DNA of 36,796 nt from Sinomonas humi (GTDB lineage Bacteria > Actinomycetota > Actinomycetes > Actinomycetales > Micrococcaceae). Shown one piece after another: positions 1 to 36,796 of this stretch. Each line of letters opens with the position of its first letter. Positions within the stretch are counted from its first letter, which is position 1. The stretch lies in the NCBI RefSeq assembly GCF_000802235.1, contig NZ_JTDL01000134.1, positions 1 through 36,796 of the forward strand. The letters are read 5' to 3'. A program made the translations under genes and the position numbers. The notes under the pieces are model-generated. The model searched no databases. It was not told the origin of the DNA and worked only from the letters and a program-made list of their open reading frames with translations.

Positions 1-225
1 GCGGATGTCCCCCCGGTCCAGGACCTTGTGCAGCGCGTTCACGATCCCCTTGATCCGCGGATGGTCCGGCGCCACCCCGTACCGGATCAGCCCGTACGGG
101 GCCGGATACTGGTCGAACAGGTCGATGCTCACCACCAGCCCCGCATCCCTGACCTCATTCGACTTCGTCAGGATGTCCGCCGCATACACCCCCGCCGGCC
201 CGGCACCGATCACAGCCACCCGCAT
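1..225 (-). CDS. fprA: Ferredoxin-NADP(+) reductase, N-terminal part (gene runs off the left edge)
   Basis: The first 75 codons are present and the rest lies outside the window. The protein opens with a Rossmann FAD-binding motif, VIGAGPAGVYAA, at residues 5-16, followed by DLFDQYPAPYGLIRYGVAPDHP near residues 38-59. That block is typical of the adrenodoxin-reductase-like FprA family, flavoenzymes that pass electrons between NADPH and ferredoxin. The ATG at 225 follows a near-perfect Shine-Dalgarno, AAGGAGGA (complement of 236-243), which fixes the start. The SD lies inside the last codons of the upstream 73-codon gene, whose stop ends 3 bases before this ATG, so the two are probably co-transcribed and coupled. 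The N-terminal signature is strong; the C-terminal NADPH domain cannot be seen. Confidence 0.9.
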   Translation of the reverse strand, partial: MRVAVIGAGPAGVYAADILTKSNEVRDAGLVVSIDLFDQYPAPYGLIRYGVAPDHPRIKGIVNALHKVLDRGDIR

Positions 226-228
226 CCT

Positions 229-450
229 CTACCTGTCCTCCTTGAACGGCCAGCCCAACACGCGGAGGCCGTTGTCCGAGCGTCGGAGCTCGGCCCTCTT
301 GAGCACCTCGCCGAGGTGCTCCCGGCGGTAGCGCGAGATGGTGTCCTCGGCCAGAGTTGCCGCGCCCCATTCGTCGTCGGCCTGCAATTGGGCGACGAAC
401 ACGGGTTCGTTCGTGTCATCGACGGTCAGGAAAAGATCGTAGTTTGGCAT
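229..450 (-). CDS. Small hypothetical protein (73 aa) directly upstream of fprA
   Basis: I do not recognise this family. The product begins MPNYDLFLTVDDTNEPVFVAQ and is soluble, acidic and charged, with a likely beta-strand start followed by a helical stretch rich in Arg and Glu (about residues 35-55). No signal peptide or membrane segment is visible. Its TAG stop lies 3 bases before the fprA ATG, and the fprA ribosome binding site sits inside its last codons, so it looks like the first cistron of a coupled pair. Its own SD is weak (a GAAGAA-like stretch about 10 bases upstream). The tight coupling and protein-like composition are the reasons for calling it. A role linked to the reductase is only inference. 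Confidence 0.6.
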   Translation of the reverse strand: MPNYDLFLTVDDTNEPVFVAQLQADDEWGAATLAEDTISRYRREHLGEVLKRAELRRSDNGLRVLGWPFKEDR

Positions 451-521
451 CGATCGCCATTCTTCGCCGGATCCGCGCTGACGAAAAGGGCCGGACGTGG
501 TTCCGGAGCGGCCGACTCGTT

Positions 522-546
522 GTTTGTCCCCTATCGGAGTGGGGAT
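522..546 (+). promoter_or_regulatory. Possible sigma-B-type promoter for the PRC/DUF2382 gene
   Basis: GTTTGT at 522-527 and GGGGAT at 541-546 are separated by 13 bases. This resembles the general-stress sigma-B pattern GTTTNN-N13-15-GGGNAT known from Gram-positive bacteria. It points toward the PRC-barrel/DUF2382 gene at 676, a family often tied to stress. The implied leader would be about 120 bases. This is motif evidence only. Confidence 0.35.
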
Positions 547-675
547 CAGGTCGCCATGTCTTTCCGACTGGAACTGACTTCATAGTCGCCACAGCTGGTG
601 AGCAGGACACGCCTCCCTCAAGTCGCGGGGAATCCGAGAAAGCAAGAAGAATCCGACCACGAGGAGAAGAAGACG

Positions 676-1533
676 ATGATCACACGCCAACAGATTGACA
701 CCCTCCAGACCGGCGGCGGGGATGTCCTCGGCCCTGACGGGGAGAAGATCGGAGGGATCGGCGGCTTCTACGTCGACGACGACACTGACCAGCCCAACTG
801 GGTCACCGTCAAGACCGGCCTTTTCGGCACCCACGAGTCGTTCGTGCCGCTCGAGAGCGCCACCGTTCAGGGGCAGGATCTCCAAGTCCCCTACACGAAG
901 GACCAGGTCAAGGACGCCCCTCGGGTCGACCCGGACGGGCACCTCGAGCCCGGCGAGGAGGAGCGCCTCTACCGCCATTACCGGTCGGACGGACAGGGCC
1001 GGCATGCCGCCGCTTCCAATGGCCTCCGAGGTGAGGGCGTTCGGGGTGAGTACGCCGAGCCGGCCGGCTACGGTGAACGCGAAGGGTACGCCGGGGATCG
1101 CGACGCGGAAGGCGCGGGGGGAACGGTGGGCCGGGATACGTCAGGCCCCAGCACTGACGATGCGATGACCCGCTCCGAGCAGCGGGTCAACGTCGGCACG
1201 GAGCAGCAGGAGGCTGGCCGGGCGAGGCTGCGCAAGTACGTCACCACCGAGAACGTCACCAAGACAGTCCCGGTGCAGCGGGAAGAGGTCCGGCTCGAGC
1301 GCGAGCCGATCACCGACGAGAACCGTTCCGCCGCCATGGACGGGCCTGAGATCTCCGAAGAGGAACACGAGGTGACGCTTCACGAGGAGCGTCCGGTGGT
1401 GGAAAAGGAGACCGTCCCTGTCGAGCGGGTCCGCCTGGGCAAGGAAACCCACACCGACGAGGAGACCGTGAACGAAGAAGTGGCCAAGGAGCACATCGAC
1501 ACAGAGGGAATTGACGAAGGCCGGCAGGCCTAA
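676..1533 (+). CDS. PRC-barrel and DUF2382 domain protein (YsnF/AvaK-type stress protein)
   Basis: The 285-residue product has an N-terminal PRC-barrel domain (about residues 1-95, with the GPDGEKIGGIGGFYVDD start and VTVKTGLFG core). A low-complexity Gly/Glu/Arg-rich linker follows (about 110-160). The C-terminal DUF2382 domain (about 165-270) contains alternating charged segments such as VPVQREEVRLEREPI and HEERPVVEKETVPVERV. The ATG at 676 is chosen because GAGGAGAA at 661-668 lies 7 bases upstream; an in-frame upstream GTG at 598 has no such site and would add unrelated residues. There is no signal peptide. The gene stands alone, with a strong terminator just downstream and a possible sigma-B promoter upstream. 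The molecular function of DUF2382 proteins is not established; a stress role is inferred from the family. Confidence 0.9.
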   Translation: MITRQQIDTLQTGGGDVLGPDGEKIGGIGGFYVDDDTDQPNWVTVKTGLFGTHESFVPLESATVQGQDLQVPYTKDQVKDAPRVDPDGHLEPGEEERLYRHYRSDGQGRHAAASNGLRGEGVRGEYAEPAGYGEREGYAGDRDAEGAGGTVGRDTSGPSTDDAMTRSEQRVNVGTEQQEAGRARLRKYVTTENVTKTVPVQREEVRLEREPITDENRSAAMDGPEISEEEHEVTLHEERPVVEKETVPVERVRLGKETHTDEETVNEEVAKEHIDTEGIDEGRQA

Positions 1534-1571
1534 CAGTCCGAAGGTGTGCAGGCCTGACAGCCCACCGACCG

Positions 1572-1617
1572 GCAGAGGTGCAGGAAGGCTCCCAAGCCGC
1601 CTGCACCTCTGCTTTTT
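1572..1617 (+). terminator. Rho-independent terminator after the DUF2382 gene
   Basis: A perfect 13-base-pair stem (GCAGAGGTGCAGG at 1572-1584 with CCTGCACCTCTGC at 1600-1612) is followed at once by five T residues. The loop contains a smaller GGCT/AGCC pairing. It is the cleanest intrinsic terminator in the window. Confidence 0.92.
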
Positions 1618-1704
1618 GGAATCTTTGGACCCGGGCATTGAAACTTTTCCCTTCCGGGTGGACGATGACGAGAGGCGGCTGGGAGCCTCAGAGAGGGGCC
1701 ACCT

Positions 1705-1899
1705 ATGCACTCCGTAAGCGATCGCGAAGGTCACCTGCCGCGGCGCAAGCTCATCGTCCGCGCCGCTCTGGCCTTTCTCATCGCAGTCATCCCAGCCTCG
1801 GTGCAGCAGGCCAGCGCCTCCAATGCATCGTCGGGGGCAGGCCACCCAGCCGGCACATCAGTCGTCTTGTCGATAGGCAACTGGCCCGACCCCATGTAG
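1705..1899 (+). CDS. Possible small secreted peptide (64 aa) with signal sequence
   Basis: The reading frame starts with ATG after a purine-rich GAGAGGGG stretch at about 1691-1698. It encodes a classic secretion signal: charged n-region (PRRK), hydrophobic core (ALAFLIAVIPASV, about residues 20-34) and a small-residue cleavage region ending ASAS near residue 39. The predicted mature part is only about 25 residues, rich in Gly, Ser and Pro. The last 42 bases overlap the 3' end of the opposing coiled-coil gene. It may be a genuine small secreted peptide or the surviving 5' end of a decayed gene. I recognise no family. Confidence 0.4.
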   Translation: MHSVSDREGHLPRRKLIVRAALAFLIAVIPASVQQASASNASSGAGHPAGTSVVLSIGNWPDPM

Positions 1900-2550
1900 A
1901 AGCTCGCCAAAGTAGGTCTCGAAAGCTTCGAGGGCGGCGGTCGCTGAGACCACGTCACCGTCTTGGGCCTTCACCTCGGCGAGAAGCTTCTGCGCCGCCG
2001 CAATCTCGAACCGGTGTTCGAGCATCGCGTCGGCCAGGTTCTCCCGCGCGTGACGGATCCGTTCACGCCGCCGCGCCTCTGGGCTTTCGATCAGCCGCGT
2101 CGTCAGGTTGATGGGTGCTGGGGTGCGAGCGAACGTGACGAAGTCGTCGGCGACGTCGTTCATCCCGCCCTCCCAAGCCTCGACTGGCTCTTCGCCCCGC
2201 AGGCCCCGCGCGCACTTCTGGGCGTGTTCGAGGAACATCTCGGCTGCCCGCAGGTGGGCATCGGCGCGGTTCTTCCTTCCATTGAACTCACGTTCGGCGG
2301 CGCTGACACGACGCGCGTAAGACTTCTCTGCAGAGTCCTTCGCCTCGATGAGTCGGCGTCGCGCGCCTTGGCGTGTTTGGCCTCCGGCGACCTCGGGCGG
2401 GATCGCCTCTAACCCAGGGGCATTCCCGGACAAAACTGTGCCCTTGTGTGAGATCTTTCCCTGGTTCCATTGGCCCGAGATGACGGCACTCAAAGTGAGG
2501 ACTCCGATCATGCCGAGGACGCCGGCCCAGATGATGCCGTTCGGTTCCAT
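1858..2550 (-). CDS. Membrane-anchored coiled-coil protein of unknown function
   Basis: The 230-residue product starts with one hydrophobic segment (IIWAGVLGMIGVLTLSAVIS, about residues 6-25), then a long helical region rich in Ala, Glu, Arg and Lys (about residues 60-215). It lacks a lipobox and the segment looks like an uncleaved anchor, so the protein probably sits in the membrane with its coiled coil in the cytoplasm or cell-wall zone. Upstream of the ATG lies AAAGGGCGG, a usable SD. I recognise no catalytic motif or family. It stands alone between an intergenic gap and the small secreted peptide, whose 3' end it overlaps. Codon use is less GC-biased than in the housekeeping genes further right, which fits an accessory gene. 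Confidence 0.65.
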   Translation of the reverse strand: MEPNGIIWAGVLGMIGVLTLSAVISGQWNQGKISHKGTVLSGNAPGLEAIPPEVAGGQTRQGARRRLIEAKDSAEKSYARRVSAAEREFNGRKNRADAHLRAAEMFLEHAQKCARGLRGEEPVEAWEGGMNDVADDFVTFARTPAPINLTTRLIESPEARRRERIRHARENLADAMLEHRFEIAAAQKLLAEVKAQDGDVVSATAALEAFETYFGELLHGVGPVAYRQDD

Positions 2551-3059
2551 GTGCCCGCCCTTTTGCCGCGCAAGTAGCTTTCACAAAGACTGTCCCAAGC
2601 CGCCGTACTTGTAGACCACACTTGCCTGTACTCGAATCTGCTGGCGCGATATTCCGTGGCTCCTCGGCCCTGCCGTGCTCTTTGCAGAATGGCTCGGTCG
2701 GGCTGGTCAACGAGCGCAAATACCGATCTGGAGGCCCTTCGGCCCTAGCAAGCCCGCGGACAGGTACACGAGGACAGTCCAGTTGCGTAGCCCCTGAGTG
2801 GGAGCAAGTGTTGGGCCGGTGTGACGACAGTCACTTTCGAGTATCCGCCACTCGTGTGCAGCCAATTCCCGCCGCTTAGCGTCGAATAGACACGCAGGGC
2901 GAAGCCTGACCCGGTGCTTGGACCAAGAATCCTGGCGCCGGATAAGAGGGAACCGGATTCAAGCGTGTGTGGAAGATGAGCGCAATGCGACCCGTTGGGG
3001 GTGCATGCGAGAGCGGTCATCGGAAAGTGCCTTTTATCCGTAGGTCTCGGGGTTTCAAC
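2551..3059. other. Intergenic stretch with no convincing gene
   Basis: Short reading frames exist on both strands but none combines a good SD with protein-like composition. The best is a 106-codon minus-strand frame at 2745-3065, which overlaps the chosen GtrA start and has no SD. The segment should hold promoters for the coiled-coil gene (leftward) and the glycan cassette (rightward), but I see no hexamer pair good enough to call. There are no repeats or insertion-sequence ends. Confidence 0.5.
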
Positions 3060-3545
3060 ATGCACAGATTCTTAAGAACCCGCCAACTTCAAGGCTGGAC
3101 TGCGGGACGATCACTCCGGCTTCTCCGCTTTGCGGGGGTTGGCGCCAGCGGGCTCGGAGTGAACCTTGGGGCGTTGGCATTGCTCCTGATGGCGGTTCCC
3201 CGTTCCCCGATCGCCGGTGGCGACGCCGTCAGCGCGGTCTTGGCCACCCAGCTCGCTGTGGCGTGGAACTTCGCCCTGACCGAACGGTGGGTGTTCAAGG
3301 GGCATCCTGGGCACTGGCAGCGGCGCCTGCTGCCGTTCTGGGCGCTCAGCTGTGCGACGCTGCTCGTCCAACTGCCGCTCGCGGCCGTTCTTCAGCCACT
3401 GCTGGAAGGTTCCTACCTGCTGGCCACCGCAGCAGCAGTCTGCATCCTCGTGGTGACCCGTTTCGCCATCTGCGACCTATGGCTCTACCGCGGCAGCGGA
3501 GGCGGCCGGCGTCCGCAAGCCCTCCTGTCCGAGCATGCGTCGTGA
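3060..3545 (+). CDS. GtrA-like integral membrane protein
   Basis: The product, 161 residues from this start, has the four-helix layout of the GtrA family (PF04138): helices near residues 18-44, 53-76, 90-115 and 118-140. The opening LRLLRFAGVGASGLGVNL and the WNFALTERWVFKG block after helix 2 are characteristic. GtrA proteins are thought to move polyprenyl-phosphate-linked sugars across the membrane for glycosylation of surface polymers. The start is uncertain. The ATG at 3060 gives the usual family length but lacks a clear SD; an in-frame ATG at 2985 has GGAAG 9 bases upstream. It is the first gene of a cassette with the GT2 (20 bases downstream) and the GT39-like transferase. Confidence 0.82.
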   Translation: MHRFLRTRQLQGWTAGRSLRLLRFAGVGASGLGVNLGALALLLMAVPRSPIAGGDAVSAVLATQLAVAWNFALTERWVFKGHPGHWQRRLLPFWALSCATLLVQLPLAAVLQPLLEGSYLLATAAAVCILVVTRFAICDLWLYRGSGGGRRPQALLSEHAS

Positions 3546-3565
3546 CGAGTGGGGGAGATCTCCAG

Positions 3566-4852
3566 ATGAGCGTGATGATCGTCTTTCTCGTGCTGGGTGC
3601 TTTCCTGCTCTTCGCAGTGTGCACAGGGACTCTTTGGTGGATGCTCCACGCATGGCGCACACCGGAGAACTACGAGTCAACCAGCTTCCCCGGCGACGGC
3701 TTGCCCACAGCCCACTCCTTCTCGGTCATCGTTCCCTGCCGAGACGAACCATACGAGGTCATGGCGGCCACCGTTCAACGGCTGCTGAACCAGACTCACG
3801 GTCGAGTCGAGATCGTGGTCTCCGTGGGCGACGACGACGTCGAGACAGCCGAGCGAGCATGGATGCTCGCCGCCCTCTATCCGAGGCACGTCAAGGTCTC
3901 GGTCAACGGCGACCCGGTAAAGAACAAGCCGCGGCAACTCAACTCAGCACTTCGGTTCTGTACCGGGGACATCGTCGGAATCATTGACGCTGAATCCCTG
4001 ACAGCTCCCGGGCTGCTGGCGCGCATCGACGCCACGTTCCAGCTGACTTCTGCCGACGTCGTCCAAGGAGCCGTTCACCTGGTCAATTACCGGAGCCGCT
4101 GGTTTACGCTGCGCAATTGCCTTGAGTACCGCATCTGGTTCCGGTCCCGTTTGCACGGGCATGCCAACTCGGGATTCATTCCGCTCGGCGGCAACACTGT
4201 CTTCGTGTGGCGTCACCTCCTCGAACAGATCGAGGGCTGGGACGGTGACTGCCTGGCGGAAGACTGCGAGATCGGCGTGAGGCTCTCAGCTATGGGCAAG
4301 CACGTCGTGTGCCTCTATGACCCGGCGCTCACAACGCTCGAAGAGGCGCCGACGACCGTGAAGGCGTTCGTCAAGCAGCGGACCCGGTGGAGTCTCGGGT
4401 TCATGCAGGTGCTCGCGAAGGGCGACTGGAAGAAGCTCCCAACGTGGCAGCGTCGCTTGAGCGGCTGGTGGACCCTCGTCCAGCAGTACGCGATCGCCCT
4501 CGCTGGAGTGCTCCTGCCCGTCGCCTTTGTAACCGCAGTCGCGTGTTCGCTCCCCACAGGCATCGTGATGGTCACGTACGTTCCGCTCATCCCGCTCATG
4601 CTCACCGTGGTCTTCGAGGTCCTTGTGCTGCGCGAGTTCGGCCGCGACATGAACTTCAAGATCGGCCTGCGCGATTACCTGCTGCTCGTCGTCTCGACTC
4701 CGTTCTATCAGGCCTTGCTTCTCTACTCGGCTATGGCCGCCGCGGTGAAGTTCCAGCGCCGGAACTTCAGCTGGGACAAGACTCCCCACGCCGGGACCCA
4801 CTTGGGCGTAGTGCCCAAGGGCGTCATCAGCGCTCAGGGACAGGGAGCATAG
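3566..4852 (+). CDS. Processive-type family 2 glycosyltransferase (cellulose/hyaluronan-synthase-like)
   Basis: This 428-residue membrane protein has an N-terminal helix (about 1-27), a cytoplasmic GT-A domain (about 50-280) and three or so C-terminal helices (about 292-400). Family 2 landmarks are in order: SVIVPCRDE at 53-61, VSVGDDD at 85-91, DAES at 141-144 in the DxD position, an AED catalytic-base motif at 231-233 and QRTRW at 271-275. The Q-x-x-RW motif is typical of synthases that extend a chain and extrude it, rather than of dolichol-phosphate-mannose-type enzymes that usually accompany GtrA. The SD GGGGGAGA at 3551-3558 fixes the ATG. Sugar donor and polymer are unknown. Confidence 0.88.
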   Translation: MSVMIVFLVLGAFLLFAVCTGTLWWMLHAWRTPENYESTSFPGDGLPTAHSFSVIVPCRDEPYEVMAATVQRLLNQTHGRVEIVVSVGDDDVETAERAWMLAALYPRHVKVSVNGDPVKNKPRQLNSALRFCTGDIVGIIDAESLTAPGLLARIDATFQLTSADVVQGAVHLVNYRSRWFTLRNCLEYRIWFRSRLHGHANSGFIPLGGNTVFVWRHLLEQIEGWDGDCLAEDCEIGVRLSAMGKHVVCLYDPALTTLEEAPTTVKAFVKQRTRWSLGFMQVLAKGDWKKLPTWQRRLSGWWTLVQQYAIALAGVLLPVAFVTAVACSLPTGIVMVTYVPLIPLMLTVVFEVLVLREFGRDMNFKIGLRDYLLLVVSTPFYQALLLYSAMAAAVKFQRRNFSWDKTPHAGTHLGVVPKGVISAQGQGA

Positions 4853-4854
4853 AG

Positions 4855-6534
4855 GTGACGGCGATCCAGGACACTACTCGCGACACGGCGCTGAGGGCTG
4901 TGGTCCGGCCCCCGGCCGAGTCCTCCGGTGCGTCCCGGCGCTTCCGCGGTCGTCTGATGAGCGCGATCCCACTGGTCCTGGTCCTAACGCTCGTGGCTGT
5001 CCTCTACGGCGTGAATCTGAGCGGGTACCCCGAGTTCATCAACGACGACGAGGGCACATACTTCGCGCAGGCGTGGGCTGTAGCCAATGAAGGAGCTATG
5101 GCCCACTACACGTACTGGTACGACCATCCACCAGGTGGGTGGATCCAGTTAGCCGTGTTGCTCAGGCCGCTCCAGTTGATCTGGGGCAGCAACGCTTTTC
5201 CGGTCGAGACGGCGGGCCGCGGCATGATGACCTTGGTCGCAATCGTCTCTGCGGCGTTGATCTACAAGGTCGCACGCAACCTCGGCCTGCCCAAATCGGT
5301 TTCCCTCGTGGCCCCACTGGTCTGGGCACTGTGCCCGTTGACGATCAACTTGGGCAGACAGATCTTCCTGGACAACATTTCGATGGTGTGGTTGCTCGCC
5401 TGCTTTGCGCTCGTCACGGGCAAGCCGAAGCTTCAGTACCACGTTGCGGCCGGGGCTGCCTTCGGGGTCGCGGTCTTGAGCAAGGAAACCGCAGCTGTGG
5501 CGTTGCCTGCGGCGCTGGCAGCCCTGTGGACGTTCTCGTGGACTCGAACTCGCGCTTTCTCATTCGTCGGGTTCTTGGGGACGGGCGCTTTCCTGATCAC
5601 CGGCTGGGTGCTGTACGCAGCCATCAAGAACGAACTGCTCCCCGGAGCGGGCCATGTTTCGCTCTGGGACGCCATCGTATGGCAGCTCCATGGGCGTGGC
5701 GGGGCAGGATTTCTCTTTACTGACGGGACCGGGGCGAACGTGCTCCTGAAAGGGTGGCTAGGCCAAGATCCTTATCTGGTCATTGTGGGAATGCTGCTGA
5801 GCTTCGTGGGGCTCTTCTTCCGCCGGCTGCGCGGCATCGCGCTCGTTCCGGTGATGTATCTCGTCGTGGCTCTCCGGGGCGGCTACATCCCCGGGATGTA
5901 CATCATCACCCCACTGCCATTCTTCGCATTGGCCATCGTCTACCTCGCTTGGAAGCTCTGGCACGTCGCGAGCCTTCGAGCACGCGCAATCAGGTGGACC
6001 GCTCGCGGCGTCATTGCAGGCTTGATCACTGCATCAGTATTGGCGGTCGGTCCGTCCTGGGCTGCCGTGTCTGTCAGTGCTGTGACCGAGAACCAAAACG
6101 CTCCCTATGAGGAGGCGCTCGCCTACGTGGACGCCCACCTGCCTCGGGACACTACGGTCCTTACTGACGACGACACATGGAACGATCTGGTGAAGATGGG
6201 TTGGAGCGCAGACGGCTGGTCGGGCCCAATCTGGCACTTCAAGCTAGACCGAGACCCGGTGGCCAGGGCAAAGAACCTGCCCGGCGGATGGCAGGACGTC
6301 GATTACATTCTTCTGGGCCGCCCCATGGAGACCTTTGTTGGAACCGAAATCCTGAGCCAGAAGAACGCGCCTCTCGCGTATGCCGCTCTCTCACATAGCG
6401 AGGTCGTGAAGGCTTGGGGCCCAGCCGGTCGTCAGGTCCGTCTGTTGAAGGTGAATCCGAACATGAAACCCGTCGACCCGGAGTGGATGCGTCTGCACCC
6501 GGACCAAGCACCGACCGCCAGCATTACGCCATGA
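4855..6534 (+). CDS. GT39/ArnT-like integral membrane glycosyltransferase
   Basis: The 559-residue product has a first helix at about residues 34-53, then the conserved acidic loop INDDEGTYFA (DDE at 64-66), the mark of protein-mannosyltransferase and ArnT-type enzymes that use polyprenyl-phosphate sugars. About ten more hydrophobic segments follow, and a soluble C-terminal domain begins near residue 405 (AYVDAHLPRDTTVLTDDDTW). The start is a GTG 2 bases after the GT2 stop, with GGGAG about 8 bases upstream, so the two genes are co-translated. It probably moves a sugar from a lipid carrier onto an outer-face acceptor, perhaps the polymer made by the neighbouring GT2. Donor and acceptor are unknown. 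Confidence 0.85.
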   Translation: MTAIQDTTRDTALRAVVRPPAESSGASRRFRGRLMSAIPLVLVLTLVAVLYGVNLSGYPEFINDDEGTYFAQAWAVANEGAMAHYTYWYDHPPGGWIQLAVLLRPLQLIWGSNAFPVETAGRGMMTLVAIVSAALIYKVARNLGLPKSVSLVAPLVWALCPLTINLGRQIFLDNISMVWLLACFALVTGKPKLQYHVAAGAAFGVAVLSKETAAVALPAALAALWTFSWTRTRAFSFVGFLGTGAFLITGWVLYAAIKNELLPGAGHVSLWDAIVWQLHGRGGAGFLFTDGTGANVLLKGWLGQDPYLVIVGMLLSFVGLFFRRLRGIALVPVMYLVVALRGGYIPGMYIITPLPFFALAIVYLAWKLWHVASLRARAIRWTARGVIAGLITASVLAVGPSWAAVSVSAVTENQNAPYEEALAYVDAHLPRDTTVLTDDDTWNDLVKMGWSADGWSGPIWHFKLDRDPVARAKNLPGGWQDVDYILLGRPMETFVGTEILSQKNAPLAYAALSHSEVVKAWGPAGRQVRLLKVNPNMKPVDPEWMRLHPDQAPTASITP

Positions 6535-6551
6535 CCGCAATAGTCTAAAAG

Positions 6552-6627
6552 TGGAGCCTCCTAGCAGGATCGAACTGCTGACCTTCTCATTACGAGTGAG
6601 ACGCTCTACCGTCTGAGCTAAGGAGGC
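6552..6627 (-). tRNA. tRNA-Thr, anticodon CGU
   Basis: Read on the minus strand, all four arms fold: acceptor GCCTCCT/AGGAGGC, D arm GCTC/GAGC, anticodon stem TCTCA/TGAGA around loop CTCGTAA (anticodon CGT at 6594-6592), and T arm AGCAG/CTGCT with TTCGATC. The discriminator is U and the CCA end is encoded at 6554-6552. It decodes ACG, a favoured Thr codon in high-GC genomes. A dedicated promoter lies about 40 bases upstream. Confidence 0.97.
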
Positions 6628-6664
6628 AACCGGCTGCCCGCCGGAGCGGAACCACCGAGTGAAT

Positions 6665-6694
6665 ACTCTAGTGGAGCGGCCTGTCCGGGGTCAA
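6665..6694 (-). promoter_or_regulatory. Promoter of tRNA-Thr
   Basis: On the minus strand TTGACC (complement of 6689-6694) and TAGAGT (complement of 6665-6670) are 18 bases apart. The start would fall near 6658, about 30 bases before the mature tRNA 5' end. The match to the housekeeping sigma consensus is good for an actinobacterium. Confidence 0.7.
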
Positions 6695-6703
6695 AACGAA
6701 CGG

Positions 6704-7075
6704 TCAGGCCATCTTGCCGAGGTACTCCACGGCGCAGGCGACGGCCGCGGAGAAGAGCCTCCACGAACGGTAGTGCGCCGAGTCGACATAAGCGCTCCCG
6801 CCCCGACTGCGCAGGCACGCGAGCGTGCTCTGCCGCCCACCGGGCCTTTCGGGATACACCACGATGTCCACCGAACCGATTGTCCCGAGCGCTAGCCGCG
6901 CCCCGGTGCCTCTCAATGCAGCCCGCAGCTGCCTGCTGACCTGCAGTCTTTCCAGTGCGGTGGTCCCCGTCACCCTGTGCTCCCCATGTTGTGTGGCCGC
7001 CCGGGCGGTGGCCGCCACCCCCAGCGTGGCGGCCACCGATGGGAGAGAACAAGCGCACCGCGCCGTATGACGCAA
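6704..7075 (-). CDS. Hypothetical protein (about 123 aa), start uncertain
   Basis: This minus-strand frame reads more like protein than the competing frames. It has a VDIVVYPERPGG stretch (about residues 69-80) and a C-terminal block SAYVDSAHYRSWRLFSAAVACAVEYLGKMA. The N-terminal part is Ala-rich and could be a weak export signal or simply an over-extended start. The TTG at 7075 has a GGGGA a few bases upstream; no ATG or GTG with a better SD is evident. I recognise no family. It ends 10 bases before the tRNA-Thr promoter on the same strand. It should be treated as tentative. Confidence 0.45.
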   Translation of the reverse strand: MRHTARCACSLPSVAATLGVAATARAATQHGEHRVTGTTALERLQVSRQLRAALRGTGARLALGTIGSVDIVVYPERPGGRQSTLACLRSRGGSAYVDSAHYRSWRLFSAAVACAVEYLGKMA

Positions 7076-7218
7076 TATTCCCCGAAGATTTAGGCCCGAA
7101 CCTTTCTCCCGAGGTGTTCATCCCGCGTACGCGGCGAATTCAGAGTCGGGTAGCGGCCGGATGCCAACCTAGTGATTCAATCGCCGGGATTGCCGGCGAA
7201 AGAGAAACGGGAGCCTCA

Positions 7219-7938
7219 GTGTCTGTGCCGAACCTGCAGCCGGCCGCCCCGCGCTGCATCCGTCTTGCCGTGCTCGACCTGAACGGGACGACGGTCATCG
7301 ATGGAGGCGCCGCAGAGCAGGCGGTCGCCGAGGCGCTTGGCACTCTTGGTGTCGAGGGGGAGCGGCTCGAAGCAGCACTCGCACTGTCTCGCCGTAGCGC
7401 GGGGCTTGATCGCGCGGAGGTCTTCACTCGGCTTTTCCCCGACGACGCCGAGACCGCCAGGGCAGCTTGCCGCGCCTTCACCATTGCCTACGACCGTATG
7501 ATCGCCGCGGGCTGCCTCCGTCCCGTTCCCGGCGCCGAAGAGACCGTTCATGCTCTCCGCGATCGCGGGGTCAAGGTGTGCCTCGCGACCGGATTCGGCC
7601 GGCACACGCAGAACAGCGTGCTCGAGGAACTCGGCTGGATGGGGCTCGCGGACCTTTCGATCTGCTCCGAGGATGCGGGCCGCGGTCGGCCCTACCCTGA
7701 CATGGTCCTCACCGCGGTCCTGGCGCTCGACGTCGACGACGTGCGCGAGGTCCTTGTTGCGGGCGACACGACAGCGGACATCACCTCCGCCCTCAGGGCC
7801 GGGGCTGGCGCCGCCGTCGGCGTCCTCACCGGCGCCCACACGGCCGCCGAACTCACCGCGGCAGGGGCGACCGCCGTCGTCCGTTCCGTCGCAGACCTGC
7901 CCGCCCTCCTTTGGGGGCGGGAGGCAGCTGCGGGCTAG
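7219..7938 (+). CDS. Phosphonatase-like HAD-family hydrolase
   Basis: The 239-residue product carries the haloacid-dehalogenase nucleophile motif as VLDLNGTTV (about residues 18-26). A helical cap follows, then motif II near LATGF (about 120-124), and motif IV as VLVAGDTTADI (about 177-187). The DxNGT form and overall length match the phosphonatase-like hydrolase group (TIGR03351 type), enzymes related to phosphonoacetaldehyde hydrolase but of uncertain substrate. The GTG start is chosen because GGGAG at 7209-7213 lies just upstream; the longer upstream frame is not protein-like. No phosphonate transport or cleavage gene is nearby, so I do not infer phosphonate use. Its TAG stop interlocks with the stop of the convergent S33 peptidase gene. 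Confidence 0.8.
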   Translation: MSVPNLQPAAPRCIRLAVLDLNGTTVIDGGAAEQAVAEALGTLGVEGERLEAALALSRRSAGLDRAEVFTRLFPDDAETARAACRAFTIAYDRMIAAGCLRPVPGAEETVHALRDRGVKVCLATGFGRHTQNSVLEELGWMGLADLSICSEDAGRGRPYPDMVLTAVLALDVDDVREVLVAGDTTADITSALRAGAGAAVGVLTGAHTAAELTAAGATAVVRSVADLPALLWGREAAAG

Positions 7939-9491
7939 CAGCGCGCGCCGTCCTTCGGGGCGTTCCCGTCGACGAGGTAGCCGTCCACCGCGTCATCGAT
8001 GCAGGTCGAGCCACGGCCGTAGGCGGTGTGTCCCTGGCCGTTCCAAGTGAGCAGACCAGCGTTCCCGAGTTCGCTCCGGAGGGACTGGGCCCACGGGTAG
8101 GGAGTTGCCGGGTCGCCGGTCGTGCCGACGACGACGATCGGGCTGCTGCCGGTGTAGTGCGCCGGAGCGGGGGTGCGGACGGGCTTGTACGGCCAGTCAC
8201 GGCAGTTGACGCCCCCGTAGGCAAAGAACTGGCCGAACGTCGGCGATGCCTGCTCGAGCTGGGCGGCCTCGGCGGCCATTCCCGCCGGGTCGGAGGGTTC
8301 GGAGTAGTCGAGGCAGTTGTACGCCATGAACGCGAAGTTGCTGTTCGAGGAGTAAGTCCCGTCCGATTCGCGGTCCGCCGCGAGGTCTGAAAGCCGGAGC
8401 ATCGCCGACCCGTCGCCCCTGAACGCACTCGTCAGGGCCCCCGTCAGCACGCTCCAGTTCTGGTCGTTGTACAGCGGGATGATCATCCCGTTCACGAAAT
8501 CGGTGATTGGCAGAATTCGACCGTCTGTCGTTGGCATGGGATGCTTCGCGATCGACTGCAGGAGGTTGCGCACCTGGGTGACGGCTTCGTCCTCGGTTCC
8601 GTGCATGGGGCACCCCGAACCGGCGAGGCATGAGCGGACGTAAGCGTGAAGCGCATCCTCGAAGCCCTTCGCCTGGCCAATCGTGATCTGGCTCGCGTCA
8701 AGGGCCGGATCGAGGGCGCCGTCGAGCACGAAGCGTCCCACCCGATCGGAGAAGAGGCTCGCGTAGGTCGCACCGAGGAAGGTCCCGTAGGAGAACCCGA
8801 AGTAGTTCAGCTTCGACTGCCCAGCGGCGACAGCACGGATGATGTCCATGTCACGGGCAGAGCTGACGGTGTCCGTGTGCGCGAGGATGGGGCCGGTGTT
8901 GGCCTCGCAGGCCTGGATGACCGTCTTCTGCTCCGCAAAAGCTTGATCGAGTCCAGCCGGGGTGGACGGATCGATGTTCATCTGCCGCGCGGCGTCCTCT
9001 TGGGACGCGTTGAGGCACGTGACCGGCGCGGAACGCTTCACGCCGCGCGGATCCCAGCCGATGATGTTGTACGCGTCCCGCAGCTTCTGGGTGAACATCT
9101 GCGTCGCCGAGTCTCTGACGAGGTCGATCCCGGACGCCCCAGGGCCCCCCGGATTCACGAGGAGGCTAGCGGAGGTGTTCTTGCCGCGGAGGCGGGCGAC
9201 GGCGAGCTGGATCGTATCGCCGTCGGGCTTTGAGTAGTCCACGGGAACCGTGACCTTCGCGCACTCGAGCCCGTTCTCGCACGACGACCACTGGATCTGC
9301 TGCTGGTAGTACTTCGTGAGCTCCGGCGGCGCTCCTGCCGTCGCCGAGGGATCGGCCCCCGAGGTGGCGTTCTGGCTCGGTCCGAGGAACGGAGTACACG
9401 CGGTGAGGGCAAGCACGATCACCGCGAGCCCCGCGACGATGGCGAGGATGGCGCGGAGGGGCGACCCCTGACTTGGGGCAGGCGTGCTCAC
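7935..9491 (-). CDS. Secreted lipoprotein peptidase of the S33 alpha/beta-hydrolase family (tripeptidyl aminopeptidase type)
   Basis: The 518-residue product has a signal peptide with hydrophobic core AILAIVAGLAVIVLALTAC. The lipobox LTAC places the lipid-modified cysteine at residue 32. The mature part is an alpha/beta hydrolase with NPGGPGASG (about 113-121, oxyanion region), nucleophile GFSYG (Ser234), a TTGDPATP acid motif (Asp near 450) and a C-terminal GQGHTAYG (catalytic His). These are the landmarks of the SlpD/SlpE and tripeptidyl aminopeptidase group, which clip short N-terminal peptides outside the cell. The GTG start follows GAGGAGA (complement of 9500-9506). It is the last gene of a tmk-holB operon, 13 bases after holB. 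Substrate is unknown. Confidence 0.88.
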   Translation of the reverse strand: MSTPAPSQGSPLRAILAIVAGLAVIVLALTACTPFLGPSQNATSGADPSATAGAPPELTKYYQQQIQWSSCENGLECAKVTVPVDYSKPDGDTIQLAVARLRGKNTSASLLVNPGGPGASGIDLVRDSATQMFTQKLRDAYNIIGWDPRGVKRSAPVTCLNASQEDAARQMNIDPSTPAGLDQAFAEQKTVIQACEANTGPILAHTDTVSSARDMDIIRAVAAGQSKLNYFGFSYGTFLGATYASLFSDRVGRFVLDGALDPALDASQITIGQAKGFEDALHAYVRSCLAGSGCPMHGTEDEAVTQVRNLLQSIAKHPMPTTDGRILPITDFVNGMIIPLYNDQNWSVLTGALTSAFRGDGSAMLRLSDLAADRESDGTYSSNSNFAFMAYNCLDYSEPSDPAGMAAEAAQLEQASPTFGQFFAYGGVNCRDWPYKPVRTPAPAHYTGSSPIVVVGTTGDPATPYPWAQSLRSELGNAGLLTWNGQGHTAYGRGSTCIDDAVDGYLVDGNAPKDGARC

Positions 9492-9504
9492 AGGGGCTGT
9501 CTCC

Positions 9505-10647
9505 TCAGATCAGGCTTACTGCCATGGCCTCGACCGCGAGGAGCGGGGCCACATTGGTGGTCGTGATGCGTTGTCTCGTGGTGTTAACCGCGTCCATGCG
9601 GGTCAGGGTTACTTCTGCGGTGGAGGCCGCCGCGAACTCGACGATCTCCGCCGCTATCTCGGTATTCACCGGTTCGATGCCGCCTCCGAGCTGCACCATG
9701 AGCACGTCTCGGTAGAACGAGAGTAGGTCCGTCAGGGTGCGATCGAGGGAATCTGTCACCGAACGCTTGGCGCGGCGCTTCTGATCCTCTTCGAGCTGGC
9801 GGACCTGGGCTCGGAGGCTCGGCGGGAGCTTCTCGTCGGCCGTGACCCCGAGGGTCTCGAGCAGCCTCGCCCGCTCCTGCTCGTCTCGCTCCTCGTTCGA
9901 GCTCGTGGCTTCGTCCGTCGCGATCTTCACGAGCTGCTCCGCGAGCTTCACGGCTTGCGAGACGGTCGAGAGCGAGAGGGGCAGCCGCACCGTGGCCGCG
10001 CGGCGCTCGCGAGCGGACCCGTCGTGGACCAGCCGGCGGGCGATCCCGATGTGGCTCTGCGCTGCACGAGCTGCCTGCTGCGCAAGCTGGGGGTCCGCGC
10101 CGTCGCGCTCCACAAGCAGCGCGGCGACGTCGTCGACTGGCGGAACGCGCAGATTCACGGCCCGGCAGCGTGAACGGATCGTGACGAGGACGTCGGCGGG
10201 CGAGGGCGCGCACAGCATCCAGATCGTGCGGGGCGTCGGCTCCTCGATGGCCTTGAGGAGCACGTTCGTGGTGCGTTCGGCCATGCGGTCGGCATCCTCG
10301 ACGACGACGATCCGCCACCGCCCCGTCGAGGGACGGTCACCGGACTTGGCCACGAGCTCGCGCGCCTCGTCAATGGTGATCGTGATCTTCTCGGTGCGCA
10401 CGAAAGTCACATCGCTGTGGGACTCGGCGAGCACGGCGCGGCACGCTGCGCACACCCCGCAGCCGCGGCCCAACACGTCGTCGACCTCGCAATTGAGCGC
10501 TGCCGCGAAGGCCTTCGCCGCCGTCGACCGTCCCGAGCCGGGAGGCCCCGTGAAGAGCCAGGCGTGGGTCAGCCCCTCACCCGCGGCCGCTCGCCGCAAC
10601 TGCTCGACAACGGGCTCCTGCCCGACGAGCTGCTCCCACACCTTCAT
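9505..10647 (-). CDS. holB: DNA polymerase III subunit delta'
   Basis: The 380-residue product is an AAA+ clamp-loader subunit. It has GPPGSGRS in the Walker A position (residues 34-41), zinc-binding cysteines at 53, 63, 66 and 69, VVVEDADRM as Walker B-like strand, and an IRSRC motif (RFC box) near residue 160. This family works with DnaX and HolA to load the beta clamp onto primed DNA. Delta' subunits often have a degenerate P-loop and no ATPase activity; here the lysine of GKS/T is replaced by Arg, consistent with that. The C-terminal third is highly charged. Position 13 bases after tmk is the common bacterial arrangement. The SD is weak (GGTGGG), suggesting coupling to tmk. Confidence 0.93.
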   Translation of the reverse strand: MKVWEQLVGQEPVVEQLRRAAAGEGLTHAWLFTGPPGSGRSTAAKAFAAALNCEVDDVLGRGCGVCAACRAVLAESHSDVTFVRTEKITITIDEARELVAKSGDRPSTGRWRIVVVEDADRMAERTTNVLLKAIEEPTPRTIWMLCAPSPADVLVTIRSRCRAVNLRVPPVDDVAALLVERDGADPQLAQQAARAAQSHIGIARRLVHDGSARERRAATVRLPLSLSTVSQAVKLAEQLVKIATDEATSSNEERDEQERARLLETLGVTADEKLPPSLRAQVRQLEEDQKRRAKRSVTDSLDRTLTDLLSFYRDVLMVQLGGGIEPVNTEIAAEIVEFAAASTAEVTLTRMDAVNTTRQRITTTNVAPLLAVEAMAVSLI

Positions 10648-10660
10648 CGGCCCACCGCGT

Positions 10661-11341
10661 TCATAGGCGCGCCTGAAGCGAACGGGTCACGGCTGCGAGG
10701 ATCCGCTCGGCGAGCTCGTCGAGGGGGCGCCGGCCGTCGAGCACGAGGTAGGCATCGGGACGCTCCTCCGCGAGGTCCAGGAAGGCCGTGCGGACGTTCC
10801 GGTGGAAGTCGTCGGACTCCGACTCGAGCCGGTCCTCGACAGCGTCGTCCGCGGCCCGTCGCGCGCGCCCCTCGGTCTCATCGACGTCGAGCAGCACCGT
10901 GAGGTCGGGCCAGAGACCCTCCGTGGCCCAGACGTTGAGGTCGCGGACCGGTTCGGCGCCGAGGCCGCGGGCAATGCCCTGATAGACGATCGAGGAGCCG
11001 ATGTAACGGTCCGTGATGACGATGCTTCCGCGATCGAGCGCCGGCTTGACCGTCTGGGCGACGTGCGCTGCGCGGGCTGCCGCGAAGATGAGGGCCTCGG
11101 TCCGCGCGTCGACTTCCCCCTGGCCGTGCTCGAGCACGAGCGACCTGAGCTTCTCGCCGATCGGCGTCCCACCCGGCTCACGGGTCAGCAGGACCTCGTG
11201 CCCAGCGGCGAGGAGCGAGCCCGCGAGCAGCCGGGCCTGCGTCGACTTCCCCGCGCCATCTCCGCCCTCGAACGCGACGAAGAGGCCGCGCGGGTGCCCG
11301 CGATCAGGCTCGCTCGTGGGGGAGTAGGGGGAAGAAGTCAC
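10661..11341 (-). CDS. tmk: Thymidylate kinase
   Basis: The enzyme phosphorylates dTMP to dTDP. The 226-residue product (from the GTG at 11341) has the P-loop FEGGDGAGKST at 24-34, the TREPGG motif and the ITDRYIGSSIVYQG substrate-binding block, all diagnostic. An in-frame ATG at 11380 would add 13 non-conserved residues and would leave only 11 bases to the divergent PLP-enzyme gene. The GTG is preferred because a TACGCT hexamer lies exactly 6 bases before it, as at several other genes here, which implies a leaderless transcript. It heads the tmk-holB-peptidase operon. Confidence 0.93.
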   Translation of the reverse strand: MTSSPYSPTSEPDRGHPRGLFVAFEGGDGAGKSTQARLLAGSLLAAGHEVLLTREPGGTPIGEKLRSLVLEHGQGEVDARTEALIFAAARAAHVAQTVKPALDRGSIVITDRYIGSSIVYQGIARGLGAEPVRDLNVWATEGLWPDLTVLLDVDETEGRARRAADDAVEDRLESESDDFHRNVRTAFLDLAEERPDAYLVLDGRRPLDELAERILAAVTRSLQARL

Positions 11342-11347
11342 GGTCCA

Positions 11348-11353
11348 AGCGTA
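11348..11353 (-). promoter_or_regulatory. Putative -10 element for leaderless tmk mRNA
   Basis: TACGCT on the minus strand ends 6 bases before the tmk GTG at 11341, so transcription should begin at or next to the start codon. No convincing -35 is seen, which is common in actinobacteria. Confidence 0.5.
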
Positions 11354-11379
11354 CCGACTCGACGACACTCGGACGGGCA

Positions 11380-11385
11380 TACCCT
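11380..11385 (+). promoter_or_regulatory. Putative -10 element for leaderless PLP-enzyme mRNA
   Basis: TACCCT ends 6 bases before the ATG at 11392. An AGGGG stretch in between could also act as an SD if transcription began further upstream, so the leaderless reading is likely but not certain. Confidence 0.4.
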
Positions 11386-11391
11386 AGGGGC

Positions 11392-12588
11392 ATGACCGAC
11401 GTCCCGGAAACCGACTCCGCCGTGCCCGAGTACACCTTCCCCCATCTCGATGCCGCGGAACTCTCCGCGCTTTCCCCGGAAACGCTCGCCGTGGCGGCAG
11501 GGCGTCCCGAACGCGGGCACGATACGCCGGTAAACCCGAGCGTCGTGTTCTCCTCGACGTTCGTCGGGCTCGGGTCAGTGGGCGAAGGCGCACGAGGCTA
11601 TGCGCGCTTCTCGAACCCCACCTGGGAGCCGTTCGAGGAAGCAGTGGCGCGGCTTGAGGGCGCCGAGATCCCGGCCCTCCTCTTCTCTTCGGGCATGGCG
11701 GCGGTCGCGGCCGCACTGAGCCTCGTTCCAGTCGGTGGAGTGCTCGTCGCCCCAGCCCACGCCTACTCGGGCACCTTGGGGCTGGCTCAGGCCAAGGGCG
11801 TTCGGGGCGAACTCGAACTCCGCTCCGTGGACATCGCCGATACCGAGGCGACTGTCGCCGCCCTGGACGGCGCCGACGTCCTCTGGGTCGAGAGCCCCAC
11901 GAACCCGATGATGGAGGTCGCCGACCTGCCCGCGCTCACGGCCGCAGCCCACGCCGCGGGGGCGCTCGTCGTCGTCGACAACACCTTCAGCACACCGCTC
12001 GGGCAGCGCCCCCTCTCAGTGGGCGCCGACGTCGTCGTCCACTCCGCCACGAAGTATCTCGCGGGCCACTCCGACGTTCTCCTCGGCCTCGCGGTCACGG
12101 CCGACGACGAAATCCGGGCCCGCCTCCTCGGGCACCGCACGCTCCACGGCGCGATCGCCGGCCCGATGGAGGCTTGGCTCGGGCTCCGCGGCCTCCGGAC
12201 GCTCGCCTTGCGGGTCGAGCGCTCGCAGGCGACGGCGGCGGAGCTCGCCCGCCGCCTCGAGGGCCACCCCGCCGTGCGCCGCACGCGCTACCCCGGCCTC
12301 GTCTCCGACCCAGGGCACGAACGGGCGGCGGCCCAATTCGACGGCTTCGGCTCGATCATCAGCATCGAGCTCGACGACGCCGCCGCGGCGGATGCGCTCG
12401 TCGCTGGCCTCGCGCTCTGGCTCCCCGCGACATCTCTGGGGGGCGTCGAGTCCACCATCGAGCGCCGGCGCAGGCACGTCGCAGAGCCCGCGACGGTGCC
12501 GGAAGGACTCGTGCGGCTGAGCGTGGGGATCGAGAACGTCGACGACCTGTGGGCCGATCTCGCCCAGGGCCTCGACGCGCTCGTCTGA
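11392..12588 (+). CDS. Cys/Met-metabolism PLP-dependent enzyme (cystathionine gamma-synthase/lyase family)
   Basis: The 398-residue product has the fold-type I trans-sulfuration signature: YARFSNPTW at 70-78 (phosphate-binding Tyr/Arg from the neighbouring subunit), SSGMAA near 99-104, VVDNTF with PLP-ring Asp196, and SATKYLAGHSD with the Schiff-base lysine at 221. Family members interconvert homoserine esters, cystathionine, cysteine and methionine using PLP in a tetramer. Motifs do not separate synthase, gamma-lyase and sulfhydrylase activities, and no other methionine gene is adjacent, so no symbol is given. It is divergent from tmk with a very short shared promoter zone. The length is normal for the family and no residue is missing. 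Confidence 0.88.
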   Translation: MTDVPETDSAVPEYTFPHLDAAELSALSPETLAVAAGRPERGHDTPVNPSVVFSSTFVGLGSVGEGARGYARFSNPTWEPFEEAVARLEGAEIPALLFSSGMAAVAAALSLVPVGGVLVAPAHAYSGTLGLAQAKGVRGELELRSVDIADTEATVAALDGADVLWVESPTNPMMEVADLPALTAAAHAAGALVVVDNTFSTPLGQRPLSVGADVVVHSATKYLAGHSDVLLGLAVTADDEIRARLLGHRTLHGAIAGPMEAWLGLRGLRTLALRVERSQATAAELARRLEGHPAVRRTRYPGLVSDPGHERAAAQFDGFGSIISIELDDAAAADALVAGLALWLPATSLGGVESTIERRRRHVAEPATVPEGLVRLSVGIENVDDLWADLAQGLDALV

Positions 12589-12638
12589 CCCGCGACGCCC
12601 CTGATGCCCGTCTTCGCGCCGATCGCGCCCATTCTGGG

Positions 12639-12644
12639 TAGGCT
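12639..12644 (+). promoter_or_regulatory. Putative -10 element for leaderless DUF2516 mRNA
   Basis: TAGGCT ends 6 bases before the GTG at 12651, the same spacing as at tmk, gpmA, senX3 and ispD. Confidence 0.5.
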
Positions 12645-12650
12645 GGTGGG

Positions 12651-12959
12651 GTGATCAGCAGCTACATCGTCTTCTACAGCGACCTCATCGTGGGCTACGC
12701 CGTCTCGCTGCTGTGCCTCGTCATATCGCTCTGGGCGTTCATCGACTGCGCTACCCGCCAGAGTGCGGCGTTCGAAGCGGGCTTCAAGCGCACAAAGGGT
12801 TTCTGGCTCGGCATCACCGGCGGGGCCGCCCTCGTGGGGATTCTCGCGTCGGTGAGCCCCGTGAGCCCGCTGTTCGGGCCTAGCCTGTTCACGCTCGCAG
12901 CCGTGACTGCCGCCGGCATCTACCTCGCCGACGTGCGCCCGGCCGTCTCCTCCCGCTGA
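12651..12959 (+). CDS. DUF2516 family small membrane protein
   Basis: The 102-residue product has three hydrophobic segments (about residues 8-30, 50-66 and 75-93) and the FIDCATRQSAAFEAGFKRTKGFWL block between the first two, which I recognise as the DUF2516 family of actinobacterial inner-membrane proteins. No function is known. The GTG start is supported by a -10 hexamer 6 bases upstream and by the hydrophobic helix beginning straight after it. It precedes the methyltransferase gene by 24 bases on the same strand, so they may share a transcript. Confidence 0.82.
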   Translation: MISSYIVFYSDLIVGYAVSLLCLVISLWAFIDCATRQSAAFEAGFKRTKGFWLGITGGAALVGILASVSPVSPLFGPSLFTLAAVTAAGIYLADVRPAVSSR

Positions 12960-12983
12960 CCCTGAGTCCGGTCGGCTGACCGA

Positions 12984-13832
12984 GTGGTTCAGAAGGCGAG
13001 CCCGATCAGGGCCACGCGCGGAGGCCCGGTCGGGAACGTCACCCGGGGGACCACGAACCCGAACCGGATGCGTCGCGTGGACCGGTGGATCACGGGCGTC
13101 CACGCCCGCCGCTTCCGCGCCCTGCCAGCCTCGCCCCTCGCGGTCGACCTCGGCTACGGCGCGTCCCCGGCAACCGCCGTCGAGCTCTTCGAGCGCCTCC
13201 GCACTGTGCGCGAGGACTTCTGCCTCACGGGAATCGAGATCGAGCCGGGCCGGGTCGCCGCGGCGAAGCCGCTCGAGCGGGACGGACTCGACTTCCGGCT
13301 CGGCGGCTTCGAACTGCCGGTCGAACGCGCCCCTGCGCTCGTGCGCGCGTTCAACGTGCTGCGGCAGTACGAGGAGGCTGACGTCGCGGGGATCTGGGAG
13401 CTTGTGTGCTCCCGCCTCGCGCCCGGCGGGCTGTTCGTCGAGGGAACCTGCGACGAGATCGGGCGCCGGGCAGCGTGGGTGGCGCTCGACGGCGACGGCC
13501 CGCTCACGCTGTCCGTGGCCCTGCGTTTCGGCTCGTTCGAGCGGCCGTCCGACGTCGCCGAGCGCCTCCCGAAGGCGCTCATCCATCGCAACGTGCCCGG
13601 CGAGCGAATCCATGGCTTCCTTGAGGCGCTCGATTCGGCCTGGGCAGCTGCTGCCCCGCTCGCTCCCTTCGGGAACCGCCAGCGGTGGATCACGTCCGTG
13701 CGCTCCCTCAAGGACGCCGGGTGGCCGATCCTCCACGGCCCCGGACGCTGGCGGCTCGGTGAGCTGACGGTCGCGTGGGAGGCCGTCGCCCCCATCGTCA
13801 CGGACGCCCGGGGTGCCGGCCTCGCCCGATAG
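12984..13832 (+). CDS. Class I SAM-dependent methyltransferase-like protein
   Basis: The product has the SAM-binding motif I as VDLGYGAS at 54-61, an acidic post-I strand (GIEIEPGRVAAAKP, about 89-102) and a later RLAPGGLFVEGTCDEIG block in the place of motif III/IV. The first 30 residues are basic and polar, and the true start may be later (ATG at codon 29). There is no SD at the GTG used here. The C-terminal half has several Trp residues (RQRWITSV, GRWRLGEL). Substrate cannot be read from sequence. It follows the DUF2516 gene and ends 9 bases before gpmA, whose -10 element overlaps its stop region. Confidence 0.75.
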   Translation: MVQKASPIRATRGGPVGNVTRGTTNPNRMRRVDRWITGVHARRFRALPASPLAVDLGYGASPATAVELFERLRTVREDFCLTGIEIEPGRVAAAKPLERDGLDFRLGGFELPVERAPALVRAFNVLRQYEEADVAGIWELVCSRLAPGGLFVEGTCDEIGRRAAWVALDGDGPLTLSVALRFGSFERPSDVAERLPKALIHRNVPGERIHGFLEALDSAWAAAAPLAPFGNRQRWITSVRSLKDAGWPILHGPGRWRLGELTVAWEAVAPIVTDARGAGLAR

Positions 13833-13835
13833 CAT
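13830..13835 (+). promoter_or_regulatory. Putative -10 element for leaderless gpmA mRNA
   Basis: TAGCAT ends 6 bases before the gpmA ATG and shares bases with the stop codon of the methyltransferase gene. There is no usable SD between the two genes. Confidence 0.5.
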
Positions 13836-13841
13836 GAGCCC

Positions 13842-14588
13842 ATGACTTACACGCTGATCCTGCTGCGCCACGGGCACAGCGACTGGAACGCCAAGAACCT
13901 CTTCACGGGTTGGGTTGACGTTGACCTCAACGACCAGGGCCGTGAGGAGGCTCAGCGCGGTGGCGAACTGCTCGCCGAGAAGGGCCTCCTGCCGGACATC
14001 CTGTTCACTTCCCGGCTCAAGCGCGCGATCAACACGGCGAACATCGCCCTCGCCGCCGCCGATCGCGGCTGGATCGACGTGAAGCGCTCGTGGCGGCTCA
14101 ACGAGCGGCACTACGGCGCCCTCCAGGGCAAGGACAAGGCCCAGACCCTCGCCGAGTTCGGCGAGGCGCAGTTCATGGAGTGGCGCCGCTCGTACGACGT
14201 GCCGCCGCCCCCTCTCCCGGACGATTCCGAGTTCTCCCAGGTGGGCGATCCGCGCTATGCGGACCTCGGCGACGACATCCCGCGCACCGAGTGCCTCAAG
14301 GACGTGCTCGAGCGCCTCATGCCGTACTGGGAGGCCGAGATCAAGGCGGAGCTGAAGGCCGGCAAGACCGTGCTCATCACGGCCCACGGCAACTCGCTGC
14401 GCGCGCTCGTGAAGCACCTCGATGGCATCAGCGATGCGGATATCGCCGGCCTCAACATCCCTACCGGGATCCCGCTCGTCTATGAGCTCGGCGAGGACTT
14501 CAAGCCGACCGGCCCGGGCGGAACGTACCTCGACCCGGCCGCTGCTGCGGCGTCGATCGAGGCCGTGAAGAACCAGGGCAAGAAGTAG
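13842..14588 (+). CDS. gpmA: 2,3-bisphosphoglycerate-dependent phosphoglycerate mutase
   Basis: This 248-residue glycolytic enzyme interconverts 3- and 2-phosphoglycerate. The phosphohistidine motif [10 protein letters not shown] places the catalytic His at residue 10. [22 protein letters not shown] (acid catalyst region) and [14 protein letters not shown] (second His, near 184) follow in family order. Length is typical of dPGM. It lies upstream of senX3-regX3, as gpm1 does in mycobacteria, but phoU is inserted in reverse orientation between them. A strong hairpin follows the stop. The mRNA is probably leaderless. Confidence 0.96.
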
Positions 14589-14609
14589 TTCTCGCCTTCT
14601 GAGGAGGCA

Positions 14610-14655
14610 GACGACGACGGCCGCTCACCGAACGTGGTGAGCGGCCGTCGTCGTC
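14610..14655. terminator. Hairpin between convergent gpmA and phoU (bidirectional terminator candidate)
   Basis: A perfect 20-base-pair stem (14610-14629 with 14636-14655; arm core ACGACGGCCGCTCACC) closes a 6-base loop. Neither side has a T-run, so it is not a textbook intrinsic terminator, but its symmetry and position suit stopping both convergent transcripts. Nearly the same stem recurs at 17455-17501. Confidence 0.75.
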
Positions 14656-14683
14656 CGTCTGGCCTCCAGATGCGAGGCAGGAG

Positions 14684-15343
14684 TCAGTTCGACGTCATGT
14701 CGCCGTCCCACTCGCCCGTCACGAGGTAGGAGACCTTGCGCGCGACTGAGACCCCGTGGTCGGCGAAGCGCTCGAAGTAGCGGCTCGCGAGAGCGGCGTC
14801 GACCGCGAGGGCCGGGGAACCGGTCCATGCGGGGTCGGCGATGGCGCGGAAGACGCCGGCGTGGAGGTCGTCGATTTCGGCATTCGTGCCTTGGATCTTC
14901 GCCACGAGCGTGAGGTCGTGGGTCTCGAGGAGCTGTGCGACGTCCTCGATCATGGTCTTGTCGAGCTCGGCCATCCGCTCAAAGGTGCGCGCGAGGGGGG
15001 CCGGGACGGCGCTCTCGGGGTAGCGGAGGCGCGTGAGCTGGGCGATGTGGCGTGCAAGGTCGCCCATCCGCTCGAGCGAGGCGCTCATGCGGAGGGACCC
15101 GACGATGGTGCGGAGGTCGCTCGCCACGGGGCCCTGGAGCGCGAGGATGTCGATCGCGCGCTCGTCGAGTGCCGTCTGGCGGAAGTCGATGCGTGCGTCC
15201 TCCGCGATGACCTCCTGGGCCAGATCGACGTCGGTGTTCTGGAAGGAGTCGACAGCCTTGTCGAGCGCCACGGCAACGAGCCTCGCGATCTCAACAAGGT
15301 CGTCGTGGACCAACTTGAGTTCTTCCTGGAATACCTTGCGCAC
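14684..15343 (-). CDS. phoU: Phosphate signalling complex protein PhoU
   Basis: The 219-residue all-helical protein has the two PhoU repeats (about residues 15-100 and 115-210), including MGDLARHIAQL (about 92-102) and the matching YFERFADHGVSVARKV in the second repeat, the family's metal-binding helices. PhoU links the Pst transporter to the phosphate sensor kinase and damps signalling when phosphate is plentiful. The GTG at 15343 follows GGAAAGGA (complement of 15351-15358). It is divergent from senX3-regX3, an arrangement seen in other actinobacteria, and the shared 215-base interval holds a PHO-box-like array. No pst genes lie within the window. Confidence 0.95.
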   Translation of the reverse strand: MRKVFQEELKLVHDDLVEIARLVAVALDKAVDSFQNTDVDLAQEVIAEDARIDFRQTALDERAIDILALQGPVASDLRTIVGSLRMSASLERMGDLARHIAQLTRLRYPESAVPAPLARTFERMAELDKTMIEDVAQLLETHDLTLVAKIQGTNAEIDDLHAGVFRAIADPAWTGSPALAVDAALASRYFERFADHGVSVARKVSYLVTGEWDGDMTSN

Positions 15344-15454
15344 GGCGGTGTCCTTTCCTCAGTGCTCCGTCTCGACGCGCACGGGCGGGGGACTGCCGCC
15401 CCGTCACCGCACCTTCTGCCCCCTCGGGCACTTTCGACTCGTCACACTCTCAGC

Positions 15455-15498
15455 GGCAGATGAATACTTGCCTGCCCTCAAATGAACGATACGTGAAC
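15455..15498 (-). promoter_or_regulatory. PHO-box-like array of 11-base direct repeats between phoU and senX3
   Basis: Read on the minus strand, four consecutive 11-base units are GTTCACGTATC (15498-15488), GTTCATTTGAG (15487-15477), a diverged unit (15476-15466) and ATTCATCTGCC (15465-15455). Units 1, 2 and 4 share the TTCA core in strict 11-base phase. This is the layout of Streptomyces PhoP boxes, whose units start with a GTTCACC-like heptamer. RegX3 is the equivalent regulator here, so autoregulation of senX3-regX3 and control of phoU are likely. Confidence 0.65.
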
Positions 15499-15546
15499 CG
15501 CGCCTTCGGCACTGCGATCTCGGGCGGCGGCCCGCCGTGCGGCCTC

Positions 15547-15552
15547 TAAGCT
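15547..15552 (+). promoter_or_regulatory. Putative -10 element for leaderless senX3 mRNA
   Basis: TAAGCT ends 6 bases before the GTG at 15559. The intervening AAAGGT is too close to serve as a normal SD. The PHO-box-like array lies about 50-90 bases upstream, a suitable distance for activation. Confidence 0.5.
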
Positions 15553-15558
15553 AAAGGT

Positions 15559-16740
15559 GTGGATCCTCTCGTCGTCGGCATCGTGGCGGGTCTTCTCGGC
15601 CTGTCCTTCGGCGCCTTCGGCGTCCTTGCGTTCCGCGCAAGCGAGCGGCAGCGCGCGCTGCTCGAGGAGGGGCCGGGCGAGGCGTCGTTCCCCGAGGGGG
15701 CGGCCGATGTGCTGTCCGTCCTCGGCAAGGCCTTCCTCGTCGTCGACGCCATCGACAGTGTCGTCCGCGCGAGCCCGGCCGCGTATGCGTACGGCCTTGT
15801 CCGTGGGCACACCGTGGTCCACCGCGAGCTCCTCGAGATGACGGCGAAGGTGCGGGGCAACGGCGTCGTCATCGAAAAGCAGCTGGAACTCCCGCGCGGC
15901 CCGCTCGGGCAGGGGACGATCATCATCCAAGTCCGCGCGGCCATGCTCGGCGAGGAGTACATCCTCCTGCTCGCGGACGATCGCACCGAGATCACCCGCA
16001 CCGAACGGATCCGCAACGACTTCGTCGCGAACGTCTCGCACGAGCTCAAGACGCCCGTCGGTGCGATTTCCCTCCTCGCGGAGGCGCTCGAGGCCAGCCC
16101 GGACGACGAGGACGCCGTCCGCCGCTTTGCCCAGCGCATGCACAAGGAGTCGACCCGTCTCGCGGCCCTCGTCCAGGACATCATCGAGCTCTCTCGGCTC
16201 CAGGGGGCGGACATCGTCCATCAGGGCAAGGTCGTCGACATCAATGAGGTGGTCGCAGACGCCGTCGACCGCTCGCGGCTCGCTGCCGAGGCGAAGCGCA
16301 TCGCCGTCGTCGTCGGCGGATCGAGCCAGCGCAAGGTCTATGGGGACCCCGATCTGCTCGTGAACGCCTTCCGAAACCTCATCGACAACGCGATCCGCTA
16401 CTCGCCTGAGGACACCAAGGTCGGTGTCGGGGTGCGCGACAAGGACGGCCTCGTTTCGGTCTCCGTCACGGATCAGGGCGACGGCCTCCGGCCGGAGGAC
16501 CAGGAGCGTGTGTTCGAGCGCTTCTACCGGGTGGACGCGGCACGGTCGCGGCAGACCGGGGGTACTGGCCTGGGTCTGAGCATCGTCAAGCACGTCGTGG
16601 AGAACCACGGCGGCGAGGTGACCGTGTGGTCGCAGCTCGGCAAGGGCTCCACCTTCACGGTGCGGCTGCCCGAGATGGACGAAGACCAGGAACATGACAA
16701 AGGGGCCGCTCGGCCCCCGGAGCAAGGAGCAATGGCTTGA
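15559..16740 (+). CDS. senX3: Phosphate-responsive sensor histidine kinase SenX3
   Basis: The 393-residue product has an N-terminal transmembrane helix (about residues 3-25), a PAS-like sensor region (about 48-140), and a HisKA domain with FVANVSHELKTP (phospho-acceptor His161). The HATPase domain follows, with N-box NLIDNAIRYSP, G1 DQGDGL, FERFYRVD and G2 GTGLGLSI. It autophosphorylates and passes phosphate to RegX3 when phosphate is scarce. Only one clear membrane helix is seen. The C-terminal tail after the kinase (from about 375) is short and charged. Its TGA overlaps the regX3 TTG start. Confidence 0.93.
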   Translation: MDPLVVGIVAGLLGLSFGAFGVLAFRASERQRALLEEGPGEASFPEGAADVLSVLGKAFLVVDAIDSVVRASPAAYAYGLVRGHTVVHRELLEMTAKVRGNGVVIEKQLELPRGPLGQGTIIIQVRAAMLGEEYILLLADDRTEITRTERIRNDFVANVSHELKTPVGAISLLAEALEASPDDEDAVRRFAQRMHKESTRLAALVQDIIELSRLQGADIVHQGKVVDINEVVADAVDRSRLAAEAKRIAVVVGGSSQRKVYGDPDLLVNAFRNLIDNAIRYSPEDTKVGVGVRDKDGLVSVSVTDQGDGLRPEDQERVFERFYRVDAARSRQTGGTGLGLSIVKHVVENHGGEVTVWSQLGKGSTFTVRLPEMDEDQEHDKGAARPPEQGAMA

Positions 16741-17417
16741 GCAGGATCTTGATCGTGGAGGACGAAGAGTCGTTCAGCGACCCCCTTTCCTTCCTCCTCG
16801 GCAAGGAAGGCTACGAAGTAGAGGTCGTGGACAACGGGACGGACGCCCTCGTCGAGTTCGACCGCAACGGAGCCGACCTTGTTCTGCTCGACCTCCAGCT
16901 TCCGGGCACCCCCGGAACCGAGGTGTGCCGGCAGCTTCGGCAGCGCTCGAATGTCCCCGTGATCATGCTCACGGCCAAGGATTCGGAGATCGACAAGGTC
17001 GTGGGCCTTGAACTCGGCGCCGACGACTACGTCACCAAGCCGTATTCCTCTCGGGAGCTCGTCGCTCGCGTCCGTGCCGTACTGCGCCGTCATGGCGAAC
17101 CGGAGGAACTCATCTCCTCCACAGTCCAGGCGGGGCCTGTGCGGATGGATGTCGAGCGGCACGTTGTGAGCGTCGAGGGAGAGCAGGTGGCGCTTCCGCT
17201 CAAGGAGTTCGAGCTGCTCGAGATGCTGCTCCGCAACTCGGGGCGCGTGCTCACTCGTGGCCAGCTCATCGACCGGGTGTGGGGTTCGGATTATGTGGGG
17301 GACACGAAGACGCTGGACGTCCACGTCAAGCGGCTCCGGAGCAAGATCGAGCCCGATCCCTCGAGCCCTCGCTATCTCGTCACGGTGCGGGGCCTCGGGT
17401 ACAAGTTCGAGCCCTGA
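16737..17417 (+). CDS. regX3: Response regulator RegX3 (OmpR/PhoB family)
   Basis: The 226-residue product has a receiver domain (about 1-118) with acidic pocket EDEE (8-11), phospho-acceptor Asp52 in VLLDLQLPG, and Lys101 in YVTKPY. A winged-helix DNA-binding domain (about 130-226) follows, with LKEFELLEMLLRN and the TLDVHVKRLRSKIE recognition helix, ending RGLGYKFEP. The start is a TTG at 16737 overlapping the senX3 TGA by 4 bases (TTGA). AAGGAG at 16724-16729 lies 7 bases upstream and supports this rare start. Length and termini match RegX3. The hairpin at 17455-17501 follows. Confidence 0.94.
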   Translation: MSRILIVEDEESFSDPLSFLLGKEGYEVEVVDNGTDALVEFDRNGADLVLLDLQLPGTPGTEVCRQLRQRSNVPVIMLTAKDSEIDKVVGLELGADDYVTKPYSSRELVARVRAVLRRHGEPEELISSTVQAGPVRMDVERHVVSVEGEQVALPLKEFELLEMLLRNSGRVLTRGQLIDRVWGSDYVGDTKTLDVHVKRLRSKIEPDPSSPRYLVTVRGLGYKFEP

Positions 17418-17454
17418 CCGGTACCTCGGCCGTGCGGGCATGAGGCCCGCCCCG

Positions 17455-17501
17455 GACGACGACGGCCGCCCACCCGCAAGGGGTGAGCGGCCGTCGTCGT
17501 C
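17455..17501. terminator. Hairpin between convergent regX3 and lipoprotein gene, second copy of the gpmA/phoU stem
   Basis: The arms at 17455-17475 and 17481-17501 pair over 21 positions with a single mismatch (C17470 against A17486) around a 5-base loop. The arm GACGACGACGGCCGC is identical to the hairpin at 14610-14655, and the right arms are nearly identical too, while the loops differ. There is no T-run. It separates another convergent gene pair. Confidence 0.75.
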
Positions 17502-17525
17502 TGTCGCTGGGACTGTCGGCTCCCG

Positions 17526-18152
17526 TCAGCGGCTCGCGGTGGCCGACGGCGTGGCGGAGCTCGATTCGCTGGAGGAAGCGCTGGACGATTCGCTCGGCGA
17601 AGCCGAGCTTGAAGCGCTCGAGGATGCCGAGCCCGACGCCTTCGAGGACGGGCTCGGGAGGTACTGGCGGTATTGCACCAGCGTTCCGTCAAGGACGGGG
17701 ATCTGAACGTCCTGCGTCGACGTGCCGTCTGAGACCTTGACGCTCACAAGCGAGCCCGGAACGCCGCCCACGTTGCTGAAGTCGGCCGGCGTCGAGCTGT
17801 CCTCGAGCCGGACCGTGCCGTTCTTCGGGATGGTCATGCTGACCGTGCTCTGGCCGGGCGACGTCATCGTGATCGAGATGTCGTTGGAAGACGTGTTGTA
17901 GAGGCTCCCGAGCATGCGGCCCGGGGCGTCGGAGCTCGGCGTCGGGGAGGAGCCTTCGTTGCCCGAAGAAGCGATGAGTGCGTTTCGCAGCTGAAGAGAT
18001 CCGACGTTGGCATCGATGCCGTCAGACGCCGCGTACGGTGAGGCGGTCTGCTGCGGGTTGATGTATCCGCAGCCGGTGGCCGTCAGCAGGCCCACGCCAA
18101 TGGCGGCCACGAGGGCAACCCGCTTGGCGGGGGTCGAAGCAGTGAAACGCAC
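17526..18152 (-). CDS. LpqE-like lipoprotein with serine-rich tail
   Basis: The 208-residue product (GTG at 18152, AGGAG 6 bases upstream) begins with a lipoprotein signal: basic AKR, hydrophobic [15 protein letters not shown], then Cys28. The folded part (about 40-160) looks like an all-beta domain with RNALIASS and [18 protein letters not shown]-type strands, similar in layout to mycobacterial LpqE. The last 45 residues are a repetitive Ser/Ala/Glu tail. Mycobacterial lpqE lies divergent from carD, exactly as here, which is the main reason for the assignment; sequence similarity could not be tested. Function is unknown. A longer in-frame start at 18236 is rejected because it would bury the signal peptide. 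A TACGCT (complement of 18196-18201) is a possible -10. Confidence 0.78.
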
Positions 18153-18367
18153 AGCTCGCTCCTGTTGGAAGGGTGTAAGAGGTCTGGTCGCCCCTAGCGT
18201 AGCCCGAATTTCGACAGATCGTAGATTCCGCGCCATGGCACGTCGTGACGTGAAGCACTTTCTTGAAGATTCGTCAACCCCCCGCTGGCCCTCGCCGGTA
18301 ACCGCTCTCCCGCGTCATTCCGCCGATCGGGGGCCCTCGCGGGCCGGGATCGGACTATCTGACGTGA

Positions 18368-18373
18368 TAGACT
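18368..18373 (+). promoter_or_regulatory. Putative -10 element of carD
   Basis: TAGACT lies 26 bases before the carD ATG, giving a short leader that contains the SD GGGAAAGGGGA (18381-18391). No clear -35 is visible; the region upstream is GGGCCGGGAT. Confidence 0.5.
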
Positions 18374-18399
18374 GGTCTGCGGGAAAGGGGAATGTCCAC

Positions 18400-18882
18400 A
18401 TGGTTTTTGAGGTTGGCGAGACGGTTGTTTACCCCCACCACGGTGCAGCCAAGATCGAAGAGATCAAAATGCGCACTATCAAGGGCGAAGAGAAGATGTA
18501 CCTCAAGCTCAAAGTGGCCCAAGGTGATCTAACGATTGAAGTACCAGCTGAAAACGTGGATCTCGTAGGAGTCCGCGATGTTGTGGGCAAGGAAGGGCTC
18601 GAGCACGTATTCGACGTTCTTCGTGCCGAATTTACTGAAGAGCCCACTAATTGGTCCCGCCGCTATAAGGCCAATCTTGAGAAGCTCGCCTCGGGCGACG
18701 TGATCAAGGTTGCCGAGGTCGTCCGCGACCTGTGGCGTCGCGATCAGGATCGCGGCCTTTCTGCCGGTGAGAAGCGGATGTTGGCCAAGGCCCGCCAGAT
18801 CCTCATCTCCGAGCTCGCGCTCGCTGAGAAGACGGATGAGGAGCAGGCCGCAAGCGTCCTCGACGAGGTCCTTGCGTCCTGA
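18400..18882 (+). CDS. carD: RNA polymerase-binding transcription factor CarD
   Basis: The 160-residue product aligns by eye along its whole length with actinobacterial CarD. An N-terminal Tudor-like RNA-polymerase interaction domain (about 1-53, [18 protein letters not shown]) precedes a helical DNA-binding domain with the invariant [13 protein letters not shown] (Trp85), which wedges into the promoter minor groove and stabilises open complexes, notably at rRNA promoters. Arg25 is present, but position 47 is Glu where M. tuberculosis CarD has Arg, by my recollection. The ATG has SD AAAGGGG upstream. The first half of the gene uses more A/T-ending codons than its neighbours. A terminator follows, so it is monocistronic. 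Confidence 0.96.
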
Positions 18883-18898
18883 GTTTCAAGGCTCCCGG

Positions 18899-18932
18899 AA
18901 GGCCCCTGCAGCGAAGGCTGTGGGGGCCTTTT
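18899..18932 (+). terminator. Terminator after carD
   Basis: AAGGCCCC (18899-18906) pairs with GGGGCCTT (18923-18930), with an inner CAGC/GCTG stem, and ends in TTTT (18929-18932). It isolates carD from the ispD operon. Confidence 0.85.
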
Positions 18933-18984
18933 CGCGTCTTGGCCCTGCGATGTGGCGCGGAGGCCGGTAAGGGCAGCCGGGCGT

Positions 18985-18990
18985 TAGGCT
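18985..18990 (+). promoter_or_regulatory. Putative -10 element for leaderless ispD operon mRNA
   Basis: TAGGCT ends 6 bases before the ispD GTG and is identical to the hexamer before the DUF2516 gene. It lies downstream of the carD terminator, so it can drive the isp operon on its own. Confidence 0.5.
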
Positions 18991-18996
18991 GGCCGG

Positions 18997-19785
18997 GTGA
19001 CTCCTGACAACGCCTCCGAGCCCACCGAGCCGGTCGCCGTCGTCGTTGTTGCCGCAGGTGCCGGGACGCGTCTCGGGTACGGCGTGCCCAAGGCCCTCGT
19101 TCCGGTATGCGGCGAGCCGATGCTCGTGCGCGCGCTCCGCGGCGTCGTCGCGGCGGGTTCGGCCCGCCAGATCTGTGTCGCGGTGCCGGCGGACGACGAC
19201 GAGCTGGCGGCTGTGTGCCGCGGCTTCGCCGCCGGGCTGGGCGAGACGGAGCTGGGCGAGACGGGGATGCCGGAGATCACGGTCGTCGCAGGCGGGGCCA
19301 CGAGGGCGGAGTCGGTACAGTCCGCGTTGGCTGCGCTGAAGCCGGGGACAGCCCACGTCCTGGTCCACGACGCGGCCCGCCCTCTCACGCCCCCGGAGGT
19401 GTTCCATCGGGTGGTCGCCGCGCTCCGGCACGGAGCGGCTGCAGTCATCCCCGCAGTGCCTGTCGTCGACACGGTCAAGAGCGTCGCGCCCACGGTCGAC
19501 GACGAGGCCTCGGTGGCGGGCGAGGTCGTCACCGGAACTCCTGCGCGGGAGACCCTCCGCGCCGTCCAGACGCCGCAGGGCTTTGACGCCGAGACGCTGC
19601 TCCACGCGCACCGGACCTCGCAGGCCTGGCCGGAAGAACGCGCCGCGGGCATCACCGATGACGCGATGCTCGTCGAGTCGCTCGGCCTTCCGGTGTACGT
19701 GGTTCCCGGCGACGCGCGTTCGCTCAAGATCACGACCCCACTCGACCTGCGGCTCGCCGAGACGCTCACAGAGGAGACCTCATGA
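18997..19785 (+). CDS. ispD: 2-C-methyl-D-erythritol 4-phosphate cytidylyltransferase
   Basis: The enzyme joins CTP and MEP in the non-mevalonate isoprenoid pathway. The 262-residue product has the nucleotide-binding start [20 protein letters not shown] (about 16-35), HDAARPL (about 124-130), and the C-terminal TDDAMLVE and [13 protein letters not shown] blocks. The insertion [11 protein letters not shown] around residue 82 is longer than in E. coli. The GTG start is supported by a -10 hexamer 6 bases upstream. The TGA overlaps the ispF ATG (ATGA). It is first of a five-gene overlapped operon. Confidence 0.95.
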
Positions 19786-20303
19786 TCGTGCCGCGCACCG
19801 GCATCGGTGTGGACGTCCATGCATATGCCCCCGAAGACGACCCGCAGCCACTCTGGCTCGGCGGCCTCCTGTGGGAGGGCGAGCGGGGGCTCGCTGGTCA
19901 CTCCGACGGCGATGCGGTGGCCCATGCGGCGGCGGATGCACTCTTCTCGGCAGCCGGGGTCGGCGATCTCGGCACGCACTTTGGGACAGCGCGCCCCGAA
20001 TACGCGGGTGCCCCGGGGGTGATGCTGCTTGCCGAGGCGGCACGCATTGTCCGGGCGGCCGGCTTCGAGATCGGGAACATCGCGGTCCAGTTCGTCGCGC
20101 AGCGGCCGGTCTTCGCGCCCAGACGCGAGGAGTCGCAGCGGGTCCTGTCCGAGGCCGCGGGGGCTTCCGTGAGCGTCTCCGCCACGACGAGCGATCACCT
20201 TGGCTTCACGGGCAGGAGGGAGGGCATCGCGGCGATCGCGACTGCGCTCGTCTATCCGGCGCCGCCGCCCGGAGCTGCCGCGACCGATACCCTTATGAAG
20301 TGA
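19782..20303 (+). CDS. ispF: 2-C-methyl-D-erythritol 2,4-cyclodiphosphate synthase
   Basis: The enzyme forms the cyclic diphosphate MEcPP after IspD and IspE. The 173-residue product shows the zinc ligands in GVDVH (Asp11, His13) and AHAAAD (His48), the GHSDGD motif (39-44), GDLGTHF, and the C-terminal [17 protein letters not shown]. Homotrimer formation is known for the family. The ATG overlaps the ispD stop, and the TGA overlaps the cysS GTG. IspE is not in the window. Confidence 0.96.
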
Positions 20304-21769
20304 CCCTCCGCTTCTACGACTCCGCAACCCAGGAAGTCCGCGACTTCATTCCGCTCGTGCCCGGCCAGGCGAGCGTGTACTACTGCGGTGCAACGGTGCA
20401 GGGTTCGCCGCACGTGGGGCACGTCCGGTCCGCGATCGTGTTCGACCAGCTCACGCGCTGGCTCACGTACCGCGGCTTCGAGACGACCGTCGTGCGCAAC
20501 GTGACCGACATCGATGACAAGATCCTCGCCAAGAGCGAGGCCTCATTCGAGCCGGGCTTCACGCCTGAAGGCACCTACCGCCCCCGCGAGCAGTGGTTCG
20601 CGCTCGCGTACCGCTACGAGCAGGAGTTCGAGAGCGCCTACGAGACGCTCGGTGTCCAGCGGCCCACCTACGAACCGCGTGCAACCGGCCACATGACGGA
20701 GATGCACGAGCTCATTGCACGGCTCATCGAGCGCGGCCACGCGTATCCGGCCGAGGACGGTTCGGGGGATGTCTACTTCGATGTCCGCTCGTGGCCCGAG
20801 TACGGCGCGCTCACGCACCAGAGCATCGACGACATGCAGGCGGCCACGGACGCCGACCCGCGGGGGAAGCGCGACCCTCGCGACTTCGCACTCTGGAAGG
20901 GCCACAAGGCTGGCGAGCCCGAGACGGCGAGCTGGCCGAGCCCTTGGGGGCGCGGTCGCCCAGGCTGGCACCTCGAATGCTCTGCGATGGCCACGAAGTA
21001 CCTCGGCCCGCGCTTCGACATCCACGGTGGGGGCCTCGACCTGCGCTTCCCGCACCACGAGAACGAGCTCGCGCAGTCCACTGCGGCCGGCGACCGGTTC
21101 GCGAACTTCTGGATGCACAACGGCATGGTCACTTTCGAGGGCGAGAAGATGTCGAAGTCCGTCGGCAACGTCATTTCCCCCTCCGAGATGCTCGAGCTCG
21201 CGAGCCCCCGCGTGGTCCGCTATTACCTCGGCCAGGCTCACTACCGCTCGGTCCTCGACTACCGGCCCACGTCGCTCCAGGAGGCCGCGGCCGCCGTCGA
21301 GCGCATCGACGGGTTCATCGAGAAGGCTCAGTTGAAGGTGGACACGTTCGGTGAGACCCCTGTGCCCCCGGCGTTCGCCGCCGCTATGGACGACGACCTC
21401 AACATTCCCCAAGCGCTCGCCGTCCTCCATGAGACTGTGCGGCGGGGCAATACGGGGCTTGCGGCGGGCGATACCGAAGCGGTCGAGGAGGCCCTCGGCG
21501 AGGTCCTCGCGATGACGTCCGTGCTCGGGCTCGATGCCGCGGGAACCGTTGGCGTCGCGTACGACGACGCCGCGCACCACGCGCTGAGCGCGCTGGTCGC
21601 CGCGCAGCTCGAGGCGCGTGCAGAGGCGCGCGCGGCGAGGGACTGGGCCGCCGCGGACGCGATCCGTGACAGGCTCTCCGCCGCCGGGATCCTCGTCGAA
21701 GACTCAAGCGACGGGGCCACGTGGAGCCTCGCGCAACCCCAGATCAGCACAACCGGAACGGGAGCATAG
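20300..21769 (+). CDS. cysS: Cysteinyl-tRNA synthetase
   Basis: The 489-residue class I synthetase starts [11 protein letters not shown]. It contains YYCGATV with zinc-ligand Cys29, the HIGH-type HVGH at 38-41, GWHLECSAM and FPHHENE (further zinc ligands), and KMSKSVGN. The C-terminal half is the helical anticodon-binding region, with an Ala/Glu-rich [23 protein letters not shown] stretch. The GTG at 20300 overlaps the ispF TGA by 4 bases; the larger open frame upstream is not protein-like. There is no strong SD, so translation is probably coupled. CysS next to ispF is the common actinobacterial order. Confidence 0.96.
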
Positions 21770-22765
21770 ATGGCCGTCAACGGGCGCCCCGGCGCGCGCA
21801 AGACCAAGAAGAAGGGTGCGACCGTCGGCACTGGAGGCCACGGCCGCAAGGCCCTTGAGGGCAAGGGCCCCACGCCGAAGGCCGAGGACCGCGTCTACCA
21901 CAAGGCCCACCGGGCCAAGCAGCTCGCCGAGCGTTCCGCCGCGAAGCGCCAGGGCCAGCCCGGCCGGCTCGCGGAGGGACGCGGCGGCCGCCCGAAGGGC
22001 ATGGAAGAGATGGTCACGGGCCGCAACTCGGTCGTCGAGGCGCTCCGCGCCGGCGTTCCCGCGAAGACCCTGTACGTCGCCGTGCGGATCGAGATGGACG
22101 ATCGGGTCCGCGAGTCCATGAAGCTCGCCGCGGAGGCGGGGATTCCGCTTCTCGAGACCCAGAAGCCCGAGCTCGACCGCATGACGGGGGACGCGATCCA
22201 CCAGGGCATCGCACTCCAGATCCCGCAGTACGAGTACCCCGACGCGTTCGAGCTCGTCGAGGAGACCATGGAGAAATGGCGCAAGGGCCACATCTCCTCT
22301 ATGCCGTTGTTCGTCGCCCTGGACGGAATCACCGATCCGCGCAACCTCGGCGCCATCATCCGCTCCGTCTCGTCCTTCTCTGGCCAAGGCGTGATCGTGC
22401 CTGAGCGCCGCAGCGTCGGCATGACCGCGGCCGCGTGGAAGACAAGCGCCGGTGCGGCGGTGCGGGTTCCTGTCGCCAAGGCCGCGAACCTCAACACCCT
22501 CCTGCGCCAGGCGAAGGAAGCCGGGTACTTCGTGCTCGGGCTCGACGGCGACGGCGACGTGAAGCTTCCGGGCCTCGAGCTCGCGACCGAGCCGATCGTC
22601 CTTGTGGTCGGTTCGGAGGGCAAGGGGCTCTCGCGTCTCACCCGCGAGCTGTGTGATCAGATCGTCTCGATTCCGATCGACTCGCACATGGAGTCGCTCA
22701 ACGCGGGAATGGCCGTCGCGATCTCGCTCTATGAGGTCTCGACCCGACGGGCCGGAACTCGCTGA
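21770..22765 (+). CDS. rlmB: 23S rRNA (guanosine-2'-O)-methyltransferase RlmB
   Basis: The 331-residue product begins with a basic, disordered-looking extension of about 80 residues rich in Lys, Arg and Gly. An RNA-binding substrate domain follows (about 80-160), then a SPOUT methyltransferase domain with DPRNLGAIIRS, VVGSEGKGLS and SLNAGMAVAISLYE, the three SpoU motifs. The family methylates G2251 of 23S rRNA (E. coli numbering). The ATG follows the cysS TAG with no gap; GGAG lies just upstream. The basic N-terminal extension is common in actinobacterial members but unusual compared with E. coli. Confidence 0.92.
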   Translation: MAVNGRPGARKTKKKGATVGTGGHGRKALEGKGPTPKAEDRVYHKAHRAKQLAERSAAKRQGQPGRLAEGRGGRPKGMEEMVTGRNSVVEALRAGVPAKTLYVAVRIEMDDRVRESMKLAAEAGIPLLETQKPELDRMTGDAIHQGIALQIPQYEYPDAFELVEETMEKWRKGHISSMPLFVALDGITDPRNLGAIIRSVSSFSGQGVIVPERRSVGMTAAAWKTSAGAAVRVPVAKAANLNTLLRQAKEAGYFVLGLDGDGDVKLPGLELATEPIVLVVGSEGKGLSRLTRELCDQIVSIPIDSHMESLNAGMAVAISLYEVSTRRAGTR

Positions 22766-23565
22766 TGGCCGTACGCGTCGCTCTCGTTCAGCTGACCACC
22801 GGCCGCGACCTCGAGGCGAACCTCGACCTTGTCCGCAATGGGATCCGAGAGGCAGCGGCGCGCCGCGCCAGCGTCGTAGTCTTCCCCGAGGCGAGCATGC
22901 GAGCCTTCGGCAATTCCCTCGTCGACATCGCCGAGCCGCTCGACGGTCCGTGGGCGACGGCGGTGTGCGAGGCCGCGGACGAGGCGGGGGTCGTCGTCGT
23001 GGTCGGCATGTTCACGCCCGGGAACGCAGATACCGTGCGCAATACGCTGCTCGTCCACGGGCGGGGAGTCCACACCCACTACGACAAGATCCACCTTTAC
23101 GACGCGTTCGGGTTCAAGGAGTCGGACACGGTCACCGCGGGCACCGAGCCGTGCCAGTTCACTCTCGACGGCGTCACGTTCGGGCTCGGGACATGCTACG
23201 ACGTGCGGTTCCCGGCGCTTTTCACGGCCAACGCGGCGGCAGGAGCCCAGGTCCAGATCGTCTGTGCGTCGTGGGGCGCCGGGCCGGGTAAAGCCGAGCA
23301 ATGGGACCTGCTCGTGCGAGCCCGAGCCGCTGACACGACGAGCTACGTGCTCGCGTGCGGTCAGTCGGACCCGTCGGCAGCGGGAGTCGACGCCCGCCGT
23401 GGCGCCCCGACCGGCATAGGCCGGAGCGCCGTCGTCGGCCCATACGGCAAGCTGATCGAGCGCGCGGGGGATGGACCGGAAATCCTGTACGCAGACATCG
23501 ACCTCGGGGTGGTCGAGGAAGCGCGGCGAACGCTTCCTGTGCTCGCCAATCGCGTCACCCTCTAA
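22765..23565 (+). CDS. Carbon-nitrogen hydrolase (nitrilase superfamily)
   Basis: The 266-residue product has the complete catalytic triad of the superfamily: Glu42 in VVFPEAS, Lys108 in YDKIHLYD and Cys144 in LGTCYDVRFP. The fold hydrolyses amides or related C-N bonds. Members close to omega-amidase/Nit2 and deaminated-glutathione amidase share this short form, but the substrate cannot be set by motifs. The ATG shares one base with the rlmB TGA (TGATG), making it the fifth gene of the ispD operon. A housekeeping metabolite-repair job would fit the location but is inference. Confidence 0.88.
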   Translation: MAVRVALVQLTTGRDLEANLDLVRNGIREAAARRASVVVFPEASMRAFGNSLVDIAEPLDGPWATAVCEAADEAGVVVVVGMFTPGNADTVRNTLLVHGRGVHTHYDKIHLYDAFGFKESDTVTAGTEPCQFTLDGVTFGLGTCYDVRFPALFTANAAAGAQVQIVCASWGAGPGKAEQWDLLVRARAADTTSYVLACGQSDPSAAGVDARRGAPTGIGRSAVVGPYGKLIERAGDGPEILYADIDLGVVEEARRTLPVLANRVTL

Positions 23566-23598
23566 GTAACGCATCAACCCGTGGTCAACCGGCGACAG

Positions 23599-23604
23599 TA
23601 GGAT
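23599..23604 (+). promoter_or_regulatory. Putative -10 element of glgX
   Basis: TAGGAT ends 8 bases before the ATG at 23613. This again allows a leaderless or nearly leaderless transcript, with no room for a standard SD. Confidence 0.4.
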
Positions 23605-23612
23605 GGGGCGCG

Positions 23613-25771
<2,159 letters not shown>

Positions 25772-25775
<4 letters not shown>

Positions 25776-28390
25776 CCGGCGTTGACGACGAGGCCGAGTT
25801 CGGCCTTCGAGGCAAGGCCCTCGTGCTTGGGCATGACGCGCACGGTGTAGCCGAAGGGCCCCGAGTGCTCGATCAGGGCCTTGCCGCTGAACATGTAGCG
25901 CCCGTTGCCGAAGTTCTGCGCGGCTTCCAGCTCCTCGATCCGCGTGTGGGTGAGCTCGTCGCTCTCATCCACGCGCCCGTAGCCGAGTTCGACGAGGACA
26001 TCGCTCGGGTTGAGGACCCCTAGGTTGAGGTAGGCATTGACACGCAGGGTGTCGCCGATCTGCGGCACCTCCGAGAGCCCGCTCGAATCGATGTGCTCGA
26101 CGTGCACTTGGGACCAGTTCGTCCGAACGTGCTTGGTCCACGCCGCAAGCTCACGCGCCTGCCGGAAGTCGTCCGCCCGAACCGAACGGCCCGATGCCGC
26201 GGCCGGGGTGTACAGCTCCCGGACGTAGTCCCCGAGCATGCGGTCGGCGGAGACGGCCGGCCCGAGGTGCGAGAGCGTGTGCTTGATCATCGAGATCCAG
26301 CTCTTCGGCACCCCGTGCGGGCTGTCGATCGATGGCCCAGCGGCGCCTGCCGACTCCGCGCCTGCCGCACGATTGGGGACGCCGTAGAAGCGAGGGGCGA
26401 TCTGGTTCTCGAGGAGATCGTAGAGCGCCGCCGCCTCCACGTCGTCGCGCTCTTGGGCGCTCGCTTTGTCTCCTGCCGTCGGGATGGCCCAGCCGTTCTG
26501 CCCGTCGTACATCTCGTCCCACCAGCCGTCGAGCACGGAGAGGTTGAGCGAGCCGTTGATCGCAGCCTTCATGCCCGACGTTCCGCAGGCCTCGAGCGGG
26601 CGGAGCGGGTTGTTGAGCCAGACATCGCAGCCCGGGAACAGCGTGCGCGCCATCGCAATGTCGTAGTTCGGGAGGAATGCGATCCGGTGCCGGACCTCGG
26701 GATCGTCCGTGAACCGGACGAGGTCCTGGATCATTCGCTTGCCCGCTTCGTCGGCCGGGTGCGACTTGCCGGCGACGACGATCTGAACCGGGTGCTCAGG
26801 GTCGAGCAGGAGCCGCTTGAGCCGTGCGGGGTCGCGCAGCATGAGCGTGAGGCGCTTGTAGGTCGGCACGCGTCGGGCGAAGCCGATCGTGAGCACGTCG
26901 GGATCGAGCACGGTGTCGGTCCAGCGCAGCTCGGCATCCGCGGCGCCGCGCTTCTTCCACGAGGCGCGCAGCCGCCGTCGTACGTCCTCGATCAGACGGC
27001 CGCGGAGCTTCCGCCGCACCGCCCAGATCTCCTCGTCGCTCACGTTGAACACGAGATCCCAGCGGCCGCCCACGGCCGCACCCGGCTCCATGAGCTCCGC
27101 CATCGTCGTGACGCTCGGGTCGATCCACGTGGGAACATGCACGCCGTTCGTGACGGACGTGATCGGCACCTCCGAGTGGTCGAAGCCCGGCCAGAGCCCG
27201 GAGAACATGGCGCGGGAAACCGCGCCGTGGAGCTTCGCGACGCCGTTGGCACGCTGCGCGAGCCGGAGCCCCATGACGGCCATATTGAACACGGAGGGGT
27301 CTCCGCCGTCGTAGCTCTCGCGCCCCAGCTCGAGGATCTTGCCCGTCGGTACGTCGGGCGCGAGCCCAGCGTCGAAGAAGTACTTGATCTGGGCAGCGTC
27401 GAAGCGGTCGATGCCGGCGGCAACCGGGGTGTGGGTCGTGAAGACCGTCGACGCCCGGCCCGCGACGAGTGCCTCGTCCCAGCTCAGGGGATCCGCCGCG
27501 GACATGAGCTCCTGGATCCGTTCGATCCCGAGGAAGCCTGCGTGGCCCTCGTTCGTGTGGAAGACCTCGGGCGTGTGGCAGCCCGTGAGCCGCTCGAAGA
27601 TGCGGAGCGCCTTGACGCCGCCCATGCCGAGGAGGAGTTCCTGCTGGAGGCGGTGGTCGCCGCCGCCTCCGTAGAGCCGGTCGGTGATGGCGCGAGCGCC
27701 GTCGTCGTTGGTCGGCACGTTGGAGTCGAGCAGGAGCAGGGGGACGCGCCCGACGTCGGCACGCCACAGGTACGCGTGCAGCTTGCGGCCGTTGGGCAGC
27801 GGGAGAGTGACGACGGCGGGGGTGCCGTCCTCCTCCTTGACGAGCGTGAGGGGGAGGGCATCCGGGTCGAGGACCGGGTAGGTCTCCTGCTGCCAGGCGT
27901 CGCGTGAGAGGGCCTGCTTGAAGTAGCCGGACTGGTAGAGGAGGCCGACTCCGATGAGCGGCACGCCGAGGTCCGAGGCGGCCTTGAGGTGATCGCCCGC
28001 AAGGATGCCCAGGCCGCCCGAGTACTGGGGGAGCACCTCGGTGATGCCGAATTCGGGGGAGAAGTAGGCGACGCACCGCGGCGCCTCGGCGCCGAGCGTC
28101 TGGTACCAGCGCGGCTCCTCGAGGTAGCGGCGCAGGTCCTCGCCCGCCTCGGCGACGCGTTCGACGACGTCCGGGTCGGCGGCGAGGGCGACGAGCTTCT
28201 CGCGGGTGACCGAACCGAGGAACCCGATCGGATCGTGCCGGCTTTCGGCCCACAGATCCGGATCAAGGCTCTCGAAGAGATCCCGTGTGGGCTGATGCCA
28301 CGACCACCGCAGATTCGTGGCGAGGGACGCCAGAGCCTTGATGGGTTCGGGGAGGACTGTACGGACGGTGAACCGACGAATGGCCTTCAC
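25772..28390 (-). CDS. glgP: Alpha-glucan phosphorylase (GT35)
   Basis: The enzyme releases glucose 1-phosphate from glucan ends. The 872-residue product begins with the DUF3417 region typical of actinobacterial phosphorylases (LPEPIKALASLATNLRWSWHQPT, about residues 11-33). The GT35 core follows, with GGLGILAGDHLKAASDLG, HTNEGHAGF, and the PLP site EACGTSGMKAAINGSLNLS with Lys608. The GTG at 28390 is chosen over a longer frame because a TAGGGT -10 lies 7 bases upstream and homologues start at about this point. It is divergent from glgE and convergent with glgX, so both breakdown genes point at each other. The 3' end overlaps the glgX stop by 4 bases. Confidence 0.93.
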
Positions 28391-28397
28391 GTGCGCC

Positions 28398-28403
28398 ACC
28401 CTA
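28398..28403 (-). promoter_or_regulatory. Putative -10 element for leaderless glgP mRNA
   Basis: TAGGGT (complement of 28398-28403) ends 7 bases before the GTG at 28390. It sits in the 215-base divergent interval shared with glgE. Confidence 0.45.
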
Positions 28404-28605
28404 TCCGAGGGCGAGACGATGCTGAATACCATCAGGTAACGAGCCGGTGAATGACGTACGCAGGGCCTCCATGACCGACTCGCTTGCGCGTCACGCCCTT
28501 CGCTTTCGTCACCGGCTCCGGCTATCGTGGCGATGAATCGGCCCTCAGGGCTCGGCCTTCGCGGTTCGAACCCTGGGGCCGCGTCCGCCGCGAAAGGATT
28601 CCGCA

Positions 28606-30633
28606 GTGCCTGGACTCGAGACCGCGCTCCCCAACAACCTCCGCTTCGGGCGGTTCCCCATCACCGACGTCTCGCCGCTTGTCGAGGGCGGACGATTCCC
28701 GGCCAAGGCCCTTCCGGGCGAGCAGATCGTCGTCAGCGCGACAGCCACGCGGGAAGGGCACGACGCGCTCGGCGTCACGGCCGTCCTGTACAGCCCGCGC
28801 GGCGACGAGCAGCAGCGCGTCCGTCTTGAGTCGCTCGGCCCTGGGCTCGACCGCTGGGGCGGGGTGCTCACGCCAGGCGAGCCGGGCCTCTGGAGCTTCG
28901 CGATCGAGGCCTGGCACGATCGGTACGGCACCTGGCACCACAACGCGGACGTGAAGGTCGCGGCCGGGGTCGACGTCGAACTCATGCTCGCCGAGGGTGC
29001 GAAGCTTCTGGGCGAAGCGGCCGACGACGATGCTCGCCCCGCCGGCGACAGGGACGTCCTGCGGGCGGCCGCGGGGATTTTGGGCGATCAGAATCGGTCC
29101 GTCGAGGAGCGTCTCGCGGCGGGGGAAACTCCTCAGGTTCTGGGGGTCATCGAGCGCCAGCCGATCCGCGAGCTTGTGACCGAGACCGAGCATTTCCCGC
29201 TTCTCGTAGAGCGCGACCGGGCGGGTCGAGGTGCCTGGTACGAGTTCTTCCCGCGCTCCGAGGGCGCCGTCCGCAACCCTGAAACGGGTGAGTGGACCTC
29301 GGGGAACTTCCGGACCGCGGCCGAAAGGCTTCCGGGCGTTGCCGGGATGGGCTTCGACGTCATCTATCTCCCGCCGATCCACCCGATCGGGTTCGCGTTC
29401 CGCAAGGGGCCCAACAACTCCCTCAACGCCGGCCCGGGCGATCCCGGCTCGCCGTGGGCCATCGGCTCGTCCGAGGGCGGCCATGACGCCATCCACCCAG
29501 ACCTCGGGACCTTCGAGGACTTCGACGCGTTCGTGGCCCGCGCGAATGAGGTCGGCCTCGAGGTGGCCCTCGACCTCGCGCTCCAGGCCTCGCCTGATCA
29601 CCCTTGGGTCCAGTCCCACCCCGAGTGGTTCACCACCCGCGTGGACGGCTCGATTGCCTACGCCGAGAACCCGCCGAAGAAGTACCAGGACATCTATCCG
29701 CTCAACTTCGACAATGATCCCGAGGGCCTGAGCAAGGAAGTGCTGCGAATCGTCAACCTGTGGATCGACCACGGGGTGAGGATCTTCCGGGTGGACAACC
29801 CCCACACCAAGCCTGTGTGGTTCTGGGAATGGCTCATCGGCAAGGTCAACGAGGAACACGGCGACGTCGTTTTCCTCGCCGAGGCGTTCACGCGGCCAGC
29901 GATGATGAAGGCGCTCGGGCGTGCGGGATTCCAGCAGTCCTACAGCTATTTCACGTGGCGGAACACCCGTGAAGAGCTTGAGGAGTTCCTCACGATGATC
30001 TCGAAGGAGTGGGCTCCCTTCTACCGCCCGAACCTCTTCGTGAACACGCCGGACATCCTCACCGAGTACCTCCAGTACGGCGGCATTCCGGCGTTCAAGG
30101 CCCGGGCCGTGATCGCGTCGATGGCTGCGCCGTCGTGGGGCGTCTACGCGGGGTTCGAACTCTTCGAGCACGTTGCCCGGCCGGGGGCCGAGGAGTACAT
30201 CGACAACGAGAAGTACGAGTACAAGCAGCGCGACTGGGCGCGGGCCGAGGCCGAGGGCCGCTCCCTCGCTCCTTACATCACCCGGCTCAACGAGATCCGC
30301 CACGCGCATCCGGCGCTCGATGACCTTCAGAACCTGACGCTCCACTGGAGCACGGACGAGGCGACGCTCGTGTTCTCGAAGCACAAGGTCCTCGGGGACG
30401 GCACGAAGGACACGCTCATCGTCGTCGTCAACGTCGACCCCCACAGCGCCCGCGAATCGTCCGTGCACCTCGACCTCGAATCGCTCGATCTCGACCCCGA
30501 GCTCTTCGACAGTGAGGGGAAGTTCCGTGTTGACGACCTGATTTCGGGGCAAAGCTGGCAATGGGGAGTTGACAACTACGTCCGACTCGACGCCTACGTT
30601 GAGCCCGCGCACATTCTGCACGTGCGGCGCTAG
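28606..30633 (+). CDS. glgE: Alpha-1,4-glucan:maltose-1-phosphate maltosyltransferase
   Basis: The 675-residue GH13_3 enzyme adds maltose units from alpha-maltose 1-phosphate to a growing glucan. Its N-terminal half has the GlgE-specific helical and beta domains, including YEFFPRSEGA and the DVIYLPPIHPIG strand. Catalytic positions are nucleophile Asp397 in IFRVDNPHTKP, acid/base Glu426 in FLAEAFTRP and Asp483 in NTPDILTEYL, close to the Streptomyces enzyme (394, 423, 480 by recollection). The GTG follows AAAGGA (28593-28598). It starts the synthetic half of the locus and is followed after 99 bases by treS. A TATCGT at 28523-28528 may be its -10 element, giving a leader of about 70 bases. Confidence 0.95.
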   Translation: MPGLETALPNNLRFGRFPITDVSPLVEGGRFPAKALPGEQIVVSATATREGHDALGVTAVLYSPRGDEQQRVRLESLGPGLDRWGGVLTPGEPGLWSFAIEAWHDRYGTWHHNADVKVAAGVDVELMLAEGAKLLGEAADDDARPAGDRDVLRAAAGILGDQNRSVEERLAAGETPQVLGVIERQPIRELVTETEHFPLLVERDRAGRGAWYEFFPRSEGAVRNPETGEWTSGNFRTAAERLPGVAGMGFDVIYLPPIHPIGFAFRKGPNNSLNAGPGDPGSPWAIGSSEGGHDAIHPDLGTFEDFDAFVARANEVGLEVALDLALQASPDHPWVQSHPEWFTTRVDGSIAYAENPPKKYQDIYPLNFDNDPEGLSKEVLRIVNLWIDHGVRIFRVDNPHTKPVWFWEWLIGKVNEEHGDVVFLAEAFTRPAMMKALGRAGFQQSYSYFTWRNTREELEEFLTMISKEWAPFYRPNLFVNTPDILTEYLQYGGIPAFKARAVIASMAAPSWGVYAGFELFEHVARPGAEEYIDNEKYEYKQRDWARAEAEGRSLAPYITRLNEIRHAHPALDDLQNLTLHWSTDEATLVFSKHKVLGDGTKDTLIVVVNVDPHSARESSVHLDLESLDLDPELFDSEGKFRVDDLISGQSWQWGVDNYVRLDAYVEPAHILHVRR

Positions 30634-30732
30634 GCGGCGGGAGAGGGGCGCTAGCCGACCGCACTGGCTGGCGCTACCGTAGCTTCACTGCCCGGATACG
30701 TCGGCAAGACCGTCGGAAGGAGCAAACGCCAG

Positions 30733-32538
30733 ATGAACCTAGGCCAGCAGGCGAAGCAGAACTTCAATGTGAACGCGCCAGGTCTCCAACACGATCCGTA
30801 CTGGTATCGCAAGGCAGTGTTCTACGAGGTTCTCGTCAGGGCTTTTGCGGACGCGAACGGTGACGGATCCGGCGACATCCAAGGCCTCATCGACAAGCTC
30901 GACTACCTGCAATGGCTTGGGGTTGACTGCCTCTGGCTGCCACCGTTCTTCGAGTCCCCGCTCCGGGACGGCGGCTACGACGTCTCGGACTACGAGTCGG
31001 TCCTGCCGGAGTTCGGCTCGATCAGCGACTTCCAGCGACTCGTTGCCGAGGCACATGCCCGCGGTGTCCGCATCATCATCGACCTCCCGCTCAACCACAC
31101 CTCGGACCAGCACCGCTGGTTCCAGGAGTCCCGGCGGAACCCGGACGGCCCTTACGGCGACTTCTATGTGTGGAGCGACACCGACCAGAAGTACACCGAC
31201 GCCCGCATCATCTTCATCGACACTGAGGAGTCGAACTGGACGTTCGACCCGATCCGCCGGCAGTTCTTCTGGCACCGGTTCTTCAGCCACCAGCCGGACC
31301 TCAACTTCGAGAACCCGGCGGTCGTCGAGGCCGTCTTCGACGTCTTCAAGTTCTGGCTTGACCAAGGCGTGGACGGCATCCGGGCGGACGCGATTCCCTA
31401 CCTCTTCGAAGAGGAGGGCACCAATTGCGAGAACCTGCCCGCGACGCACGAGTTCCTCGTCAAGCTGCGAGCGATGATGGACCAGAAGTACCCGGGCCGC
31501 ATCATCATCGCCGAGGCGAACCAGCCGCCGCACGAGGTGGTCGAATACTTCGGCACAGAGGAAGCCCCGGAGTGCCACATGGCGTTCCACTTCCCGATCA
31601 TGCCGCGCCTCTACTACGCGCTCCGCGACCAGCGGGCCAAGCCGATCATCGACACCATGATCGACACGCCCGCAATCCCGCCGGGCGCCCAGTGGGGCAC
31701 CTTCCTGCGCAACCACGACGAGCTCACGCTTGAGATGGTGACCATCGAGGAACGCGAGGCGATGCTCGGCTGGTACGCATCGGACCCCCGAATGCGGGCG
31801 AACATCGGCATCCGGCGCAGACTGGCGCCGCTCCTCGACAACTCGCGGCACGAGATCGAGCTCATCAACGCGCTCCTGCTCTCGCTCCCCGGGAGCCCTT
31901 TCCTCTATTACGGGGATGAGGTGGGCATGGGTGACAACATCTGGCTCCAGGACCGTGATGCGGTCCGCACGCCCATGCAGTGGAACCCCGACAGGAACGC
32001 GGGCTTCTCGGTCGCGGATCCCGGCAAGCTCTACCTGCCGACCATCCAATCCCTCGTCTACAACTATTCGATGGCCAACGTGGAAGCCGAGATGGCCCAC
32101 TCGGGTTCGCTCCTGCGCTGGACGAGGAACATCCTCGGTGTACGCCGCGGGCACCCCGTGTTCGGGCTCGGCTCGTATCGCAACATCGACGCAGACGTCG
32201 AGCAGGTGCTCGCGTTCGTCCGCGAGCTCAAACCGAACGAGGTCCCCGGCGAGCCAGGGGAGACTGTGCTCTGCGTCTTCAATCTCTCTGGCCATCCCGT
32301 GGCTTCGCACCTCGATTTGGCGGGGTTCGAGGGGCGCGGTCTCCGTGACCTGTTCGGCGGCGAACCGTTCTCGCAGGTCGGCCCTGATGGGCGGTTCCAC
32401 GTGACGTTGGGCCCGCACGGCTACTACTGGCTCCGGATCCGAAGTGCAGGGAGCGTGCCGAGCAGCCCGTTTACTCAGGCGATGCCGATCATCACCGCAA
32501 GTGGTGCGGTCACCCATGAGGGGGAATTGGTCGAATGA
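30733..32538 (+). CDS. treS: Trehalose synthase (maltose alpha-D-glucosyltransferase)
   Basis: The 601-residue GH13_16 enzyme interconverts trehalose and maltose within one active site. It begins with the family's DPYWYRKAVFYEVLVRAFADANGDG-type opening (about 20-45). It carries nucleophile Asp219 in GIRADAIPYL, Glu261 in IIAEANQPP and Asp329 in RNHDEL, with GDEVGMGDNIWLQDRDAVRTPMQW near residue 400, also typical. The SD GGAAGGAG (30715-30722) lies 10 bases before the ATG. Its TGA overlaps the ATG of the maltokinase-GlgB fusion, so maltose made here can be passed on by a co-translated kinase. In many bacteria TreS itself is fused to the maltokinase; here it is separate. Confidence 0.95.
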   Translation: MNLGQQAKQNFNVNAPGLQHDPYWYRKAVFYEVLVRAFADANGDGSGDIQGLIDKLDYLQWLGVDCLWLPPFFESPLRDGGYDVSDYESVLPEFGSISDFQRLVAEAHARGVRIIIDLPLNHTSDQHRWFQESRRNPDGPYGDFYVWSDTDQKYTDARIIFIDTEESNWTFDPIRRQFFWHRFFSHQPDLNFENPAVVEAVFDVFKFWLDQGVDGIRADAIPYLFEEEGTNCENLPATHEFLVKLRAMMDQKYPGRIIIAEANQPPHEVVEYFGTEEAPECHMAFHFPIMPRLYYALRDQRAKPIIDTMIDTPAIPPGAQWGTFLRNHDELTLEMVTIEEREAMLGWYASDPRMRANIGIRRRLAPLLDNSRHEIELINALLLSLPGSPFLYYGDEVGMGDNIWLQDRDAVRTPMQWNPDRNAGFSVADPGKLYLPTIQSLVYNYSMANVEAEMAHSGSLLRWTRNILGVRRGHPVFGLGSYRNIDADVEQVLAFVRELKPNEVPGEPGETVLCVFNLSGHPVASHLDLAGFEGRGLRDLFGGEPFSQVGPDGRFHVTLGPHGYYWLRIRSAGSVPSSPFTQAMPIITASGAVTHEGELVE

Positions 32539-35500
32539 CGCACACCGAAGAAGAGCCCATCCTCACTCCGCCGCTCGCCGAGCTCCTCGAGCGCTGGCTT
32601 CCGTCCCAGCGCTGGTATCCGGCGAAGGGGCGCCAGGCAGAGTTCGCCAGGACGGGCAGTGTTCGCCTCGAAGACCCCGAGGGAAAGGTGGACATCGAGA
32701 TCCACCTCGTCAGGGTCAAGGCCGGCCGGCTCGAAGTCGTCCTGAACGTCCCCGTCACCTACCGAGACGAGCCGCTTCCGGACGCCGGGCACGCCCTCAT
32801 CGGGCGAAGCGAACATTCCGCGTTCGGCGCGCGCTGGATCTACGACGGCGTGCACGACCCCGCCTTCGTCAGGGCTCTTCTCGCCCTGATTTCCTCCGGG
32901 GGGCCGGCTAAGGCAGGGACGGCGTGGGGACGTACCAGCGGCGCTGGCCGCATTCCGGACGGGGAGATCTCGTGCCGCGTCCTCTCCAGCGAGCAGTCGA
33001 ACACGTCCATCATCGTGCGCTCCGCCGACGCCGAGGCCATGGTCAAGGTTCTCCGCCAGCCCGCCGACGGCCTCAATCCCGAGGTCGAGCTCGGCGCAGC
33101 TCTCGCCCGTGCCGGTGCGAGCGATGTGCCCGCGACCCTCGGCTGGGTCGACGGCGCATGGCGGCTCCACGGTGAGGGATCAGCGCGCGGCCAGCTCGCC
33201 GTCGTCCATGAATTCCTGCCCGGCGGGAAGGATCTGTGGCAGCTCGCGCTCGACGCCGCGGCGGCGGGTGAGGACTTCTCGGGGCATGCGCGGGGGCTCG
33301 GAGGGGCGACGGCGCGCGTCCACCAGGCGCTCGAGGCGAGCCTCGGCAGCGAGGAGCTGGACAACGACGCCGCAATCGAGTTTGTGGGCGTCCTCGCCGA
33401 TCGGCTCCGGACGGCGTGGCGGGAGGTACGCGAGAGCGTTGGGCTGCCCGATGCGGTGCTCGAAAGGCTCCTTGAGACGCTGGCCGGGGAGGCCGCGGGG
33501 CTGCGCGTCCAGCGGGTCCACGGTGACCTTCACCTTGGCCAGATCCTGTATTTCCCGGGGCATGAGACGCGCCCCTACGCAATCCTCGACTTCGAGGGCG
33601 AGCCATTGCGGCCTGTCGCAGAGCGGAGCCGCCCGGACGTTCCGCTGCGCGACGTCGTCGGCATGCTGCGATCGTTCGACTATGCCGCTGGCGCTGCGGA
33701 GCGCACTGTGCCGGCTGCCCGCGTCACCGAGGGTTGGGCGGACGCTGCCGGCCGGGCATTCTGGGAGGGCTACGCTGAGGTCTTGCCTCAGCCGGACCCC
33801 TTCGAGGGACCGCTCTTCGCGGCCCTCTGGCTCGACAAAGCGCTTTATGAGGTCGGGTACGAGGAACGGAACCGTCCGGCCTGGGCCGAGATCCCGCTGC
33901 GCGCGGTCCGCACTGCGCTCGGCGCGTACGTTCCCGGAGGCGAGCACGCTGTGCCCCTCGATTCAGACAGACTTGCAGAAGCGACGGCGGCAAGCCGCGC
34001 AGGAGAGGAGAGTGACGTGTCAGAGCACACCGAGCAGGAGGGTGCGGCCCTGGGGAGGGTGGATTCCATCGCCCCGATTCCCGTCCCCCAGGATGTACTG
34101 AGCCGCGTCGCGTCCGGATCGTTCCACGCACCCCACGCCGTCCTCGGCGCGCATCTCGGCGAAGACGGAACGATCACCATCCGAACGCTCAAGCACCTCG
34201 CGACCGGAGTCACAGCGATCACTCCCGAGGGCAGGATTCCTCTGCACCACGAGTCGCACGGGGTCTGGGTCGTCGTACTTCCGCCCAGGGAAGACGGCGG
34301 CGTGCCCGACTATCGGCTCGAGGTCGAGTACGGGGACGGACACGTGGTGAGCGTCGACGACCCGTACCGCTTCATGCCGACGCTCGGCGAGCTGGACCTG
34401 TACCTGATCGGAGAGGGCCGGCACGAGCAGCTGTGGAAGGCACTGGGCGCTCGCGTCCAGCACTTCCACTCCGTGATGGGGGACATCGAGGGAACGGCGT
34501 TCTCCGTCTGGGCCCCGAATGCCCAAGCCGTGCAGGTGAAGGGCGATTTCAACGGCTGGGACGGGCGCGAGCACGCGATGCGCAGCCTCGGCTCCTCCGG
34601 CGTCTGGGAGATCTTCATCCCGGGCGTTGTAGCAGGGGCGTGCTACAAGTTCGGCATCCTTACGAAGTCGGGCCACTGGATCGAGCGCGCGGATCCCATG
34701 GCGTTCGGAACCGAGGTTCCGCCCCGGACGGCGTCTCGGGTTGTCGAGTCGCGGTACGCGTTCAAGGACGAAGAGTGGATGCGGGCGCGCGCCGTCCGCG
34801 ACCCCCACAACCTGCCCATGAGCGTCTACGAGGTGCATCTCGGCTCGTGGCGGCCGGGGCTCAGCTATCGCGAACTCGCGACGGAACTTGTCGCGTACGT
34901 CAAGGAAATGGGCTTCACCCACGTCGAGTTCATGCCCGTCGCCGAGCACCCGTTCGGCGGCTCGTGGGGCTATCAGGTCACGTCCTACTATGCCCCGACT
35001 TCGCGATTCGGCCATCCGAACGACTTCCGGTATCTCGTCGACCAACTCCACCAGGCCGGGATCGGCGTGATCGTGGACTGGGTGCCCGCTCACTTCCCGA
35101 AAGATGAATGGGCGCTCGCCCGCTTCGACGGCGAACCACTGTACGAGCACGCGGACCCGATGCAGGGCGAGCACCCCGACTGGGGAACGTACATCTTCAA
35201 CTTCGGCCGCACTGAGGTTCGTAACTTCCTCGTGGCCAATGCCCTGTTCTGGTTCGAGGAGTATCACATCGACGGTCTCCGCGTGGATGCCGTCGCCTCG
35301 ATGCTCTACCTCGACTACTCCCGCAAGGAAGGGCAGTGGAGGCCCAACCAGTTCGGCGGCCGCGAGAACCTCGAGGCGATCTCCTTCCTCCAGGAGGCGA
35401 ACGCCACTGCGTACAAGCGGAACCCCGGCATCGTCATGATCGCCGAAGAGTCCACCGCCTTCCCTGGCGTCACCAAGCCGACGTCGATGAACGGCCTCGG

Positions 35501-36257
35501 CTTCGGGCTCAAATGGAACATGGGGTGGATGCACGATTCCCTCCAGTACATGCACGAGAACCCGATCAACCGCCGCTGGCACCACAACCAGATCACGTTC
35601 TCGATCATGTACGCGTTCAGCGAGAACTTCCTGCTCCCGATCAGCCATGACGAGGTGGTCCACGGCAAGGGGTCGATGCTGCGAAAGATGCCGGGGGACC
35701 GGTGGCAGCAGCTCGCGAACCTGCGGGCCTTCTACGCCTACCAGTGGGCGCACCCAGGCAAGCAGCTCATCTTCATGGGCTGCGAGTTCGGGCAGGAGGG
35801 GGAGTGGAATCAGGAGCATGGCCTCGACTGGTGGCTCGCTGATACTGAACCCCACAAGGGACTTCAGCGGCTGATCCGGGATCTCAATGAGGTGTACAGC
35901 GAGACGCCTGCGCTCTACACCCAGGACAACGACCCGGCCGGATTCGAGTGGATCCGCGGAGACGACGGGGATCACAACGTCGTCTCGTTCATTCGTTGGT
36001 CGGCTGACGGCCAGCCGCTCGTCTGCATTGTGAACTTCGCCGGAAACCCGCACTTGGACTACACGGCCGGCGTCCCCTTGAGCGGCGCGTGGCGGGAGGT
36101 CGTGAACACCGACGCCACCGAGTACGGCGGATCGGGCGTCACCAACGGTGGGCTCGTGATGGCTGAGGCGCGCGAATGGGACGGAAAGCCCGCCGCCGTG
36201 ACGCTCACCCTGCCGCCGCTGGGCGCCGTGTACCTCGTGCCAGATTCTCAGGAGTGA
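32535..36257 (+). CDS. glgB: Fused maltokinase (Pep2/Mak) and 1,4-alpha-glucan branching enzyme GlgB
   Basis: This single 1240-residue frame has two complete enzymes. Residues 1-494 are a maltokinase: N-cap domain (LLERWLPSQRWYPAKGR at 12-28), then a kinase fold with HGDLHLGQ (catalytic Asp331) and ILDFEGEP (metal Asp352), which phosphorylates maltose to maltose 1-phosphate. Residues 495-1240 are GlgB: N-terminal beta modules starting near PHAVLGAHL, CBM48 (VWAPNAQAVQVKGDFNGWDGR), and a GH13 barrel with nucleophile Asp918 in GLRVDAV, Glu971 in IAEES and SHDEVVHGKGSM, which makes alpha-1,6 branches. No stop separates them, and both halves have normal length with all catalytic residues. The ATG overlaps the treS stop. 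An internal SD and GTG mark the junction (34001-34019). Confidence 0.93.
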   Translation: MTHTEEEPILTPPLAELLERWLPSQRWYPAKGRQAEFARTGSVRLEDPEGKVDIEIHLVRVKAGRLEVVLNVPVTYRDEPLPDAGHALIGRSEHSAFGARWIYDGVHDPAFVRALLALISSGGPAKAGTAWGRTSGAGRIPDGEISCRVLSSEQSNTSIIVRSADAEAMVKVLRQPADGLNPEVELGAALARAGASDVPATLGWVDGAWRLHGEGSARGQLAVVHEFLPGGKDLWQLALDAAAAGEDFSGHARGLGGATARVHQALEASLGSEELDNDAAIEFVGVLADRLRTAWREVRESVGLPDAVLERLLETLAGEAAGLRVQRVHGDLHLGQILYFPGHETRPYAILDFEGEPLRPVAERSRPDVPLRDVVGMLRSFDYAAGAAERTVPAARVTEGWADAAGRAFWEGYAEVLPQPDPFEGPLFAALWLDKALYEVGYEERNRPAWAEIPLRAVRTALGAYVPGGEHAVPLDSDRLAEATAASRAGEESDVSEHTEQEGAALGRVDSIAPIPVPQDVLSRVASGSFHAPHAVLGAHLGEDGTITIRTLKHLATGVTAITPEGRIPLHHESHGVWVVVLPPREDGGVPDYRLEVEYGDGHVVSVDDPYRFMPTLGELDLYLIGEGRHEQLWKALGARVQHFHSVMGDIEGTAFSVWAPNAQAVQVKGDFNGWDGREHAMRSLGSSGVWEIFIPGVVAGACYKFGILTKSGHWIERADPMAFGTEVPPRTASRVVESRYAFKDEEWMRARAVRDPHNLPMSVYEVHLGSWRPGLSYRELATELVAYVKEMGFTHVEFMPVAEHPFGGSWGYQVTSYYAPTSRFGHPNDFRYLVDQLHQAGIGVIVDWVPAHFPKDEWALARFDGEPLYEHADPMQGEHPDWGTYIFNFGRTEVRNFLVANALFWFEEYHIDGLRVDAVASMLYLDYSRKEGQWRPNQFGGRENLEAISFLQEANATAYKRNPGIVMIAEESTAFPGVTKPTSMNGLGFGLKWNMGWMHDSLQYMHENPINRRWHHNQITFSIMYAFSENFLLPISHDEVVHGKGSMLRKMPGDRWQQLANLRAFYAYQWAHPGKQLIFMGCEFGQEGEWNQEHGLDWWLADTEPHKGLQRLIRDLNEVYSETPALYTQDNDPAGFEWIRGDDGDHNVVSFIRWSADGQPLVCIVNFAGNPHLDYTAGVPLSGAWREVVNTDATEYGGSGVTNGGLVMAEAREWDGKPAAVTLTLPPLGAVYLVPDSQE
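34001..34019 (+). promoter_or_regulatory. Internal ribosome binding site and in-frame GTG at the maltokinase-GlgB junction
   Basis: AGGAGAGGAG at 34001-34010 lies 6 bases before an in-frame GTG at 34017, exactly between the two enzyme domains. Starting there would yield a free 746-residue GlgB of normal length. No other site inside the frame combines such an SD with a domain boundary as far as I can see. Confidence 0.6.
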
Positions 36258-36267
36258 AGGACCGGCG

Positions 36268-36298
36268 CGTGAGTTGAGCGACTGACGTGAGTTGAGCG
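36268..36298. repeat. Two copies of a 13-base direct repeat after glgB
   Basis: CGTGAGTTGAGCG occurs at 36268-36280 and 36286-36298, 18 bases apart start to start. It lies between the glgB stop and its downstream hairpin. It could be chance, a protein site or part of a terminator region. Confidence 0.7.
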
Positions 36299-36326
36299 CG
36301 GGCGGCAGAGGTTCGCGAAGCAGAAG

Positions 36327-36362
36327 GGGAGGGCCCGGAATCCACGGATTCCGGGCCCTCCC
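36327..36362 (+). terminator. Hairpin after glgB, before the rrn promoters
   Basis: GGGAGGGCCCGGAATCC (36327-36343) pairs with GGATTCCGGGCCCTCCC (36346-36362), giving a 16-base-pair stem once a 4-base loop is allowed. There is no T-run. Its place directly upstream of the rrn promoter suggests it stops glucan-operon transcripts. Confidence 0.75.
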
Positions 36363-36380
36363 GCTGTGCTGGCTGGACGG

Positions 36381-36410
36381 TTGGCACTCGCGCTGGAGGG
36401 GTGGTATAGT
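36381..36410 (+). promoter_or_regulatory. rrn promoter P1
   Basis: TTGGCA (36381-36386) and TATAGT (36405-36410) are 18 bases apart, a good housekeeping-sigma match. The start would lie near 36418, about 325 bases before the 16S gene. Confidence 0.65.
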
Positions 36411-36488
36411 CATATCCCGCGCCACCGAGAACGGCGGCGCGAAGACTTCTTGTTCAACACCACCAAGCCCGCTGGCCGAACGGCCGGT

Positions 36489-36517
36489 TTGACTCGGTGA
36501 GGCAGAACAGGTAGGTT
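36489..36517 (+). promoter_or_regulatory. rrn promoter P2
   Basis: TTGACT (36489-36494) and TAGGTT (36512-36517) are separated by exactly 17 bases. This is the closest match to the -35/-10 consensus in the window and lies about 225 bases before the 16S gene. Confidence 0.72.
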
Positions 36518-36571
36518 AGGAAAGTTGCTTCGGAGCGGGCCAGAGTGTTCTGGTGGGGTTCCGGAGGGGCC

Positions 36572-36598
36572 TGTTGTTTGAGAACTCAATAGTGTGCC
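36572..36598 (+). promoter_or_regulatory. rRNA leader boxA-type antitermination element
   Basis: The stretch containing TGTTGTTTGAGAACTCAA is the boxA-like element found in actinobacterial rRNA leaders, where Nus factors bind to prevent early termination. It is followed by an AGTGTGCC segment that I recall as conserved in mycobacterial leaders. Between it and the 16S gene are T-rich tracts (36617-36624 and 36721-36743) likely to lie in the processing region. Confidence 0.7.
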
Positions 36599-36741
36599 AT
36601 GTTTGATTCGATGCCATTTTTTTTGATTGGCTGATGCTGTTCTGCGCGCACCCCCGTGTGTGTGGGATGGTTTTGGCTGGGGTCGGGTTTCTGGTGCGTC
36701 TTTTCCGGGCGTGCTGGTTTCCTTTTTGTTTTTCGTTTTTT

Positions 36742-36796
<55 letters not shown>

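Follow-up and report, generated by a model that had tools for sequence, protein, structure and literature searches.

A Sinomonas humi maltokinase-GlgB fusion gene with a conserved putative internal start for free GlgB

The fused gene and its neighbours

The window is a stretch of 36,796 nucleotides of DNA from the soil bacterium Sinomonas humi. It carries an open reading frame in which maltokinase (mak) and branching-enzyme (glgB) genes are joined, together with other glucan genes:

23355–25775, plus strand: glgX debranching enzyme (TIGR02100, above cut-off)
25772–28432, minus strand: alpha-glucan phosphorylase of the GlgP type (TIGR02094), divergent from glgE
28606–30633, plus strand: glgE (domains GlgE_dom_N_S and GLGE_C)
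30733–32538, plus strand: treS, a separate gene whose own TGA overlaps the mak ATG as ATGA
32535–36257, plus strand: mak-glgB fusion ORF with an ATG start, 1240 aa, assigned by domains and solved relatives
32535–33929, plus strand: maltokinase half, residues 1–465, with HGDLHLGQ at 329 and DFEGEPL at 352, aligned to PDB 4u94
33930–34079, plus strand: linker, poorly conserved in the genus except for the Shine-Dalgarno (SD)/start block

The first-pass annotation had read this frame as a complete maltokinase joined to a complete GlgB, and the domains and the solved structures agree with it. The whole product is 136.9 kDa. Along it, Pfam places Mak_N_cap at residues 21–108, GlgB_N at 519–611, CBM_48 at 637–723, alpha-amylase from residue 784 and Alpha-amylase_C at 1139–1236, with the maltokinase cap domain PF18085 scoring 102.8 bits against a cut-off of 22. 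Maltokinase 4u94 is aligned over residues 20–463, with HGDLHLGQ and DFEG in register, and M. tuberculosis GlgB 3k1d over residues 516–1236, with GLRVDA, IAEES and SHDEV in register. Since each half aligns with a solved structure along its length, both are regarded as complete. The N-terminal half is a predicted maltokinase (Mak/Pep2), by its N-terminal cap and its full-length match to solved maltokinases, and the GlgB half has the composition of a GH13 branching enzyme, namely GlgB_N, CBM48, a GH13 barrel and a C-terminal domain. Both halves have their active-site motifs in place, with the catalytic D/E/D in the GlgB half.

The architecture is the same as that of NCBIfam NF011293 (PRK14705, 1224 positions), whose positions 3–1222 match residues 7–1236 at 1887.6 bits, a score below the curated cut-off of 2376 bits that defines membership. 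The family is named ‘1,4-alpha-glucan branching enzyme’, a name that gives no hint of the maltokinase or of an internal start. Because this model matches the protein end to end, though below cut-off, the fusion as such is not new. An assembly or sequencing error as its source is ruled out, as all 15 genomes of the window's genus in the relatives search, the window's included, are fused.

TreS and the maltokinase are not one polypeptide, since treS ends at 32538 and its frame differs from that of mak. A TreS-Mak-GlgB triple fusion, suggested by open frames of 1699–1930 aa in three other genomes (G001, G005 and G028), was rejected for the same kind of reason, treS and mak being in different frames there (L038, L042 and L060). 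An open frame of 1951 aa is also present in G094. Apart from the fused gene, the S. humi genome shows no full-length GlgB match; GlgC and GlgM/GlgA-type genes are present in it as well. No Rfam element reaches its gathering score in positions 24000–36796.

The internal Shine-Dalgarno sequence and start codon

Four further features lie at or downstream of the junction:

34001–34010, plus strand: internal SD sequence AGGAGAGGAG, with codons GGA GAG GAG at 34002–34010
34013–34015, plus strand: out-of-frame TGA (compare the separate-gene loci L138 and L143)
34017–34019, plus strand: putative internal start GTG, residue 495; 14 of 15 congeners have GTG here and one has ATG
34017–36257, plus strand: predicted free GlgB, 746 aa, 83.8 kDa, spanning the whole match to M. 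tuberculosis GlgB 3k1d

The SD had been reported 6 bases before an in-frame GTG, and it is found exactly so, the six bases between AGGAGAGGAG and GTG 34017 being AGTGAC. One base separates the TGA at 34013 from this GTG, which is the spacing between TGA and ATG in the species of genus g45 whose genes are separate, and by this comparison the TGA is probably a relic of the former maltokinase stop. The SD pairing energy at GTG 34017 is −13.5 kcal/mol. The base-rate sample was about 437 kb of the same genome (window included, 232 gene-like ORFs), with genes and starts picked by a rule of our own rather than from annotation. Of the 2,987 further ATG/GTG codons that lie in frame inside these ORFs, one reaches −13 and none has an SD as strong as −13.5. 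Among the best start candidates of 226 genes in this sample, 1.3% lie at −13.4 or stronger. The competing start in the linker of the window, GTG 33951, scores −9.9. Weak local RNA folding was sought at the site, and folding there is ordinary, with a genus mean of −29.1 versus −29.3 for internal codons.

Within the genus, the block GGA-GAG-GAG-nnn-nAC-GTG/ATG is kept in all 15 congeners (window's included) while the surrounding linker is scrambled; linker length is 144–300 nt and the alignment is poor outside the block. Identity is 74–97% over full-length matches and falls as low as 59% in maltokinase pieces. Codon by codon, the site columns hold GGA in 13 congeners, GGG in one and CGA in one, then GAG in 15, GAG in 15, and GTG in 14 with ATG in one. 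GGA makes up 8.9% of the glycine codons in these genes, and 13 of the 14 glycines at the site. Across 92 conserved Gly columns the runner-up has 7 GGA compared with 13 of 15 at the site, and among 56 conserved Val columns only that of the site is GTG/ATG in every row. Fifteen columns are always ATG, GTG or TTG; the mean SD energy is −14.0 at the site and −5.7 at the next best. In 13 of the 15 congeners the codon next to the start has A as its third base, a feature of 6% of codons overall and 12% of second codons in the sampled genome DNA. These rows are related, and the column comparisons share one tree instead of counting independent events. A start codon with an SD at usable spacing, both kept in relatives, is present in all 15 congeners.

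The fusion and its linker in related genomes

The distribution was read from 143 loci, that is, the window, 40 of the 57 other genomes of a first relatives search, and 102 further genomes. The 17 left out of the first search are G016, G023–G026, G034, G035, G038, G040, G042–G045, G049, G050, G054 and G055; a wider search matched 150 genomes, of which 23 were left out (11 of g22, 4 of g44, 2 of g3, 1 of g12, G164 and 4 of g14). The fused share in the order is overstated, because several of the 17 left out of the first search have mak and glgB far apart. A locus was called fused when one open frame crosses the junction with at least 300 nt of mak. By this rule 110 loci are joined (including L150, in which a stop lies in that frame farther up in mak), 18 are separate with mak upstream, and 15 have no mak in the stretch. 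The separate class contains 15 clear cases, as the linker has N runs in L133 and L151 and the frame is broken in L144. Joined copies occur in 20 genera, 107 of the 110 belong to the window's family, and their linkers range from 39 to 519 nt. Among 80 named loci, which are not independent because some are probably the same genomes as in this set, the two genes are fused in 17 and separate in 25, and the other 38 have no mak in the stretch; the fused ones comprise 14 from Arthrobacter, Pseudarthrobacter or Paenarthrobacter and one each from Pseudokineococcus, Ornithinimicrobium and Leekyejoonella.

The fusion is therefore old, widespread and already a database family, which corrects the earlier reading of it. 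On a quick GlgB tree with midpoint root, in which unresolved rows were counted as split, the fused label changes at least 11 times, 10 of these changes being forced by well-supported branches. A single early fusion within the family, followed by several separations, is consistent with this pattern; repeated fusion may be an alternative history.

Conservation of the SD and GTG among fused homologues had been proposed as a check, and beyond the 15 congeners a site at the homologous place is found in 7 further genera of 12. These are the genera with at least three fused members, in which alignment columns holding a possible start in all rows (all but one in genera with at least 8 members) were ranked by mean SD energy. 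The top-ranked start column falls in the linker in 8 of the 12 (g1, g4, g9, g45, g49, g53 and, with only 3 rows apiece, g15 and g17), seven besides the window's. The linker column of g7 ranks 18th of 23, and in g6, g47 and g52 no start-codon column is kept in the linker in this ranking. The codon phase of the SD and the encoded peptide vary among genera, and since both differ, what the genera have in common is a DNA signal and not a peptide. Of the 110 joined linkers, 66 contain an in-frame start at −8 or stronger, each linker offering 3.7 candidates on average; 6.5% of the 7,149 candidate starts in gene bodies are this strong.

The genus g45 contains both arrangements. In G059 and G173 the genes are separate, and the mak TGA stands four bases before the glgB ATG, with C between them and AGGAAAGTGGTGT upstream of the ATG. 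In all eight fused g45 congeners the ATG is in the mak frame, preceded by a closely similar stretch (mostly AAGGGAAAG...). With separate genes, glgB requires its own start, and in both species this ATG is the best-scoring one: −10.8 in G173 versus −5.9 or weaker for other starts in the glgB frame, and −10.2 in G059 versus −7.7 or weaker, although an upstream ATG at −7.7 could also start glgB in G059. On the GlgB tree G059 sits inside a fused clade. In g19, the genes overlap as ATGA in 4 of 4 loci, with an SD before the ATG.

What kind of change joined the two frames? The first-pass annotation pictured overlapping genes that lost the stop and kept the second ribosome binding site. A kept site is supported by the conservation, by the separate loci of g45 and by the TGA at 34013; as for the lost stop, comparison of the linkers and the separate-gene loci seems to indicate that the frames were joined by small indels, which are likelier than a stop mutation.

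The remaining results weigh against a kept internal start, or limit where it can be argued. Synonymous recoding of the linker with the peptide fixed gives p ≤ 0.05 in 19 of the 110 linkers, 12 of them among the 15 of the window's genus; by genus, the median p is ≤ 0.05 in 2 of 20, and Fisher's combination, with one gene drawn at random from each genus, has a median p of 0.028. Codon-order shuffles are significant in 26 of the 110 linkers, and again in 12 of 15 in the window's genus. An SD and start as good often arise by chance in recoding, so single sequences outside the genus are no proof of selection, and the case there rests on conservation. In g7 the site is largely lost, 7 of the 9 joined loci lacking any linker start stronger than −6, and each of these seven genomes gives a single GlgB match at the threshold applied; therefore the fused GlgB must suffice in g7. 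In three of the 17 named fused loci (L187, L194 and L200) the best linker start is no stronger than −3.1, and in L193 it stands at −5.5. Another linker GTG scores −13.6 in L046, and another GTG outscores the conserved ATG in 2 of the 8 fused g45 loci.

Two proteins from one frame

We consider it probable that the gene makes two proteins from one frame, and that selection has preserved the original glgB start as the internal site since the two genes were joined. Dual translation, with initiation at GTG 34017, is something we infer, as are the GlgB-to-maltokinase ratio and the purpose; the comparisons above support the first of these well. Translation from ATG 32535, which the ATGA overlap probably couples to that of treS, would yield the 137-kDa maltokinase-GlgB, and other ribosomes would load on AGGAGAGGAG and begin at GTG 34017, giving an 84-kDa free GlgB. 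A surplus of free GlgB, as originally proposed, could follow from such a scheme. Its likely use would be to tune the ratio of GlgB to maltokinase and to supply GlgB that is not bound to the TreS-maltokinase complex. As the maltokinase binds TreS in mycobacteria, according to PMC6509496, the fusion would put GlgB at the TreS-maltokinase complex and leave the short form free. The free GlgB could also serve the GlgC plus GlgM/GlgA route, because the genome offers no other full-length GlgB match.

It is conceivable, though unlikely, that the SD and GTG are simply left over from a separate glgB and no longer initiate, the fusion protein being the only product. The location of the site, where the old start would be, suits this account, as do the g7 loci that lost the site yet kept the fusion; but a relic would decay at synonymous sites, and the genus conservation counts against it, with a block kept in 15 of 15 amid a scrambled linker, in which 13 rows use a rare glycine codon and every row has a start codon. 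Selection might also act on something other than initiation. SD-like sequences in coding regions have been proposed to slow ribosomes, and a purine block at the domain border, as here, could let the maltokinase fold first without any internal start. Such a pause needs no start codon 6 bases downstream, yet GTG or ATG stands there in every congener, in the sole such Val column of 56, and the single replacement of GTG is ATG, again a start; we therefore hold this account to be very improbable. Least probable of all, to our mind, is that the peptide GEExDV is selected, for instance as a cleavage or binding site, with a protease freeing GlgB and the SD a by-product. The peptide is indeed largely conserved in the genus, but it does not require GGA, which encodes 13 of 14 glycines at the site against 8.9% overall, and other genera place the SD in other codon phases and encode other peptides.

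There are precedents both for fused GlgE-pathway enzymes and for internal starts. TreS-maltokinase (TreS-Mak/TreS-Pep2) fusions likewise join neighbouring steps of the pathway, as described in PMC11046441, PMC7935935 and PMC6509496, whereas here TreS is separate and the maltokinase is joined at its other end to GlgB. In the GlgA-GlgB of Waddlia a glucan-synthesis enzyme likewise sits at the GlgB N-terminus (PMC7935935); there the GlgB half is inactive and a second GlgB exists, in contrast to the single full-length match here. That an N-terminal fusion left the Waddlia GlgB inactive would favour a free form, and were the same true of the present fusion, branching would fall to the short form; g7 argues that a fused GlgB can work. 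One frame with a second start that yields a C-terminal form is described for infB (IF2), clpA and cas8/Cas11 (PMC13245402 and PMC11899642). Unlike these, the present gene encodes two complete enzymes, each with a gene of its own in relatives, and its second start seems to be the one that glgB had before the fusion. No paper on a maltokinase-GlgB fusion was found in the open-licence literature. What is new, as judged from the alignments, is a fusion in whose linker the best conserved feature, across several genera, appears to be the retained start of the second gene.

A broader picture can be offered tentatively, and we would not yet call it likely. In it, mak and glgB switch between fused and separate states by small indels around one fixed SD/start module, the linker DNA being both peptide and ribosome binding site, and GlgB may be divided in each cell between a pool carried by the TreS-maltokinase complex, close to where maltose 1-phosphate arises, and a free pool that serves the GlgC-GlgM/GlgA route.

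If the preferred reading of a kept internal start is true, annotation of the gene with a single product misses a second protein, with a bearing on the balance of branching versus chain growth in the GlgE pathway. Natural controls exist in the fused genera with the site, in fused g7, mostly without it, and in the separate-gene g45 congeners. Gene fusions are commonly taken as a sign of one-to-one cooperation between two proteins; if the old start of the second gene is kept under selection, the one-to-one reading would be wrong here, and perhaps for other fused enzymes.

Linkers lacking a strong internal start

In a fused genus (g7), the loci L099, L101, L103 and L105–L108 carry no in-frame start in the linker between the maltokinase and GlgB halves with a Shine-Dalgarno (SD) pairing energy better than −6 kcal/mol. 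These fused genes without a good linker start are a natural contrast to the genus of the window. In a genus that is otherwise fused, the frame is broken in the linker between mak and glgB at one locus (L144, genome G066), where a good glgB start is also absent; this break is either genuine or a sequence error. A second locus of the same genus (L150, genome G161) has an in-frame stop farther up in mak.

Downstream flank and other matches

The stretches following glgB at four loci were scanned for rRNA genes.

Post-glgB stretches scanned for rRNA
window, 36258–36796
locus L014, 5745–6783
locus L026, 4222–5181
locus L009, 1–969

In the three congeners of this set a 16S rRNA gene starts about 0.5 kb 3′ of glgB, and the window's contig ends 539 bases past glgB. 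The rRNA repeat is probably where this contig breaks off, like many draft contigs of the relatives.

Among other matches to the fusion protein, a Pseudarthrobacter fusion (L180, NZ_JARVSF010000053.1) is just 63% identical to that of the window. Many relatives also carry short frames of ~180–250 aa, located outside the glg cluster (for example L003, G000:C155:147182-147400), whose similarity to the query is confined to its maltokinase cap. A CG0192-related family also matches this cap, and the short frames perhaps belong to it.

Annotation and separate genes

The NCBIfam model NF011293 spans 1224 positions and includes the whole maltokinase, yet it is named only as a 1,4-alpha-glucan branching enzyme; annotation based on it may therefore conceal the kinase half.

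The mak and glgB genes are separate at loci of Lentzea (L199), Umezawaea (L197) and Amycolatopsis (L212). Their glgB SDs, GGAGGAGAGTAA, AGGAGGCGAGTAA and AGGAGGCGAACAA, respectively, each ahead of a GTG, resemble the SD–GTG block of the window. Separate genes with such SDs perhaps represent the older arrangement.
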